From contig NZ_CP036349.1 of NCBI RefSeq assembly GCF_007753265.1, positions 963,363 to 1,027,362 on the forward strand: a stretch of DNA of 64,000 bases. Reading direction: 5' to 3'. This DNA is from Botrimarina mediterranea. Lineage in GTDB: Bacteria; Planctomycetota; Planctomycetia; Pirellulales; Lacipirellulaceae. Made by a program: the position numbers and the translations under genes. Positions within the stretch are counted from its first letter, which is position 1, and every line of letters begins with the position of its first letter. Shown here one piece after another: positions 1 to 64,000 of the stretch. The notes under the pieces are model-generated. The model was not told the origin of the DNA. It did no database searches and saw only the letters and a program-made list of their open reading frames with translations.

Positions 1-281
1 AGAATATCGATAAGAAAATTCGGGTCCGGCTGGACAATGGTGCGGGCGAACTCGCCTGGGTCGAAACGAAGATCGAGAACTACGCCGAGGTGAGAAGCGC
101 CAACGGAGCCGAACATCGCTACCAAGTGCGTCTGCCATTGCAGTTTGGTGACATCCAGAAGTTGGCGATCGTCAATCTCAACGACCGTTCGTCGATGAAG
201 TACCGGCTTCTGCTGGGTCGCGACTTCCTCCGCGACGACTTCCTGGTGGATGTCGCTTCTGCGGGGCCCCGGCCGCTTTAG
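1..281 (+). CDS. Retropepsin-like aspartic peptidase / 'ATP-dependent zinc protease' family protein, C-terminal part
   Basis: The reading frame is open from base 3 and runs off the left edge, so only about the last 92 residues are present. The C-terminal block with LNDRSSMKY followed by LLLGRDFLRDDFLVDVA matches the end of the PF05618 family, small proteins often found beside RimK-type ligases and long annotated as ATP-dependent zinc proteases although they have a retropepsin-like fold. The catalytic Asp region would lie upstream of the window. A clear intrinsic terminator follows about 45 bases after the stop. The family call is fairly good; the substrate is unknown. Confidence 0.7.
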   Translation, partial: NIDKKIRVRLDNGAGELAWVETKIENYAEVRSANGAEHRYQVRLPLQFGDIQKLAIVNLNDRSSMKYRLLLGRDFLRDDFLVDVASAGPRPL

Positions 282-327
282 CGAACGACGCTGCTCAATG
301 GCGTAGGCCTGATTTCCGACTAGAATG

Positions 328-359
328 CGGCCGTGGACGAATGTCCGCGGCCGTTTTTT
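328..359 (+). terminator. Rho-independent terminator
   Basis: An 11-bp stem (328-338 with 343-353, one G-T pair, GAAT loop) is followed directly by six T residues at 354-359. It ends the peptidase transcript. An in-frame ATG at 325 overlaps this hairpin, which argues that the next gene starts later, at 376. Confidence 0.88.
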
Positions 360-375
360 CTTTGGGGTTGCTCCG

Positions 376-1929
376 ATGACCGACCGCGTTGGCGACGATC
401 TTGGACGCCTTCTTCCGCGGGTGATTTTCCTTTGGCTCACGTTAGCATCATTGACCAGCGGGGCGCCGTCTCCGCCGGATTTGGTGTGGTCAAAGGTGAT
501 CGCGACGGAGGACGAGGATGACCGCGTCACCGGACTAGCGGTCAACCGTGAGGGCCGGATCGCTGTCGTCGGCGTGACCCAGGGAGGGTTGTTCCTCCCC
601 ACGCCTGAGTACCATGACGCGTTTGTCGCGGTCTACGATGGTAGGGGTGAACTGCAGTGGGGTCGCCAGTTTGGTGAGCGACTTGAGCTTACGACCGCCA
701 CCGACGTCGTGTGGACGTCGTACGGCGACGTGGCGATGGTGGGAGACGCCTCTTATCGGATGACGATGTCGGCGCCGACGGGCGCCGAGGTGTACGTCCG
801 GTCTTACCGTCCGACGGGAAGCCATCGCTGGACCTATCAACTCGGGGGCCCTCAGACCGACAATGGAGCTGCTCTGGTCGAGTCGCCAACGGGGATCGCC
901 GTGGCGGGCGACACCTACAGCTCGCTGTTCGGCGCGGCGGCGGGGGGCAACGACGCATTTCTTGCCGAACTCAGCGCCGGCACGAATGGAGTCACGAGCC
1001 GGTGGGGGGAGCAGGTCGGCACCAGCGATTGGGACGTGGTGAATGACATGGCCTACGGCGCGGGGGCTTACTACGTCGCGGGACTAACGTACGGGGCGTT
1101 TGCCGGCCCGGACAACACCTCGACCGACGCGATGCTCATCAAGCTCAGTAGCCCAGGGGAGGTGGAATGGTCTCGCCAGTATGGCTCGGCGAGCCAACCC
1201 CAAGGCGCGCGGGCCGTCGAGACCGACGGGCAAGGTTCGGTTTACATCGCCGGCTACACGTTCATTTCGCAGAACTACGCCACCGGTGGATTGCCGGACG
1301 CGTTTCTCACTAAGTATGACGAGTCCGGGACGCGGATCTGGGAACGGACGCTCGTCACGCCAGGGAGCGACGAGTTTTACGGGCTGGACGTGGACGACGC
1401 GGGGAATATCTACGTCGGTGGAGTGCGGAATATGGGGAACCGAACGCCGGTCTCGTCCGACGTGTACGTCGCAAAGTACTCGCCAACCGGCGTGCGGCTT
1501 TGGGAGAAGCAGTTCGACTTCGGGATCAGCGATAGGATTTCGAGGATCGTGGTGGATGGGAAAGGTGAGCGGATCTGGATCGCAGGGACGATTTACGGAG
1601 ACGGCGTCTTCGGAACGGATCAGAATTCTGACGGCTTTCTCGCTTACCTCGAGACGCCTCTACTGGCGGGTGACTTCGATGGCAATGGGATCGTCAACCA
1701 ATCGGACTACAACTTATGGCGGCAGAATTTTGGCTCGTCGAACGCAGCGGCCGACGCCAACTCGGACGGAGTGGTGAACGCCGCCGACTACACCGTCTGG
1801 CGAGACGCGATGCAGGCGGCAGGGCTAGGGACCGCTGTCCCGGAACCCACCGCCACGGCGCTGCTGCCGACTTTCGTTTTGGCTTACGCCGGCGCCTGCC
1901 GCCGCATTGGATCAATACCTGCCCGATGA
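376..1929 (+). CDS. Secreted beta-propeller (SBBP-like) protein with dockerin-type segment and PEP-CTERM sorting signal
   Basis: A 517-residue exported protein. An N-terminal signal peptide is followed by about seven repeats of the form (A/G)-x-(D/N)-G-x-(I/V)-x-(V/I)-(A/V)-G with conserved W-x-(R/K)-Q-(F/Y/L)-G strands, typical of SBBP beta-propeller repeats. Near the C-terminus two EF-hand-like segments (DFDGNGIVNQSDY and DANSDGVVNAADY) form the dockerin-like unit common in planctomycetes. The tail VPEPTATALLP, a hydrophobic stretch and CRR fit a PEP-CTERM anchor. The start at 376 was chosen because the earlier in-frame ATG (325) lies in a terminator hairpin. Probably a surface or extracellular-matrix protein; ligand unknown. 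Confidence 0.85.
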   Translation: MTDRVGDDLGRLLPRVIFLWLTLASLTSGAPSPPDLVWSKVIATEDEDDRVTGLAVNREGRIAVVGVTQGGLFLPTPEYHDAFVAVYDGRGELQWGRQFGERLELTTATDVVWTSYGDVAMVGDASYRMTMSAPTGAEVYVRSYRPTGSHRWTYQLGGPQTDNGAALVESPTGIAVAGDTYSSLFGAAAGGNDAFLAELSAGTNGVTSRWGEQVGTSDWDVVNDMAYGAGAYYVAGLTYGAFAGPDNTSTDAMLIKLSSPGEVEWSRQYGSASQPQGARAVETDGQGSVYIAGYTFISQNYATGGLPDAFLTKYDESGTRIWERTLVTPGSDEFYGLDVDDAGNIYVGGVRNMGNRTPVSSDVYVAKYSPTGVRLWEKQFDFGISDRISRIVVDGKGERIWIAGTIYGDGVFGTDQNSDGFLAYLETPLLAGDFDGNGIVNQSDYNLWRQNFGSSNAAADANSDGVVNAADYTVWRDAMQAAGLGTAVPEPTATALLPTFVLAYAGACRRIGSIPAR

Positions 1930-2126
1930 AAGGCATCCGCAAGTTTCTCGGTCAGACGTGGTGGATCTTCGCCCTCGTGATGCTGGCGTCGATTGCGATG
2001 GCGTACTACTCGGGCATCTGGCTCTATTACGCCCTGCCGCCGATCCTTGTGGTCGTCGCGGTTTACATGGCGTCGGTCCGCTATGACAGCGACGGCAATC
2101 TGCGAGAAGAGCAGCGGATGCGTTAA
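1926..2126 (+). CDS. Small two-helix membrane protein
   Basis: A 66-residue protein starting at ATG 1926, whose ATGA overlaps the stop of the propeller gene, so translation is probably coupled. Two hydrophobic segments (about residues 12-28 and 31-48) lie between a basic N-terminus (MKGIRKFLG) and an acidic/basic tail (DSDGNLREEQRMR). I recognise no family with certainty; short proteins of this kind are common in Pirellulales. Function unknown. Confidence 0.75.
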   Translation: MKGIRKFLGQTWWIFALVMLASIAMAYYSGIWLYYALPPILVVVAVYMASVRYDSDGNLREEQRMR

Positions 2127-2152
2127 CTCGTAGGGTGAAGGCGGCTGTTCCG

Positions 2153-2174
2153 ACCGCGGCGGCGGGGCCGCGGT
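2153..2174. terminator. GC-rich hairpin between convergent genes
   Basis: A perfect 8-bp stem (2153-2160 with 2167-2174, six-base loop) sits between the end of the small membrane protein gene and the end of the CorA-like gene on the other strand. It has no T tract, so termination is only inferred from its position. Confidence 0.35.
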
Positions 2175-2200
2175 TAGGCGTCTGGATCGACACAACCGTC

Positions 2201-2974
2201 CTACCACTTGCGGGTCACGATAAACGAGAGCACGGCGCCCATCGCCAGGCCGCCGCCTACCAAAAGGGCCATGGTTGCGGGGCCAATCCTGGCGTCGATC
2301 ACTTCGAGACCGTTGCTTAGGTTCATCCCGAAGATCGCAGAAATTGTCGCGACGGGGAAAAAGAACGCCGCCAGGATGTTGAGTCGGTAGGCGGCAGCGG
2401 TCTGGTGTCGGACCGCTTCGGCCTGCTCTTCGGCCCGTCGGGCGATCAGATAGTTGATCGTTGTCTGGGCTTCGTGCTGGATGAGGTCGAGCCGCCGGGT
2501 TAGGGCGTAGGCCCTGTCACGGAGCAGAATCAAGGCTCGGTCCTTTTTGGCGAGGGTGCGGGCTTCTTCGAGAACGCCGAGCAGGTTGTTCGCGGAGCGG
2601 ATCAGCGGGCCGATTTCCGTGAGGATCTCGAAATAGTCGGAGGACTCGTTGGCTTCGTCTTCGAGGGTATCGATTTCATCGACGCGGCTTTCGTACTCAC
2701 GCAGCAATTCGCCGATGGCGTGCTCGTTGTGTGTGAGACCTTGCGGCTTCCAGCGTCCGTCCCGGTCACGCCAGAAGAGACGGCCGACGCGGTAATCCTC
2801 GCCCGATTTCGGCGGGGCGTGCAGCACCAACAGCAAATGCCCCTCGGCCGCCATGACACGCTGACGGCCGACGTCGTCGCCGAGGCGCTCGCGGAACTCG
2901 GCGGGGACTTCCCAGCCCGCTGGCAAAAGGGGGCAGGCGTGGCCGCGCTGAGCGTTGGTCGGCTGTTTCGCCAT
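2201..2974 (-). CDS. CorA-like divalent cation transporter
   Basis: A 257-residue protein with a long charged, helical cytoplasmic part and two C-terminal membrane helices. The first helix ends in IFGMNLSNG, which contains the GMN selectivity signature of the CorA magnesium channel superfamily. The second helix ends in IVTRKW. At about 260 residues it is shorter than classical CorA (about 315), with a reduced N-terminal alpha/beta domain. Family membership is secure; Mg versus Zn or Co transport cannot be decided from sequence. Confidence 0.85.
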   Translation of the reverse strand: MAKQPTNAQRGHACPLLPAGWEVPAEFRERLGDDVGRQRVMAAEGHLLLVLHAPPKSGEDYRVGRLFWRDRDGRWKPQGLTHNEHAIGELLREYESRVDEIDTLEDEANESSDYFEILTEIGPLIRSANNLLGVLEEARTLAKKDRALILLRDRAYALTRRLDLIQHEAQTTINYLIARRAEEQAEAVRHQTAAAYRLNILAAFFFPVATISAIFGMNLSNGLEVIDARIGPATMALLVGGGLAMGAVLSFIVTRKW

Positions 2975-3107
2975 GGTAGGGCGGCTCGGCTAGGGGAGAG
3001 GAGGAGTTCTCGAAGGTAGTTCGTGCCGGGATCGCCGCCCAGCGGGGGCCGTTTTCCATTAAACTGTTGGGACTTCTCTTCGACACACCAACTCTTCGAC
3101 TCGACCT

Positions 3108-4469
3108 ATGACACGACTCGCCTCTCTGTCAATCGCCTTCTTGATACTGACCGGTGGCGCGGCCCGGTCCTACGAGCCCACCTCGGAGAATCTCGCCGCC
3201 CGCGAATGGTTCCAGGACGCCAAGTTCGGCGTCTTCATCCATTGGGGCGTCTACAGCGTCCTGGGGCGCGGTGAGTGGGTGATGAACAACGAGAAAATCA
3301 CCGTCGCCGACTACGAGCCGCTGGCCGAGCAGTTCAACCCGACCGAGTTCGACGCCGATGAATGGTGCCGGCTCTTCAAGGCTGCGGGCGCCCAGTACAT
3401 CACGATCACGTCGAAACACCACGACGGATTTGCGATGTGGGACTCGAAGGTAAGCGACTGGGATATCGTGGACCGCACACCCTACAAGAAGGACGTGCTG
3501 AAGCAGCTCGCCGAGGCCTGCCGGCGGCACGATCTAAAGCTGTTCTTTTACCACTCGCACCTCGACTGGCATCACCCCGAGTACTTCCCGGTGGGGCAGA
3601 CCGGCCGCAACTCGGGCCGGCCCGAATCGGGAGACTTTGACGAGTACCTCGACGACATGGACGCCCAGCTCACCGAGCTCTTGGGCGGCGATTACGGCGA
3701 CGTGGCGGGCATTTGGTTCGACGGCTGGTGGGACCAGCAATCAAAACGCTTCGAGGACACCCGCGACGCATCCGTTCGCGACACTCGCATCGATTGGCGG
3801 CTAGAGCAGACGTACGCCCTGATCCATCGCTTGCAGCCGGCCGCTTTGGTGGGTAACAACCACCACATCGCGCCGTTTGCGGGCGAGGATTTCCAGATGT
3901 TCGAGCGTGACCTGCCCGGTCAGAACAAGGGCGGCCATAGCTCCGACGCGGTGATCGGGGACCTGCCGCTGGAGACCTGTGACACGATTAACGGCGCCTG
4001 GGGCTATAACGCCGGCGATAAGGGCCACAAGAGCGTCGAGCAGCTAGTAACGTACTTGGTCCGCTCCGCGGGGATGAACGCCAACCTGTTGCTGAACGTC
4101 GGCCCCAAGCCCGACGGCACGATCGACGACGTTTCGGCCGAGCGGCTGCGCGGCATGGGCGAGTGGCTCGAGCAGTACGGCGAGACGATCTACGGCACGC
4201 GCGGCGGCCCCGTCGCGGCTCAGGAGTGGGGCGTCACCACAAAGAAGCCGGGCGTTGTGTACGTCCACGTCCTGAAGGCGCCCGAGCCCGACGCAGACGG
4301 CTGGACGCACCTCTCTGGCGCCGGCAAGCTGGCCGCACGGTCGCTGAAGGTCCTCAGTACAGGGATCGAGGTCCCGAGCCGCATCGGCGCGGGGGATGAT
4401 CTGTTTGTTCGATTGCCCAAGACCGACGCGGCGACGATCGACCTTGTGCTTGTCGCGGAAGGTGACTGA
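3108..4469 (+). CDS. Alpha-L-fucosidase, glycoside hydrolase family 29
   Basis: A 453-residue exported enzyme predicted to release terminal L-fucose from glycans. A signal peptide (about residues 1-20) precedes the GH29 TIM barrel. Visible family motifs are FGVFIHWG, the KHHDGFAMWDS active-site block, FFYHSHLDWHH and GIWFDGWWD, whose Asp (residue 205) is the expected nucleophile. The last ~110 residues form the small beta domain. The next gene on the same strand is an exported sulfatase, suggesting joint attack on sulfated, fucose-containing polysaccharide. Confidence 0.93.
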   Translation: MTRLASLSIAFLILTGGAARSYEPTSENLAAREWFQDAKFGVFIHWGVYSVLGRGEWVMNNEKITVADYEPLAEQFNPTEFDADEWCRLFKAAGAQYITITSKHHDGFAMWDSKVSDWDIVDRTPYKKDVLKQLAEACRRHDLKLFFYHSHLDWHHPEYFPVGQTGRNSGRPESGDFDEYLDDMDAQLTELLGGDYGDVAGIWFDGWWDQQSKRFEDTRDASVRDTRIDWRLEQTYALIHRLQPAALVGNNHHIAPFAGEDFQMFERDLPGQNKGGHSSDAVIGDLPLETCDTINGAWGYNAGDKGHKSVEQLVTYLVRSAGMNANLLLNVGPKPDGTIDDVSAERLRGMGEWLEQYGETIYGTRGGPVAAQEWGVTTKKPGVVYVHVLKAPEPDADGWTHLSGAGKLAARSLKVLSTGIEVPSRIGAGDDLFVRLPKTDAATIDLVLVAEGD

Positions 4470-4574
4470 TGGTTCAGCCTTGGAATTGATTTCGATTTGG
4501 CCGCGCGGCGCCTTAAAATACGGGAGCTATAGCCCGCTCTGGGTCTCAAGCATGGCATGGCCTCGGATTCGATC

Positions 4575-6950
4575 ATGAAAACCCTGTTGGCGGCGTGCGC
4601 GATCTTGTGCGGAGCGTCGTTGGGTTGGGCGACGCCGACACAGCGTCCCGATCCTGAAGCCGTCCACGACGACGGCACGGTGCTGCCGTTCGCGGCGGCG
4701 TCGATGGACAGCATCGCCAAGCCGCGGCTGCAGGACTCGACGATGAAGTGGCCCGCGGCGCCTCAGCGGTTGCCAGCCGACGCGCCGAACATCCTGATCG
4801 TGCTGATTGATGATGCGGGGTTTGGCGTGGCTGAGACTTTTGGCGGTGAGGTGCAGACGCCGACCCTCACGCGGCTGGCCAACGAAGGCCTGCGGTACAA
4901 CTGCTTCCACACCACTTCGATTTGCTCGCCGACCCGTGCGGCGCTGTTGACGGGGCGCAATCACACGCGGGTCGGCTCGGGCACCATTGCCGAACGCGCC
5001 GTCGCTTTTGACGGCTACACGGGTGTCATCCCCAAAACCGCCGCCACCGTCGCCGAGGTGCTCAAGCAGTACGGTTACCACACCGCCGCGTTCGGTAAGT
5101 GGCACAACACGCCCGCGACCGAGACCACGGAAATTGGACCCAAGGATCGCTGGCCGAATGGCTATGGGTTCGAGCACTTCTACGGCTTCCTCGCCGGCGA
5201 GACATCGCAATGGGAGCCGCGGCTGGTGGAGAACTACAATACGGTCGAGCCGCCGGACGACACGAAGTACCACCTTACCGAGGACCTGGTGAATCGAGCG
5301 CTGGGATGGATCGACCAGAAGCAGTCGTTTGCGCCCGACAAGCCGTTCTTGATGTATTGGGCGAGCGGCGCCGTCCATGGTCCGCATCACGTCTTCCCGA
5401 AGTGGGCAGATAAGTATCGAGGTAAGTTTGACGACGGGTGGGACGCCTACCGCGAGCGGGTCCACAAGCGGCAACTCGCGCAGGGCGTGATCCCGCCGGG
5501 CACAAAGCTCACGCCGCGCGACGAGACGATGCAGGCGTGGGCCGATATCCCCGAGTCACAGCGGGCGTTTCAGCGCCGCGGCATGGAGATTTTCGCGGGA
5601 TTCACCGAGCACACCGATACGCAGGTCGGCCGGCTGATCGACGGCCTTGAGTCTCGCGGCCTGCGAGATAACACGCTGGTCTTTTACATTTGGGGCGATA
5701 ACGGCTCAAGCGCCGAAGGGCAGCAGGGGTCGATAAGCGAGTTGCTCGCGCAGAACAACATTCCGAACACCGTCGAACAGCAACTCGCTGCTCTGGAAAG
5801 GGTTGGTGGGATCGCGGCGTTAGGCAGCCATAAGACCGACAATATGTACCATGCCGGTTGGGCCTGGGCGGGCTCGACGCCGTTCAAGTCGACGAAGCTC
5901 GTGGCCGCACACTTCGGCGGCACGCGCAATCCGATGGTCGTCTCGTGGCCCAAGGGGATCCGGCCCGACAAGGCGATGCGTTCGCAGTTCCATCACGTGA
6001 TCGATATCGCGCCAACCATTTACGAAGTGCTCGGCATCACGCCGCCAGCGGTCGTCAACGGCCAAGAGCAAATAAAGCTCGATGGCACGAGTCTCGCTTA
6101 CACATTCGATTCGGCCGACGCCGAGCCCCGGAAGGCGGTGCAATTCTTCGACAACAATGGCAGCCGCGGCGTCTACAAGGACGGCTGGTTCGCCGGCGCC
6201 TTTGGGCCGCTCGTCCCGTGGAATACTGCCGCCTCGGCGCCACGGATCGCGCAGTGGGACTCGGCGACCGACGAGTGGGAGCTTTATAACCTCCGCGAAG
6301 ACTTCTCGCAGGCGAACGACCTCGCCGACAAGGAGCCCGAGAAACTAGCGGAGTTGAAGAAGGAGTTCCTTACCCTCGCCGCCGACAACCAAGCTTTTCC
6401 GATCGGCGCCGGCAACTGGTTGCGGATGCATCCGGAGGACCGGATCTCGACTCCCTACAAGGAGTGGTTGTTCACGGCAGAGACACGTCGGATGCCGGAA
6501 TTCACCGCTCCCGGATTGGGTCGGCAGAGCAACGTGGTGACGATCGATCTAAGCGTTCCCGAGAAGGCGAGCGGCGTCCTGTACGCGCTGGGGGGCGCCG
6601 GCGGCGGCCTGACGCTCTACATGGAGGAGGGCCGGCTCAAATACCTCTACAACATGCTCGTGATCGAGCAGTACATAGCTCAGAGCGATCCCGTTTCAGC
6701 CGGTGATCACACGATCACCATCGACACGACGATTGCCGGCCCTGGCAACGGGGGGACTGTGCGGTTGCTCGTCGATGGAAAGGAGGTCGCCCGGGCCGAG
6801 CTGAAGCGCACAGTGCCGGCTGCTTTTACGGCCAGCGAGTCGTTCGATGTGGGCTTGGACCTTGGATCGACGGTGTCCCTCGACTACTACGAGCAGCGTC
6901 CCTACGCGTTCAGCGGCGAGATCGGCTCCGTTCGCGTTGCGCTGAAGTAG
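4575..6950 (+). CDS. Exported arylsulfatase (sulfatase S1 family)
   Basis: Residue 1 is placed at ATG 4575 because it gives a clean signal peptide (MKTLLAACAILCGASLGWA); ATGs at 4552 and 4557 lie just upstream. The core shows ILIVLIDDAGFG (metal-binding Asp pair) and CSPTRAALLTGRNH, in which Cys117 would be converted to formylglycine. GKWHNT and the WGDNGSS metal block follow. At 791 residues it is long for the family; the extra ~150 C-terminal residues look like a beta-sandwich. It hydrolyses sulfate esters outside the cytoplasm and probably works with the fucosidase encoded just upstream. No maturation enzyme gene is in the window. Confidence 0.92.
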   Translation: MKTLLAACAILCGASLGWATPTQRPDPEAVHDDGTVLPFAAASMDSIAKPRLQDSTMKWPAAPQRLPADAPNILIVLIDDAGFGVAETFGGEVQTPTLTRLANEGLRYNCFHTTSICSPTRAALLTGRNHTRVGSGTIAERAVAFDGYTGVIPKTAATVAEVLKQYGYHTAAFGKWHNTPATETTEIGPKDRWPNGYGFEHFYGFLAGETSQWEPRLVENYNTVEPPDDTKYHLTEDLVNRALGWIDQKQSFAPDKPFLMYWASGAVHGPHHVFPKWADKYRGKFDDGWDAYRERVHKRQLAQGVIPPGTKLTPRDETMQAWADIPESQRAFQRRGMEIFAGFTEHTDTQVGRLIDGLESRGLRDNTLVFYIWGDNGSSAEGQQGSISELLAQNNIPNTVEQQLAALERVGGIAALGSHKTDNMYHAGWAWAGSTPFKSTKLVAAHFGGTRNPMVVSWPKGIRPDKAMRSQFHHVIDIAPTIYEVLGITPPAVVNGQEQIKLDGTSLAYTFDSADAEPRKAVQFFDNNGSRGVYKDGWFAGAFGPLVPWNTAASAPRIAQWDSATDEWELYNLREDFSQANDLADKEPEKLAELKKEFLTLAADNQAFPIGAGNWLRMHPEDRISTPYKEWLFTAETRRMPEFTAPGLGRQSNVVTIDLSVPEKASGVLYALGGAGGGLTLYMEEGRLKYLYNMLVIEQYIAQSDPVSAGDHTITIDTTIAGPGNGGTVRLLVDGKEVARAELKRTVPAAFTASESFDVGLDLGSTVSLDYYEQRPYAFSGEIGSVRVALK

Positions 6951-7088
6951 CGATACCCGCTGCTTACGCCGGCATTTCACGGGGCATCTGCCGGGTTTTG
7001 TTGGTGATCGGGAGCAATGTCTGATAGCCTGCTGTGGCGTTGGTGCGACCCCTCCGATGCCAGCAGCCGCCCCCCTCAGGACCCCCCC

Positions 7089-8423
7089 GTGGAAGCTTAC
7101 GTCGAGATCCTCATCATCTTTTGCCTGATCCTGCTTAACGGGTTCTTCTCAGGCGCGGAGCTGGCGATCCTCACAGCGAAGCGGAATCGGCTGGAGCAGG
7201 CGTCGGAGGAGGGGAGCACAGGGGCCAAGGCGGCGCTGTCGCTCTTGGGGGACACCAACCGGTTTCTCTCGGCGGTGCAGATCGGAATTACCGGCGTCGG
7301 CACTCTCGCAGCGGCCTATGGCGGCGCCAACCTGGTGCGGGAGTTCTCCGACTGGCTCTCGCTGACCCCCGGCACGTTTACCGCCCGGTATAGCCAAGTG
7401 ATCGCGCTGGCTACGATTACCGGTTCGATCGCGTTCGGGTCGCTGGTGCTCGGCGAACTTGTGCCGAAGCGGCTCGCGCTCGCCTATTCCGAGACGCTGG
7501 CAAAGTTCGTCTCGTTGCCGATGCTGCTGTTGAGCTACGTGGCGACGCCATTCATCGCGGTGTTGGGATTCGTCACCAACGCGGTGCTGCGGGTGTTCCG
7601 CGTCAAGGACGGCGGCGAGGCGCTCGTCACGGTGGACGACATCGCCCACCTCGTCGAGACAGGCCGTGAGCAGGGGGTCCTCCGGCTGGCCGAGGAAGAC
7701 ATCCTGCTCGAAGCTTTGCAGCTCCGCACACGGCGGGTCCGCGACATCATGCGGCCGCGCGTCGATATCGACGCGGTGGATGTCGAGACGCCCGTCGATG
7801 AAATCATCGGCGTGGTCGCGATGTCGGGATTTTCGCGGCTGCCGGTGTACGAGGGTAGCACGGACAACATCCTGGGCTTCGTCTACAACAAGGACGTGCT
7901 CCAGCAGATGCACCTCAAACGCAGCATCGAGATCCGCAAGATCCTCCGCAAGCCGCTCTTCATCCCGGAGAGTTTGACGCTAGAGCGGTTGCTCGTAGCG
8001 TTTCAAGCAGAGCGCACCCAGTTGGCCATCGTGCTCGACGAGTTCGGCGGCACGCGTGGGATGGTGACGTTTGAGGATGTGCTCGAAGAGCTGGTCGGTG
8101 AGATCCACGACGAGCATCGGCACGACGACGAGCAACTTGTCGTCCAGCGCAACGACCACAGTTGGCTGGTCGATGGTCGTATCGGCTTGCACGAGTTGCT
8201 TGAGCAACTGCCCGAGAAGACCTCTCTCGGGGCCGAGGTCAGCAGCGTCAACACCGTTAGCGGCTTGGTGATGGCGGTCCTGGAATCCGTGCCGAGTGTC
8301 GGCGATCAAGCTGTCTGCGGGGATGTGACGATCGAGATCGTCGATATGGACGGGCCGCGCATCGACCGGTTGCTGATCACGCTGTCGCCACCGCCCGATT
8401 CCGAAGCTCCGGCGGCCCCGTGA
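7089..8423 (+). CDS. CNNM/CBS-domain membrane transporter (HlyC/CorC-type hemolysin family)
   Basis: The GTG at 7089 is preferred because AGGA lies seven bases upstream and the product begins directly with the first membrane helix, ending in LLNGFFSGAELAIL, the family signature; ATG 7017 would add 24 atypical polar residues. Order: CNNM (DUF21) membrane domain with three to four helices to about residue 190, two CBS domains (from MRPRVDIDAVD; second around KPLFIPESLTL), DEFGGTRGMVTFEDVLEELVGEI, then the C-terminal CorC_HlyC domain. Members export or exchange Mg2+ or Na+. The old hemolysin name says little about function. Confidence 0.88.
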   Translation: MEAYVEILIIFCLILLNGFFSGAELAILTAKRNRLEQASEEGSTGAKAALSLLGDTNRFLSAVQIGITGVGTLAAAYGGANLVREFSDWLSLTPGTFTARYSQVIALATITGSIAFGSLVLGELVPKRLALAYSETLAKFVSLPMLLLSYVATPFIAVLGFVTNAVLRVFRVKDGGEALVTVDDIAHLVETGREQGVLRLAEEDILLEALQLRTRRVRDIMRPRVDIDAVDVETPVDEIIGVVAMSGFSRLPVYEGSTDNILGFVYNKDVLQQMHLKRSIEIRKILRKPLFIPESLTLERLLVAFQAERTQLAIVLDEFGGTRGMVTFEDVLEELVGEIHDEHRHDDEQLVVQRNDHSWLVDGRIGLHELLEQLPEKTSLGAEVSSVNTVSGLVMAVLESVPSVGDQAVCGDVTIEIVDMDGPRIDRLLITLSPPPDSEAPAAP

Positions 8424-8435
8424 GCGACAACCCGT

Positions 8436-8510
8436 GAGCCGTCGGCGCTAGCCGCGGGTAGCCATTGGCGCGCGTGTGGTCGTACCACCCGCGGCTAGCG
8501 CCGACGGCTC
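8436..8510. repeat. Long palindrome, family A (gagccgtcggcgctagccgc), copy 1
   Basis: Arms 8436-8459 and 8487-8510 are perfect 24-bp inverted repeats around a 27-base loop. It lies between two convergent genes (8423 and 8515), so it can serve as a bidirectional terminator. A second, slightly diverged copy occurs at 19040-19114. Confidence 0.9.
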
Positions 8511-8514
8511 ATTC

Positions 8515-9789
8515 CTAGATCGCCCCGGTCGAACGAAGGCAATAGAGACGTGACGCGCTGCGGATGAGGAGTGTCCCGTCGGTTACCGCGGGAGTGCTCC
8601 AGAAGCGGCCGCCCTCGAGTTGGTTTACGCCAATCACTTCAAGATCGGGGCCGGGGTTGAGGACGATGGTTTTGCCACTCTCGTCCATGACGAGGACGCG
8701 GCCATCGACCGCCAGGGGCGACGCCCAGACAACTCCGGAGCCCGCCAGGCGTTTGCGTGTGAGCTGCTGCCCGGTGGCCGCGTCGTGAACGCGCATCATG
8801 CCGCCGCGGCGTTCGGGGACGTAGATCAGGCCATCGTAAACCAGGGGCGACGCGATGCCCGCCGCGCCGCGCTGGTTGGCCCACAACAGACTGTCGTTCG
8901 GCTCGGTCGGATCGATCACGCCCGACGCGCCGGCCTTCACGGCGTACAAGCCGCTGGGGGCGCCGCCTCTCGAGCTGCGGTCCTCATTGCCAACGTACAG
9001 CACGTCGCCCGTCGCCGTGTTCCCGGAGCAGCTCCGGCCGCCGGCGTTGAGGGACCACAGGACGTCGCCCGATCCCGGGTCGTAAGACCGAACCGTGCGC
9101 CCGCCGACGACGAGCTCGGTCCGTTGCGAGTTTTGCCAGACGATGGGCGTGCTCCAGTTGGAGACCTCGTCGGCCCGCTCGACGCGCCACGCTTGCTCGC
9201 CATCGCTGGTGTTGAGAGCCACGAGATGAGAATCCGTTTCGTTGTCGATCTGAATGAAGACCTTGCCCTCCGTGACGACTGGGCCGCTGGAGGTCCCCCA
9301 GTCGTTGTCCATCGGGTACGCGCCGAGGTCCTTCCGCCAGACGGGTTCGCCATCGAGCGTGTAACACGCGACGACGTTCATGCCGAAATAGGCGTAGACT
9401 CGCTCGCCATCGGCGACGGCGGTCTCGCTGGCGAAGGTGTTGTCGCGGTGCCGGGGCTCGCGGGGCTCGCCTTCGTGGGCGACCTGCGACCAGACGAGAT
9501 CGCCGCTGTCGAGGGCGTAGCAATGGACCTCGAAGCGGTACGCCCGCGACCCTTCGACCGGGACGGCGGTGGTGAGCAACACCTTATTGCCGACAACGAT
9601 CGGGGAGGACCATCCTTCACCGGGAATCTCGACCCGCCAAGCGACGTTCTCGGCCTCGCTCCAGGAGGCTGGCGCGCCGACTCCTTCCGCGACGCCGTCG
9701 GCCGCGGGACCGCGGAACTGAGGCCAGTCGTGAGCGTGAGCCATCGCCGCGGCGAGGGTCGCCAAAGCCAGTGGGATGAGCTTCTGCAT
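8515..9789 (-). CDS. Exported PQQ-like beta-propeller protein (BamB-like fold)
   Basis: Started at ATG 9789, which is preceded by GGAG and gives a signal peptide (MQKLIPLALATLAAAMAHA); an upstream in-frame extension to 9882 looks non-coding. The mature part opens with DWPQFRGPAADGVA, the usual planctomycete PQQ-propeller start. It continues with repeated W-x-V/S blades such as ALDSGDLVWSQ, ALNTSDGEQAWRVE and SYDPGSGDVLWSL. About 424 residues, one propeller. No catalytic quinoprotein Asp/Glu set could be assigned, so a structural or scaffold role is as likely as dehydrogenase activity. Confidence 0.85.
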   Translation of the reverse strand: MQKLIPLALATLAAAMAHAHDWPQFRGPAADGVAEGVGAPASWSEAENVAWRVEIPGEGWSSPIVVGNKVLLTTAVPVEGSRAYRFEVHCYALDSGDLVWSQVAHEGEPREPRHRDNTFASETAVADGERVYAYFGMNVVACYTLDGEPVWRKDLGAYPMDNDWGTSSGPVVTEGKVFIQIDNETDSHLVALNTSDGEQAWRVERADEVSNWSTPIVWQNSQRTELVVGGRTVRSYDPGSGDVLWSLNAGGRSCSGNTATGDVLYVGNEDRSSRGGAPSGLYAVKAGASGVIDPTEPNDSLLWANQRGAAGIASPLVYDGLIYVPERRGGMMRVHDAATGQQLTRKRLAGSGVVWASPLAVDGRVLVMDESGKTIVLNPGPDLEVIGVNQLEGGRFWSTPAVTDGTLLIRSASRLYCLRSTGAI

Positions 9790-9976
9790 CGGTTCGTCGC
9801 TCCCGATTAGGTGAAGAGGCTTCAAGAGCGTAGCGGCTCGGTCGCGATCCGCCAAACAAATGCGCCCGATGAACGCCGTCAACGTGTGGCGGATTACGGT
9901 CGGGAGGGTGTGTGATTCTCAGCGGGCATGTGGCTACGATAGCGGCGGATTGGCTCCTCCCTCGTCTGAGACCCTG

Positions 9977-11416
9977 ATGCGTAACTGGACTCTCTGGTTC
10001 GGCCCGCTCGCCGCTGCGGCGATGGGCGTTTTCGTGAAGTCGCAGGGCCTGCCGGCGGAGGCGGCTTGGACCGCCGGGGTTGCCCTGTTGTGCGCGGTCT
10101 GGTGGGTGTCTCAGCCGATCCCGATCCCCGTGACATCGCTCGTGCCGATTGCGGTGCTGCCGACGGTTGGCGTCCTCTCGGCGAAGGAAGTGGGCGAAGC
10201 GTACGGCGATCCGATGGTGCTGCTGTTCCTAGGCGGCTTCATCCTCTCGATGGCGATGGAGCGTAGCGGCGCGCACCGGCGCCTAGCGATCGGCATGATC
10301 CGGCTCTGCGCACTGGGGCCAAAGGCGTTGTGGGCGCGACCAACAGCCGACGCACCGGCGCCCGTCATCAGCGGCAGGCGGATGGTGATGGGCTTCATGC
10401 TCGCCGCGGGGGTCGTCAGCATGGGGGTTTCTAACTCGGCGACGACGTTGATGCTTCTGCCGATCGCGATCGCGGCGTTGGAGGGCGTCACCGACCGGCG
10501 TGTTCGCAACGCGTTGCTGCTGAGCATCGCGTATGGCGCGAGCATCGGCGGCGTCGCTACGCCGATCGGTTCGCCGCCGAACCTGATCGCGATGCAGGTT
10601 TACAGCGACACCACCGGAGATCACCTCACCTTCACACAGTGGATGTCGTTCGGCCTGCCGATCGCTGCGGTCATGATGCCAATCGCGGCGTTCTGGCTGT
10701 CGCGGGGGCAGGGGCGGCCGCTGGCGAACGACTTGCCCGACCCCGGCCCCTGGCGAGCCGCGGAGCGTCGGACGCTTGCCGTCTTTGCGGTTACCGCGGT
10801 GCTGTGGATCACCAGGCAAGAGCCGCTGGGCGGCTGGAGCGGCTTGTTGGGGCTCGAAGGCGCGAACGATGCGTGCGTCGGTCTGTTGGCGGCGATCGCG
10901 CTGTTCTTGATACCCTCGGGCGAACCTACGCTCGAGGGAGATCAGCCGGCGCCGAAGCTGCTCGACTGGGCGGCCGCTTCGAAGCTGCCCTGGGGCATGC
11001 TGCTACTCTTCAGCGGTGGGCTCGTGCTAGCGAAGGCGTTCACGGCGTCGGGGCTCAGCGGCGCCGTTGGCGAGTCGCTCAACGTCCTGGCGGCGTTACC
11101 GACGCCGCTGCTGGTGGCCGCCATTTGCCTGATGGTGACGTTCCTCACGGAGATCACCAGCAACACGGCCACGACGGCGATGCTAATGCCGCTCTTGGCC
11201 GCGATGTCACAATCGACAGGCATCGAGCCGAAGCTGCTGATGTTCCCGGCAGCGGTGAGCGCGAGTTTCGCGTTCATGCTTCCCGTGGCGACCCCCCCGA
11301 ACGCGGCGGTCTACGGCGCCGGCGTCGAGACCCGGGACATGGCCCGCGAAGGGCTGGCGCTGAACCTCGTCGGCGCGGTGGTCATCACGGGGCTGACGCT
11401 GCTGCTGGAAAGATAG
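9977..11416 (+). CDS. DASS (SLC13) family sodium-coupled anion symporter
   Basis: A 479-residue multi-helix inner membrane protein that should import dicarboxylates, sulfate or a similar anion with sodium. Both Na+/substrate signature loops are present: SNSATTLMLLP with GSPPNLIAM in the first half, and TEITSNTATTAMLMP with LPVATPPNAAVYG in the second. The start at 9977 is the ATG nearest the first helix (MRNWTLWFG); the upstream extension has no hydrophobic or conserved features. Substrate cannot be read from sequence; sulfate would make sense beside a sulfatase but is only a guess. Confidence 0.9.
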   Translation: MRNWTLWFGPLAAAAMGVFVKSQGLPAEAAWTAGVALLCAVWWVSQPIPIPVTSLVPIAVLPTVGVLSAKEVGEAYGDPMVLLFLGGFILSMAMERSGAHRRLAIGMIRLCALGPKALWARPTADAPAPVISGRRMVMGFMLAAGVVSMGVSNSATTLMLLPIAIAALEGVTDRRVRNALLLSIAYGASIGGVATPIGSPPNLIAMQVYSDTTGDHLTFTQWMSFGLPIAAVMMPIAAFWLSRGQGRPLANDLPDPGPWRAAERRTLAVFAVTAVLWITRQEPLGGWSGLLGLEGANDACVGLLAAIALFLIPSGEPTLEGDQPAPKLLDWAAASKLPWGMLLLFSGGLVLAKAFTASGLSGAVGESLNVLAALPTPLLVAAICLMVTFLTEITSNTATTAMLMPLLAAMSQSTGIEPKLLMFPAAVSASFAFMLPVATPPNAAVYGAGVETRDMAREGLALNLVGAVVITGLTLLLER

Positions 11417-11436
11417 GGAATGCCGATGTCCAATGA

Positions 11437-11532
11437 AGAAGGGGTTAGGGGCTGAGGGACGGGGGACGAGGGGACGCGCAAGCGGCCTTTTGTCTTTCCC
11501 TCAGCCCCTCAGCCCCTCAGCCCCTCGCCCTC
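11437..11532. repeat. Imperfect palindrome, family B (ggggttaggggctgaggga), copy 1
   Basis: A G-rich left part (GGGGTTAGGGGCTGAGGGAC) and a C-rich right part with three tandem CAGCCCCT units can fold together. The same family recurs at 12081-12160, so the short gene at 11664-12080 is bracketed by two copies. It could end transcription of the DASS gene. Confidence 0.75.
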
Positions 11533-11663
11533 TCGTCATTGTCATGGGGACTTGGTCACTGGTCATTCCTCGTTCCCCGTCTGGAAGCACGAACGACATT
11601 CCGTGGCTATACTTTGAATTGAGTCGCCCCCGTCCCCACGCCGTCGCCGTAAGGAATTGCGTC

Positions 11664-12080
11664 ATGCCGGTCGCTATGGAGCTGTCGCGGATCATCATCT
11701 CGGAGATCAACGACCAGCAGGTCGTCTACCTCAAGGAAGTCGATGGGCCGCGGACCTTCCCGATCTTGATCGGCTACTTCGAGGCCAGCAGCATCGACCG
11801 CCACGTCCGCCATGTCGAGACGACGCGACCGTTGACGCACGACCTGCTCGTGGCGGTGATCGAGGAGCTCGGCGGTGATCTGCAGGACGTCGTGATCACC
11901 GAGCTACGCGACCACGTCTACTACGCGCGTTTGCGCGTGCGGCAAGAAGGCGAACTCTTGGAGATCGACGCCCGCCCGAGCGACGCGATCGCCGTAGCAA
12001 TGACCTGCGACCCGCCGCTGCCGATCTTTGTGAGTGAAGACGTCTTGAATGACGTGATGCGTGAGCAGCAGGGGGAGTGA
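11664..12080 (+). CDS. Bifunctional nuclease (BFN) domain protein, DUF151 family
   Basis: Started at ATG 11664, eight bases after an AAGGA Shine-Dalgarno sequence; this gives 138 residues. The sequence ISEINDQQVVYLKEVDGPR, then FPILIGYFEASSI and IDARPSDAIAVAM, is the conserved core of the BFN/DUF151 family, including the ARPSDAIALA-type motif. Plant and algal relatives have nuclease activity; the bacterial role is unclear and often linked to redox metabolism. A cytoplasmic monodomain protein. Flanked on both sides by the same palindrome family. Confidence 0.88.
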   Translation: MPVAMELSRIIISEINDQQVVYLKEVDGPRTFPILIGYFEASSIDRHVRHVETTRPLTHDLLVAVIEELGGDLQDVVITELRDHVYYARLRVRQEGELLEIDARPSDAIAVAMTCDPPLPIFVSEDVLNDVMREQQGE

Positions 12081-12160
12081 AGGAAGGGGTTAGGGGCTAA
12101 GGGACGGGGGACCCAGGCCTTTCCCTCAGCCCCTCAGCTCCTCAGTTCCTAACCCCTCAG
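12081..12160. repeat. Imperfect palindrome, family B, copy 2
   Basis: GGGGTTAGGGGCTAAGGGAC on the left and CCTCAGCCCCTCAG...CCTAACCCC on the right, starting immediately after the stop codon of the BFN gene. It closely resembles the element at 11437-11532 and could end that transcript. Confidence 0.75.
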
Positions 12161-12174
12161 GCAACACGCCTACG

Positions 12175-13266
12175 ATGCAAGCCGTTCTTTATCATGCTTT
12201 TGGGGCGATGCCCGAGTTGGCGACGGTTGCTGATCCGGCGCCGGCGGATGACGGCGTGGTGATACGCGTTGAGGCTACCGGGCTTTGTCGCAGCGACTGG
12301 CACGGGTGGCGCGGGCATGATCCGGATATCCGCACGTTGCCGCACGTGCCGGGGCATGAGCTGGCGGGCGTCGTCGTTGAGGTCGGCAAGGACGTCCGCA
12401 AGTGGCGTGGCGGCGAGCGCGTCACCGTGCCGTTCGTCGGCGGCTGCGGCAAGTGCGATACCTGCGCGCGGGGCGATCAGCACGTTTGTCCGCAGCAGTT
12501 TCAGCCCGGTTTCTCCGGCTGGGGGTCGTACGCCGAGCTCGTGATGGTGCGCTACGCCGACGAGAACCTGCTGGCGCTGCCCGAGGGGATGACGAGCATT
12601 GTTGCGGCGAGCCTCGGTTGCCGATTGGCGACGGCGTACCGTGCCGTCGCGATCCAGGCGGCGCCGAAGCCGGGCGACTGGGTTGCGGTGCACGGGTGCG
12701 GCGGCGTTGGCTTGTCGGCCGTGATGACGGCCGCGGCGCTCGGCGCTCGGCCAATCGCCGTTGATATTCGTCCCGAGCCCTTGGAGCTCGCCAAAGAGTT
12801 CGGCGCGGTGGCGACGATCGATGCGTCGAGAACGCCCGACGTGGCGGCGGCGATTGTCGATCTGACGCATGGCGGCGCCGACTCGTCGCTTGATGCGCTC
12901 GGCAGCCGGGCGACGTTCGCCAACTCGCTGGCGTGCCTCCGCCGCCGCGGACGCCATGTGCAGGTGGGGTTGCTCGTGGGGGATGACGCCGACCCCCGCG
13001 TTGCGATGGGGCGTGTGCTCGGCTGGGAACTCGAGATCGTCGGCAGCCACGGCCTACAGGCCCATCTGTACGCGCCGCTCTTCGACCTCGTGTCAAAGGG
13101 CAAGATCGACCCGCTGCGGCTGGTGGACCGGACAATCCCCCTCGCCGAAGCCCCCGCGGCCTTGGCGGCGCTGGGCGACTATCGCGGGGCGGGGATGACG
13201 ATTGTTGATCTAGAGGCGACGCCTCCGCTCACGGACAGCTTCGACACGCTCCTGCTACCGAACTAG
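12175..13266 (+). CDS. Zinc-dependent alcohol dehydrogenase, medium-chain (MDR) family
   Basis: A 363-residue cytosolic oxidoreductase. The GroES-like domain shows GLCRSDWHGWRGHD (catalytic zinc Cys and following residues) and PHVPGHELAGVV (GHE motif with the zinc His). The structural-zinc lobe has four Cys in CGKCDTCARGDQHVC. The nucleotide domain contains VHGCGGVGLSAV (Rossmann glycine motif) and an Asp at VDIRPEPLELA that favours NAD(H). Substrate unknown; the family oxidises alcohols, polyols or reduces aldehydes. Confidence 0.92.
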   Translation: MQAVLYHAFGAMPELATVADPAPADDGVVIRVEATGLCRSDWHGWRGHDPDIRTLPHVPGHELAGVVVEVGKDVRKWRGGERVTVPFVGGCGKCDTCARGDQHVCPQQFQPGFSGWGSYAELVMVRYADENLLALPEGMTSIVAASLGCRLATAYRAVAIQAAPKPGDWVAVHGCGGVGLSAVMTAAALGARPIAVDIRPEPLELAKEFGAVATIDASRTPDVAAAIVDLTHGGADSSLDALGSRATFANSLACLRRRGRHVQVGLLVGDDADPRVAMGRVLGWELEIVGSHGLQAHLYAPLFDLVSKGKIDPLRLVDRTIPLAEAPAALAALGDYRGAGMTIVDLEATPPLTDSFDTLLLPN

Positions 13267-13374
13267 CGAGCCTGTCTCGTGGCCGCAATTGGCTGGACTG
13301 GCAAAGGCATGCTACCTTAGTGTCACGAAATGATTGCCTACCGAGTCACCTATCGATCGACCATGATTGAATTG

Positions 13375-14385
13375 ATGAGCAGGCGGAGCCGGGCGGTCAG
13401 GGCGTTCACGCTGGTGGAACTGTTGGTAGTGGTCGCTATCATCGGGATGTTGGTAGGCCTGCTCATCCCCGCTGTGCAAGCGGCGCGTGAGGCGGCGCGA
13501 CTCGGGCAGTGCCAGAGCCATCTTCGCAACATCGGCTTGGCGACGTTGCAACTGCACGATGCGACCCGCGCCTTTCCGCCGGCGCGACTGCGCTCGCGCG
13601 TCGATTACGACGGCAACGCCTGTGAGACCAATCAGCCGTCGTGGCTGGCGCGGATACTGCCCTACGTGGAAGAAGGCGCTGCTGCGGCGGATTGGAACCT
13701 TTACGGTTCCTTTAATTCGCACGAGGCTCGGCTTCGGGACCATGCCCCGCCGATCTACGTATGCCCGTCGCGAAGGAGTATCGACCAAGCGGTTGTTGAC
13801 ACGGGGGAGTATGAGCAAGAGTACACCTACCCCTGCGGCTGTAGCTTCACCGAAACGGTGAAGCTCGTCGGCGGTGTGACCGGCGACTACGCCGCGAATC
13901 ACGGCGACTTCACGGGCGGCTCCTACGGCGACATCTACTCGTACTGGCTCGGTGGCAACGGCACGGGCGTGATTATCTCGAGCAGACCGCTGTGCCGCGA
14001 TGGCTTACCGAGCGGGTGGCTCGACAAGGTGCGGATGAAGGACCTTGTCGATGGCGTGAGCCACACGGCTCTCGCAGGCGAGATGCATATCCCGCAGGGA
14101 CGACTTGCGCAGCCGCCAGAGAACGGACCGTTGTACAACGGTCGTGACCTGCCGGCGTTCGCTCGCATCGGCGGGCCGTCGATAGGTATCGCGCGCGGGC
14201 CGAATGACGAAACGATCCGGGAGGTTATCGGGTTCGGCAGCTGGCATCAGGGCGTCTGCCCGTTCGTCATGGCGGACGGCTCGGTGCGGGTCGTCGCTAA
14301 TGAGATCGACACTCAAACGCTCGGGTCGATGTGTCGTCGCAATGATGAGTATGAACTGGACCTAACCGAGTCCCCGTACTTCTAA
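13375..14385 (+). CDS. DUF1559 pseudopilin-like secreted protein
   Basis: A type III (prepilin) leader, AFTLVELLVVVAIIGMLVG, follows a basic n-region. The start at 13375 puts the leader at the right distance; ATGs at 13363 and 13330 are in frame and cannot be excluded. The DUF1559 body contains QAAREAARLGQCQSHLRNIG, DATRAFPPARL and a late HQGVCPFVMADGSVR block, the H-x(n)-DG signature seen in planctomycete pseudopilins. These occur in large paralogous sets and are processed by prepilin peptidase; function is unknown. A small lipoprotein gene follows, the usual partner. Confidence 0.9.
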   Translation: MSRRSRAVRAFTLVELLVVVAIIGMLVGLLIPAVQAAREAARLGQCQSHLRNIGLATLQLHDATRAFPPARLRSRVDYDGNACETNQPSWLARILPYVEEGAAAADWNLYGSFNSHEARLRDHAPPIYVCPSRRSIDQAVVDTGEYEQEYTYPCGCSFTETVKLVGGVTGDYAANHGDFTGGSYGDIYSYWLGGNGTGVIISSRPLCRDGLPSGWLDKVRMKDLVDGVSHTALAGEMHIPQGRLAQPPENGPLYNGRDLPAFARIGGPSIGIARGPNDETIREVIGFGSWHQGVCPFVMADGSVRVVANEIDTQTLGSMCRRNDEYELDLTESPYF

Positions 14386-14416
14386 CCGCAGCCAGATCGG
14401 CAACTTGCACAACGCA

Positions 14417-14860
14417 ATGATACATCGCTATAGCCAGTCATTGCCGATCGCCCTGCTCGCGTTCACGATAGGTTGCGGCGATGGTCGCCCGCCCCTTTAC
14501 CCGGTGAGCGGGACCGTCCGATTCACGACGGGCGAGCCGGTGCGTAATGCGACGATCGAGTTTGTGCCGAAGGCGTCGGGTCCATCACCCCGGGGACGTA
14601 TCGACGCCGACGGGAACTTCGTGCTCGGGACCTATAAGAACGACGACGGCGCGCAGGCGGGCGACTATCACGTTGTGGTCGTTCAAGCGTTGCCACCGGA
14701 CGCTGCGGCCAACACACAGATGCTGGGTGACGAGCACGCCGGTCACGGTCGCATGCAAGTCGTCGCGTTGAAGCACGCTTCGCCAAGCACCAGCGGCGTG
14801 TCGTACACGGTGACGCCGCCGGGCGCTCAGGACGCCGAGATTGTTGTCGAGGCGCGCTAA
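14417..14860 (+). CDS. Small predicted lipoprotein with carboxypeptidase-regulatory-like fold
   Basis: About 147 residues from ATG 14417 (a TTG at 14405 is also in frame). A short hydrophobic segment ends in AFTIGCG, a weak lipobox. The body, YPVSGTVRFTTGEPVRNATIEFVP then GRIDADGNFVLGTY, is the transthyretin-like / CarboxypepD_reg beta-sandwich common in planctomycete lipoproteins encoded beside DUF1559 genes. Thirty-one bases separate it from the pseudopilin gene, so an operon is likely. Role unknown; probably envelope-located. Confidence 0.75.
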   Translation: MIHRYSQSLPIALLAFTIGCGDGRPPLYPVSGTVRFTTGEPVRNATIEFVPKASGPSPRGRIDADGNFVLGTYKNDDGAQAGDYHVVVVQALPPDAAANTQMLGDEHAGHGRMQVVALKHASPSTSGVSYTVTPPGAQDAEIVVEAR

Positions 14861-14899
14861 TCGATGGCTAAGCAATACGTGCGGAGTTGATCACGAGGA

Positions 14900-17167
14900 T
14901 TAACCCTGCAGTTGCGGCCGTCTCAGTAAGGCGTTCTGGAGTTTCTTCAGCTTCCGCGACAGGCGCTTCCGTACGCGCTCGACGGGGTTAGTCTTGTCAT
15001 TGGCGCGGGCGTGCCAGAACTCGGCGGCGTGTTGCAGGTTCCGCATCTGTTCTTGATGCCACTGGATCGCGTCGTTTTGAACTTTCTGGTAGGCGAGCAG
15101 GGCTTCGATGTCGGCCGCCTTCGACGCGTCGAGCTGTTCGTAGTAGACCGGGCCCGGAGCGGCACCTTGCAAGAGCGTTAGGCCGGCCATGCACTGGGCG
15201 CCGAGTTCGACTACCTCGGCCAGCTCCCGGAACACCGGCAGGGGTTGTCGTGTGAGGTCGCCGAAGATCGCTTCCCAGTCTTGGGTAGCGGCAAGCCGGC
15301 TGGCTTCGACGCCGCGTGTGAACCACGTCCGCGCCGCCTCGTGGTCGTGATCGACGAGCGCGAGCTTCGCGCGTCGCAGCGCGGCGCTGACGGTCTTAGT
15401 GGCGAGGATCGGGGCGTAACACAGGAAGGGCAGAGAAGCGCAGGCTTCGAAGAGCTGTTTGGCCCGATCGCGCTGGCCGCATTGGAGCGACAGTAGAGCG
15501 CCGACGTAAGTCAGCGAAACGGCCCAACGGGTCTCGATCGGCTTAGCGCTGTCCCAGTCGCGTGATTGCGTGTGGGGTTCACAGCGTTGCAGGAGGTCTT
15601 CGACGTCGCGCCACGCCGCGCCGTCGCCGAGCAGCGTGTACGCCTTGACGCACAGGGCGGCGGCCTCGTCGGCGTTGGGGACTCGGCGGTCGAGGACTTG
15701 CTGGGCCATGTCGCGGCGGAGCTGCTTGCGATCGGTCCGCAAGCCACGCGTAACGAGGCTCGGCACGAGCCAGGGGTTCTCGTACTGCTCGGCGTACGCC
15801 ATGACGTTCGTCGGCGACTCGCAAGCCGCCTCGCTGAACGCCGAGTTGTGGAACGCCTTGTCCGACACGTCGAAGGGGCTCTTCATCGCCAGTACGATGC
15901 ACCATTCGCCGGGCTTGCCGCGAGCGGCCTCGACGTCGTGCTCGGTCCACTCGTAGCCGTAGTTCGTCCACCTTCCGTTCTCTTTGCGGCGGCTGACGGT
16001 CTCGGAGACGGTGCGTTCGATCCGATAGCCCTCGTCGCGAAGCTCTTTGAGGACCTTGCTCCAGTCGTAGACGTGGAAATGATGAGGATTGGGGTCGACG
16101 CCCGTCTCGTCGGCCCAGTCGTTGGGAACGCTGACCATCAATCGCCCGCCCGGCGTTAACAGACGCTTGCATTCTTGCAAGAACGGGCGTGGGTCACGGA
16201 GGTGCTCGAGCGTTTCGAAGCTGGCGATGAAATCGAAGGAGGCGTCGTCGTATTGCTCCAGGCACTCGGGGAGCGAGCCCTTCTCGAAACGGATATCGTC
16301 GGCGCCGCTGGGGAAGTTGGCCCGCGCGTAGTCAACGGCGTAGTCGCTGTTGTCGACGCCGACGTACGACGCGCAGCGCGAGTTCTGCGTGATGACGGTC
16401 GAGCCGTAGCCGAGGCCACAGGCGGCGTCGAGCACGCGGTCGCCGGGCCGCACCGAACGCGCGGCCTCGTAGTAGCGGACGATGTGCGCGTCGGAGCGGC
16501 GCCCCGGCTCGCGGCTCATGTCCATGTGCAACTGCCGTTCGTCTTGCAGGGCCTCGATCGTGTACCGCTCGTTGGCCTCGCTGGGGAGTTTCGAGAGGAC
16601 GATCGTGCAGCGGTGCAGTTCGGCGTCGAGGCAGCCGAAGGGGCTCGCCAGGAAGTGCCGAGGGTGCTTGCGGAAGCCGACGGCGAAGCACTGGGCTTCC
16701 CACCACTCGCGATTCTGAATGGTCAGATGCCACTTGTTGTCGCGGTCGGCAGTGAGCGCGATCCGCAAATAGACCGAACCCCGCGACACCCGATGCAGCT
16801 CGGCGAGCGCCGGCTGAACGTCCTTTTCGAGCAGGTGCTCGAAGCAGTCGGTGCTGATGACGCAATCGAAGGAGTTGTCCTCATAGGGCAGGGCGAGGAT
16901 GTCCCCAACGCGAAACCTGCCGGGGCAAGTCTCGTTGGCGGCGTCGACGGCGACGTTCGAGACATCGACTCCCCAAGCGTCGCAGCCGCGAGTGTTGAGG
17001 TTGCGAACCAGATGCCCGTGCCCGCAGCCGACGTCGAGGACCTTACCGAGCCCGACGCAGCGCTGGACTTCTTGCGCTACCTGATCCACCCCCTGCTGTG
17101 AGAAGGAATGCTCTCCAACACGGTCCGGCCGGCGCCAGTACTGGTCGTAAGTCGTCTGGTAATCCAC
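14900..17167 (-). CDS. Two-domain SAM-dependent methyltransferase with helical C-terminal extension
   Basis: A 755-residue protein carrying two class I methyltransferase domains in tandem. Domain 1 (about 1-190) has VLDVGCGHGHLVRNL and DNSFDCVISTDCFEHL; domain 2 (about 215-400) has VLDAACGLGYGSTVI, DDASFDFIASFETLEHL and LTPGGRLMVSVPND. The last ~300 residues are mostly helical, with TPR-like character, and end in a basic tail (RVRKRLSRKLKKLQNALLRR). No signal peptide. Proteins of this shape often modify glycans or surface lipids, but no glycosyltransferase gene is adjacent, so the acceptor is unknown. Confidence 0.82.
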   Translation of the reverse strand: MDYQTTYDQYWRRPDRVGEHSFSQQGVDQVAQEVQRCVGLGKVLDVGCGHGHLVRNLNTRGCDAWGVDVSNVAVDAANETCPGRFRVGDILALPYEDNSFDCVISTDCFEHLLEKDVQPALAELHRVSRGSVYLRIALTADRDNKWHLTIQNREWWEAQCFAVGFRKHPRHFLASPFGCLDAELHRCTIVLSKLPSEANERYTIEALQDERQLHMDMSREPGRRSDAHIVRYYEAARSVRPGDRVLDAACGLGYGSTVITQNSRCASYVGVDNSDYAVDYARANFPSGADDIRFEKGSLPECLEQYDDASFDFIASFETLEHLRDPRPFLQECKRLLTPGGRLMVSVPNDWADETGVDPNPHHFHVYDWSKVLKELRDEGYRIERTVSETVSRRKENGRWTNYGYEWTEHDVEAARGKPGEWCIVLAMKSPFDVSDKAFHNSAFSEAACESPTNVMAYAEQYENPWLVPSLVTRGLRTDRKQLRRDMAQQVLDRRVPNADEAAALCVKAYTLLGDGAAWRDVEDLLQRCEPHTQSRDWDSAKPIETRWAVSLTYVGALLSLQCGQRDRAKQLFEACASLPFLCYAPILATKTVSAALRRAKLALVDHDHEAARTWFTRGVEASRLAATQDWEAIFGDLTRQPLPVFRELAEVVELGAQCMAGLTLLQGAAPGPVYYEQLDASKAADIEALLAYQKVQNDAIQWHQEQMRNLQHAAEFWHARANDKTNPVERVRKRLSRKLKKLQNALLRRPQLQG

Positions 17168-17335
17168 GTTCCGGCTCCGGTACGGCTTGCCCTAAGAAAA
17201 TATCGACGAGCGCGTGACAAGGGCGTGTGCGAAGATGCGGAAACTAACGATTTCCAACTGCAGTGGCATGGCCAATATCTGGCCAGATCGATGAAAATAC
17301 GGATATCTCTCGTGACGGAGAGAACCCGATCCAGC

Positions 17336-17359
17336 CCACCGCTAGCTTGCTAGCGGTGG
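17336..17359. other. Short perfect hairpin in intergenic region
   Basis: A 10-bp perfect stem (17336-17345 with 17350-17359) closes a CTTG loop, between the 3' end of the DUF5722 gene and the 5' end of the methyltransferase gene, both on the minus strand. No T tract follows on either strand. It may mark the end of the DUF5722 transcript. The rest of 17168-17447 shows nothing I recognise. Confidence 0.4.
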
Positions 17360-17447
17360 ATGTGGGCGAAGGGGGCGTGGCCACCCGCGGCTGGTGAGGG
17401 TGGTGGACGTAATCAGCCGGCGTCTCTTGGCGTCTGGTTCTTCGACT

Positions 17448-19007
17448 TCAGCGTCCGTCGCCGCCCGACTCGATGATCTTGTTGCTGAATTGCATGGCGG
17501 CCTCTTCGTTCGGCTCACCCAAGTCGCGGTAGAGGTTCCAGATGGGCTTCACGCCGCCGGGGTTGTCCGCGTCGTCGGGGAACTTGCGGAGGCCGATGCG
17601 TAAGCCGCCCTCGTGGCGGTTGTCGATCCAGTTGTGGTAGTGCATCGCCTTGATCTCGGGGTGCTGTGCAAGGCGCCGCCAGGCGTAGGCGAGCGCCGCG
17701 GATTGCAGCTCGAGTTCGCGGTCGCTGTAGTCGCGGGAGTGGAAGCCTTGCTCCGTGAGGTAGATATCGCGGACGGCTTCGCCCTTGAAGCGGTTGACAG
17801 GGTCGCGGGCCCAATCAACGAGGACGCCGAGGTTCTTAAAGGTGACCAGTGGCGAGTCTGGCGAGTCGATCGCCTCTTCATCACGCCACGTCTCGGGGAC
17901 GAAGAGCGACTGGGGGTAGGGGTGGTAGGCGATCCCCCAGTCGAAGTCACCGTGCGCTTGGCTGCGAGCAATGAGACCTTCGAGCACCTCACGCCCGGCG
18001 TAGAAGCGGGGCTCCTCGGGTCGCGTCCAAGAGTGCGTCACCGAGGCGAAGACGCGTGAGTTGGCGTCGTACTGTCGGGCCGTAAGGTGAGCGATCCGCA
18101 GGGACTTAGCGTAGAGGTCGAGGAACTCGTCGAGTGACTTTTTGCCGGCGTTGGTCCAGACGAGCCCCGCATCAACCTTGTTGTGGAGGATCCAGTGATG
18201 GATACGCGGGCCACTGCTTTGGAGGTAACGCTGCGCGAGGAACTCCAGCGCAGCCGAGTATGCCGTGACGCCCCGTTGCGACGTGACGTCGGGCATGGGG
18301 AACATCCCCTCGGGTTCGTAGTCGGGATGCGCCATCGCGTCGCGCGGCGAATCTTCCCCAGTGGGTTTGGGCAGGAGGATGATGGCGAAGACCAGCAGCT
18401 CGTGATCCGCGGCGAACTGGAGCGTCTTGTCGAGCCGGGCGATGGCGCCGCGATCGATGTGGAACTGTTGTCCGGCGTGCGTGAAGGCGTCGCGCCCTTT
18501 GGCGGCTTGGTTGTGGAGAAAGTCGAGCATGACGTTGACCGTGACGGTCGAGACGCCGAGGTCCTCGATGTCGCTCAGGAAGCCACGCCCAACGTCGAAG
18601 CCGCCCAGACCTTTCTTGCTGCGTAGCGTCGGGTGCGGCGTTGCGACGGCGGTCGTTACCGTGTCGGCATAGCGCATCGAAGCAGGGGCTTCTTCGACTG
18701 CCGGCCCGACCGACCAGCGTGAAAGCAATCGGTCGCGTTCGTTGCTTCCATCCGTCGGGCGGCGTTGCAACTCAAAAGTGTGACGCTTCGCCGGCCCGTC
18801 AATAAGCCACGTGGCGATGGGGGCGTCTGACCAGAGCGGATGCTCGCGCAGCGAGAGCTCGGGTTCTCCGTCGCAATCGCAGACGATCGTGATGCGGTTG
18901 GCAGCGACGGTCACCTTCTCAATCGTCGCTTCGCTGCGGCAGAGTGAAGCGAGAGCGAGGAGGAGGACCGAGCTTAAAAGCCATGGAGGCATGCGGAAAC
19001 AAGTCAT
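17448..19007 (-). CDS. Exported DUF5722 (glycoside-hydrolase-like) protein
   Basis: A 519-residue protein with a hydrophobic signal peptide (MPPWLLSSVLLLALASLC; a second possible start is ATG 18992). After a ~120-residue beta-rich N-terminal part, the body resembles a TIM barrel: VTVNVMLDFL, WILHNKVDAGLVW, FDWGIAYHPYPQSLF, IYLTEQGFHSRDYS and MHYHNWIDNRHEGGL. This order matches DUF5722, a family of putative glycoside hydrolases; the Glu in LTEQGF is a candidate catalytic residue. Substrate unknown. Confidence 0.82.
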   Translation of the reverse strand: MTCFRMPPWLLSSVLLLALASLCRSEATIEKVTVAANRITIVCDCDGEPELSLREHPLWSDAPIATWLIDGPAKRHTFELQRRPTDGSNERDRLLSRWSVGPAVEEAPASMRYADTVTTAVATPHPTLRSKKGLGGFDVGRGFLSDIEDLGVSTVTVNVMLDFLHNQAAKGRDAFTHAGQQFHIDRGAIARLDKTLQFAADHELLVFAIILLPKPTGEDSPRDAMAHPDYEPEGMFPMPDVTSQRGVTAYSAALEFLAQRYLQSSGPRIHHWILHNKVDAGLVWTNAGKKSLDEFLDLYAKSLRIAHLTARQYDANSRVFASVTHSWTRPEEPRFYAGREVLEGLIARSQAHGDFDWGIAYHPYPQSLFVPETWRDEEAIDSPDSPLVTFKNLGVLVDWARDPVNRFKGEAVRDIYLTEQGFHSRDYSDRELELQSAALAYAWRRLAQHPEIKAMHYHNWIDNRHEGGLRIGLRKFPDDADNPGGVKPIWNLYRDLGEPNEEAAMQFSNKIIESGGDGR

Positions 19008-19039
19008 TCGGTACCTAGACGACTAGAAGCAATCGGATT

Positions 19040-19114
19040 GAGCCGTCGGCGCTAGCCGCCGGTGGTGCTGGGGACACGTAAGATTGCGCTACCCGCGGCT
19101 AGCGCCGACGGCTC
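19040..19114. repeat. Long palindrome, family A, copy 2 (overlaps 3' end of the oxyR-like gene)
   Basis: Arms 19040-19063 and 19091-19114 pair over 24 bases with one mismatch and match the element at 8436-8510. The right arm contains the last codons and the TAG stop of the LysR-type gene at 19099-20010, so its final residues (SRRR) are encoded by the repeat. Confidence 0.88.
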
Positions 19115-20010
19115 ACGGGAGAGGACTCGGTGATCTGGCGGCAGTGCTGACGTAGCTGCTCGCGCATCGTCACCAGCAAGCGGCTCTCGAAGCGGTAGGG
19201 GTTCCATGCCATTGCGATGGTTCGCTGTGGCTTGGCGCCGTCGAACGAGCGGTAGACTCGCGACGGCGCCGTGTCGCAGCGCCACGCCATGGCCGGGATC
19301 ATCGAGACGCCGTGGCCCAGTGAGACCAGTTCTTGCACGGTCGCCAGCTGGCTCGTCTGTTCGACGGCCACCGGCTGGAACGACTTCTGTTGGCAGAAGC
19401 TGACGATGTTGTTGGTGAGGCAGTGCGCTTCGCCGAGCAGCACGAAGGGGTAGGGCTCGACGTCGGCGAGCGTCACGCGCTTTTTGGTGGCGAGTGGGTG
19501 GTCGAGCGGTGTGGCGAGCAGCAGCTCTTCTTTGAACAGCTCCTCGGTATCGACGTATTTGGCCGCGATCGGCAAGGCGAGCAGCGCGAGGTCGATCTCG
19601 CCGAGCTTGCAGCGGGTCAACAGGTTGTCGGTGGTGTCTTCTTGGATAACGATCTCGACGGCGGGGAACTTGTCGCGGAAGGATCGCAGGAAGTCGGGCA
19701 GGAAGTACGGGGCGATCGTGGGGATCGCGCCGAGGCGGAGGCGACCGCTGCGGCCGTCATCGGTGATCTGGGCCTTCGTGTCGTCGAGGATGCCGAGGAT
19801 CATCTCGGCGCGGCGTTCGACGAGCGCGCCGGCGTCGGTGAGTTCGACGGAGCGTGTCTTGCGCTCGAGCAAGGGCAGACCGAACTCCTCTTCGAGGCGC
19901 TGGATCGAGCGGCTCAGCGCCGGCTGCGAGATGCCTAGGGCGTCGGCGGCGCGGGTGATGTTGGCCATCCGGGCGACGGCGAGGAATTGGCGGAGTTGTT
20001 CGGTGTCCAT
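19099..20010 (-). CDS. oxyR: OxyR-type LysR family hydrogen peroxide sensor/regulator
   Basis: Started at ATG 20010 ([15 protein letters not shown]); 303 residues. An N-terminal winged helix-turn-helix ([20 protein letters not shown]) is followed by a LysR substrate domain. Two cysteines, Cys197 and Cys206, sit in [11 protein letters not shown]. Their spacing and context equal the peroxide-sensing C199/C208 pair of E. coli OxyR (HCLRDQAMGFC). It is transcribed divergently from the exported catalase-peroxidase gene, with a dyad in the shared promoter region. Peroxide-activated control of katG is the natural inference. The last codons and stop come from a palindromic repeat. Confidence 0.88.
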
Positions 20011-20024
20011 AACGCTTCGCCTAG

Positions 20025-22511
<2,487 letters not shown>

Positions 22512-22537
22512 GCGTGTTAACTTCTATCGTCAATCGA

Positions 22538-22575
22538 GAGCACGCCGCCGGGTTGCCCGGCGGCGTGCTCTTTTT
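22538..22575 (+). terminator. Strong Rho-independent terminator of katG
   Basis: A perfect 15-bp GC-rich stem (22538-22552 with 22556-22570), TTG loop, followed by TTTTT. It begins 26 bases after the katG stop. Confidence 0.92.
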
Positions 22576-22923
22576 GTTAGCGACGCGAAGGTCCCTGCCC
22601 GCGAATAGTCACGAATAGGGATCGTGGGCCTTCGTCGGGGTTCGATTGACTTAGGAACGCTGAGAGTGTGTGGATTGTGTTCGGGGGTTGATCGAATAGC
22701 GACCAGCCGTTGGCTTTAAGTTGACCAGCCTAAAGCTCTTCTAGTTGACGTGGTCCGTCGTATACTTATGTCTGCCAACAAGTTGTGGTGGGGACCTCGC
22801 TCGGAGCGAACGGACCCGCGACCGGCTGGCGGTTTACAACGACGACCCAGCATCAAGTCCATCGGCCCCGCAGGAGGGTAGGAGCCGTTTCGGATCGAAG
22901 CGCCGACACGCACGAATCTCTCG
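22576..22923. other. Non-coding stretch upstream of the CheB/CheR kinase gene
   Basis: No gene supported. TTGACG and TATACT occur around 22744-22765 but only ten bases apart, so they do not make a convincing promoter. No obvious Shine-Dalgarno sequence precedes the ATG at 22924. Confidence 0.5.
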
Positions 22924-25900
22924 ATGGCGGAAAGTGATCGCCCTTTTGTTGTCGGCATCGGCGCCTCGGCGGGCGGTCTGCAATCGCTCGAACGATTCTT
23001 CGACGGACTCGAGCACCTGACCGGCGCCGCGTTCATCGTCGTCCAGCATCTCTCGCCCAACTACGAGACGATGATGGACAAGTTGCTCGGCCGGCACACC
23101 TCGATGCGGGTGACGATCGCCGAGGACGGCCAGCCGATCGAGGCGGACCACGTCTACGTGATCCCGCCGAAGCAGGACCTTGTCGTCCAGGACGGTCGCT
23201 TGCGTCTGAGCGATCACGACGCCGACGAGGTGCCACACATGACGATCGATCGGCTATTCGCGTCGATCGCCCATGAGTACGGCGACCGGGCGATCGGCGT
23301 GATCCTCTCCGGCACGGGCAGTGACGGTTCGCGCGGCATCCAGGCCGTCCGCAATACGCGGGGCCTCGTTCTGTGCGAGACCGAATCGACCGCCAAGTTT
23401 TCCGGCATGCCCCGCAGCGCGCAGGCGACGGGATGCGTCGATCACGTCGTTCCGCCCGAGAGCATGCCGCGGATCATCGTGAAGCGGATCGTCGGCATCG
23501 ACGGCCAGAACGAGCCCGAGAAGGACGAGGTGTCCAAGATCCTGCGTTTGTTGCGAGATCGTCTGCAGGTTGATTTCTCGCAGTACAAGCCGGCGACCGT
23601 CACGCGCCGGATCGATCGGAGGATGTCGATCTGCAACGTCACTTCGCTCAGTGACTTCTACGACCTGCTCAAGTCGGACGCTGACCAACTCGATCAGCTT
23701 TACCAAGACATGCTGATCGGCGTCACGAAGTTCTTTCGCGACCCGGCGTGTTTCGAGTACTTCGAGCAACAGATCGCGTCGCAACTGTTGGCGAACGCCG
23801 ACCCCGAAGCGGGGCTGCGGGTCTGGATACCGGGGTGCGCGACAGGCGAGGAGGCCTACTCGCTCGCCATGGTGTTGCACGAGCTGAACAAGGAGAGCGC
23901 CCACCCGGTTGATATCAAGGTCTTCGCCAGCGATATCCATTCCGAGTCGTTGCGGCGTGGAAGCCTGGCGAGTTACGGCGAGGACGCCCTGCAAAACGTC
24001 TCGGGTGAGCGGCTGGCGCGGCACTTCGAGGAGCACAACGGCGAGTACCGCGTCCGCAAGCACATCCGCCAGCTGGTGCTGTTCGCACCGCACAACCTGC
24101 TGCAGGACCCGCCGTTCACGTCGCTCGACATGGTGTCGTGCCGCAACCTGCTCATCTACTTCGACAACGCCGCGCAGAATCGCGCGATGACGTTGTTTCA
24201 TTTCGGTCTCAAGCAACGCGGCGTGTTGTTCCTTGGACCGAGCGAGACGGTCGGCGACCTGGGCGCCGAGTTCCAGACGCTCCACGACCGGTACCGTTTC
24301 TACCGCAAAGTGCGCGACGCCAAGCTGCCGAACGACGTGGCGCTCCCCTTTGCATTGACGCCCCGGATCCGCACGGCGAAGCCGTTTGCAGCGCCGCAAC
24401 CGACGGGCGCCGAGGGGAAGAAGCAACTCTACGACACGCTCCTCGACGAGCTACTCCCACCAACGCTATTGGTGGATAGCGACCGCCACGTGGTCGAGAT
24501 GTACGGCGGCGCCGAGAAGTATTTGGCGCTACGCGGCCGGCGGATGAGCACTGACCTGCTCGACCTCTGCCCCGAGCCGTTACAGGGCGTGCTGTCGATC
24601 GGCGTGCGGCGTGTGCTCTCCGGCAGCGAATCGACGCTCCGCTTGCCAGTGGCTCGTCTAACGCTCTCCGATGGCGCAGAAAAGACGGTTGCGATCACGT
24701 TGAAGTCCGTCTCGCTCCGTCACAACGACAGCCGCTATGTGGCGATCACCTTCGCCGAGACGGGCGACGGCAAGGCGGCGCCAACAGCCGGCGCCGGTGA
24801 GGACGCCGCGGTGGTAGCGTTTACGACCGAAGGGGGCGAGCTCACCAAGCGCGTCCGTGAGCTCGAGGACGACCTCGCCGCGAGCCAGGAGAGCCTGCAA
24901 TCGACGATCGAGCAGCTTGAATCCAGCAACGAAGAGCTCCAAGCAACCAACGAGGAGTTGGTCTCTAGCAACGAGGAGTTGCAAAGCTCCAACGAAGAGT
25001 TGAACTCCGTTAACGAAGAGCTGCACACGGTCAACGTCGAGTATCAGAACAAGAACGCGGAGCTGCGTGAGCTCTACGAGGACATGAACCACCTGATCGC
25101 CAGCACGGACATCGGGACGGTCTTCCTCGACAACACGCTGACGATCCGGCGTTTCACGCCGAGTATCGGCCGCGTCTTCAACCTCGAGCCGCACGACGTC
25201 GGCCGTCCGTTGGCGTCGTTCTCGCACAGCCTTAAGTTCGATGAGTTGATGGCAAAGCTGGAGGGAGTGCTCCATACGGGGGAGATTTTTGAGCGAGAGG
25301 TCGTCTCGAAAAGCGGCACGCCCTACTTCTTGCGGATGCTCCCGTACGAGCTCTCGGGCGAGATGGCGGGCGTGACGCTCACGCTGACGGACATCCAGGC
25401 CTTGGTCGACACGCGGACCCAGGTCGACGAGACGCAGCAACGGCTGCAACGCGCGATCGACGCGGTCCCCGTGCTCGTGTCGTTCGTGAATCGAGACCTG
25501 CGTTACGAGTTCGCCAACCGCGCTTACACGGAGATGCTCGGCATTCCGTCGAGCGATTTGATTGGCATGTCGGTCCAGGAAGTGCTCGACGCCGAGACGC
25601 TGACGCAGTGTATGCCGTATATCAAGGCGGCTCTTGCCGGCGAGCCGCAACACTTCGAGGCCGTGGTGGGGCGTGACGGACAACACGCCTCGGTGATCAT
25701 CGATTACCGACCCGAGCGTGACGTAAGCGGCGAGGTGACCGGGTTCTATGTCTCGGCGGCGGATGTCTCGGCCATCAAGCAGGCCGAGCAAGAGCTCGAG
25801 GCGGCCGTCGAAGCCGCGAAGCTCGCCAACGAGGCGAAGAGCGACTTCCTGGCCAAGATGAGCCACGAGATCCGCAGCCCGATGGCGGCGATTCTTGGCT

Positions 25901-26943
25901 TCGCCGATATCCTCGACCGCCAGCTCAAGGAGCCCGACGACCGCAATTGCATCGACATCATCCGCACCAACGGCGAGCACCTGCTGAGCCTGATCAACGA
26001 CCTGCTCGACCTCTCGCAGATCGAGCTGCGGCGTGTTGAGCTTGCCAGTGACGTTACGAACATCCGTGAACTCTTATCAGGCGCCTACAACACGCTGCGG
26101 CCGCGGGCGGCGCAGAACCGCGTGACTTTCGAGGGACGGCTGCGCGACAATCTCGACGCGGGCCTGCGGACCGACGTGCGTCGGCTCAAGCAGGTCCTCA
26201 TCAACCTGCTCACCAACGCGATCAAGTTCGGCGCCGGCGGGCGTGTGATCCTGTCGGCACGAAGGACTTGCGTGCGGCGTGAACTTGTGATCAGCGTCGC
26301 CGACACGGGCGGCGGCATCGCCCCCGCCGACGTAGAGCGGCTGTTCGAACCGTTCTGCCAGCTCGACGCCTCGTCGAATCGGGCCTACGAGGGCTCCGGC
26401 CTCGGGCTGACGATCAGCAAGCAACTCGTCGAGCAGATGGGGGGCGTCATCCGCGTCCGCAGCCAGGTCGGGCTGGGCTCGGTCTTCCAGATGCGGCTCC
26501 CCTGGCCAGAGGTGCTGCCAATCGATGAAGTGGACTCCAAGACCGATTTGCTTGAGGCGCTACCGCGGTTGGACGGCAAGAAGGTGCTCGTGGTGGACGA
26601 CCGCCGCGATATGCGTTTTATCGCGGAGCAGATCCTGGCGGAGGTCGGCGCCGAAGTGACAACCGTTGACAACGGCGCGACGGCATTGGCGACGGTGGCC
26701 GACTTTGGCGGCGACTTCCACTGCGTCGTCACCGACATCCAGATGCCGGCGATGGATGGTTACGCCGTCGCCCGCGGGCTCCGCAATCAAGGCTACGCCG
26801 GGCCGATCTTGGCGCTCACAGCGAATGCGATGCCGAGCGATCGGCAGAAGTGTTTTGAAGCCGGTTGCGATGGGTTTGTCGCCAAGCCGATCGACAGGAC
26901 TCAGTTTGTTCGAACCGTTGCGAGGTCGATGAATGGTAGCTGA
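22924..26943 (+). CDS. CheB-CheR-PAS-histidine kinase-receiver hybrid signalling protein
   Basis: One 1339-residue cytoplasmic protein. Order: CheB methylesterase (about 1-190; GIGASAGGLQSL nucleophile Ser, VVQHLSP His, GTGSDGSRG Asp); CheR methyltransferase (about 200-460; GVTKFFRDPACFEYF, IPGCATGEEAYSLAM); PAS-like segment; a heptad-rich coiled coil with repeated SSNEELQ/ATNEEL units (about 635-720); two more PAS domains; HisKA (KMSHEIRSPMAAILGF); HATPase_c (DTGGGIAP, GSGLGLTISKQL); receiver (VTDIQMPAMDGYA, phospho-acceptor Asp). No membrane helix and no chemoreceptor or flagellar gene nearby, so it is probably a stand-alone sensor. Confidence 0.93.
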   Translation: MAESDRPFVVGIGASAGGLQSLERFFDGLEHLTGAAFIVVQHLSPNYETMMDKLLGRHTSMRVTIAEDGQPIEADHVYVIPPKQDLVVQDGRLRLSDHDADEVPHMTIDRLFASIAHEYGDRAIGVILSGTGSDGSRGIQAVRNTRGLVLCETESTAKFSGMPRSAQATGCVDHVVPPESMPRIIVKRIVGIDGQNEPEKDEVSKILRLLRDRLQVDFSQYKPATVTRRIDRRMSICNVTSLSDFYDLLKSDADQLDQLYQDMLIGVTKFFRDPACFEYFEQQIASQLLANADPEAGLRVWIPGCATGEEAYSLAMVLHELNKESAHPVDIKVFASDIHSESLRRGSLASYGEDALQNVSGERLARHFEEHNGEYRVRKHIRQLVLFAPHNLLQDPPFTSLDMVSCRNLLIYFDNAAQNRAMTLFHFGLKQRGVLFLGPSETVGDLGAEFQTLHDRYRFYRKVRDAKLPNDVALPFALTPRIRTAKPFAAPQPTGAEGKKQLYDTLLDELLPPTLLVDSDRHVVEMYGGAEKYLALRGRRMSTDLLDLCPEPLQGVLSIGVRRVLSGSESTLRLPVARLTLSDGAEKTVAITLKSVSLRHNDSRYVAITFAETGDGKAAPTAGAGEDAAVVAFTTEGGELTKRVRELEDDLAASQESLQSTIEQLESSNEELQATNEELVSSNEELQSSNEELNSVNEELHTVNVEYQNKNAELRELYEDMNHLIASTDIGTVFLDNTLTIRRFTPSIGRVFNLEPHDVGRPLASFSHSLKFDELMAKLEGVLHTGEIFEREVVSKSGTPYFLRMLPYELSGEMAGVTLTLTDIQALVDTRTQVDETQQRLQRAIDAVPVLVSFVNRDLRYEFANRAYTEMLGIPSSDLIGMSVQEVLDAETLTQCMPYIKAALAGEPQHFEAVVGRDGQHASVIIDYRPERDVSGEVTGFYVSAADVSAIKQAEQELEAAVEAAKLANEAKSDFLAKMSHEIRSPMAAILGFADILDRQLKEPDDRNCIDIIRTNGEHLLSLINDLLDLSQIELRRVELASDVTNIRELLSGAYNTLRPRAAQNRVTFEGRLRDNLDAGLRTDVRRLKQVLINLLTNAIKFGAGGRVILSARRTCVRRELVISVADTGGGIAPADVERLFEPFCQLDASSNRAYEGSGLGLTISKQLVEQMGGVIRVRSQVGLGSVFQMRLPWPEVLPIDEVDSKTDLLEALPRLDGKKVLVVDDRRDMRFIAEQILAEVGAEVTTVDNGATALATVADFGGDFHCVVTDIQMPAMDGYAVARGLRNQGYAGPILALTANAMPSDRQKCFEAGCDGFVAKPIDRTQFVRTVARSMNGS

Positions 26944-27517
26944 CAAGGACGCGCTACGCCCGATCCATCGCGTCACCTACGCGATCGACGCCAGCGACTG
27001 TATCGTCGATGTCGGCGACGACTGGGCGGCGTTCGCGGACGAGAACGAAGGCTCCGACCACCTCAAGCCGGAAACCGTCGTTGGTGAATCGCTGTGGCGT
27101 TACATCCGCGGGGCCACGCTCGTCGAACTCTACAAAGCGATCTTCGCGCAGGTACGTCGTAGTGGTGAAGCGGTTGATTTCCGATTTCGCTGTGATTCAC
27201 CCGGTTTCCAGCGGCGGATGCGGATGCGCGTCGAGCCGCTCAACCAGGGACTGCTCGGGTTTCTTAGCGAAACACTCTCCGTGACGCCACGCGAGGCGCC
27301 GCTCAGCGCGCACGCGTACGACGCGGGCTTCGGCGTGTTGAAGCGATGCAGTATCTGTAATCTCTTCGAACTCTCCGACGGCGACTGGACCGACGCCGTC
27401 ACCGCCGTGCAACACGACGCGGTGCTCGATCGACAGGGGCGTATTCAGATCGTCTGGACCGTCTGTCCCCATTGCCGGAAAGAGTTGCGAGCAATGGCGG
27501 ACCGGGCCGCGTTGTAG
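26933..27517 (+). CDS. PAS-like protein with C-terminal Cys-pair (zinc-binding-like) motif
   Basis: A 194-residue protein whose ATG lies inside the 3' end of the kinase gene (11-base overlap), so the two are almost certainly co-translated. The first ~120 residues (YAIDASDCIVDVGDDWAAFA, VVGESLWRYIRG) look like a PAS fold. The C-terminal part holds CSICNLFE and CPHCRKEL, two CxxC pairs that could bind a metal. I know no named family for it. Tight coupling suggests it senses or relays a signal for the kinase. Confidence 0.75.
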   Translation: MVADKDALRPIHRVTYAIDASDCIVDVGDDWAAFADENEGSDHLKPETVVGESLWRYIRGATLVELYKAIFAQVRRSGEAVDFRFRCDSPGFQRRMRMRVEPLNQGLLGFLSETLSVTPREAPLSAHAYDAGFGVLKRCSICNLFELSDGDWTDAVTAVQHDAVLDRQGRIQIVWTVCPHCRKELRAMADRAAL

Positions 27518-27544
27518 TGCCCGCTGACGCATTCCGGTTCGCCC

Positions 27545-29785
27545 TCATGCGCCGTCGGGGCCTGCTTGGGGCATGCCGACTAGTCGCTTGTATTCGCCGG
27601 TTGTCCAACGCGGCACGTCGGTCTTGTACCAGCGGCTGAAGCGGTTCTCGCTCGGTCCTCCGGGGAGGTTGGTCCACGCCTCGTCGGACGTTAGGTCGGT
27701 GACGAAGTGGTAGCTCGGCGCGAAGGTGCTCTCGCGCGTCGCGGTGACTTTGAGGTGCCCCTGGAACGGCGTGGCGTGGCAGCCGGGCATCGGCGTCACC
27801 GGCGATTCGAACCCGAGCAATCGCCCGGTGGTTGTCAGCCCCCGTGACCCTCCGAAGAACCGGTCGGTAAAGTGGAACGCGTTGACGTCCCGCCAACGCT
27901 GCTGCGGTTCGGCCAGCGCACGGTCGGCGGCGCGGCGGATCATCGTGCGTTTGTCGCGCTGGCTCCACCAACTGCTGGTGACCTTGGGGAGCGTCCGGTC
28001 ACACGCCGTGAGGACCATCGCCGAGTAACCGATGCGCGTCGCCAAGTAAATCATCCGCCGCAGGCCGATGCCCGTGTTGTGGCCGAAGACCTCGAGCAAC
28101 ACGTGACGGTAGAACGCCATGAAGAGCGCGGCGCCGCGGCTCTCGGCGTCGAATCGGCAATCCCATTCGAGGAGCCGCTGCTTGAGCGCGTGCTCGTCGT
28201 CGATGTGCGTCAGCAACACTGGGAGCATGTCGCGGGCGTGAAGGCTGAGCACGTCGTACTGCAGCGCCTGCATGTCCGTGATCGTCGCACGGGGCAACTC
28301 GGTGAGTCGCTCATCGACGCGGCGGCGGCGATAGTCGTGCAGGCCGTGCGAGTGCAGTGGCGTGCCGTCGGCTAGGTAGAGTTCTTCGTTGGCCGACGCG
28401 ACGAAGCCACGAGCCGGGTCGTACTCGCGCGGCAGCTTCTCCGGTGGAACGGCGCCGAGCCAGTGATTGGCCGCGTCCCAGGCCGGGACGGGCACGAGTC
28501 CCGAGGCGCGCGATCGTACCGGGAGCCAACCGCTCGCCTGCTTGCCGATGTGACCGGCGGAGTCGGCGAAGACCCACACCAGCGAGGGGTGGGGCGATTG
28601 CCGCACAATGTCCATCGCGTCGCTGGTCGTTGGAGCGGCGATCACATCAAGCCACGTGGCGATCGCCTTGCCGCCGCCGGGTCGGCCGCCAATCCAAGCG
28701 ACCGAGAGGTGCTTGCCCGGTTCCGTAGGGGGTTCGGTGAGGACGCCGACTTCGTTCTCGTAAACGAGTTGATCGACCGGCTTGGCGCCGCGGCGGCCGA
28801 TGCGTTCGAGGCGGGGGCGGTAGTCGATCCATTCCTCGCCGCGGCGGTACTGCCACGCGTCGTCGGCGTCGGGCTTCGTGCGGATGTCTTCAATGAAGTA
28901 GTCGCTTGTGTTGGCGTGCATGTAGGTGACGCCCCAAGCGAGCCGCGATGTGCGTCCCACCGCCATCAACGGGCAGCCGGGGAGCGTGGCGCCCATCGCG
29001 TACTCGTGTCGGCCGTCGTCGCTGCGCCAACGCAGCACGGCCTCGTACCAGATCGCCGGCAAGCGATTGACTTCGAGGTGCGGGTCCGAAGCGAGCAGCG
29101 CGCCGCCGGTAGCGCTGCGCGACGGCGCCACGGCCCAGGCGTTGCTGCCAGCGAGTCGCGGCAAGTCGGCGAGGAGCTCCAACGCGTCGTCGGACAATTG
29201 TTTGGCGAAGTTCAATTCGCGCAGCGGGCCGAAATCGACGCCGTCGAGGTAAGGGCGAAACAGCTCGCGTAGACGTTCGTCGGAGGTGCCGAGCTGGATC
29301 AACTCGAGGATGACCCGCTTCGCCTCCTGTTCGCCGACGGCGAGACCTGCGAACGACAAGAGGTTGCCGATAGCGAGGACTGCCTCGGGGTTCCACGCCT
29401 CCGGTTGGAAGCCGACGGCCCACATCGGCAGCGTGCGGCCGACCTCGCGTAGCCCGTCGTTGACGCCGCGGCAGTACCACTCGAGCTGGAGGAGCACTCG
29501 CGGCGGCAGCATGCCGACCTCTTCGCCGAGGCGTCGATGAACTCCTGACCGCCGCAGGAATTGGTCCATCTCGAGCATCTCGGGCCGGTTGGCGATCCGT
29601 TCGGCGGCGCGACCTAGGGCGACGGTGCGGGCAAAGTGCATCTGCGTCGGCCGGTCGAGCGCGTGCAGGTAGCCGAGGGCGTAGACGGCCTCCAACCACG
29701 AGCCGCACTCGGCGTGCGGCACGCCGGCGGCGTCCCGGCGAGCGGTGAAGGCAATCGTCGCCGTGCGTAGCTCTAGTTTCTCCAT
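27545..29785 (-). CDS. Penicillin acylase family (Ntn-hydrolase) protein
   Basis: A 746-residue protein in the penicillin amidase S45 family. AGSNAWAVAPSRSATGGALLASDPHL contains the self-processing site; Ser214 would become the N-terminal nucleophile of the beta chain. RLAWGVTYMHANTSDYF and WNARLF-region equivalents follow. The N-terminal segment corresponds to the alpha chain. Unlike most relatives no signal peptide is visible (start MEKLELRTATIAFTARRD), so it may act in the cytoplasm. Natural substrates of such acylases include N-acyl homoserine lactones and acyl peptides; none can be assigned here. Confidence 0.88.
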   Translation of the reverse strand: MEKLELRTATIAFTARRDAAGVPHAECGSWLEAVYALGYLHALDRPTQMHFARTVALGRAAERIANRPEMLEMDQFLRRSGVHRRLGEEVGMLPPRVLLQLEWYCRGVNDGLREVGRTLPMWAVGFQPEAWNPEAVLAIGNLLSFAGLAVGEQEAKRVILELIQLGTSDERLRELFRPYLDGVDFGPLRELNFAKQLSDDALELLADLPRLAGSNAWAVAPSRSATGGALLASDPHLEVNRLPAIWYEAVLRWRSDDGRHEYAMGATLPGCPLMAVGRTSRLAWGVTYMHANTSDYFIEDIRTKPDADDAWQYRRGEEWIDYRPRLERIGRRGAKPVDQLVYENEVGVLTEPPTEPGKHLSVAWIGGRPGGGKAIATWLDVIAAPTTSDAMDIVRQSPHPSLVWVFADSAGHIGKQASGWLPVRSRASGLVPVPAWDAANHWLGAVPPEKLPREYDPARGFVASANEELYLADGTPLHSHGLHDYRRRRVDERLTELPRATITDMQALQYDVLSLHARDMLPVLLTHIDDEHALKQRLLEWDCRFDAESRGAALFMAFYRHVLLEVFGHNTGIGLRRMIYLATRIGYSAMVLTACDRTLPKVTSSWWSQRDKRTMIRRAADRALAEPQQRWRDVNAFHFTDRFFGGSRGLTTTGRLLGFESPVTPMPGCHATPFQGHLKVTATRESTFAPSYHFVTDLTSDEAWTNLPGGPSENRFSRWYKTDVPRWTTGEYKRLVGMPQAGPDGA

Positions 29786-29926
29786 GCGACGCAGTTTACG
29801 GGAAGACTTTTGACGCCACCACAGCGGGGGGAGGGGCGTTTTTAGCCGTCAGTGGACTTTCCGGCATGGTCCTTGCGAAACAGGATTTGGAAACGAACTG
29901 ACAGAACTTTCAGAAGGGTAAGTTGG

Positions 29927-31072
29927 ATGATGCAGAGCTATCCCCCCACCGAAAAGCCCGTGGTGGTCATCACTGGCAGCACCGGGCGCATCGGTTCGGC
30001 GCTCGCTCGGTCGCTGGCGGACCAATACGACCTCTACGGTCTGGACATCACCATTCCCGAAGAGAAGCTCTCCTGGATTCAATGGCTGCAATGCGACCTC
30101 ACGAGTGATGAATCGGTAGCCGCGGCGATGTCCCAGTTACGAGAGACCGCCGGGGGAAGGATCGCAAGTGTTGTGCATCTCGCCGCCTACTATGACTTCG
30201 CTGGCGAGCCGAGCCCGCTGTACCAAGAGTTGACTGTCGAAGGAACGCGACGGCTTCTCGATCAATTGCAGCGGTTCGAGGTCGGCCAGTTTGTTTTCAG
30301 CAGCAGCATGTTGGTCATGAAGCCGGCAGAGGAGGAAGGCGCCCGCATTGACGAGAACTCGCCGACGGAAGCGAGCTGGGACTATCCCGAGTCCAAACTC
30401 GACGCCGAACGGGTTATCCGGGAGCACCGTGGTGAGATCGCTGCGGTGTCGCTGCGAATCGCCGGGGCCTACGATGAGGATTGCAACTCGATCCCGATTG
30501 CGCAACAGATCAAGCGGATCTACGAACGGGACTTTGAAAGCCACTTCTTCCCAGGCGATCTCTCACGGGGCCAGCCGTTCATTCATCTAGACGACGTCGC
30601 TTCGTCAATCGCTTGTGCCATCGCGAAGCGAGCACAGCTCGAAGGCTTCACGGCCTTGCTCGTCGCTGAAGACGAACTCCTCAGCTATGGCGAACTGCAG
30701 GATTGCATCGGGAAGCAACTCTACGGCCGAGAGTGGACGACCGTGCGAATCCCCGAGATGGTTGCGCGCGCCGGCTCGTGGGTCAAGAATGCTTTGGGAG
30801 AAGACGAGTTCATCAAGCCGTGGATGATCGAGATGGCGGACGATCACTACCCGCTCGATTGCAGCCTTGCGAAGCGGTCGCTGGACTGGTCACCGAAGAG
30901 GCGATTGAGCGAGACCCTCCCCGAGATGCTCCGCCGCTTGAAGGAAGACCCCGCCCGTTGGTACGAAATAAACGGTTTGGGCGAGCCGCCGACATTGAAG
31001 GATGAGATTCACTCACCCCCCGCCCGTCCCGTCGCGGACGTGGCGGCTGACCAACCCCGAGCGCAGGGATGA
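29927..31072 (+). CDS. NAD(P)-dependent epimerase/dehydratase (extended SDR)
   Basis: Started at ATG 29927, eight bases after AGAAGGG; 381 residues. It shows the SDR Rossmann motif [19 protein letters not shown] around the catalytic Ser, and the Tyr-x3-Lys pair in [26 protein letters not shown] is typical of the extended class. Such enzymes act on nucleotide sugars or related keto/hydroxy substrates. The ATG of the next gene overlaps its stop (ATGA), forming an operon with a VKOR-like membrane protein. Confidence 0.88.
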
Positions 31073-31740
31073 TTGACCCCACGATCCGCCGAGACATGCA
31101 GGCGTCGGTTCACTACTTCGGACATAACCCGTCCGCTTGGTCGCAGCGTATCCCGGTGTGTGTCTTGGCGGGCGTCGCATTCGCGATCGCTGCTTACATG
31201 TCGCTGTACCAGTGGCGATTGATCCCGGGAGTGTGGGACCCGGTGTTTGGCAAGCAGACGCTTGATGTGCTGGATTCGGAAGTCGCTGGTCAGATGCACA
31301 ACTGGTTCCGGGCGCCGGACGCGGCGATCGGAGCGCTGGCGTACCTGGGCGATGTGATCTTCGGGCTCGCCGGCTCGACGCGTCGGTGGCAGTACCGGCC
31401 GTGGATGGTTGTGCTCTTTGGTATCGATGTTATCCCGCTTGGGATCGTTAGCTCAGTGCTCATCTTCATGCAGGGATGGGTCGTTGGCGCATGGTGCTTC
31501 CCGTGTCTGATAACCGCCGTCATCTCATTGACCTTGGTCTACTTCGCTTACGATGAGGTCTGGGCGTCACTTCTATATTTGCGCGAACATTGGCGCCGGA
31601 CGGGCAGCGGCGCCGAGGTATGGAAGGCGTTCTGGGGCTATCCGTCGGACGCGGCGGAAGAGTCGGCTCAAGCGATCGTCACGGGAAGGTCGCTTGCCGG
31701 CGCCGGCAGTCTCAAGCCCGTCACATTAGGCCAGGAGTAG
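31069..31740 (+). CDS. Vitamin K epoxide reductase (VKOR)-like membrane protein
   Basis: A 223-residue inner membrane protein with about four or five helices. [15 protein letters not shown] carries the quinone-site CxxC of the VKOR family, preceded by a helix as expected. The upstream loop Cys pair that normally shuttles electrons is not visible; the only other Cys is in the first helix (IPVCVLAG). It may therefore need an outside thiol partner, or may have lost disulfide-forming activity. Translationally coupled to the SDR gene before it and four bases from the gene after it. Confidence 0.75.
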
Positions 31741-31744
31741 TGCA

Positions 31745-32107
31745 ATGTGGGCCCGATCAGTTGAAGTGATGTTGGCCTGTTGGTTGGTGATGAGCCCGCT
31801 GGTGTTTCATTGCGGCGCCGCCGAGACGTTGCAGTGGGGGATCGAACCGATCGCAGGGCTGGTCGTGCTCCTGCTGGCGCTGACCGCCTGTTATCGCCCG
31901 TTACGGGGCGCTCATCTGGCAATCTTAGCAGTGGCGGCGTGGTTGGTGATCGACGGGTATCTCGCCGTAGGCGGGCAGGTCGATCCGCGCGATCAGAACC
32001 GTCTGATCGTTGGGCTCTTGCTCGCGATGTTCGCCATCTGCCCTTCCGAAGGGAGCAAGCCGCCAGTCGGGTGGCGGGCCTTCCGAGAGGGAGGGGCGTC
32101 GAGCTAA
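31745..32107 (+). CDS. SPW-repeat-like small membrane protein
   Basis: A 120-residue protein with about four hydrophobic helices. The first begins MWARSVEVMLACWLVMSPLV, close to the SPW-motif helix of the SPW repeat family (here MSPLVF in place of SPW). Role unknown. It is the third gene of the SDR-VKOR operon; the run of two membrane proteins after a soluble dehydrogenase suggests a membrane-linked redox or lipid function. Confidence 0.6.
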   Translation: MWARSVEVMLACWLVMSPLVFHCGAAETLQWGIEPIAGLVVLLLALTACYRPLRGAHLAILAVAAWLVIDGYLAVGGQVDPRDQNRLIVGLLLAMFAICPSEGSKPPVGWRAFREGGASS

Positions 32108-32170
32108 CACATGACACCCACACGGGCTGGCTCGGAACGAGATAGAATAGCCGCATCACTGACGCCCTTG

Positions 32171-32977
32171 ATGCGAGCCGAACCGATGCCGATCCGCGAT
32201 CACGTCCTCCTCGAAACGAACTTCCGCCGCATCGCCGAACGCCCGCCGTGCGTGGCGGTACTGCCGTGGGGGGCGACCGAAGCGCACAACCTGCACCTCC
32301 CCTACGGGACCGACGTGCTGCTCGCGGTGCGCTACGCCGAGGCGGCCGCCGGCGAAGCCAATCGACACGGCGCAGCGTCGATCGTGCTCCCAGTAATTCC
32401 CTACGGCAACGACGAACAGCAGCTCGACCAGTTTTGCACGGTGAGCGTCACCACCACCACGGCGCTAGCGTTGTTGCGCGACGTCGTACGGTCGCTCCAA
32501 CGGCAGGGGATCGACCGGTTAGTGATCGTCAACACCCACGGCGGCAACCAGTTCAAGCCGTTGGTGCGAGACCTGCAATCGGAGACCAGCGCGCTAATCG
32601 TTGTCGCCGACGCGTTCCTGATGGCGCCCGACGTGCGCGCGAAGACGTTTGAACTGCCGGGCGATCACGCCGACGAATCGGAGACGAGTTTGCTGCTACA
32701 CACCGACCCCGAGCTGGTCGAGATCGAAGAGGCCGGCTCCGGCGAGAAGGTCCCTTTTCAAATCGCGGGCCTGGATCAGCCGGGCGTCTGGACGCCGCGG
32801 CCGTGGTCGAAGTGCCACCCCGACACGGGGAGCGGCGATCCATCGCAGGCGACCGCCGAGAAAGGCCGGGCTTACTTTGACGCAGTCGTCGCGGCGCTGG
32901 CGGACCTGATCCACGGCCTGTCGTCGGCTAAACCTGGGGACCTGCCCTACGACGGTTCGCCTGTTCTGGGTTCTTAG
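32171..32977 (+). CDS. Creatininase family amidohydrolase
   Basis: A protein of 268 residues (or 263 from ATG 32186; no clear Shine-Dalgarno decides). Family motifs: LPWGATEAHNLHLPYGTD, with the Glu and His metal ligands and Asp; VNTHGGNQFKPLVRDL; and GDHADESETSLLL, with the His/Glu ligands. These metal enzymes hydrolyse cyclic amides, as in creatinine or the mycofactocin peptide. No mycofactocin genes are nearby. Substrate unknown. Confidence 0.88.
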   Translation: MRAEPMPIRDHVLLETNFRRIAERPPCVAVLPWGATEAHNLHLPYGTDVLLAVRYAEAAAGEANRHGAASIVLPVIPYGNDEQQLDQFCTVSVTTTTALALLRDVVRSLQRQGIDRLVIVNTHGGNQFKPLVRDLQSETSALIVVADAFLMAPDVRAKTFELPGDHADESETSLLLHTDPELVEIEEAGSGEKVPFQIAGLDQPGVWTPRPWSKCHPDTGSGDPSQATAEKGRAYFDAVVAALADLIHGLSSAKPGDLPYDGSPVLGS

Positions 32978-32983
32978 AAGTTT

Positions 32984-33078
32984 AGCCACAAAAAGGCACA
33001 AAGGACACAAAGGGCTGTTCGGCTGGGCAGTGCCTGTCCCAGGTTTGAGCCTTTGTGTTCTTTGTGCCTTTTGTGGCT
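32984..33078. repeat. Long palindrome, family C (agccacaaaaggcacaaag)
   Basis: Arms 32984-33013 and 33050-33078 are inverted repeats of about 29 bases with few mismatches, separated by a loop that contains a smaller TGGGCAG/CTGTCCCA hairpin. It lies just after the creatininase stop. Similar A/C-rich sequences form the outer arms of the nested elements near 38262 and 41699. Confidence 0.85.
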
Positions 33079-33097
33079 CAATTCCTTCGCCAATGAA

Positions 33098-33127
33098 AAC
33101 GGCCCCGATCGAATGACCCGGGCCGTT
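33098..33127 (-). terminator. Probable terminator of the mini-cytochrome gene
   Basis: An 8-bp stem (33098-33105 with 33120-33127) which, read on the minus strand, is followed by TTTTC. It lies 26 bases beyond the stop of the 33153-33548 gene. Confidence 0.6.
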
Positions 33128-33152
33128 TGCTGTTTGAGTTTCGCAGTGACGG

Positions 33153-33548
33153 TTACTTCGCGGGTTCAGCCTTCACAGCGTCGAGGTCGCCGCCGGGGAG
33201 CTTGCCTTCTTCGATCAGCTCGCCGAAAGTCGGGGACTTGGAGTCTTTCGGGTTGCTCGGCTTCTTAGCGACCTCTTCGAGGGCGGCGACGATCTTGTCG
33301 GTGTCCTTCTGGTCTTTCTTGCCGATCAGTTCCGCCAGGGCCTGGCCGTAGGGGTTGCGGTTTTTCTTGCTCTTACCTTGGTGGCAGACGAAGCACTTCG
33401 CGTCGCCCTTGGCGAGCTTGGTGAACGCCTCGTCGGTGCCGTCGGCGTACTTAGCGAGGAACTGCTTCTGGAACGGCGGGAACGCCACGGCTGGGGCGAT
33501 GACACCAGCGACAACCATCAGGGCGAGCAAACGACGAAGCATATTCAC
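33153..33548 (-). CDS. Small exported protein with single CxxCH heme-binding motif (paralogue 1)
   Basis: A 131-residue protein with signal peptide (LLALMVVAGVIAPAVAF). The mature part carries one CFVCHQGKSKKNRNPYG block, a c-type heme site, and ends in a Lys/Pro-rich tail after SPTFGELIEEGKLPGGDL. No distal Met ligand is obvious, so it may be a minimal periplasmic electron carrier or a heme-binding structural protein. A clear paralogue lies about 115 bases away at 33663-34067. Confidence 0.72.
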   Translation of the reverse strand: MNMLRRLLALMVVAGVIAPAVAFPPFQKQFLAKYADGTDEAFTKLAKGDAKCFVCHQGKSKKNRNPYGQALAELIGKKDQKDTDKIVAALEEVAKKPSNPKDSKSPTFGELIEEGKLPGGDLDAVKAEPAK

Positions 33549-33662
33549 TATCCGGTGGTGAGATCGGCGAAGGGGGTGAAGCGGGTTGCGATGGCCAATC
33601 CGGTCGGCGGCGCAGCAGGTCCGCTGACAACTACGCCAGATTGATTGGGGCGGTTCGATGGT

Positions 33663-34067
33663 TCAACCGCCGGCAGGTTCTTTCTTCGATTCCTCAAGCG
33701 GGCCGCCAGGGAGTTCGCCTTTGGCGATCAAATCGCCGAAGGTCGGCGAGCCTTCGCCGTTCGACGGCTCAGCGGCGACCGTCTCCAAGGCTTTGGCGAT
33801 CTTTTTCTTGTTCTTCTTGTCCGCCTCGACCAAGTGGGCCGTCAACGCCTTCCCGTAGCAATTGTAATTCTTGCGGTCTTCTTTGCCTTGATGGCAGATA
33901 TAGCACTTGGCCGAGCGGACCAAGTTCTTGAAGTCCTTCTCGACGCCGGGCTTCTTTGTATAGACGTTTTGGAACTCCCGCTGGTACTCCGGATGAGCCA
34001 TGGCGGGCTGCTGCGCGGCGACGGCAAGCACCAACACCGTCAGGAAGGAGAGCTTGATCGAGTGCAT
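33663..34067 (-). CDS. Small exported protein with single CxxCH heme-binding motif (paralogue 2)
   Basis: Started at ATG 34067 (MHSIKLSFLTVLVLAVAAQ), which gives a signal peptide; the frame stays open to 34160 but that part runs into the tRNA gene. 134 residues. Aligns along its length with the 33153-33548 protein: CYICHQGKEDRKNYNCYG, then SPTFGDLIAKGELPGGPL. An extra Cys lies in NYNCYG. Tandem duplication is likely. Role unknown. Confidence 0.72.
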   Translation of the reverse strand: MHSIKLSFLTVLVLAVAAQQPAMAHPEYQREFQNVYTKKPGVEKDFKNLVRSAKCYICHQGKEDRKNYNCYGKALTAHLVEADKKNKKKIAKALETVAAEPSNGEGSPTFGDLIAKGELPGGPLEESKKEPAGG

Positions 34068-34088
34068 CGGTGGTGGTGAGTGGCTAGG

Positions 34089-34119
34089 CCCGGCGGCCCG
34101 TTCTTGTCGGGCCGCCGGG
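34089..34119. other. Strong hairpin between tRNA-Leu and mini-cytochrome gene
   Basis: A perfect 12-bp GC stem (34089-34100 with 34108-34119) closes a 7-base loop just 3' of the tRNA on the minus strand. No T tract. It may protect or end the tRNA precursor, or shape the 5' leader of the cytochrome gene. Confidence 0.5.
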
Positions 34120-34133
34120 TGTTCGCGTTGTAG

Positions 34134-34215
34134 TGGGGACGACAGGAATCGAACCTGCACTCCCGAAGGAACTGGAACCTAAATCCAGCGCGTCTGCCAG
34201 TTCCGCCACGTCCCC
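34134..34215 (-). tRNA. tRNA-Leu (anticodon UAG)
   Basis: An 82-nt cloverleaf on the minus strand: acceptor stem GGGGACG with CGTCCCC and discriminator A, T-arm GCAGG-TTCGATT-CCTGT, a class II variable arm (TCC-TTCG-GGA), and anticodon stem CTGGA/TCCAG around loop TTTAGGT, giving anticodon UAG. The 3' CCA is not encoded. Reads CUA leucine codons. Confidence 0.95.
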
Positions 34216-34398
34216 GGTCGCTCTTCCACAGGTTGTCGGCATACCGACGTGGCCGGTAGGCCCTCCCGCGGAGAGCGCAAATCTACCACGCCGCTACGCC
34301 ACTCGTCAGCCGGAGGTTACAGACCGCCCCTCGATGCGGTGGGTTCGGCCTTTCCCAGCCGGCCCACCCGTTACGAGCGGCAATCTGACCGACACGGC

Positions 34399-35754
34399 TC
34401 AAGCCGTCCAGCCGTTCGAGACACCCGGCACGGGGACCGGGTACCGTCCCTGCTCGTCGGGCATGACGGGCGGGTTGGCGTCGAAGGCGTAGGTCTCGGG
34501 CATCAGGCTGATGTCCGAGTTGATCGCGTCGTCCCACTTGATGGTCTTGCCGCTGTAGCTGGCGACCCGGCCGAGGATGGCGGTCATCGTGGCCTCGGCG
34601 CCGGTCTCCCCCTCGGCGAGGGGTTTGCCCTCGCGGATGCTCTTCTGCAGGTCGATGTGCTCCTGCACGTAGGCGTTCTCGCCCCGCTTGCGGACGACAT
34701 CAACGACTTTGCCGTTGCGGTCGTAGAACCGGCCGCCGCTGACATTGCAGTGGCCATCGGCGCCGTGGGCGAACTCGGACACCTGTGACCAAGCGCCGTC
34801 GATGTGTCGGCACTGACTCATCATCGTCGTGCCATCTTCGTAGGTGAACTCCACGGCGTGGTGATCGAAGATCTGGCCGTGGTCCTTGCCTTTGCGGACC
34901 TCGCGGCCGCCGATGGCGTTGGCCATCACCGGGTGGCCCTGCTTGATCCAGTTGCTGACGTCGATGTTGTGGATGTGTTGCTCAACGATGTGGTCGCCGC
35001 ACAGCCAATTGAAGTAGTACCAGTTGCGCATCTGGTACTCCATCTCGGTCTGCTCGGACGTCCTCGGGCGCACCCAGAGGCCGCCGGAGTTCCAGTAGAC
35101 GCGGGTGTACAGCACGTCGCCGCCGAGGCCGCCGCCGAGGGCGCCGTTCCAGATCTTGTCGATCGTGGCGATGTACTGGTCGTCGTGGCGGCGCTGCAGA
35201 CCGACGCCGACGCCGAGGCCCTTCTCCTTCGCGATCTTCGACGACTCCATCACTTGCCGGATGCCGGGGGCGTCGGTCGCGACGGGCTTCTCCATGAAGA
35301 CGTGTTTGCCGGCATCGACCGCGGCGGCGAAGTGCAGCGGACGGAAGCCCGGCGGCGTGGCGAGGATCACCATGTCGCAGTCCGACTCGATCACCGACTT
35401 GTAGGCGTCGAAGCCCGAGAAGCGGCGTTCCTTCGAGACCTTGATCCGATCGCCGAGGGCGCCCGAGAGTTCGTTGTAAGCGGCCTCGGTGTTGTCGGCG
35501 AAGGCGTCGCCCATCGCCACCAGCTCGACTTCCTTACCAGCCGTCAACGCGTCACGCACGGCGCCCTTGCCGCGACCGCCGCAACCGACCAGACCGATCC
35601 GCAGGGTGTCGGAGCCCCCCTCATGCACGGCGCCGAACGCCCTAGGAACCACCAGCCCCGAAGCGGCTGTCGCGGCGGTGGCGCCGAGGAACTGGCGGCG
35701 CGAGGGGCCGGGGCTGGTCGGTTGGCTGGACTTTTCAGCGGACGATTGCGGCAT
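34399..35754 (-). CDS. Gfo/Idh/MocA family oxidoreductase with Tat signal
   Basis: Started at ATG 35754 (MPQSSAEKSS); 451 residues. A twin-arginine signal, SRRQFLGATAATAASG, directs folded export. The NAD(P)-binding Rossmann domain starts RIGLVGCGGRGKGAV and includes HVFMEKPVATDA, the family's EKP motif; the C-terminal domain carries QRRHDDQYIATI and GDHIVEQHIHNIDVSNW. Such enzymes oxidise or reduce sugars and inositols; planctomycetes have many Tat-exported copies. Substrate not predictable. Confidence 0.92.
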   Translation of the reverse strand: MPQSSAEKSSQPTSPGPSRRQFLGATAATAASGLVVPRAFGAVHEGGSDTLRIGLVGCGGRGKGAVRDALTAGKEVELVAMGDAFADNTEAAYNELSGALGDRIKVSKERRFSGFDAYKSVIESDCDMVILATPPGFRPLHFAAAVDAGKHVFMEKPVATDAPGIRQVMESSKIAKEKGLGVGVGLQRRHDDQYIATIDKIWNGALGGGLGGDVLYTRVYWNSGGLWVRPRTSEQTEMEYQMRNWYYFNWLCGDHIVEQHIHNIDVSNWIKQGHPVMANAIGGREVRKGKDHGQIFDHHAVEFTYEDGTTMMSQCRHIDGAWSQVSEFAHGADGHCNVSGGRFYDRNGKVVDVVRKRGENAYVQEHIDLQKSIREGKPLAEGETGAEATMTAILGRVASYSGKTIKWDDAINSDISLMPETYAFDANPPVMPDEQGRYPVPVPGVSNGWTA

Positions 35755-36114
35755 GGCGACAGATTCCAATCGAGGCGAAGAGAGGCGCCCGAGCGGCAGT
35801 CAGCTCGGGGCTTTTAGGGTAGCCGGTGGGTCGCAGGCGATCAACGATCGAAGCGCTTATCCCCCTCGCTTTGGAGGGGTTAGGGGAGGGTCTCGAGCGT
35901 CAGTCTAGGTGGGGCTTGGGTACCGATGTGGTTCTGTGGGAGGGGTCTCCAGACCCCGATTTCGGTATCCAAACCGATTCGGCATGGTGCGCGTAATCGG
36001 GATCTGGAGACCCCTCCCACAAAGGGTTTATCGTCACGCTAAATGAGCGGCAATCTATCTGGACAACGCAGACCCTCCGGACCCTACCTACGAGGTAGGG
36101 GAGAAACTACAGCC
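35755..36114. other. Non-coding stretch containing a family D palindrome
   Basis: 360 bases without a gene. Besides the palindrome listed at 35935-36021, there is a short inverted repeat CCCTACC/GGTAGGG near 36082-36101 just after the BatA-type gene's 3' end, and a GGAGGGGTTAGGGGAGGG stretch near 35872 that resembles family B. Confidence 0.6.
35935..36021. repeat. Long palindrome, family D (tgtgggaggggtctccagac), copy 1
   Basis: Arms 35935-35960 and 35996-36021, 26 bases with one mismatch. Other copies are at 38331-38418 and 55686-55776. Confidence 0.9.
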
Positions 36115-38253
36115 TCACAGGTAGACGCGCCGGTGATAAATCCACCACTCGACGACGAGTAAACAAAGCGCCGCGATCAGTAAGGCACGCCACAATTCGT
36201 GTCGGGCCGGCGTCGCCCCCGCGGCGGCGGCGATGTCGAGGTCGCCGATCTTGATCGACGCCACCGCCGCCTCTTCGGCGTCCTCGGGAGTCTCATCCGT
36301 GCGGATTCGCACGTCGCTCTCGGCCGGATCGAACAGGTTGACCGCGAACCGCCGCGTCTCGCGATTGCCCTCCGTGACGCGATAAACCCCGAGCTCGTCC
36401 GTCAGCCGATACACGAATGGCTGCTCGCCGCGGCGGCGGAGCGTCTCGGCTTTGCCCGAGGGCGACGTGACGACGATCGACTCGGTCGCCGGCGATAGCG
36501 GCGGCAGCTCGATCGCCTCTCCAGGACGCAGCGAGCGGTCGCCCACCGCCTGCCGCGCGGCGAAGTACTCGAGCGTGTTGAGCCAGAACGTCGGAAAGCT
36601 GAGTCGGTTGATCCAGTCGGTGTTGCGTTGCAGCGCGCCGTCGATCTCGACCAGGATTGGAAATCCGAGCACCACGTCCTCGTAACGATCGCGCGGGGCG
36701 ACCGCGACGATCGGGCCCCCGGACGCTTCCACCAGCGCCGTCGCGCCGGCGGGCGGCGTCAGCAGCAGCGACTCGACGATATCGAAATTGCCGAGCTCGA
36801 CGTTGGCCAGCAGTGGGTGGCTGCGGTTCCAGTCGATGATTTGGGGAACGGACAGAGAGGGGCCAAGAGAGGGACCAGTGGCTAGGGACTGGGGGCTAGG
36901 GGACGCGCGCCAGGCTTCGCCTGGGGGGAGGACTCCGATGTAGACCGTGCTGGAGCGCGGTGGGGCTTTTGGGGTGCAGCGGTCGTAGATGATGAGGTCG
37001 TAGGTTCCTGCTGCAGCGCGGGTTTCGTAACTGTTGGACTCGAGGAACGACGGGGGTTCGACGGTGATATCGCCGAGGCGGCCCGCCCGGCCGGTGACGA
37101 GGGCTTGCTCCACCGCGACGTTGCCGCTGGTGACCAGCAGCACGCGGCTGGCTTGCGACTCGTTGATCGCGGCGTAGGCGACGTCGTCGACTGTGAGTTG
37201 ATCGTTGCTGATCGCCAAGGCGTCGCTCGATAAGCGGGCTTCGAGCACGCCGTCGCCGGAGCCGCTCCCCCCATTCAGCGCCGCCTCACCAACGGGGAAC
37301 GTCGAGCCGGCGATGTCACCGGCCGCGATCGACAGCTTCCGGGCATCGACTAGCCGCCCGCCACGTCGCAGCTCGACCACGGCCTCGGCCGCTTCGCCGG
37401 AGTAGTTCGCGACCTGGACGAACGCCTGGAGTTTGCCGGCGTCGGATTCGCTGCGACGCGTTTCGAGCGCCGTGATCGCCAGGTTGGGCGTCTCGGCCGA
37501 GCCGATCGGCACGTAAACCGGGTCGAGGTTCCCCAGCGCGAAGTCCTTCACGTCGCCGAACCGGCCGTCGCTGAAGATGAACAACGTCGCGGGCTCCTCA
37601 GGCCGCAGATCCGCCTCGGCCGTTTCTTCGGCAGCGTCAACCTCGGTCCCGCCGTTCGCTTGCGACTTAGCGGGCGACGCTAACCCGCTCGCCAACTCCA
37701 ACGCGCCCTTGAGGTCGGTCGAAGCGACCGTCGGTTCGATCGTCGCCAACCGTTCACGCAACAATCGCCGGTTGTTGGTGAACGATTGCACCACCGCGGG
37801 CTCGCCGGCGAACGAGACGATCATCGCCGACATGTCGCTGTCCATCTGATCGATCAGCCCCGCGACGTGTTCCCGCGCGGCTACAAGCCGCGCCTCGCTT
37901 CCGGCTTCGCCGTCGCCCTCACCGTCGCTCGTCGACATGCTCGCCGAATTATCAACCAGGAAGATGAGCTTGCCGCCGGTGAGCTTCGTCCCCTGCCAAC
38001 CGGGCCGCAGCACCGCAAGGATCGCCAATAGAGCCACGAGCAACTGCAATAACAGCAACAGGCTCCGCCGTAGCCGCTGCCACAGGCTGTTGACGCGCAG
38101 GTCCTCGATGCTCTTCCGCCACAGATAAGTGCTCGGCACCTCCAGCGGCGCCCGCTTCAGCTTGAGGAAGTACAGCGCGAGGATCGCCAGCGGAACCGCG
38201 CCAAGCACGGCCCACTGGGCGGGGGAGAGCGTGTTGCGAAAAAACTCGTTCAA
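36115..38253 (-). CDS. BatA/von Willebrand factor A domain membrane protein
   Basis: A 712-residue protein. N-terminal BatA unit: two membrane helices (about 13-33 and 60-82) around LYFLKLKRAPLEVPSTYLW. A VWA domain follows with the MIDAS motif DNSASMS; a C-terminal helix ends at WWIYHRRVYL. It is the last gene of the MoxR-DUF58-BatA set; in this family MoxR ATPases act on VWA partners in envelope stress or complex assembly. Around residues 450-470 a Ser/Pro/Gly/Leu-rich stretch (SPQSLATGPSLGPSLS) is encoded by G-rich repeat DNA and looks like a recent insertion. Confidence 0.85.
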   Translation of the reverse strand: MNEFFRNTLSPAQWAVLGAVPLAILALYFLKLKRAPLEVPSTYLWRKSIEDLRVNSLWQRLRRSLLLLLQLLVALLAILAVLRPGWQGTKLTGGKLIFLVDNSASMSTSDGEGDGEAGSEARLVAAREHVAGLIDQMDSDMSAMIVSFAGEPAVVQSFTNNRRLLRERLATIEPTVASTDLKGALELASGLASPAKSQANGGTEVDAAEETAEADLRPEEPATLFIFSDGRFGDVKDFALGNLDPVYVPIGSAETPNLAITALETRRSESDAGKLQAFVQVANYSGEAAEAVVELRRGGRLVDARKLSIAAGDIAGSTFPVGEAALNGGSGSGDGVLEARLSSDALAISNDQLTVDDVAYAAINESQASRVLLVTSGNVAVEQALVTGRAGRLGDITVEPPSFLESNSYETRAAAGTYDLIIYDRCTPKAPPRSSTVYIGVLPPGEAWRASPSPQSLATGPSLGPSLSVPQIIDWNRSHPLLANVELGNFDIVESLLLTPPAGATALVEASGGPIVAVAPRDRYEDVVLGFPILVEIDGALQRNTDWINRLSFPTFWLNTLEYFAARQAVGDRSLRPGEAIELPPLSPATESIVVTSPSGKAETLRRRGEQPFVYRLTDELGVYRVTEGNRETRRFAVNLFDPAESDVRIRTDETPEDAEEAAVASIKIGDLDIAAAAGATPARHELWRALLIAALCLLVVEWWIYHRRVYL
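36848..36905. repeat. G-rich intergenic-type repeat inside the BatA-type gene
   Basis: GGCTAGGGACTGGGGGCTAG and flanking GAGGGGCCAAGAGAGGGACC resemble the family B intergenic sequences but lie in frame within a coding region and encode a low-complexity stretch. Confidence 0.55.
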
Positions 38254-38261
38254 GGGTTAAC

Positions 38262-38468
38262 CACAGAGGCACGGAGGGCACGGAGGAAGCACTGAGAGAG
38301 TTTCCTGAATGCCATAGCCAACTATTCTACTGTGGGAGGGGTCTCCAGACCCCGATTACGCGCTCCATGCCGTATACGGTTAGGACACCGTAATCGGGGT
38401 CTGGAGACCCCTCCCACAAGAAATCTTACGTACCTCTGTGCGTCCTCCGCGCTCTCCGTGCCTCTGTG
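38262..38468. repeat. Outer palindrome of a nested pair (family C-like, cacagaggcacggagg)
   Basis: Left arm 38262-38286 (CACAGAGGCACGGAGGGCAC...) pairs with the right arm ending at 38468 (...CTCTCCGTGCCTCTGTG). The loop contains a complete family D palindrome. The whole unit lies between the DUF58 and BatA-type genes. Confidence 0.8.
38331..38418. repeat. Long palindrome, family D, copy 2 (nested)
   Basis: Arms 38331-38360 and 38389-38418 form a perfect 30-bp inverted repeat. It sits in the loop of another palindrome (38262-38468). Confidence 0.92.
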
Positions 38469-38479
38469 ATGAAACCGCG

Positions 38480-39358
38480 TCATCGAATAAGACCACGCTT
38501 CCGCAGCCACGTCGTCATCAGCTCCTCCACCGGTCGCTCCGTGCTTGTCAGCAGGTAGTTCATGCCGCGACGGTTGCAGTAGTCTTGGGCGCCGGCGGTG
38601 AACGTGGCGAGCGTTTCTTTGTACCGGGCGATGAGCGGGGCGCTGATCGTCACCTCGGCCATGTCGCCGTCTTCGCAGTCCACGAGGCGGAGGTCGCCCG
38701 CTACGTCGGGGTCGATCTCGGCCCCGCTCAGCACTTGGATCACGTAGGTATCGACGCGCTGGGCGACGAGGTACCGCATCGCCGCTTCGTAGCCCTGCTT
38801 GTCCATCAGGTCGGTGATCAGCACGACGACCCCTTTGCCGCTATTGCGCAGGCAGAACTTCCGCACGCCCTCTTCGAGCGACACGTTCTCGGTTGGCTCA
38901 ATCTTCTCCAGGAACTCGAGCAGCCGCGGCACGCCCCGCCGCCCACGCATCACGGGGCTCCGCTCACCGCCGAGCGTCTCGACGCGCACCCGGTCGGCCC
39001 GCGTCAGCCCAATGTACCCCAGCGCCGCGGCGAGCCGCTTGGCGTACTCGAGCTTCGTCGGCTCGCCGAACGCCATCGAAGGCGACGCGTCAATCAGCGT
39101 GTAGAAGTGCAGGTCCTCCTCTTCAAGGAAGAGCTTCACAATCAACTTGTCGAGCCGGGCGTAAAGGTTCCAGTCGAGCGCCCGCAAATCATCGCCCGCG
39201 ACGTAATTGCGAAAGTCAGCAAACTCAACACTCTGCCCTTTCTTGGCCGACCGCCGCTCCCCCTTCATCCGCCCCCGAAACACCTTGCGTGTCACGAGCT
39301 CAAGCCGCTGAAGCCGGCGGGCCAGATCGGGCGGCAGAAGGTCTTGGGTAAGCGGCAT
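38480..39358 (-). CDS. DUF58 domain protein (MoxR-associated, VWA-like)
   Basis: A 292-residue cytosolic protein. ARRLQRLELVTRKVFRGRMKGERRS and EFADFRNYVAGDDLRALDWNLYARLDKL is the DUF58 signature, followed by LHFYTLIDASPSMAFGEPTKL, a MIDAS-like DxSxS. The usual cluster order is moxR-DUF58-batA; here the gene between moxR and this one is an unrelated DUF695/RraB cassette. It probably works with the MoxR ATPase and BatA-type protein. Confidence 0.9.
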   Translation of the reverse strand: MPLTQDLLPPDLARRLQRLELVTRKVFRGRMKGERRSAKKGQSVEFADFRNYVAGDDLRALDWNLYARLDKLIVKLFLEEEDLHFYTLIDASPSMAFGEPTKLEYAKRLAAALGYIGLTRADRVRVETLGGERSPVMRGRRGVPRLLEFLEKIEPTENVSLEEGVRKFCLRNSGKGVVVLITDLMDKQGYEAAMRYLVAQRVDTYVIQVLSGAEIDPDVAGDLRLVDCEDGDMAEVTISAPLIARYKETLATFTAGAQDYCNRRGMNYLLTSTERPVEELMTTWLRKRGLIR

Positions 39359-39361
39359 GGA

Positions 39362-39469
39362 GGCGAGCCGGCGACGTTAGTCGTCGGAGGTGAATCCAGG
39401 AAAGGAGATAGGGGGATGTTGGTGATAGGGGGGATGTTGGTGATAGGGGGGATGGAGCTACCGCTCCGG
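39362..39469 (+). repeat. Left inverted repeat of the DUF695 cassette
   Basis: Starts GGCGAGCCGGCGACGTTAGT and ends near GGAGCTACCGCTCCGG. It contains a tandem duplication of an 18-base unit (39421-39438 and 39439-39456, GGTGATAGGGGGGATG plus two bases) that the right copy lacks. Its outer part matches the family E palindrome at 58387. Confidence 0.88.
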
Positions 39470-39486
39470 TGTCAAAAGCATCTCGG

Positions 39487-40245
39487 CTATGGTGTCTGCT
39501 TTACGATCGGCGTTTCCCATCCATCGTAGCTCCCTCCTAAATCAGCCGCCGTATCGTGCATTCGCAACGATATTGTATGGATATTATCAGGATCGACAGC
39601 ATGATTTCGCGTCAGTACGACGCAGTGCTGTAATTCGGATTCATCACTGGAGAATTGCTGCTCTACTGAAAAGCCATCGGACGTGAATTGTTCGATGAAC
39701 TTCGTTCTCGATTCGACGGTCTTAAAATAAGCCCAATGAGAGACATCGCGCGGGATCGTTCCGTTGTCACCGTCTTGCGCGAGTCTGTCGGTAAGTTTGC
39801 GATCCGAGATGACTTGCCATGTCCGGCTGTCTGGGTAGAGGAAGCCGAGGTAGATGTCCCACTCAGCATCTTCACGGCCACCAACTTCAAATTGATATTC
39901 AGGGTATCCAACCATCGCTTGAGCGAGCAAGGACTCTAAACAGATCTGGTTGTCGGAGTAGAAAAAGAAGTCTCGTTTCGCGTTGCCGGTGTTACGGCCT
40001 ACGTAAGCAATAGAGCAGCGTGCTTGGTTAACTGCGGTGCTGACCGACTCTTCAATTTCGATAAGTCTGTCGTACTCGGAGTTGCTGGAAAGTCCATCTG
40101 GGCGCGGATCACGCATGTGAAGTCGTAGCCACCCGACCCAGTCCAAAGCTGGTACAGGCGCCTGCTGGCGGATGCCAACATCGAACAGAATCGATGCGGG
40201 TTTGTCTTCGACTTGGCACAGGTAGATTTCCCAGTGGTCAGACAT
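39487..40245 (-). CDS. DUF695 plus RraB-like domain protein
   Basis: A 252-residue cytosolic protein. The N-terminal ~125 residues (WEIYLCQVEDKPASILFD, LRLHMRDPRPDGLSS, FFFYSDNQICLESLL) match DUF695. The C-terminal ~110 (WDIYLGFLYPDSRTWQVISD, RDVSHWAYFKTVESRTKF) match the RraB fold, named for an inhibitor of ribonuclease E. Two sample lines of the gene (39541-39660) are 47% GC, well below its neighbours. It lies between inverted repeats and separates moxR from its DUF58 partner. Function unknown; related proteins often sit in toxin/immunity-like loci. Confidence 0.82.
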   Translation of the reverse strand: MSDHWEIYLCQVEDKPASILFDVGIRQQAPVPALDWVGWLRLHMRDPRPDGLSSNSEYDRLIEIEESVSTAVNQARCSIAYVGRNTGNAKRDFFFYSDNQICLESLLAQAMVGYPEYQFEVGGREDAEWDIYLGFLYPDSRTWQVISDRKLTDRLAQDGDNGTIPRDVSHWAYFKTVESRTKFIEQFTSDGFSVEQQFSSDESELQHCVVLTRNHAVDPDNIHTISLRMHDTAADLGGSYDGWETPIVKQTP

Positions 40246-40383
40246 TCAATCTATTGCCTTGGATAATCGAAGGTCTCGAGTAGCTTGTATGCCGTAACAA
40301 GAGTAAGCGAAGTTCCGACGATTGCGTCTTTGTCACTGCCGGGCCGTAACCGCGCTGACGCCTGTTACGGCCTACAGCTTACC

Positions 40384-40474
40384 GCCGGAGCGGCAGCTCC
40401 ATCCCCCCTATCACCAACATCCCCCTATCTCCTTTCCTTATCGCACCTCCGACGACTCGCGTCGCCGGCTCGCC
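40384..40474 (-). repeat. Right inverted repeat of the DUF695 cassette
   Basis: Reverse complement matches 39362-39469 apart from the missing 18-base duplication and a few substitutions (for example CG for TT after GGCGACG). Confidence 0.88.
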
Positions 40475-40618
40475 GCCTTCTGGCCAATCCGTCAGACTTT
40501 CTTTGATCATTCGCGGCGCCTCCAGCCCCTAGTGAGTAAGCCCCGACTGCCCTATGTATGGCGAAGTGCACGTATGAACATTATAGCCAACTCGGTGGCC
40601 ATTTTCGCCTAGAAAATC

Positions 40619-40656
40619 ACCGGAGCGACAGCTCCATCCCCCTTCCTAAACGCACC
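40619..40656 (-). repeat. Third, internally deleted copy of the cassette end repeat
   Basis: CCGGAGCGACAGCTCCATCC followed by CCCTTCCTAAACGCACC, in the same orientation as the right repeat but lacking its central part. It ends one base before the moxR stop codon. Confidence 0.7.
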
Positions 40657-40657
40657 A

Positions 40658-41674
<1,017 letters not shown>

Positions 41675-41698
41675 GCTTCTCTCACGGATGGCAGTTGT

Positions 41699-41854
41699 TA
41701 ACCACAAAGGAACGAAGGAACAACGTATCAGGCGTAGGGTGGGTCGCGACCCACCAATAGCGGAGCAAATTTAGGGTTCGTGGTGGGTCATGACCCACCC
41801 TACAACTAACCACCTAAGGTCCTTTGCTTTGTGTTCCTTCGTTCCTTTGTGGTT
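41699..41854. repeat. Outer palindrome of a nested pair (family C-like, aaccacaaaggaacgaagga)
   Basis: Arms 41699-41722 and 41832-41854 are 23-base inverted repeats; the loop holds a second, unrelated palindrome. Located just upstream of moxR. Confidence 0.88.
41734..41803. repeat. Inner palindrome (family F, gtagggtgggtcgcgaccca)
   Basis: Arms 41734-41756 and 41781-41803, 23 bases with one mismatch; each arm is itself a small palindrome (GGGTCGCGACCC and GGGTCATGACCC). Confidence 0.88.
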
Positions 41855-42059
41855 CCCCCCTTTATGCTGGCGGGGGTGGGGTGACAGGGTGATTCTCGCC
41901 TTGGCCCCAGAGGGGGGCAAGCGAGCGGATTTGTCTAGGCGATTCTAAGTAGAGGAGAGGCACTGGTTGCCCGGGCAATTCGCACCAAATAGAATCCAGG
42001 GCTGGACTTATGGATTTTAGCCCGGGCTAGATCGCTCGGGCCCCTCACGACCTGTCTCC
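41855..42059. other. Non-coding stretch upstream of the Sua5 fusion gene
   Basis: Contains small GC palindromes (TTGCCCGGGCAA near 41968; AGCCCGGGCT near 42019) but no clear promoter or Shine-Dalgarno sequence. With the nested repeat, the gene-free interval is about 385 bases. Confidence 0.5.
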
Positions 42060-43205
42060 ATGCCGCCGACCGTCATCAACGTCGCCCGAGCGGACGACGT
42101 CCGCGACGTGGTGCATCGGGCTGTCCAGGCCCTCGCCGAAGGGCAGCTGGTGGCCATCCCGACCGAGACGGTATACGGCATCGCCGCCAGCGCGACCCAC
42201 CCGGACGCCGTCGCCCGGCTAGCGGCCGCCAAGGGCCGCGACATGGCCTCGCCGTTCGCCCTGGCGGTGAAGAGCGTCGAGGACGCCGAGGACTACGCCC
42301 CCGGCTGGAACGCCGTCGCGAGGCGTCTGGCGCGTCGCTGCTGGCCGGGGCCGGTGACCCTGGTGGTGGAGGCCAACAGGCAGGAGGGGCTGCTCAGGCA
42401 GCTTCCTCAGGCCGTCCTGCCCTACGTGTGCCCCAATGGCTCGGTGGGCCTGCGGTCGCCGGCGAATCAGCTCGTGCAGGACATCCTCAGGATGCTGGCC
42501 GGGCCGATCGCCCTGTCGAGCGCCAACAAGTCGGGCGAACCCGACGCCACCACCGCCAAGGATTGCGTCGAGGCCCTGGGGGACAAGCTGTCCCTGGTGC
42601 TCGATGACGGCCCGGCGCGGTATGGTCAGCCCTCGTCGGTAGTGCGGATAACCGAAGCCGGCTTCGAGGTCCTCCGTGAAGGGGTCGTCGGCCGGCCTAC
42701 GCTCGAAAGGCTGTCGCGAATGCTTGTGATCTTCGTCTGCACCGGAAACACCTGCCGCAGCCCGCTGGCGGAGGTCCTGATGCGTCGCCGGCTGGCCGAC
42801 GAGTTGGGCGTCGCCGAGGACGAACTGGAGCAGAGCGGCGTGATGGTGGCCTCGGCGGGGATTGCCGCAGCCGCCGGCAGCCCGGCGAGCCCTGAAACGG
42901 CGGAAGTCCTTCGTAAGCAAGGACTTTCGTGCGACGCCCACTCCGCCCAGCAGCTCACCGAGCACCTCGTCCGCCAGGCGGATTGGCTGTTCGCGATGAC
43001 CCCCTCCCACGTAGAATCGATCCTAAGCCTCTGGCCCGAGGCGGCTGGTCGTGTCAAGCTGGTGGACGCTTCAGGCGGCGCCATCAGCGACCCAATCGGC
43101 GGGCCGCTGGAGGTCTACGAGAGGTGTGCCGAGCAGATCCGCGCCGGGGTGGAACGCCACGCCGAGCAGATCCTCACCGAGCTGCGTGCCTCGACCAATA
43201 AGTAA
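42060..43205 (+). CDS. Fused threonylcarbamoyl-AMP synthase (Sua5/YrdC) and low-molecular-weight protein phosphatase
   Basis: A 381-residue fusion. Residues 1 to ~210 are the YrdC/Sua5 domain (GQLVAIPTETVYGIA, KGRDMASPFALAV, WPGPVTLVV, SVGLRSPAN, LSSANKSGEPD), which makes threonylcarbamoyl-AMP for tRNA t6A37. From Met221 a phosphatase domain begins: FVCTGNTCRSPLAEVLM holds the C-x5-R loop (Cys227) and ISDPIGG the general-acid Asp. In Bacillus the same functions are encoded by ywlC and ywlE in one cluster with rpiB (ywlF), the gene that follows here. The phosphatase may act on phospho-arginine or phospho-tyrosine. Confidence 0.9.
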   Translation: MPPTVINVARADDVRDVVHRAVQALAEGQLVAIPTETVYGIAASATHPDAVARLAAAKGRDMASPFALAVKSVEDAEDYAPGWNAVARRLARRCWPGPVTLVVEANRQEGLLRQLPQAVLPYVCPNGSVGLRSPANQLVQDILRMLAGPIALSSANKSGEPDATTAKDCVEALGDKLSLVLDDGPARYGQPSSVVRITEAGFEVLREGVVGRPTLERLSRMLVIFVCTGNTCRSPLAEVLMRRRLADELGVAEDELEQSGVMVASAGIAAAAGSPASPETAEVLRKQGLSCDAHSAQQLTEHLVRQADWLFAMTPSHVESILSLWPEAAGRVKLVDASGGAISDPIGGPLEVYERCAEQIRAGVERHAEQILTELRASTNK

Positions 43206-43315
43206 CCGCGGCCAAGTAACCGCGACCCGCCCCATCGGATCGGGTCGTCGCGACGCCTGACGCCCTTTTCACCTAAACCTACCGGCGACCCCGCCGCCCA
43301 ACCGGACCAAGCAAG

Positions 43316-43822
43316 ATGCGTATCTCCGTCGCCAGCGATCATCGCGGCGTAGAACTCAAGCGGGCGATCATCGCCAAGCTCGAGTCGCTCGGCCACCAAG
43401 TCAGCGACGATGGCTCCGACGGTTCGGAGAGCGTGGACTACCCCGACTTCGCGTCGCTTGTGGCGTGCAAGGTGAGCGACGGGGCGATCGACCGCGGCGT
43501 GCTGATTTGTGGCACGGGGATCGGCATGGCGATCGCCGCCAACAAGTACCCCGGCGTCCGCGCGGCGCCGTGCAGCGACGAGGTCACCGCCGAGATCAGT
43601 CGGCGCCACAACGACCTGAACATCCTCTGCCTCTCGGCCGACCTCCTCAGCGCGCGGGTCGCTGAGAGGATGGTCGAGGTGTGGGTCGGCACCGAGTTCG
43701 AGGGGGGCCGTCACGCCCGCCGGCTCGACAAGATTAAGTCGATCGAATCGACCTGCTGCGACCACGCCGCGATCCAGCAAACGAAGTCGGAGCCCGAGCC
43801 CTCACGCCAAGCGGCGAAGTAG
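43316..43822 (+). CDS. rpiB: Ribose-5-phosphate isomerase B
   Basis: A 168-residue protein that interconverts ribose 5-phosphate and ribulose 5-phosphate. MRISVASDHRGVELK has the conserved SDHxG start; DYPDFA, GVLICGTGIGMAIAANK (catalytic-site region) and RRHNDLNILCLSAD follow. About 20 extra residues at the C-terminus (after KIKSIE) are not typical. It lies 110 bases after the Sua5 fusion and 9 bases before the glycerate kinase gene, so a carbohydrate operon is likely. Confidence 0.92.
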   Translation: MRISVASDHRGVELKRAIIAKLESLGHQVSDDGSDGSESVDYPDFASLVACKVSDGAIDRGVLICGTGIGMAIAANKYPGVRAAPCSDEVTAEISRRHNDLNILCLSADLLSARVAERMVEVWVGTEFEGGRHARRLDKIKSIESTCCDHAAIQQTKSEPEPSRQAAK

Positions 43823-43831
43823 GTCGCGCCG

Positions 43832-45199
43832 ATGAGTGGGCGTCGTGAGCGGTCCCTGCTGGACGACGCCGTGCGCATCTGGCGAGCCGGCGTCGCCGGC
43901 GTCGCGCCGGAGCGGTTGCTCGCCGATGCGATCCGGCTTGAGGACACGCTGCTGACGATCGAGACGTCCAGTGGCGACGGCCTCGATATCGATCTCACGG
44001 ATGTCGGGCGGTTGATCGTCGTCGGCGGTGGCAAAGCGGGCGCCGGCATGGCCCGCGGCTTTGAGGCGGCGATCGCGCCGCTGGTTGAGGCGCGCCGTGT
44101 TGCCGGCCTCTTGAGCGTGCCGGCGGACTGCGTCGCGGCGACGCAAGCCATCAAACTCATCGGTGGCAGGCCCGCGGGCGTCAACGAACCACGCCCCGAA
44201 GGCGCCGCGGCGACGGCCGAAATGCTGCGATTGGTGAGCGAAGCGGCGCCGAACGATGTCGTGATTTGCTTGTTGTCAGGCGGCGGCTCGGCGTTGATGC
44301 CAGCACCGGCGGAGGGGCTAACTCTCGACGACAAGATCGCCGTCGCCAAGTTGCTCGCCGCAGCCGGCGCGACAATCGACGAGTTGAACACCGTCCGCCA
44401 ACACCTCAGCCGCTTCAAAGGGGGTGGCCTCGCGCGGGCGTGCCGCGCGGGCCGGCTGGTAACGCTGGTGATCTCCGACGTGCTCGGAGATCCGCTCGAC
44501 TTGATTGCGAGCGGCCCGACGGTCGAGCCGCAATCGACCCCCGCCGACGCGCTCGCTGTCCTCGACCGCTTGCGGCTTGGCGGCGAGCCACAGTTAGCAA
44601 ACGTCGTTCACATACTGCAATCGACGGCCAACGAAAAGCGCGCGCGACCGACGACGGAAGCAACTACTCTTGTCCTCGCCAACAACGCAACGGCGGTGGA
44701 TGCCGCAGGCGTCGAGGCGGAGAAGCTCGGCTACAGCCATGCGATGGACTGCGCGCGGCGATCGGAAGGGCCCGCCGAAGAGGTGGGCCGTCACCTCGCG
44801 CAGATGGCGCTTCGCATGCGCGACGCGACGGCGCCCAACGAGCCCGACTGCTTGATCACCGGCGGCGAACCGACCGTGATGCTCGCCCCGCCCGAAATTC
44901 GCGGCAAAGGTGGCCGCAACCAACAACTCGTTCTCGCCGCTCTACAAGCGATCGGCGATTGCCGCGATATCGCCGTCGTCTCGGGCGGCGCCGATGGCGA
45001 AGACGGCCCAACCGACGCCGCCGGCGCGATGGTCGACGAGCGCATCGCCGCGAAGCTCGTCGGCGCCGACCTCGCCGACACGATGCGTCGCAACGACGCT
45101 TACCCGCTGTTCGACGGCGTCGAGGCGCTGCTCAAGACGGGCCCCACGAACACCAACGTCTGCGACCTGCGTGTCGTGACCGTGTCGCGCCCCTCGTAG
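43832..45199 (+). CDS. Glycerate 2-kinase (DUF4147/MOFRL type)
   Basis: A 455-residue cytosolic kinase that phosphorylates D-glycerate. IVVGGGKAGAGMARGFE is the glycine-rich start of the DUF4147 domain; ICLLSGGGSALMPAPAEGLTL, RQHLSRFKGGGLA and LVISDVLGDPLDLIASGPT are core motifs. The C-terminal MOFRL domain contains ITGGEPTVML, GGRNQQLVLAAL and SGGADGEDGPTDAAGA. Nine bases separate it from rpiB. Confidence 0.9.
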   Translation: MSGRRERSLLDDAVRIWRAGVAGVAPERLLADAIRLEDTLLTIETSSGDGLDIDLTDVGRLIVVGGGKAGAGMARGFEAAIAPLVEARRVAGLLSVPADCVAATQAIKLIGGRPAGVNEPRPEGAAATAEMLRLVSEAAPNDVVICLLSGGGSALMPAPAEGLTLDDKIAVAKLLAAAGATIDELNTVRQHLSRFKGGGLARACRAGRLVTLVISDVLGDPLDLIASGPTVEPQSTPADALAVLDRLRLGGEPQLANVVHILQSTANEKRARPTTEATTLVLANNATAVDAAGVEAEKLGYSHAMDCARRSEGPAEEVGRHLAQMALRMRDATAPNEPDCLITGGEPTVMLAPPEIRGKGGRNQQLVLAALQAIGDCRDIAVVSGGADGEDGPTDAAGAMVDERIAAKLVGADLADTMRRNDAYPLFDGVEALLKTGPTNTNVCDLRVVTVSRPS

Positions 45200-45207
45200 C
45201 TTGTCAT

Positions 45208-45270
45208 GCGAGCCGGGAAGCGTCAGCTCCCGGAGTGGAGTGGGCGCGCCACGCCGCAACCGGAAGCTAC
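45208..45270. repeat. Decayed palindrome, family G (gcgagccgggaagcgtcagc)
   Basis: The left arm 45208-45235 matches the arm of the element at 48948-49024, but the right half (around 45250-45270) has lost most pairing. It lies after the glycerate kinase stop. Confidence 0.6.
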
Positions 45271-45412
45271 CCGATTCGCATCGATATTCTCGCGCGTTCG
45301 GTGGCATAGCCAACTCAGATAATTATTCACTTCGCGGAGCCTTCATACAGCCGGGTTACACTCGCCGAGAGCTTGATAGGCAATCCTTTCACGTGCGCCG
45401 AGGACTCCACCG

Positions 45413-46996
45413 ATGAACCGACCAACCACCACCGAGTTTCGCAACGAAGCCCGCCGCGTCGGGGGGGTCGATCGGCGGCTGTTCATGGCGTACGTCGCCG
45501 GCCTCACCGCGGAGCCGTTGTTGGCGAAGGCGGCCCGGATCACAGGCGGCGGTCAACTGCCGGAGTACCCCTTCACGCTCGGGGTGGCGTCGGGCGACCC
45601 GCTCGCGACCAGCGTGCTCCTCTGGACGCGTCTGGCGCCACGTCCGCTCGAAGCCGGCGGCGGCATGGACCCGCTGCCGATCGCGGTGAAGTGGGAGGTC
45701 GCCGAGGACGAGCAGTTCAAGAAGGTCGTCAGCCGCGGCCGTGAGATGGCGACGCCGCAGCTCGGCCACTCGGTCCACGCCGTCGCCGAAGGGCTGCGGC
45801 CCGACCGCTGGTACTACTACCGCTTCACGGCCGGCGGCGCCGAGAGCCCCGTTGGCCGCACACGCACCACGCCGAAGAAGTTCGCCAGCCCGGATGGCTT
45901 TCGCTTCGCGTTCGCGTCGTGCCAACACTACGAGTCCGGGCACTACGCCGCCTATCGGCACATGGCCGAGCAGGACCTCGATATGGTCGTGCACCTCGGC
46001 GACTACATCTACGAGGGGAAGGCGAAGAAGGGCGGCGTGCGTGAGCACGTCGGCAATGAGATTGAGTCGCTCGATGACTACCGCCGCCGCCACGCGCTCT
46101 ACCGCAGCGACGCGCTCTTACAAGCGATGCACGCGCAGTGCCCGTGGATGGTGACGTGGGACGACCACGAGTTCGACAACAACTACGCGGCGTCGGTCTC
46201 CGAAAAGCTCGAAGTCGATCCGGTCGACTTCCTCGTCCGCCGCGCGAACGCCTACCAGGCTTACTACGAGGCGATGCCGCTGCGGCCGCGCTCGCTCCCC
46301 AAGGGGCCGAACCTGCGGCTCTATCGCAAGGTGCGGATCGGCGACCTGGCGGAGATGTTCGTCCTCGACACTCGGCAGTACCGCTGCGACCAGCCTCAAG
46401 GGGACGGCAAGCACGCTATCGACGCGACGTGCCTCGCGGCCAACCAATCGATGCTCGGCGCCGAGCAGCTCGAGTGGCTCGAGGCGTCGCTGCTGACATC
46501 GTCGTCGCGTTGGAACATCCTCGCCCAGCAGGTGATGATGGGCGCCGTCGATCGAGCGGGCAACGACGAGGGCTACTCGATGGACCAGTGGTCGGGCTAC
46601 CTCGGTGAACGCAACCGTTTGATGTCGTTCCTCGCCGAACGACGGGTCGCCAACCCCGTGGTGCTCACCGGCGACATCCACTCCAACTGGGTGAACGACC
46701 TGCACGCGAACGACCTCGACGAGAAGTCTCCGATCGTGGCGACCGAGTTCGTCGGCACGTCGATCTCTAGCGGCGGCAACGGTCCGAAGAAGACCGACCT
46801 CAGCAAGCTGCAAGCCAAGAATCCCAACGTCAAGTTCCACGACCGCCAACGCGGCTACGTCGCCTGCGAGCTGACGCACGACAACTGGACAAGCCGCTAC
46901 TACACCGTCGACGACGTGACGAAGTCCGACAGCCGCGTCGACGAGCTGGCGACCTTCGTCGTGGAATCGGGCCAGCCCGGAGCGCAGCGGTCGTAG
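45413..46996 (+). CDS. PhoD-like alkaline phosphatase/phosphodiesterase
   Basis: A 527-residue protein. A degenerate twin-arginine start (VDRRLFMAYVAGLTAEPLLA) suggests Tat export, usual for PhoD. PFTLGVASGDPLATSVLLWTRL opens the N-terminal beta domain. The metallophosphatase core has FASCQHYESG, HLGDYIYEG, VTWDDHEFDNNY and VLTGDIHSNWV with the Ca/Fe ligands. It hydrolyses phosphomonoesters or diesters outside the cytoplasm for phosphate supply. Confidence 0.92.
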   Translation: MNRPTTTEFRNEARRVGGVDRRLFMAYVAGLTAEPLLAKAARITGGGQLPEYPFTLGVASGDPLATSVLLWTRLAPRPLEAGGGMDPLPIAVKWEVAEDEQFKKVVSRGREMATPQLGHSVHAVAEGLRPDRWYYYRFTAGGAESPVGRTRTTPKKFASPDGFRFAFASCQHYESGHYAAYRHMAEQDLDMVVHLGDYIYEGKAKKGGVREHVGNEIESLDDYRRRHALYRSDALLQAMHAQCPWMVTWDDHEFDNNYAASVSEKLEVDPVDFLVRRANAYQAYYEAMPLRPRSLPKGPNLRLYRKVRIGDLAEMFVLDTRQYRCDQPQGDGKHAIDATCLAANQSMLGAEQLEWLEASLLTSSSRWNILAQQVMMGAVDRAGNDEGYSMDQWSGYLGERNRLMSFLAERRVANPVVLTGDIHSNWVNDLHANDLDEKSPIVATEFVGTSISSGGNGPKKTDLSKLQAKNPNVKFHDRQRGYVACELTHDNWTSRYYTVDDVTKSDSRVDELATFVVESGQPGAQRS

Positions 46997-47025
46997 CAGC
47001 ACGCACACCGTCAGTATTGATCGGG

Positions 47026-48837
47026 TTACGGCAGGTCGATCGCTTCAACGGGTTCATAAACATCGACCGGCAGGATCGCGCCGTCTTCGCTGTGCCGTAG
47101 GGGCGAGAGGCACGTCTCGCGGTTGTAGCCGTCGCCGCCGGGGATCTTGAAGCGGTGGTAGGCGATCACCCAGTTGTCGTCGCCAGGGAGCTTGGCGATC
47201 GAGTGATGGCCGGCGCCTTGAATGACGCCGCGCCCTTTGAGGATCGGGTTCTTCGCGGGCTTTTCGTACGGCCCCAGCGGTGAATCCGCCACGCCGTAAG
47301 CGACCGAGTAGCGCGGGTCGCGCGTGTCGTACTCGGACCACGTCAGGTAGTACTTGTCGCCGCGGCGGTGGACGAAGGGGCCCTCGTTGTAACCCGGCGG
47401 CGTGATGTCGCGCACGTTCGAGGCGTCGAACGAGATCATGTCGTCGCCCAGCCGCACGGCCTTGCAGCGGCCTTGGCCCCAGTAGAGATACGCCGCGCCG
47501 TCTTCATCGACGAAGACCATCGGATCGATGCACTGCATGCCGCGGTAGTCACGTGAAGCGACGAGCGGCTTGCCGAGCGGATCGGTGAATGGCCCGGCAG
47601 GCTTGTCCGCGACGGCGACGCCGATGTTCTTGTTCGCGCTGTAGTAGTAATAGTACTTGCCGTTGCGCGTCGCGATCGCCGGCGCCCAGGCGTGGATGTC
47701 GGCCCACTCGAGGTCGCGCGGCAGGTCGAGGATCACGCCCTCGTCGCGCCAGTCACGGAGGTTCGCCGACGACCACGCATGGAACGAAGTCGAACGCCAA
47801 CCCTCGGTCCCGTCGGTGGTCGGGTAGAGGTAAGCGCGATCGCCGAAGACCGCGAGGTGCGGGTCGGCGTTGACGCCCGGCAGCACCGCGGCGGGCGCTG
47901 CGCGGCCGGCGTCGGGGGCGAGACGCTTGAGTTCGTCGCGCGTCACTCGCAAGAGACTTCCATGACGCTGACCGGGAACGACCGAGCACTTGTCAGAGAC
48001 GTCACGCCACTCGGTCCAGTCGTCGGTCTCTAGCGCGAGGTAGCGACCCTCCGCGTAGAAGTCGGCGTACAGGATCGTCTTGTCGCCGAGCGACGCGATG
48101 GCCGGACCTTCGACCCGTTGGTTCTCCACCAGCGGCTTGGCGAGCAGCCGGTAGGGCCCCGCCATCTGATCCGCGACCGCCGCGACGATGCGGCCCCAGA
48201 CCTCTTTCGGTTGGTCGTCGGTCTCTTTGCAGACGAGGTAGTATTTGTCGCCCGACCGGACGATGGTCGTGTCGATGTTGTTGAAGCCCGGATCGAACAA
48301 CATCCGCCGGGGCGAGAACGACTGGAAGTCCTTCGTCGTCACGTAGTAGGCGCGGTGGTAACCACCCTTGGGGTTCGGCGTCGGCGACGCCGAGGGGACA
48401 TCGGACGACCAGACGATGAGAAACTGCTCGTTCGCCCCGTCGTAATAAACCTCCGGCGCCCAGCAGGTCCGGGTGTCGGCGAGGTCCTCCATCACCGGCA
48501 GGTAACGCTGCTCCGACCATGTCACCAGGTCGCGCGAGCTGGCGTATCCGATCCCCTTATCGCCCCAACCCGAGGTCCAAACCATGTGGAACACGTCGTC
48601 CGGCCCGCGCGTAATGTGCGGGTCGCGCATCAACTTCGAACCAACGGTCGGCGTAACGATCGGGCCTGGGATCGTCACCCACGTGCGGGCATCGTCGCTG
48701 TAAGCGAGGTGCAGGCCATCGCCGTTGCCGCGGAACGAGGTGAAGAGCCAGGCGTCGCCCGACGCCGACTCAGCGGCCGAAACGACTTGACAAGTTGCAG
48801 CGAGAGCAAGGACGACAAGCAACCGGTGGCGAATCAT
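47026..48837 (-). CDS. Exported protein with two GH43-like five-bladed propeller domains
   Basis: Started at ATG 48837 (MIRHRLLVVLALAATCQVVSA, signal peptide); 603 residues. The C-terminal domain has a full GH43 triad: Asp in NADPHLAVFGD, Asp in IDPMVFVDEDG and Glu in YNEGPFVHRRGDKYYLTWS. The N-terminal domain resembles GH43 too (LMRDPHITRGPDD, TCWAPEVYYDG, RVEGPAIASLGDK), so both may be active or one may bind substrate. GH43 enzymes act on arabinose- or xylose-containing glycans. Confidence 0.87.
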   Translation of the reverse strand: MIRHRLLVVLALAATCQVVSAAESASGDAWLFTSFRGNGDGLHLAYSDDARTWVTIPGPIVTPTVGSKLMRDPHITRGPDDVFHMVWTSGWGDKGIGYASSRDLVTWSEQRYLPVMEDLADTRTCWAPEVYYDGANEQFLIVWSSDVPSASPTPNPKGGYHRAYYVTTKDFQSFSPRRMLFDPGFNNIDTTIVRSGDKYYLVCKETDDQPKEVWGRIVAAVADQMAGPYRLLAKPLVENQRVEGPAIASLGDKTILYADFYAEGRYLALETDDWTEWRDVSDKCSVVPGQRHGSLLRVTRDELKRLAPDAGRAAPAAVLPGVNADPHLAVFGDRAYLYPTTDGTEGWRSTSFHAWSSANLRDWRDEGVILDLPRDLEWADIHAWAPAIATRNGKYYYYYSANKNIGVAVADKPAGPFTDPLGKPLVASRDYRGMQCIDPMVFVDEDGAAYLYWGQGRCKAVRLGDDMISFDASNVRDITPPGYNEGPFVHRRGDKYYLTWSEYDTRDPRYSVAYGVADSPLGPYEKPAKNPILKGRGVIQGAGHHSIAKLPGDDNWVIAYHRFKIPGGDGYNRETCLSPLRHSEDGAILPVDVYEPVEAIDLP

Positions 48838-48947
48838 AGCAAGGCGGAGAAAGTGGCATTCGAGGAGCAGCGAGAGCACATTCTAACACGCCAAATTTAG
48901 ATTTCCGACAGAGTGAGGTTCGTTCCTCGGACCGATCAAAGCCACCT

Positions 48948-49024
48948 GCGAGCCGTGTAGCGTCAGCTCCCGGAGGGGAGCGGGTCCGCGCTGCAACTCC
49001 GGGAGCTGACGCTTCCCGGCTCGC
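48948..49024. repeat. Long palindrome, family G, copy 2
   Basis: Arms 48948-48975 and 48997-49024 pair over 28 bases with about two mismatches. It lies upstream of the GH43 gene and downstream of the STN-like gene. Confidence 0.88.
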
Positions 49025-49152
49025 TGAGTGCGGAAGAGTTGGTTGATAGTGAAAAGGGGGGCCCGCCACTGTCGCAAGCGGGCCGCTAGGTTGACGTATC
49101 AGCCCATCTCAATCCTCGGCGATTGACCGTTGAGACGACCCGCGGATGAGAT

Positions 49153-50709
49153 TCACTCGACCGTGAAGGGAACGGAGAAGAATCCACCACCGAAACCGCC
49201 ACCACCGCCGCCGAGTCCGCCACTCTTAGGGGTCTCCATCGTGTTGTATTGGTCGCCGGACTCGACGCGGCGAATGAACTTGGCGATCTCACCTTGTACG
49301 CGCCGCTTGTTCCGGACAATCAGAGTGGACTGTTTCACTTCGTGCGAAACGGCCTTTTCGTTCGTCTGTATAATCCGAGGCTCGGAGGTCGCCATCACAA
49401 TCCAAGTCTCGGCGTCGCCCTCACCACCCCAGGTGTCCGGCGCCACCATCTCTGGTATGAGCTTGACGAGGTCGGACGCGACGCCGGTGTAGGTTCGGTA
49501 ATAAACCGTTGTCAGTTCGTCGCCATCATCGGGCGCTACGCGAGGCTTAGACGACCGCAGAGCTTCGCGGTAGGCCTCAAGCAGAGCGAGCAACTCGACG
49601 TGAGTCTGCTCGCGCTGCGAAACGACGAGCGTTCCGGGGGAAGCGCTACGGATATCGGCTTCGCCGCCGCCGTTCTCGGCCCAACTGGCGGAGTCCGTCT
49701 GCGCAGTGATCGCTTCGATGAGAGCTTCGGCCTCGTTCCTGTCACGGCAGAGATCACGAACGTCGTAGACAGCGACCTTGAGTTGTGCTTCTTCTCGCTC
49801 CATGCTCGTCACCTGGAGCACGCCGCTGTCGATCACCCAATCGAGTTCGAGTTCACGTAGCATCGCCTGGAGGACAGTGCCTACCGGGCGGTCACTCAGG
49901 GTTAGCGTGACGGGCTCGCGGTCGCGCAGTCGGATGTCGGCGAGCGCCGGACGGTCCAAACGGATGTCGATCTCCGACTTGGCGGCGAGCTCGGCAACGG
50001 CGTCCAGCAACGGCGTGTCGTTGAAGTCGATACTCACCGATTTGCTGAGTTGCTCACGGATTTTCTCGTGCAGCGATGGCTCGCCCACCATCGTCTGGCG
50101 GCCGTGGCTACGCAGGGCCTCAAGCAACGCGGCGACTTGGCTCAGCACACGGTCGTTTTGGCTGACGAACAGCACGTCGCCGATCGCCCGGATCTCGCCC
50201 TCGCCGCCGCCGTTTTCGGCCCATGTGTCCGCCGCGATCGTCGAGACGATCGTATCAATCAATGAATCTACGTCGATTCCGGAGTCGATCAGATCGCTGA
50301 CGTTGTAGGCCTGCGTGACGATGCGGGTGAGAACTTCTTCCTCGGAAGTCAGGTGGAGCATTCCCTTCTCCATGTACCAAGCAACTTCGATCTGCTGCAA
50401 GCGGTTCAGCAGTAAGTACAGCGGCTGATTGTCGATCCGGTCGCTGAGGGGCTCGGCCAGCGAGACGCCAGCGTCATTGAGGGCCCGCTCGTGAACGAGG
50501 ACGGAGAGCCCGTTCCTATCGCGGAGCCACTCGACCAGCTCTCGTAACGACGACTCCGTAAAGTCGCCACTAACGGGCTTCGTTAAAAGTTCCGACAGGA
50601 TTCGTGCGGGATCGATGGTCTTCGGCGTGTCTTGGATCTGTGGCAGTTCATCGGCCGACGAGGTTGCCGCTGACACCGCAATGGTCATCCAGATAAGCGT
50701 GCGAAGCAT
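49153..50709 (-). CDS. Exported protein with tandem STN/secretin-N-like repeats and Gly-rich tail
   Basis: Started at ATG 50709, nine bases after AGGA, giving a signal peptide (MLRTLIWMTIAVSAATSSA); 518 residues. Two similar blocks pair an STN-like half (TESSLRELVEWLRDRNGLS; NDTPLLDAVAELAAKSEID) with a ring-forming half ending in WAENGGGEGEIRAIGDVLFV and WAENGGGEADIRSASPGTLV. A third, partial block has TWGGEGDAETWIVM. The end is GGLGGGGGGFGGGFF. Secretin N-domains look like this, but no secretin beta-barrel is present, so it is an unusual periplasmic protein of unknown role. Confidence 0.72.
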   Translation of the reverse strand: MLRTLIWMTIAVSAATSSADELPQIQDTPKTIDPARILSELLTKPVSGDFTESSLRELVEWLRDRNGLSVLVHERALNDAGVSLAEPLSDRIDNQPLYLLLNRLQQIEVAWYMEKGMLHLTSEEEVLTRIVTQAYNVSDLIDSGIDVDSLIDTIVSTIAADTWAENGGGEGEIRAIGDVLFVSQNDRVLSQVAALLEALRSHGRQTMVGEPSLHEKIREQLSKSVSIDFNDTPLLDAVAELAAKSEIDIRLDRPALADIRLRDREPVTLTLSDRPVGTVLQAMLRELELDWVIDSGVLQVTSMEREEAQLKVAVYDVRDLCRDRNEAEALIEAITAQTDSASWAENGGGEADIRSASPGTLVVSQREQTHVELLALLEAYREALRSSKPRVAPDDGDELTTVYYRTYTGVASDLVKLIPEMVAPDTWGGEGDAETWIVMATSEPRIIQTNEKAVSHEVKQSTLIVRNKRRVQGEIAKFIRRVESGDQYNTMETPKSGGLGGGGGGFGGGFFSVPFTVE

Positions 50710-50814
50710 CGGAGCGTTCCTAATGGGTGCGATAAGAGCGCCGGCGCCGGCGTCCCACAGTTCGCGGCGATTTCCCGTGAGTATTGCAGGGGAAGAGATG
50801 TTCGACAAAAGAAC

Positions 50815-50847
50815 AGGGCCTTGTCGCAAGGAATGCGACAAGGCCCT
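50815..50847 (-). terminator. Terminator of the DUF1598 gene
   Basis: A perfect 14-bp stem (50815-50828 with 50834-50847) and a five-base loop; on the minus strand it is followed by GTTCTTTT. It separates the DUF1598 gene from the STN-like gene. Confidence 0.85.
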
Positions 50848-50882
50848 GAGAGAGTCAGTGTAGCGAGCTGGCGGAGACCCTC

Positions 50883-52478
50883 TCAGTCCCACCACCAGTT
50901 GTCGCTCGTCTTTGCGGCTTCGACCACCGTGTTGCGTTCGATCGCCAGCTTGCCGTCTTCGTCGAGCTTGACGTTGGCCGCGGCGAGGGCTTCGGTGGGG
51001 CGGATCATGACGCCGCCGCCGATCGGGGTCATCAGGGTCCGGCCCTTCCAGAGGGCGTTCACTGCCGAGGCGACCTTCTGCGGGGCGTTCTCGGTCTCGA
51101 CCGCGTACTTTGACTCGTCGGCGAGCACGCCCATCGACCAGCCGGCCTTCGTAAACAGGTCGTGCTGCTTCATAAACGCGGCGGCGACCGCCATGTCGAT
51201 GCAGTTGCGGAGCTGGGCGTAGACGGGGTTCGCCTTCGCGAGCTTCGCGTAGTTCTCGGTGAACTCCTTCACGAACAGGTTGCTCGCGCGGTTGTTGGTG
51301 CCGAGCTGGCGACGGCCGCCGTCCTTCGAGACGACTTCGTCTTCGCCGACGAGACGGACGCCTTCGCCGACCATCTCCATCGCCAGGCCGTCATCGGTCG
51401 CCTTGATGCGTTGGTAGTCGGGGACGAAGTACCAACGCTGCAATGCGTTCTTGCTGACGAAGGCCGGGTTCACGCGGCTGACGTAGCTGTTGATCGGTGC
51501 GTCGGCCTTCTCCAGGCCGATGCCGATCAGCTTCATGCGGTAGTCGGCCTCGACCAGCACCTGGGCGAAGTGCGTGTTGGCGGGGACGCCGCCGACGGTG
51601 ATCTCTTGGTGGCCGAGCGCTTGCTGGAGCTGCCCGGCGATCACGTTCGGGTTGGGCGAACCGACGCGGGCCAAAAACTGCTGCATCCGGGCGAGGCCTT
51701 CCTCGGTCGGGTCGATCGAGCAGTAGATCAGCGGCGAATTGTTCGAAGCCGTTTCCGGACCGAACGCGCGCATCGCGGTGACGAGGTCACGCAGTTCGAG
51801 GATCGGCGCGCCGGTCTTGACGCCCTGCGGACGGCCGGCAGGCGTGATGGCCCACGGCTCGGCGGGGCCGGCGATGATGATCTCATTCGTCTCGGGGTAG
51901 CAGAAGACAAAGTCGATCCGGGTCAGGCCGGCGAGCTTTTGGATGTCGTCGCTAGGCTGCTGGCCCGCGGCGATCTGCTTGGCGAGTTCGGCTTCGAGCT
52001 TGGTGAGCGAGACCTTGCGGAGCTGGCTCGGCTTGGCGAGGTCGCCCTGCAGACGGTTCATCGCTTCGGCGACGCGCTGCCGGGCGAGTTGGCCGCCGGG
52101 GTCGGAAACGCTGGCGCGATGGAGCACACCGTTGGCGTCGACGATGACGCCCGAGCCGAGGCCACCGCCGCCACCTCCACCGCCGCCAAGGCCGCCGCCA
52201 CCACCGCCGCCCATGCCGCCGCCCATGCCGCCGCCCATACCACCGCCGCCCATGCCGCCACCCATGCCACCGCCGCCCATGCCGCCGCCCATACCTCCCC
52301 CGCCCATGCCGCCACCCATACCGCCGCCCATCTGGGCGAGGCACGACGGGGCGCACATCAGGAGGGCGACGAGTAGTGCCGAGACGAATCCGCGGCTGAG
52401 CTTGGCTTTGGCGAGCGTGCCAAGGCCGAGCGTGCCAAGGCCGAGCGTGTCAGTCGAGTGGGGCAGGGTCATGCGCAT
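50883..52478 (-). CDS. DUF1598 protein with Met/Gly-rich N-terminal repeat
   Basis: A 531-residue exported protein. After a signal peptide (VSALLVALLMCAPSCLAQ) comes a run of about ten MGGG/MGGGG units and a poly-Gly segment (residues ~50-108). The folded part starts SGVIVDANGVLHRASVSDPGG, the start of the planctomycete DUF1598 family, and continues with GLTRIDFVFCYPETNEIIIAGPAE. Before the signal peptide a small duplication (LGLGTLGLGTL) is also visible in the DNA. Function unknown; the Gly/Met region is probably flexible or adhesive. A Gly-rich tail also ends the neighbouring STN-like protein. Confidence 0.85.
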   Translation of the reverse strand: MRMTLPHSTDTLGLGTLGLGTLAKAKLSRGFVSALLVALLMCAPSCLAQMGGGMGGGMGGGGMGGGMGGGGMGGGMGGGGMGGGMGGGMGGGGGGGLGGGGGGGGGLGSGVIVDANGVLHRASVSDPGGQLARQRVAEAMNRLQGDLAKPSQLRKVSLTKLEAELAKQIAAGQQPSDDIQKLAGLTRIDFVFCYPETNEIIIAGPAEPWAITPAGRPQGVKTGAPILELRDLVTAMRAFGPETASNNSPLIYCSIDPTEEGLARMQQFLARVGSPNPNVIAGQLQQALGHQEITVGGVPANTHFAQVLVEADYRMKLIGIGLEKADAPINSYVSRVNPAFVSKNALQRWYFVPDYQRIKATDDGLAMEMVGEGVRLVGEDEVVSKDGGRRQLGTNNRASNLFVKEFTENYAKLAKANPVYAQLRNCIDMAVAAAFMKQHDLFTKAGWSMGVLADESKYAVETENAPQKVASAVNALWKGRTLMTPIGGGVMIRPTEALAAANVKLDEDGKLAIERNTVVEAAKTSDNWWWD

Positions 52479-52821
52479 GAAAGCGTCCTCGAGCGCGATC
52501 GCCGCCGGCGTGGCGGCAAGATTCTAAATAGGGTTCGACGACCGCCAGCGCACCGATTGCGTGGGCGCCGGTAGGGGCCTAAGGGATCGACCTTTCAGGG
52601 TAATCGGGCAAATTGGGCAAAGCAAGAAACCACAGGGGTTTGTGGCGAATCCGCCGCCCTCGCTGGCCCGCAGACGCTACGACCGCCACAGCCGCTCCAG
52701 ACTGGCCGGACGGATGGCAAAAAGTCAACGCAGACGTTGCCGTTTGCCAACCTGTCAGGCCAGCGTGGGCTAGGGTTTCGCGGTCCTCCGTCCGCCACTG
52801 CGCCTGCGCGCCACCGCCGGA
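52479..52821. other. Divergent promoter region between the DUF1598 and DUF11-lipoprotein genes
   Basis: 343 bases. A short hairpin CCACAGGGGTTTGTGG lies near 52631-52647. No gene, and no confident promoter motif. Confidence 0.5.
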
Positions 52822-55155
52822 GTGGGGACCACGGCCCAATCCCCCCGGACTTCCGTGTTCCAGCTCTCCCGCCGATCGCCGAAAGCGTGGCGGGTCGCCC
52901 TTGTGGCGGCCCTGCTCACCGGCGGCTGCGCGAGTTTGCCGCGGATCGACCCCTCCGGGAGGCGGCTCTTGGTCTGGCCCGAACGCCAAGCCTCGACCGT
53001 TAGTCCCTCGCTGGCGACGACCGGCAACGTCACGGTCCCGCCGGTTTTCGCCGGCGCCGTTCCGCCCCCGACGCTGCCGCCGATGCCCGGCGCCCCCGCC
53101 GGGCCGGTCGCTGTAACCGCTCAGTCGCCCGTCGAAGAGCAGCTCACCATCACGCCGAGCCGCGTCCTCGCGCCTGTCGGCAGTGAAGTGATCCTGAAGG
53201 CGGGCGTTTGTTATAAGGACGGCTACCTCCGCACCAACCGCCGCATTGAATGGATGCTAGGTCAGGAGGGCGCCGGGCAATTCGTCACCGTCGGCGAACG
53301 GGGCGAAATGGACTTTATGCGGCTCCCGTGGGAGCGGCCCAACAAGGTCGATAACTCCTACGTCGTCGGCTACACGACGCCGTTCAACGTCTGCCTACGT
53401 CGCGGCACCGACGACACTACGGACGACGTGCAGGTCCGCACCGGCGAGGCGTGGGTCACCGTCTCGAGCGCGAGCGAGGGCGTCAGCTACGTCACCGCGA
53501 CGGCGCCGGAGACCGGCAACTGGGAAGCCCGCCGCAACACGGCCGCGATCTACTGGGTCGACGCCCAGTGGCAGCTGCCGCCACCAACGGTGCTACAGCC
53601 CGGCCAGGTCGGCACGCTCACGACGACCGTCACCCGCAAGACCGACGGCGCGCCGCTCGAGGGCTGGCTCGTTCGGTACGAAGTCACCCGAGGCGACACG
53701 GCGCGGCTTGGCTACGAGTCGGGCCAGCTCTCGGAGGTAACGACCGACAGCAACGGCCGCGCCCAAGTGCAAATCTCGCCGACCGACGATCAACCCGGCA
53801 CGGCACAAGTGAAGGTCACCGTGATCCGCCCCGCGAAGAGTGCGCCGATGGCCGCGCCGCGGTTGGAGCTTGGCGGCGGCGAGACGGTGGTCAGCTGGAC
53901 GCCCACGGCCGTCCAGCCGATCGGCCCGCCGGTCAGCGGCGGCATCACTTCGCCCCCAATCACGGGAGGCGGATCGCCCAACCCGCCGGCGCCGTTCGAG
54001 CCGCCACCGACAGGCGGCGGCGACACGCTCGGCGAGACGACGCCACAGATCGGCCCGCGCATCGAGCTGGTGTTGCGTCGGGCTTCGACCGGCGCCGTAC
54101 GAGTCGGCGATCCGATCCCGGCGACCATTGAGCTGCTCAATACAGGTGACCAACCGACGCAGAACATGCGGCTATCGGTGGAGTTCGACCGCGGCCTTTC
54201 GAGCCCGCAAGACACGATGGGGCGCTACCGCCTGGAACGCAGCGACTTGCCGACCCTCGCGCCGGGCGAATCGCGCACCGTCGATCTCGACTTCTCCGCC
54301 GTCGAGGTCGGTGAGCAGTGCTACCGTGTCCAAGTGACGGCCGACGGCATGGCTTCGGCCGCCGACCGGCAGTGCGTTACCGTCGAGAGCGAGGCGCCGG
54401 CCGCTCGGCCTCAGGTCCGCATTCAGAGCGCTCTCGATGCGGTGGGCGAGGTGGGGCAGCAACTCAGCTACCTCGTGACGGTCTACAACGACGGCTCCGC
54501 GCCGGTGGAGGACCTGACAATCGAAGTCGTTGCCGACCGACAGCTTGACGCCGTTCAAGCAACCAGCGGCTCCTCCCCAGCGCCTGGCGGCGTGCGCTGG
54601 GAGGGAGAGACGATCCCCGCGGGAGGCAGCATGCAATTCGAGGTTCAATTCGATTGCGAATCGGCGACCGATTTGGCGAAGGTCACCACCTGGGTTTCGC
54701 AGGCGGGCGTCGACCTTGGGCAGAAAACCGACGGCATCGAAATCCGCCCGGCCCGTCCCGCGACGACGCCCGAGACGACCCCCGAGCCGGCGGCGCCGCG
54801 TGGCGACCTGGAAGGCGTCCTCAGCTCGACGGCGAACCCCGCCAAGGTCGGCCAACCGGCGACGCTCAACTTGACGATCACCAACCGCTCCGGCGCCGAC
54901 CTTGGCAACGTGCAGTACCGGCTCGTGTTCGAAACCAACCGGATCCAGCCCACCGTCCCCGCCGGCGCCCAACAGAACCAGAACACCATCGAGTTCCCCG
55001 CCGTTGGCTCGCTCGCGGCCGGCGAGACCTTCCGCATCGCCGTCCCCTACACGCCCGTGCAGCAGGGCCTCACAACGGTGTGGCTAGAAATGCGCAGCGG
55101 CGCCGACGGCGCCACGGCGACGGCGACCGAGTCCATCTCGATCAGCCCACGGTAG
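52822..55155 (+). CDS. Large lipoprotein with DUF11-type beta-sandwich repeats
   Basis: A 777-residue predicted lipoprotein from GTG 52822 (GTG 52855 is an alternative). The lipobox VAALLTGGCASLPRIDPSG is the well-conserved start of a planctomycete surface protein family. An Ig-like or invasin-like region (about 110-330; VGTLTTTVTRKTDGAPLEGW) is followed by a Pro-rich linker. Three DUF11/CARDB-type domains come next, each with a balanced N-T-G-x-x-P motif (LLNTGDQPTQNMRLSVEFD; VYNDGSAPVEDLTIEVV; ITNRSGADLGNVQYRLVFE). Probably an outer-membrane scaffold. Confidence 0.84.
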   Translation: MGTTAQSPRTSVFQLSRRSPKAWRVALVAALLTGGCASLPRIDPSGRRLLVWPERQASTVSPSLATTGNVTVPPVFAGAVPPPTLPPMPGAPAGPVAVTAQSPVEEQLTITPSRVLAPVGSEVILKAGVCYKDGYLRTNRRIEWMLGQEGAGQFVTVGERGEMDFMRLPWERPNKVDNSYVVGYTTPFNVCLRRGTDDTTDDVQVRTGEAWVTVSSASEGVSYVTATAPETGNWEARRNTAAIYWVDAQWQLPPPTVLQPGQVGTLTTTVTRKTDGAPLEGWLVRYEVTRGDTARLGYESGQLSEVTTDSNGRAQVQISPTDDQPGTAQVKVTVIRPAKSAPMAAPRLELGGGETVVSWTPTAVQPIGPPVSGGITSPPITGGGSPNPPAPFEPPPTGGGDTLGETTPQIGPRIELVLRRASTGAVRVGDPIPATIELLNTGDQPTQNMRLSVEFDRGLSSPQDTMGRYRLERSDLPTLAPGESRTVDLDFSAVEVGEQCYRVQVTADGMASAADRQCVTVESEAPAARPQVRIQSALDAVGEVGQQLSYLVTVYNDGSAPVEDLTIEVVADRQLDAVQATSGSSPAPGGVRWEGETIPAGGSMQFEVQFDCESATDLAKVTTWVSQAGVDLGQKTDGIEIRPARPATTPETTPEPAAPRGDLEGVLSSTANPAKVGQPATLNLTITNRSGADLGNVQYRLVFETNRIQPTVPAGAQQNQNTIEFPAVGSLAAGETFRIAVPYTPVQQGLTTVWLEMRSGADGATATATESISISPR

Positions 55156-55160
55156 GATTT

Positions 55161-55228
55161 CTTAGCGTCTCCGCGCCTTTGCGTGAGACAATCAGCGAAG
55201 GTTCACGAAAAGGCGCGGAGGCGCTAAG
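55161..55228. repeat. Long palindrome (cttagcgtctccgcgccttt) abutting the next start codon
   Basis: Arms 55161-55186 and 55203-55228 pair over 26 bases with two mismatches. The right arm ends two bases before the ATG of the next gene, in the place expected for its ribosome binding site. Confidence 0.85.
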
Positions 55229-55229
55229 G

Positions 55230-55658
55230 ATGGATGGTTCGATGGCGCCGGCGACGCTCCGCTGGGTCTTGTTGCGGCACGAGTGCCCTCCGGGTTATCG
55301 CGGTGGGTCGCATTGGGACTTGATGCTCGAGCGCGCGGCGGTTGCGGACGAGCGGCGGTTGGCGACTTGGTCGCTGAGCGAGTTACCTGCGGGATGGCCG
55401 GGCGCGGCGGATGGGGCGTCCCCGGAAGTTGTGGCGAGTGCCCTTGATGATCATCGCGCGGCTTACCTGGAGTACGAGGGCCCGCTCAGCGGCGCCCGGG
55501 GGAGCGTGACGCGCGTCGCGGGCGGGGTAGTGGTTTGGCGCGAGGCGGCTGAGGGGCGGGTCGCTGTGGAGCTGCGTGGCGGCCTCTGTGGGGCGATCTT
55601 GCTCGAGGGGGACCAAGTGGTGGGGTGGCGGTTGATGTGGCTTCCGATTGGCTCCTAG
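55230..55658 (+). CDS. Stand-alone LigD 3'-phosphoesterase-like domain protein
   Basis: A 142-residue protein (ATG 55230; ATG 55242 also possible). RWVLLRHECP, GGSHWDLMLE, LATWSLSELP and YLEYEGPLSGARGSVTRVAG follow the pattern of the DNA ligase D phosphoesterase domain, where His and Asp residues of HxD and a later Tyr/Glu segment bind metal. In LigD this domain trims 3' ends in DNA repair; here it is not fused to a ligase or polymerase. The start codon directly follows a palindrome arm, so that repeat probably controls its translation. Confidence 0.7.
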   Translation: MDGSMAPATLRWVLLRHECPPGYRGGSHWDLMLERAAVADERRLATWSLSELPAGWPGAADGASPEVVASALDDHRAAYLEYEGPLSGARGSVTRVAGGVVVWREAAEGRVAVELRGGLCGAILLEGDQVVGWRLMWLPIGS

Positions 55659-55685
55659 CGGCTCCTAGCGGCCTTCTAGGCCTTC

Positions 55686-55776
55686 CTGTGGGAGGGGTCT
55701 CCAGACGCCGATGACGCGCACCACGCCGTACTCGGAATGGATGCCGTAATCGGGGTCTGGAGAACCCCTCCCACAG
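55686..55776. repeat. Long palindrome, family D, copy 3
   Basis: Arms 55686-55712 and 55749-55776, one substitution and one extra base. It matches the copies at 35935 and 38331. Confidence 0.9.
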
Positions 55777-55953
55777 CAAAGACCGCTGCGGCTAATCGCA
55801 TCGCGAACTCACTCGAAAAGTAGTTGCAAAGGGCGGCGGGGCCCGTATACTCGGCCCGTCGGTCGCCAGATTGGGTTTGAAACCCACGAAAGCGGCCAGC
55901 AATCGGCCAGGGTGGGCCGCTGTCTCCGATAGCTGCCCTAACCAGTCCCGGCC

Positions 55954-56436
55954 GTGCTAACTGGCGAAGCGATCCGTGCGCTCGACGAACGCTACCGACT
56001 GACGCTGCCGGCAGAGCTGGCGGAGGCGGTTGGTGGCGGCCCCGTTGCTGGTCAGGGGGCAGAGTGCCTGATTGCTAAAGAACGCCCGGGCTGCCTCAGC
56101 CTGTGGCGACGCGACGCTTGGGAAGAGAAGCAGCGGCAGGCTGAGTCGATCGTTAGCTCGAAGCTCGCCACGGGCCGGCTCGACGGCCGCCTCGGCGACG
56201 TGCAGCGGCTCGGCAGGTTGCTCTCCACCCGACAACGAACCATCCCCATCGCCGGCCGCGGCCGGATCGTCATCCCAGAAGGATTCCGCGAACTGTTGGG
56301 CGTCGAACCCGGAGGTAACGTCTCGGTCGTCGGCGCCGCGGTGTGCGTCGAGCTGTGGCGTCCCGAGGCGTGGGCCGAATGGATCGGCCGCGAGATGCCC
56401 GGCTTCCGAGAGCTGTTTGAAGAACTCGCCCGCTAA
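55954..56436 (+). CDS. MraZ-like transcriptional regulator
   Basis: A 160-residue protein from GTG 55954. Two SpoVT/AbrB-type swapped-hairpin DNA-binding units are visible: DERYRLTLPAELAEAV near the start and GRGRIVIPEGFRELLGV in the second half, the arrangement of MraZ. MraZ normally heads the division and cell-wall cluster before rsmH; no such gene follows here, so this copy is an orphan. It probably binds DNA repeats upstream of its target; the target is unknown. Confidence 0.78.
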   Translation: MLTGEAIRALDERYRLTLPAELAEAVGGGPVAGQGAECLIAKERPGCLSLWRRDAWEEKQRQAESIVSSKLATGRLDGRLGDVQRLGRLLSTRQRTIPIAGRGRIVIPEGFRELLGVEPGGNVSVVGAAVCVELWRPEAWAEWIGREMPGFRELFEELAR

Positions 56437-56774
56437 GCCGCCAGCGGCTGGCCCCCCGCCCCACCCAGCCGCAAGCGCTGTCCTTCCTACCAGCCTACCC
56501 ACCTACCGGTCGAACGGCCTTTCCCAGCTATCTCCGCCACGCCCGAACGGGGCGAACCCGCGTAAATCCACGGCCGCCCGTCAGCGGTTGGGGTGCAAGT
56601 CACGACGGATCGACGAGGGGCATCGGATGCCCACCGTTACCGCCCCGTCGGGCGTGGCGTTTTTGAGATTGAGGATTTTGACCCCACATGCATTCAACTC
56701 CACCCTTCATTTAGCCCCCGGTCAATGACCGGGGGCTAATTGCGTATTGGGGATCGAGCGCGCGACAGGGCCAA
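56437..56774. other. Non-coding stretch between convergent mraZ-like and DUF1559-like genes
   Basis: 338 bases without a supported gene. It contains a weak inverted repeat around 56640-56665 followed by TTTTT that might end the mraZ transcript, and the family H hairpin at 56712-56738. Confidence 0.5.
56712..56738. repeat. Perfect hairpin, family H (tagcccccggtca), copy 1
   Basis: 13-bp arms 56712-56724 and 56726-56738 around one base, followed by AATTGCG. An almost identical copy is at 61249-61275. Both lie 30-40 bases past the stop of a minus-strand gene, so a terminator role is likely. Confidence 0.85.
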
Positions 56775-58367
56775 TCACCGCGAGATCGCTTCACCACCGT
56801 TCTTGGTGATCAACTTCTTAAGCAGCCCTGGGTCGATATCGAAGGGCTCAAATCGCGCGGATCCATCATAGTACCCGGTGACGAATCCCTCACGCTTGTC
56901 CGTGCGGAGCTTCGCTAGCGGGTCCTCGAGATCGACCTCCCAATCATCGGGCTTGGTCCAAAAGACCGCGTGCTCCGGCGCCACTTCGGCGACCATGATC
57001 GTTTTCGACAAGCCGTCGGTGATGTCACGGAACGTCTCGCTCGGCTGCAGGAAGCACATGCGTCCAGACGTTGGCTTCTCGATTGGCTCAATGTCTCCTC
57101 GCGCCGCAGCAAGGTCCGAGCCTGCATAGACGGGCCGCAGAAAGCTTGTCAGCCCTTCGCGATTATCTCGGCAGTAGACTTGGGGCGCCGATCGTTTGGC
57201 GACTTCCAGGTTGTGCGGACTGTCCCACGATTCGTCGAGGTGTAGTTCCTTTAAGAAGGTTTCCTGCTCCAAGAAGGGGAGGAGCAACACCCGCCACGAC
57301 AGCAGCGGTTTACCATCCTTGTCTACCACGTTCGTAGGAAGAGAGCCGCGAACATCATGGTAATTGTGCATCGCCAGAATGATCTGCTTCATGTCGTTCA
57401 TCTTGGACGATCGCTTGGCGCGTTCCTGCGCCACAACTATTGCCGGAGCGAGGACGTTGGTTGCGAATTGCCTCACAGCGGCGTCGGCAGAGTCGATTCG
57501 CATCGTCACCGCGGCGTCGTCCACGCGAGGCGCCAACAACTCGGCGGTTTCCTTCGCACCGGCGGCGTAGGGTGGCTGGTTCGTCTCTACCCAAACAACG
57601 CCGGTTTGCAGCCCCGCTGAGATAGCTTGCGCAATTGACTCACGGGCGGAAGGATTGGGCGAAGTGATTGTCAGCGAAGCGATCGGCGCCGCGCCGAGTT
57701 GGACGGTCGCCGTGACGCTACGTACGTCGTCGGCGACGAGCGGGCCCGTCAGTTTGTCGTATGGGGGCGGAAGCATCGGCCACAGCTCACGCAGCACCCG
57801 CCGCGCGTCGGCGCCGGGAGAGAGGACAGCGCTGAGGGCGGCGTTGGCCGACGAGTGTGCGTCGGCTAGGTCGGGACGCGCGGCGGGCGTTAGCTTTGCG
57901 TAGCGATCTAGTGTCGCGGTCGTGGCGACCAGCAGCGTCGAGCCGGACAGCCGCGCCTCAAATCCCGGCGTCATCTGCAATCGCGGCTGTAACCAGTCGC
58001 GCACCTTCATCGCCGCCGCTTCGTCGGGAAGTTTGGTGACGAGCAACGGGCCATGGTTCATCGTCAGGTCTTCGATCGCGACGACGAGGCCGATCTCCTT
58101 GACGCCGAAGTCGCGCAGCTCTCGCAGTTGGCTGATCGCTTGCCGCGTGATCATGGCCGGCATCGTGGCGTCGCCCGAACGGAGCGCCGGCGCCGCGGCT
58201 TCGATCGTTGCGATCAGCCACTGCGCCGATTCGGTCGAGGTCATTTCATCGAGATCGAGCGACGCGACGAGGAACGTGCCGTCTTCGAGATAGTTATCGA
58301 ACGGCGTCGCGGCGTGAGTAGCAGCGGTGATGAAGAGCAGAGCGAAGCAGCGCAGGAAGTGGCGCAT
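56775..58367 (-). CDS. Exported protein with DUF1559-type C-terminal region
   Basis: Started at ATG 58367, preceded by GGAGG at good spacing, giving a signal peptide (MRHFLRCFALLFITAATHA); 530 residues. The first ~340 residues are a non-pilin domain (LVASLDLDEMTSTESAQWLI, LLVTKLPDEAAAMKVRDWL) of unknown function. The rest, KMNDMKQIILAMHNYHDVRGSLP, then LLSWRVLLLPFLEQETF, is DUF1559-like but without the prepilin leader. The long upstream in-frame extension was rejected because it reads through a palindromic repeat. Role unknown. Confidence 0.82.
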   Translation of the reverse strand: MRHFLRCFALLFITAATHAATPFDNYLEDGTFLVASLDLDEMTSTESAQWLIATIEAAAPALRSGDATMPAMITRQAISQLRELRDFGVKEIGLVVAIEDLTMNHGPLLVTKLPDEAAAMKVRDWLQPRLQMTPGFEARLSGSTLLVATTATLDRYAKLTPAARPDLADAHSSANAALSAVLSPGADARRVLRELWPMLPPPYDKLTGPLVADDVRSVTATVQLGAAPIASLTITSPNPSARESIAQAISAGLQTGVVWVETNQPPYAAGAKETAELLAPRVDDAAVTMRIDSADAAVRQFATNVLAPAIVVAQERAKRSSKMNDMKQIILAMHNYHDVRGSLPTNVVDKDGKPLLSWRVLLLPFLEQETFLKELHLDESWDSPHNLEVAKRSAPQVYCRDNREGLTSFLRPVYAGSDLAAARGDIEPIEKPTSGRMCFLQPSETFRDITDGLSKTIMVAEVAPEHAVFWTKPDDWEVDLEDPLAKLRTDKREGFVTGYYDGSARFEPFDIDPGLLKKLITKNGGEAISR

Positions 58368-58386
58368 GATGAACCTCCGTTGTGAC

Positions 58387-58478
58387 GGCGAGCCGGCGAC
58401 GTTAGTCGTCGGTGGGAAGCGAGCAAGACTTTCAATCTCTCTGCGGGTTCCACCCCCGATTAACATCGGGGGCTCGCC
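58387..58478. repeat. Palindrome, family E (ggcgagccggcgacgttagt), intergenic copy
   Basis: Begins GGCGAGCCGGCGACGTTAGT and ends CATCGGGGGCTCGCC, with terminal GGCGAGCC/GGCTCGCC arms and internal TNACGT cores. It fills the gap between two minus-strand genes. The same family forms the outer part of the DUF695 cassette repeats and lies inside the DUF1844 gene. Confidence 0.82.
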
Positions 58479-58479
58479 T

Positions 58480-60063
58480 TTAAGGTTTCGCGATCGTGAT
58501 CTCGTAGCGCCGCGAGTACCCGGGGAAACCCTCCGACGCGGGCAGCTCAAGCACCGCGGTCTTGCCGTCGCGGTGGTAGAGGAACGGCTTGTCGGTCGCG
58601 GGGTTCAGCGGCACGGGGACGCACGTCACGTCGTCGAGTGTGTCGGGCCAGCGGCTGTCGTTGCGAGCGGCGTGCATCCGCAGGGCTTCGATGACCCGCA
58701 ATGCGGCGAGGTCGCGCGCGGCTCGTACCTCCGAGGAACGGACGGTTCGGACGGTAAAGAGCATCCCGATTCCAAAGGGGAGCACTTCTCGGTCAGGACC
58801 GTCAGAGAAGAGCACGTTAGCGTCGTGATAGTCCTGGGCTTCCTTGTCCAGCGGTTTTGACGCCGAGTACGGAGCTAGGTAGGCCTTAAGATATCGGTCC
58901 GCCCTCATTTGCATGATGCGGTTGGAGTAGAGTGAGAGGACTTTGCCGACCGGCATGGCTTCGACTTCCGGCGGAGTCATGCCCCAATCGACGAGTCGCG
59001 TTTTGGCGTGGGTATAGCCGACGACGCCGGTCAGTAGAGGTAGAGCACGATTCACCAAAGCCAATTGCATGTCATGCGACTTTTGATTGCCGGACAAGAA
59101 TGCGGCCTCTTGAATCAAAGCCGGCGTGTGCTTTTTCCAATGGGCGTTCCACTCTTCGGGCGATCGCTCAACGCCGTCAGTCTCTTCTAGCAGAGGGAAG
59201 AACCTCGCAAAGTTTGCGGATTCGTTCCAGATGGCGTCACGTAACGACACGGGAGGATTCGGGATTGCTGACAAAGCCCAGTAGAGATTGGGCGACTCCG
59301 GCGCAGCGATGAGGTCGGCGACGCCCGAGTTGGCGATGCCGGTGATCGCGATGCCAACGAGCCCGCAAACAATGAGCGGCTCCTGCGAGACATCAGCGCC
59401 GAGCTGGTACTCCGTGCGCAGATACTTGACCGCGTCTTCGTAACGTCGCTCGTGGATGGCGAGCCGCATTTGAAGATTTAGCATCCGAGCAAGCGATCGC
59501 GACGACTGCATCTCCGGTAGTAGGAATTCAAAGAACTCGGTACCCCTGAACTGCTCCGAACGAATCCCCCAATCGCAATCGCGACGCATGGCGCCGGGGA
59601 CGATGTGGTCGTCGACTAAGGATCGCGACAGACTACGTCCTGCCTCATCAAGCTTATTCCACGCGACTTCATTGACTGGGATTCCAGCCGTGTAGTAAGG
59701 CTCGAAATCGTCGTTGCCGATGAGCTTATTCCATGTGGACCACGCATGGGTTTCTTCAGGGTAGGCCCGGGCGTACCACTGCGGACGATTTCCCGGCAGG
59801 CGTTCATGCAGCCCGTAGGTCAAGCGGTGCTCAAACACCGGCGATGGTTCGTCGGCGGGGGTGACCTCCATCTGGATCACGACGTGGCCGGTGTTCTTCT
59901 CGTCCTCGATGTGACGTACCCCGGCCGAGGCGGTTGCTGAGAACGTAGCCGCGATGAGCGCGGCGAGGAGCGCTCGTAGGTCAGGCTGTGCCTGACGGCG
60001 CCGTCGCAACGCGCTATCCATCGGGGTGGCGTCAGGCACAGCCTGATCTCCGGGATTGTTCAT
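58480..60063 (-). CDS. Exported protein of unknown function in ECF sigma operon
   Basis: From ATG 60063, whose ATGA overlaps the stop of the upstream gene; 527 residues (ATG 60024 is an alternative). A hydrophobic signal segment LRALLAALIAATFSATASAG is preceded by ~30 polar residues, much of them encoded by a palindromic repeat (59981-60046). The mature part is mostly helical (IVCGLVGIAITGIANSG, LRVIEALRMHAARNDSRWPD). The last segment, PDTLDDV and DGKTAVLELPASEGFPGY, resembles the C-terminal region of many planctomycete secreted proteins. I do not recognise the family. Confidence 0.75.
   Translation of the reverse strand: MNNPGDQAVPDATPMDSALRRRRQAQPDLRALLAALIAATFSATASAGVRHIEDEKNTGHVVIQMEVTPADEPSPVFEHRLTYGLHERLPGNRPQWYARAYPEETHAWSTWNKLIGNDDFEPYYTAGIPVNEVAWNKLDEAGRSLSRSLVDDHIVPGAMRRDCDWGIRSEQFRGTEFFEFLLPEMQSSRSLARMLNLQMRLAIHERRYEDAVKYLRTEYQLGADVSQEPLIVCGLVGIAITGIANSGVADLIAAPESPNLYWALSAIPNPPVSLRDAIWNESANFARFFPLLEETDGVERSPEEWNAHWKKHTPALIQEAAFLSGNQKSHDMQLALVNRALPLLTGVVGYTHAKTRLVDWGMTPPEVEAMPVGKVLSLYSNRIMQMRADRYLKAYLAPYSASKPLDKEAQDYHDANVLFSDGPDREVLPFGIGMLFTVRTVRSSEVRAARDLAALRVIEALRMHAARNDSRWPDTLDDVTCVPVPLNPATDKPFLYHRDGKTAVLELPASEGFPGYSRRYEITIAKP
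59981..60046. repeat. Palindrome, family I (tcaggctgtgcctgacg), inside a gene leader
   Basis: Perfect 17-bp arms (59981-59997 and 60030-60046) around a 32-base loop, lying within the first 30 codons of the 58480-60063 gene. Confidence 0.88.
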
Positions 60064-60665
60064 GCCAGCTTCTCCGAGTGGGAGGACGATTGGTCGGCTT
60101 GGGGGTCGTTGGTCTTCGTGGTCGCGGACTTCTCGGCGGGGAGGTACATCCGCAGGAGTCGCGCGGCGGTGGGGGGCGGCTCGATGGGCAGCGACGCGTT
60201 GTAAACGCCCTCGACTCGCGGCGGCTCGGGGAGGGCGTCGATCCCTTCGCGGAGCACGAGGTCGCGGCGGCCCAAGTAAGAGTCGGGGTCGGGCGTCGCG
60301 GCGACGAACCACAGGGCCCAAGCCGGCGGCGTCGGCGCGCTCGGCGTGCGGAATGGTTCGGCGATCGGCTCTGGCTCAGGGGCGACGACCGGTTCCGTCA
60401 TCACGATCGTTGGCGCCGGCGGCGCCGAGTCGGCAATCGGCAACGCTTCGCGCTGCTGCACGACCACAATTGCGAGCACCGCCGCCGCGGCCGTCGAAAC
60501 CAGCGAGTACGCTTGCCAACCACGGGCGCTACGCTCGGCGCGCGCCGCAGCGCGGCCCGCTTCGAACCAGAGTGCGGGCGCGTCGAGCTCGAGCGGCGCC
60601 GGCGTTAGCGCCGTGCGGTAGAGTTCTGTGAGTTTGTCGTTGATTGGATCAGTTTCGGGTCGCAT
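60060..60665 (-). CDS. Single-helix membrane protein, probable anti-sigma factor
   Basis: A 201-residue protein whose ATG (60665) lies within the 3' end of the sigma factor gene (61-base overlap). A cytoplasmic N-terminal part of ~48 residues is followed by one membrane helix (AYSLVSTAAAAVLAIVVV) and a Pro-rich external part. No zinc-binding HxxxCxxC motif is seen. Position directly after an ECF sigma gene and the topology suggest an anti-sigma factor. Confidence 0.7.
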   Translation of the reverse strand: MRPETDPINDKLTELYRTALTPAPLELDAPALWFEAGRAAARAERSARGWQAYSLVSTAAAAVLAIVVVQQREALPIADSAPPAPTIVMTEPVVAPEPEPIAEPFRTPSAPTPPAWALWFVAATPDPDSYLGRRDLVLREGIDALPEPPRVEGVYNASLPIEPPPTAARLLRMYLPAEKSATTKTNDPQADQSSSHSEKLA

Positions 60666-61150
60666 GGCGCCTCCAAACGGGTGCGGAGTTGCGAAAGGGC
60701 GTTCTCGGTGCGGCGGTGGACGGCGCTCTTCGACGAGCCCACCGCCGCGGCGATCTCGTCGTACGTCAGGTCGCTGTAGAAACGGAGCGTCACGAGCTCG
60801 CGGTCGTCGGGCGACAGTTCGGCGAGCGCCGACACAAGGTCGAGCGCTTCGGCGGGATCACTTGTCGTCGCGATGAGCCGATCACGCCAAGCGGCCGACT
60901 CGTGCCCCGTACGGCGACGCGCGGCGCGGGATGCGTTGAGCGCCCGTTGTCGCACCCGGGCGTAGAGCCACGCCACGGGGCTGTCGGGCAACCGCGGCAG
61001 GCCGGCGAGCTCCACGAGGGCCTCCTGCACGCAGTCCTCGGCCGCGGCCGTCCAGTTGGCGGCGTACAGCGCAAGGGCCGGCCCGTTTTCGGCGAGGAGC
61101 CTACCGAGCACATCAGCCCGCTCCACCTTTAAAGGGGCGCGTTGCGGCAC
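60605..61150 (-). CDS. ECF-type RNA polymerase sigma factor
   Basis: A 181-residue protein from GTG 61150 with GGAG upstream. Region 2 covers about residues 15-80 (AAEDCVQEALVELAGL, WLYARVRQRALNASRA); region 4 is LSPDDRELVTLRFYSDLTYDEIAAAVGSSKSAVHRRTENAL, a clear helix-turn-helix. It directs RNA polymerase to specific promoters, probably including its own. The three genes downstream on the same strand overlap or abut and likely form its operon. Confidence 0.9.
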   Translation of the reverse strand: MPQRAPLKVERADVLGRLLAENGPALALYAANWTAAAEDCVQEALVELAGLPRLPDSPVAWLYARVRQRALNASRAARRRTGHESAAWRDRLIATTSDPAEALDLVSALAELSPDDRELVTLRFYSDLTYDEIAAAVGSSKSAVHRRTENALSQLRTRLEAPCDPKLIQSTTNSQNSTARR

Positions 61151-61248
61151 TCGGGAAGCTCCGGGACGAGAACATGACGGGTCGGTCGCTCAGATAAGAG
61201 ACACCGGCCGGCGGGGATTGTCCCGGAAAAAAAGTCGGCTCCATCATT

Positions 61249-61275
61249 TAGCCCCCGGTCATTGACCGGGGGCTA
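61249..61275. repeat. Perfect hairpin, family H, copy 2
   Basis: Arms 61249-61261 and 61263-61275 around one base, followed by AATTGCG exactly as in the copy at 56712. It lies about 30 bases past the DUF1844 stop. Confidence 0.85.
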
Positions 61276-61304
61276 ATTGCGCATTGAGGGCCGAACACGC
61301 GGCG

Positions 61305-61718
61305 TCACTTCACCGCGACAAACGCCATTCGCAGCTGATGCAAGATATCGTCGAGCGCAATGGCCTCGTCCGACGTGAGGTTGCCGGCGGTCTTTTCCTG
61401 CAACATCGCCAGCGTGTCGATGAGGTACTGCGCCTGGTTGCGGCGGAGCTTGGTTTCGCCCGTCACGGGGTGCGGGAACTGGCCCAGCGAGAGCAACGCT
61501 TCGGTGGCGAGCGACGACATCAGCATGCCGATCGACGCGGGGGGCATCGGTGGGTCGTCGGGGTCTGGCGAGCCCTCAACGTTGGTTGGGGGAGTTTGTG
61601 ATTCAACTCCACCGACTGACGTCGGAGGCTCGCCAGTTCCGTGCGCTGCGGCTTGCTTCTCTTTTTCGACTTGGGACTTCCAGTCTTCGTCGATGAAGAT
61701 CTTCTTCTCGTCGCTCAT
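61305..61718 (-). CDS. DUF1844 protein with palindrome-encoded insert
   Basis: A 137-residue protein. It begins SDEKKIFIDEDWKSQVEKEK and ends with the conserved DUF1844 block (PPASIGMLMSSLATEALLSLGQFPHP, KLRRNQAQYLIDTLAMLQEKT, LDDILHQLRMAF). Between them, residues 29-50 (GEPPTSVGGVESQ and following) are encoded by an inverted repeat, positions 61567-61634. Family function unknown. The gene lies 24 bases downstream of pyrG and is probably co-transcribed with it. Confidence 0.88.
   Translation of the reverse strand: MSDEKKIFIDEDWKSQVEKEKQAAAHGTGEPPTSVGGVESQTPPTNVEGSPDPDDPPMPPASIGMLMSSLATEALLSLGQFPHPVTGETKLRRNQAQYLIDTLAMLQEKTAGNLTSDEAIALDDILHQLRMAFVAVK
61567..61634. repeat. Palindrome, family E, inside the DUF1844 gene
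   Basis: Terminal GGCGAGCC and GGCTCGCC arms with internal AACGTTGG / GACGTCGG parts. A related intergenic copy lies at 58387-58478. Translated in the gene's frame it gives GEPP...TNVEGSP; the intergenic copy in one frame gives GEPP...TNVAGSP. Confidence 0.85.
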
Positions 61719-61742
61719 CGTTTCCCTCGTCTTCTCGATGCT

Positions 61743-63428
61743 TTAACCGACGTGTTGGGTTTCGTTGGGCTGGTGCGAATCGGCCGGTTGGGCGGCGCGT
61801 TCGTTGCGGCGCTTGCGGTGCGCGACGGCGGCGCCGACGAAGCCGGCGAACAGCGGCTGTGCCGCGATCGGCTTGCTCTTGAACTCGGGGTGGTACTGCA
61901 CCGCCAGGAACCACGGGTGGCCGGGGATCTCGACGGCTTCGACGAGCTTGCCATCGGGGCTAGTGCCGCCGAAACGCATGCCGTTGGCTTCGTACTGCTG
62001 GCGGTACTGGTTGTTGAACTCGTAGCGGTGGCGGTGGCGTTCGCTGACCTCTTCCTTGCCATAGCACGAAGCGATCAGCGAACCCTCGGCGAGCACCGCG
62101 GGCTGCGCGCCGAGTCGCATGGTGCCTCCCTTGTCGGTGACGTCGCGTTGCTCGTCGAGCAGGCAAATCACCGGGTGCGGCGTGTCCTTGTCGAACTCGG
62201 TGCTGTGGGCGTTCTCGAGGCCGATGACGTCGCGGCCGTACTCGACGACGGCGCACTGCATGCCGAGACAGATGCCGAAGAACGGGACGCCGCGTTCACG
62301 CGCCCAGCGGATCGCCTGGACCTTGCCCTCGATGCCGCGCTCGCCAAAGCCGCCCGGAACGAGCACGCCGTCGTAGCCCGACAGCAGGCGCTCGGGCCCT
62401 TCGGCTTCGACGTCTTCGCTGCGGATGCGGCCGATGCGGATCTGCGCCTTGTGGTGGATGCCGGCGTGGTCGATCGACTCGTAGATGCTCTTGTAGGCGT
62501 CGCGGTGCTCGGCGTACTTGCCCACCACGGCGATCGAGATCTCGTGGTCGGGGCGACGCAGGCGGTTGAGCAGGTCGTGCCAGTCGTCGAGGTTCGGCTC
62601 GGGCGTATCGAGGCCGAGACGCTCGCAGATCTGCGCGTCGAGCCGGTTCTCCACCAGCGACAGCGGCACTTCGTAGATGCTGAAGTCCTTGTCGCGTTCT
62701 TCGATGACGGCGTCGACCGGCACGTTGCAGAACAGCGCGATCTTCTCACGGTCGTCGCGGCCGATCGGCTGTTCGCAGCGACAGACGAGGATGTCCGGCT
62801 GGATGCCGATCTGCCGCAACAGGCCGACGGAGTGTTGCGTAGGCTTGGTCTTCAGTTCGCGGGCCGCCTTGAGATACGGCACCAGCGTCAGGTGCATGAA
62901 CAGGCAGTTGCCCTTGCCCGCGGTAAGCGCGAACTGGCGGATCGCCTCCATGAACGGCAGGCTCTCGATGTCGCCGACGGTGCCGCCGATCTCGGTGATG
63001 ACGACATCCGGCTTGCGGCCGCTGGAGTCCTTCGTCTCGGCAAGACGGGCGATGCACTGCTGGATCTCGCCGGTGACGTGCGGGATCACCTGCACCGTCT
63101 TGCCGAGGAACTCGCCGCGGCGTTCCTTCTCGATCACTGACAGGTAGATCTGCCCGGTGGTGTAGTTCGAGTCGCGCGTCAGCGGGCCGCTGGTGAAACG
63201 CTCGTAATGGCCGAGGTCGAGGTCGGTCTCGGAACCGTCGTCGAGGACGTAGACCTCGCCGTGCTGGTAGGGGGACATGGTCCCCGGGTCGACGTTGAGA
63301 TAAGGGTCGAGCTTCTGCATGCGGACCGAGAGGCCCCGCTTCTCGAGCAGCATGCCGACCGACGCGGAAGTGAGCCCCTTGCCGAGCGAGCTGACGACAC
63401 CGCCGGTAACAAAAATGTGCTTGGCCAT
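61743..63428 (-). CDS. pyrG: CTP synthase
   Basis: Started at ATG 63428 ([18 protein letters not shown]); the upstream open frame to 63728 is not conserved. 561 residues. It makes CTP from UTP with glutamine or ammonia. The synthase domain has [33 protein letters not shown] and [16 protein letters not shown]. The glutaminase domain has [20 protein letters not shown] with nucleophile Cys387, and the VQYHPEFKS His-Glu pair. The C-terminal ~25 residues are an unconserved polar tail. Confidence 0.97.
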
Positions 63429-63659
63429 TCTGGGGGGCTCCATTCCGTGGGAAAGGGCAATCCTTGGGCAGGCCAATCCTCGGGCGGGGCTGGCCGTGGC
63501 GGGGCGGGAAAGCCCGAGTCTAGCAGCTAGCAGCGTCGATTCGGAGGCCCGGAAATGCGCAGACTCGGAACCTCGTGAAGAATGTCGTCGCGCCAATCGG
63601 AACCCTTCGCCAGAGGCGTTTGCAGCGAGAATGTCCGAGGTTTTAGCCACTTGATCGGC

Positions 63660-63665
63660 TATAAT
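63660..63665 (+). promoter_or_regulatory. Perfect -10 box upstream of the last gene
   Basis: TATAAT, 43 bases before the proposed TTG start. The matching -35 region is weak (TTTTAG around 63641 at short spacing). Confidence 0.4.
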
Positions 63666-63707
63666 CGACGCTTCCTTTCGACGCCTTCCTCGCCGGATTG
63701 AACGACA

Positions 63708-64000
63708 TTGTTTCCCTTGATTCGACAATGGACCGTTGCGACGCTCCTCTGCTTGGCGGGGGCCGCTCCTGGCAGCGCGGCGATCACGGCGACCGGGGAC
63801 TACCGCCCCGCGTATGACGGCGTCGCGGACCCGTGGGACCTGGGGACGACCACCGACATCTATGTGGGCGAGGACCTGAGCGGGTCGCTGACGATCGACG
63901 GCGGCAGCGATGTGGCGAACGACGACACGTACGTTGGATACGAGGCTCCCGCCGTTGGCGAGGTGACGGTGACCGGCGCGGGCTCGACCTGGACGAGCGA
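63708..64000 (+). CDS. Secreted repeat protein, N-terminal part (autotransporter/pectin-lyase-like)
   Basis: An open frame from TTG 63708 (TTG 63717 is also possible) to the right edge. It starts with a signal peptide ([22 protein letters not shown]). The mature start, [20 protein letters not shown], then [20 protein letters not shown], matches planctomycete PEP-CTERM proteins that carry T-(V/G)-x-G-x-G-S-x-W repeats of a beta-helix. Only 97 residues are visible; the C-terminus lies outside the window. Confidence 0.7.

Follow-up and report, generated by a model that had tools for sequence, protein, structure and literature searches.

Nested inverted repeats at the moxR-DUF58 junction of Botrimarina mediterranea frame a small gene that differs between sister species

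How does a single small gene of foreign composition come to lie between two conserved genes, with no transposase beside it? Bacterial genomes gain and lose single small genes of unclear role rapidly, and to our knowledge the vehicle for most of them is not known. The question is raised here by a stretch of 64,000 nucleotides from Botrimarina mediterranea (NZ_CP036349.1, positions 963,363 to 1,027,362; the window), in which the DUF58 gene (38480..39358, minus strand; PF01882, E 3.8e-32) and the moxR gene (40658..41674, minus strand; PF07726, E 2.3e-62) are the conserved flanks of a cargo gene, and a batA-type gene (36115-38253) follows on the same strand. An earlier note, made from the sequence alone, had placed these three genes at the same coordinates and had described the gene between moxR and DUF58 as a low-GC DUF695/RraB gene, bounded by inverted repeats of about 90 bases, that looked like a recently arrived non-autonomous cassette or a gene spread by repeat recombination. 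Pfam bears out the identity of the cargo gene (39487..40245, minus strand), whose 252-aa product matches DUF695 (E 3e-31) and RraB (E 5.1e-23). The low GC was also borne out: the whole ORF has 51.3% (GC3 56%), a little above the 47% that had been counted in 120 bases, versus 66.1% (GC3 90%) for moxR. As the note had said, the region between the arms holds no ORF resembling a transposase, judging from the ORF list of the window inspected by eye.

The inverted repeats proved to be of the claimed size, the right arm measuring about 93 bases and the left about 111 including an 18-base duplication. They pair in two registers: 39359-39436 is complementary to 40400-40477 (78 nt, 90%), and beyond the duplication 39429-39469 pairs with 40385-40425 (41 nt, 98%). 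The registers are offset by the exact duplication already noticed in the left arm, where 39411-39428 is 100% identical to 39429-39446. Used as a whole-genome query, the left arm retrieves the right arm with an E-value of 2.1e-23. The shortened third copy that had been reported is present as a partial arm at 40618-40642 (25 nt, 92%).

The arms are stacked layers of distinct repeats, named A, B and C from outside to inside, plus a layer D on the moxR side only. Layer A is a REP hairpin (pattern GGCGAGCCGGC-S-ACG..AGT-S-GTCGG), which lies at 39362..39387 on the DUF58 side (plus strand, 0 mismatches) and at 40449..40474 on the moxR side (minus strand, 1 mismatch). Layer B (pattern AGGAAAGGAGATAGGGGGATGTTGGTGATAGGGGGGAT) has a 32-bp arm core that is matched without mismatches at 39404..39435 (plus strand, DUF58 side) and 40401..40432 (minus strand, moxR side); the 18-bp tandem duplication of its left arm spans 39411..39446 (plus strand). 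Layer C, a GGAGCT..GCTCCGG palindrome (pattern GGAGCTGCCGCTCCGG), occupies 39447..39469 on the left (plus strand, 1 mismatch) and 40385..40407 on the right (minus strand, 0 mismatches). It is rare, with 4 sites in the genome of the window and 4 in one sister, G001 (at most 2 mismatches), and none in the 21 other genomes searched. Layer D, upstream of the cargo gene (40287..40375, no strand assigned), is an imperfect hairpin with GTAGGCCGTAAC... arms (5 and 3 mismatches); it does not appear to fit the integron attC core. The third arm copy, recognised by pairing and by the C pattern search, is a truncated B-C arm adjoining moxR (40620..40642, minus strand), and the stretch between it and the frame (40478..40618, no strand assigned) is, by eye, possibly the remnant of an earlier insert. 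Promoter-like and terminator-like sites around the arms number 1 and 2, against 1.1 and 1.1 expected from shuffles. A structured RNA was considered and rejected, as all four Rfam matches scored far below the gathering threshold; three of them fall on a palindrome of another family, E, at 38324-38423, and one lies elsewhere.

The genome of the window (G000) was compared with three other genomes of the genus (G001, G002 and G003), one genome per species. In G001, the same junction reads A-B-C-D, a 143-aa DMP19 gene (E 1.9e-18) and C-B-A, with a diverged right B and with D in the same place as in G000. In G003, it reads A-B, a 216-aa DUF4082 gene (E 2.2e-9; PEP-CTERM-like end by eye), a decayed B without A, and then a ThuA gene. 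Read from moxR towards DUF58, the three cargo genes share one orientation, and they have a GC3 of 50-56% versus 90-96% in the moxR genes of their own species. An alignment of the G000 and G001 frames covers 198 bp (82%) on the left and 163 columns (72%) on the right, and the homology ends at window positions 40286 and 39472, the inner edges of D and C; the two cargo ORFs do not match at E<=0.01. G000 has an extra stretch of about 180 bp, with the third arm copy, adjoining moxR.

G001-G003 and 32 other genomes of the family lack any match to the DUF695-RraB protein. Its absence there agrees with the recent arrival proposed by the earlier note; a recent jump of the unit as a whole was not supported, as the frame occupies the same junction in two sisters. 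Elsewhere in the order, 2 of 23 genomes match, at 41% and 29%, and a wider search yielded relatives of at most 40% identity, from several phyla as judged by record titles, in the 80 kept of 136 loci (alignment A2 took 34 of these 80, with L274 left out). The DMP19 protein of G001 was found in neither G000 nor G003, which led us to reject an exchange of cargo among the slots of the genus; the protein has matches in G005, G013 and G018, and weak ones in G036 and G002.

Layer B (at most 3 mismatches) has 7 sites in G001, 1 in G003 and 0 in G002, and it is absent from all 35 genomes searched outside the genus. Since the sole B arm of G003 lies at the moxR slot, the frame probably predates the gene, and a change of contents alone would have followed. 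Inheritance of the A-B frame with replacement of the gene is probably a likelier history than three independent landings.

We therefore hypothesize that the moxR-DUF58 junction is a gene-exchange slot, an inherited frame of nested repeats in which a single small foreign gene is replaced by lineage, and we give this reading slightly better than an even chance. Our model suggests that the A-B frame, which in G000 and G001 also encloses C and D, predates the split of G000, G001 and G003, and that the gene inside was then replaced in different lineages, by DUF695-RraB, DMP19 and DUF4082. Incoming DNA, or DNA from another locus, that carries the same repeats would recombine with the frame or with the genes immediately flanking it, the shared frame most likely supplying the homology. 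Layer A would probably be the product of a RAYT system and layer B that of another mover, and neither need act in the swap. Observed directly are the same frame in the same place around different genes and a G000-G001 homology that stops at the inner repeat edges; the swap is seen between species only, each represented by one genome.

The pattern of shared arms, a different gene and a remnant of the replaced gene repeats at a second slot, 3' of a gene that we take by eye to encode phosphoglycerate mutase (apgM). In G000, this slot reads A-B-(CGCAAGCGG)-CPBP gene-arm, the CPBP protease gene lying at 3850165-3850857 and its product being Rce1-like (Pfam E 2.1e-11). In G001, matching arms, one of them diverged, surround a gene for 112 aa with no Pfam match. 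The left homology between the two covers 134 bp at 87%, and the interiors (549 versus 458 bp) are unrelated. On the right, homology resumes within the CPBP ORF itself, in its final ~45 bp, and G001 therefore appears to keep the tail of the replaced gene. One of the two breakpoints is inside the old gene rather than in a repeat, layer A is present on one side only of this slot, and the B arm of G001 on that side has diverged past the scan threshold, all of which count against the gene-exchange slot. G003 and G002 have other sequence there, with no arm seen.

The earlier note had also anticipated other genes bracketed by the same repeats, and these were found in the CPBP protease gene and in a PDDEXK_3 gene of G000 (about 5650895), which has a B arm on one side and a decayed right arm. 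Arms were also found next to two genes that we take by eye to be ilvD and nadA. On the 3' side of ilvD, G000 has a one-sided B-C arm with two low-GC ORFs, and G001, G002 and G003 have other sequence, with no arm seen. On the 3' side of nadA, a Cys-rich gene of G001 is accompanied by two A-B-C copies that are direct rather than inverted repeats, and G000 has a similar Cys-rich gene (by eye) with A but no B. The nadA and ilvD arrangements count against the proposed exchange, as does the moxR slot of G003, with its decayed right arm that lacks A and is followed by a ThuA gene.

A whole-genome search with the repeats, as the earlier note had proposed, revealed that the arms belong to families dispersed through the genome. 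Layer B was found at 64 sites in G000 (33 forward, 31 reverse; at most 3 mismatches; 0 with the reversed-pattern control). In the stretches fetched around these hits (37 loci), 74 arm calls were made, the 63 with at most 7 mismatches being taken for the flank profile, and 31 inverted B pairs were called. Their spacing is 131-287 bp in 29 of the 31, one of which, 2133526/2133657, is a false partner (true partner 2133741, spacing 215); the two wide pairs are those at moxR (979) and at the second slot (661). The usual pair lies about 215 bp apart around noncoding DNA, some pairs hold other palindromes in place of the usual centre, and genes are enclosed by two pairs and by a third in which one arm has decayed. 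A single family with nearly constant spacing (210-222 bp) emerges from the alignment of twenty pairs, and their mean identity is 94% and 90% in the arms, 58% in the central hairpin, and 36% and 37% in the intervening segments. Constraint, conversion or replacement could each give such a contrast. As MITEs do, layer B forms short multicopy elements with terminal inverted repeats and with sites that are empty in relatives; the 20 copies lack the MITE trait of an interior conserved like the ends.

Empty sites in sisters, which the earlier note had expected of a mobile element, were sought at four B elements near the two slots, a non-random choice. The flanks of element 1040360 are 17 bp apart in G003 and separated by 77 bp of other sequence in G001; those of 1051729 are 29 bp apart in G003, and the G001 alignment runs through the site and falls into no clear class. 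For element 3842006, the flanks are 74 bp apart in G001 versus about 440 in G000, and in G003 and G002 a single flank aligned and no arm was seen; at 3863517, an unrelated stretch of 192 bp, without an arm, takes the place of the element in G001. With sister flanks 17-77 bp apart, three of these four elements look like insertions. The expectation thus held for B elements elsewhere; at moxR, no exact empty site was seen. By eye, no target duplication was recognised at moxR or at the four B sites, the flanks being too diverged. Layer B adjoins none of the 5 Y1 (Y1_Tnp) transposase genes found in G000.

Layer A has 137 sites in G000 (at most 1 mismatch; control 0) and, among the matches listed, forms many plus/minus pairs 47 bp apart. 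One A pair, with 5 and 1 mismatches and a spacing of 50 bp, lies just after a Y1-transposase gene at 4085090, which is RAYT-type, with an HUH motif and a similar hairpin in front of the gene, both by eye. With its many copies, its 47-bp pairs and the pair at the RAYT-type gene, A thus has the behavior of a RAYT-associated REP. Several of the A sites read lie right after a stop codon, and the inverted A pair of the moxR slot is 1.08 kb apart. Layer A flanks B on the outside at both ends of the moxR slot, at one end of the second slot, and at nadA in G001. As no A was found within 120 bp of any of the 30 other B pairs tested, it is at gene slots that the A-B composite occurs.

The same junction was followed into other genera. 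DUF58 was matched in 31 of 35 genomes, and 30 loci were fetched; moxR lies upstream of DUF58 in 23 of the 30, a count in which three loci without moxR (G010, G043 and G039) were not followed further. The moxR-DUF58 gap is at most 280 bp in 16 of the 23 and exceeds 500 bp in 7. Three of these long junctions are the framed ones of G000, G001 and G003, and the other four (G013, G015, G019 and G021) hold ORFs that were read by eye as a VapBC-like pair, a transposase-like ORF, a GxxExxY-like ORF and one unknown. Layer B (at most 3 mismatches) is absent from these four genomes, and layer A is absent from G015, the sole genome checked for it. The four genomes of other genera that hold ORFs without B arms indicate that the junction takes up genes without the frame. 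The junction therefore attracts small genes across the family, and the B frame was found in this genus only. The same cargo gene at this place without the repeats, which the earlier note had said would speak against mobility, was not seen in distant relatives, the ORFs in the four genomes being different ones. As a separate observation, moxR was not found within about 4-5 kb upstream of the conserved DUF58 in G002, G007, G005 and G018 (L096-L099).

The strongest rival to the gene-exchange slot is an ordinary insertion hotspot, at which small foreign genes are swapped repeatedly through recombination in the core genes on either side and at which REPs and MITEs, as passive intergenic repeats, also accumulate. 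We consider this somewhat unlikely. The ORFs without B arms in G013, G015, G019 and G021, which make up 4 of the 7 junctions longer than 500 bp, favor it and are counter-evidence to the repeat-framed exchange; the abundance of REP A (137 copies, at several sites right after a stop codon) and the ilvD 3' end, where three species have different sequence and G000 alone has arms, point the same way. Against a hotspot of this kind stand the repeats on both sides of the cargo in G000 and G001 with homology ending at their inner edges, the recurrence of the arrangement, swap included, at a second locus, and an A-B composite at gene slots when 0 of 30 other B pairs have A within 120 bp. A wider form of the exchange model, in which inverted arm pairs of this genus in general are exchange frames with nearly constant arms (90-94%) and exchanged contents (noncoding filler, palindromes or a whole gene), appears unlikely to us; if it were true, a dispersed repeat family would provide the chromosome with tens of slots for foreign single genes, with no need of a dedicated transposase or integrase.

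Alternatively, the arms could be transposon ends served by a transposase in trans, with arms and gene jumping as a unit, as in the mobile insertion cassette MIC231. The inverted arms, the passenger gene and the missing transposase fit such a cassette, as do the B elements that are insertions with empty sites in sisters and the two B pairs, plus the third with a decayed arm, that enclose genes. This reading needs three landings at one spot in the same orientation, yet G003 has a single B arm; moreover, no target duplication was recognised (the flanks are diverged), and no B lies beside the 5 Y1 genes, the only transposase family searched. Because three species have the frame at one and the same site, we give simple transposition of the whole unit a lower rank and regard the cassette as quite improbable. 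It is highly implausible, in our view, that the structure is an opened REPIN, in which a B-gene-B unit inserted into the loop of a REPIN (A, short loop, A') or in which the RAYT moves long A-to-A' units with a gene. In favor of such an origin, A copies often form plus/minus pairs 47 bp apart and the inverted A pair found here is 1.08 kb apart, there is an A pair beside the RAYT-type Y1 gene at 4085090, and the linker beside the left A resembles, by eye, the loop of an A pair at 3869736; the linkers are nevertheless unlike the other loops read (by eye), and the second slot has A on one side only. We retain the gene-exchange slot as the preferred reading.

The cargo protein itself was also considered. 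The fold of DUF695-RraB is predicted with confidence (AlphaFold2, mean pLDDT 95.8). A profile search retrieved one solved structure, 1nxi, which matches the C-terminal half, and a Foldseek search with the model returned the same chain, 1nxi, as the best hit, followed by ferredoxin-like and other folds of low TM. No paper found by text search of open-licence PMC names DUF695. A defence-system reading of the cargo was tried and rejected, PADLOC giving no match (E<=0.01) for 7 of the 8 cargo proteins; the PDDEXK_3 protein has a weak match only (E 0.0027). A role of DUF695 and DMP19 as immunity proteins was likewise considered; among the open-licence PMC matches listed, the literature on immunity and polymorphic toxins does not name DMP19.

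The closest known parallel is the minimal mobile element of Neisseria, in which different whole genes lie between the same two conserved genes and are incorporated solely by homologous recombination (PMC3898611). The likeness extends to a region between two conserved genes (moxR lies upstream of DUF58 in 23 of 30 loci), to different whole-gene cassettes, seen in G000, G001 and G003 and so between species only, and to low-GC, probably foreign genes (PMC3898611). Unlike the minimal mobile element as described there, the cassette is edged here by nested inverted dispersed repeats, and the comparison is between species rather than strains. What our locus would add to that pattern is an apparently inherited, symmetric repeat frame with homology ending at its inner edges, recurring at a second locus. 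The same text describes Correia elements, which resemble layer B as inverted-repeat miniature elements without a transposase, and relates a suggestion that neisserial repeat arrays promote exchange at adjacent loci (PMC3898611). In contrast to the Correia elements in that description, B copies agree in the arms (90-94%) and differ in the interior (36-37%, centre 58%).

MIC231 and mic-qnrD likewise lack a transposase and carry a passenger gene flanked by imperfect inverted repeats, and the mic of pVERM has similar ends with partly different contents (PMC3913671); unlike these, the moxR frame appears inherited at one site. Layer A resembles the REP/REPIN elements of RAYT systems as presented in PMC3116915 and PMC3733652, being a short hairpin in more than 100 copies, often paired 47 bp apart and found by a RAYT-type gene. 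In REPINs too, the spacer is less conserved than the ends (PMC3116915). Unlike a REPIN in those descriptions, the A pair here encloses a gene and a second arm family and has a spacing of 1.08 kb (PMC3116915, PMC3733652). Such frames in planctomycetes are not described among the open-licence PMC matches listed, and a report may well exist. The significance of the locus lies in a frame that would be passed on while the gene inside it changes, at two loci of one genus; with an inherited frame and an exchanged gene at both, it becomes testable whether the repeats cause exchange or merely collect where exchange happens.

Several minor observations concern the repeats elsewhere. A lone REP A copy, with no partner nearby, lies at 58387-58412 of the window. 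At L117 2106-2394 (G000:C1:367105-367393), two inverted A copies are 266 bp apart, the second inside a predicted 271-aa ORF that is uracil-DNA-glycosylase-like by eye; another reading frame of A gives a GEPATLVVGG-type peptide there. Palindrome family E (GGGGTCTGGAGACCCCTCCCACA type) forms pairs at 35935-36021 and 38331-38418 of the window, flanking the batA-type gene, and also at 55687-55774. By eye only, an E-like variant flanks a Y1-transposase gene at G000:C1:939814 (L197); the E motif scan (at most 6 mismatches) has no match at L197, which makes the link between E and the Y1 gene tentative. Finally, an E-type palindrome pair lies within or next to B pairs or single arms at L105, L109, L110, L114 and L118 in G000 and at L136 in G001, one repeat family thus lying inside another (mostly by eye).
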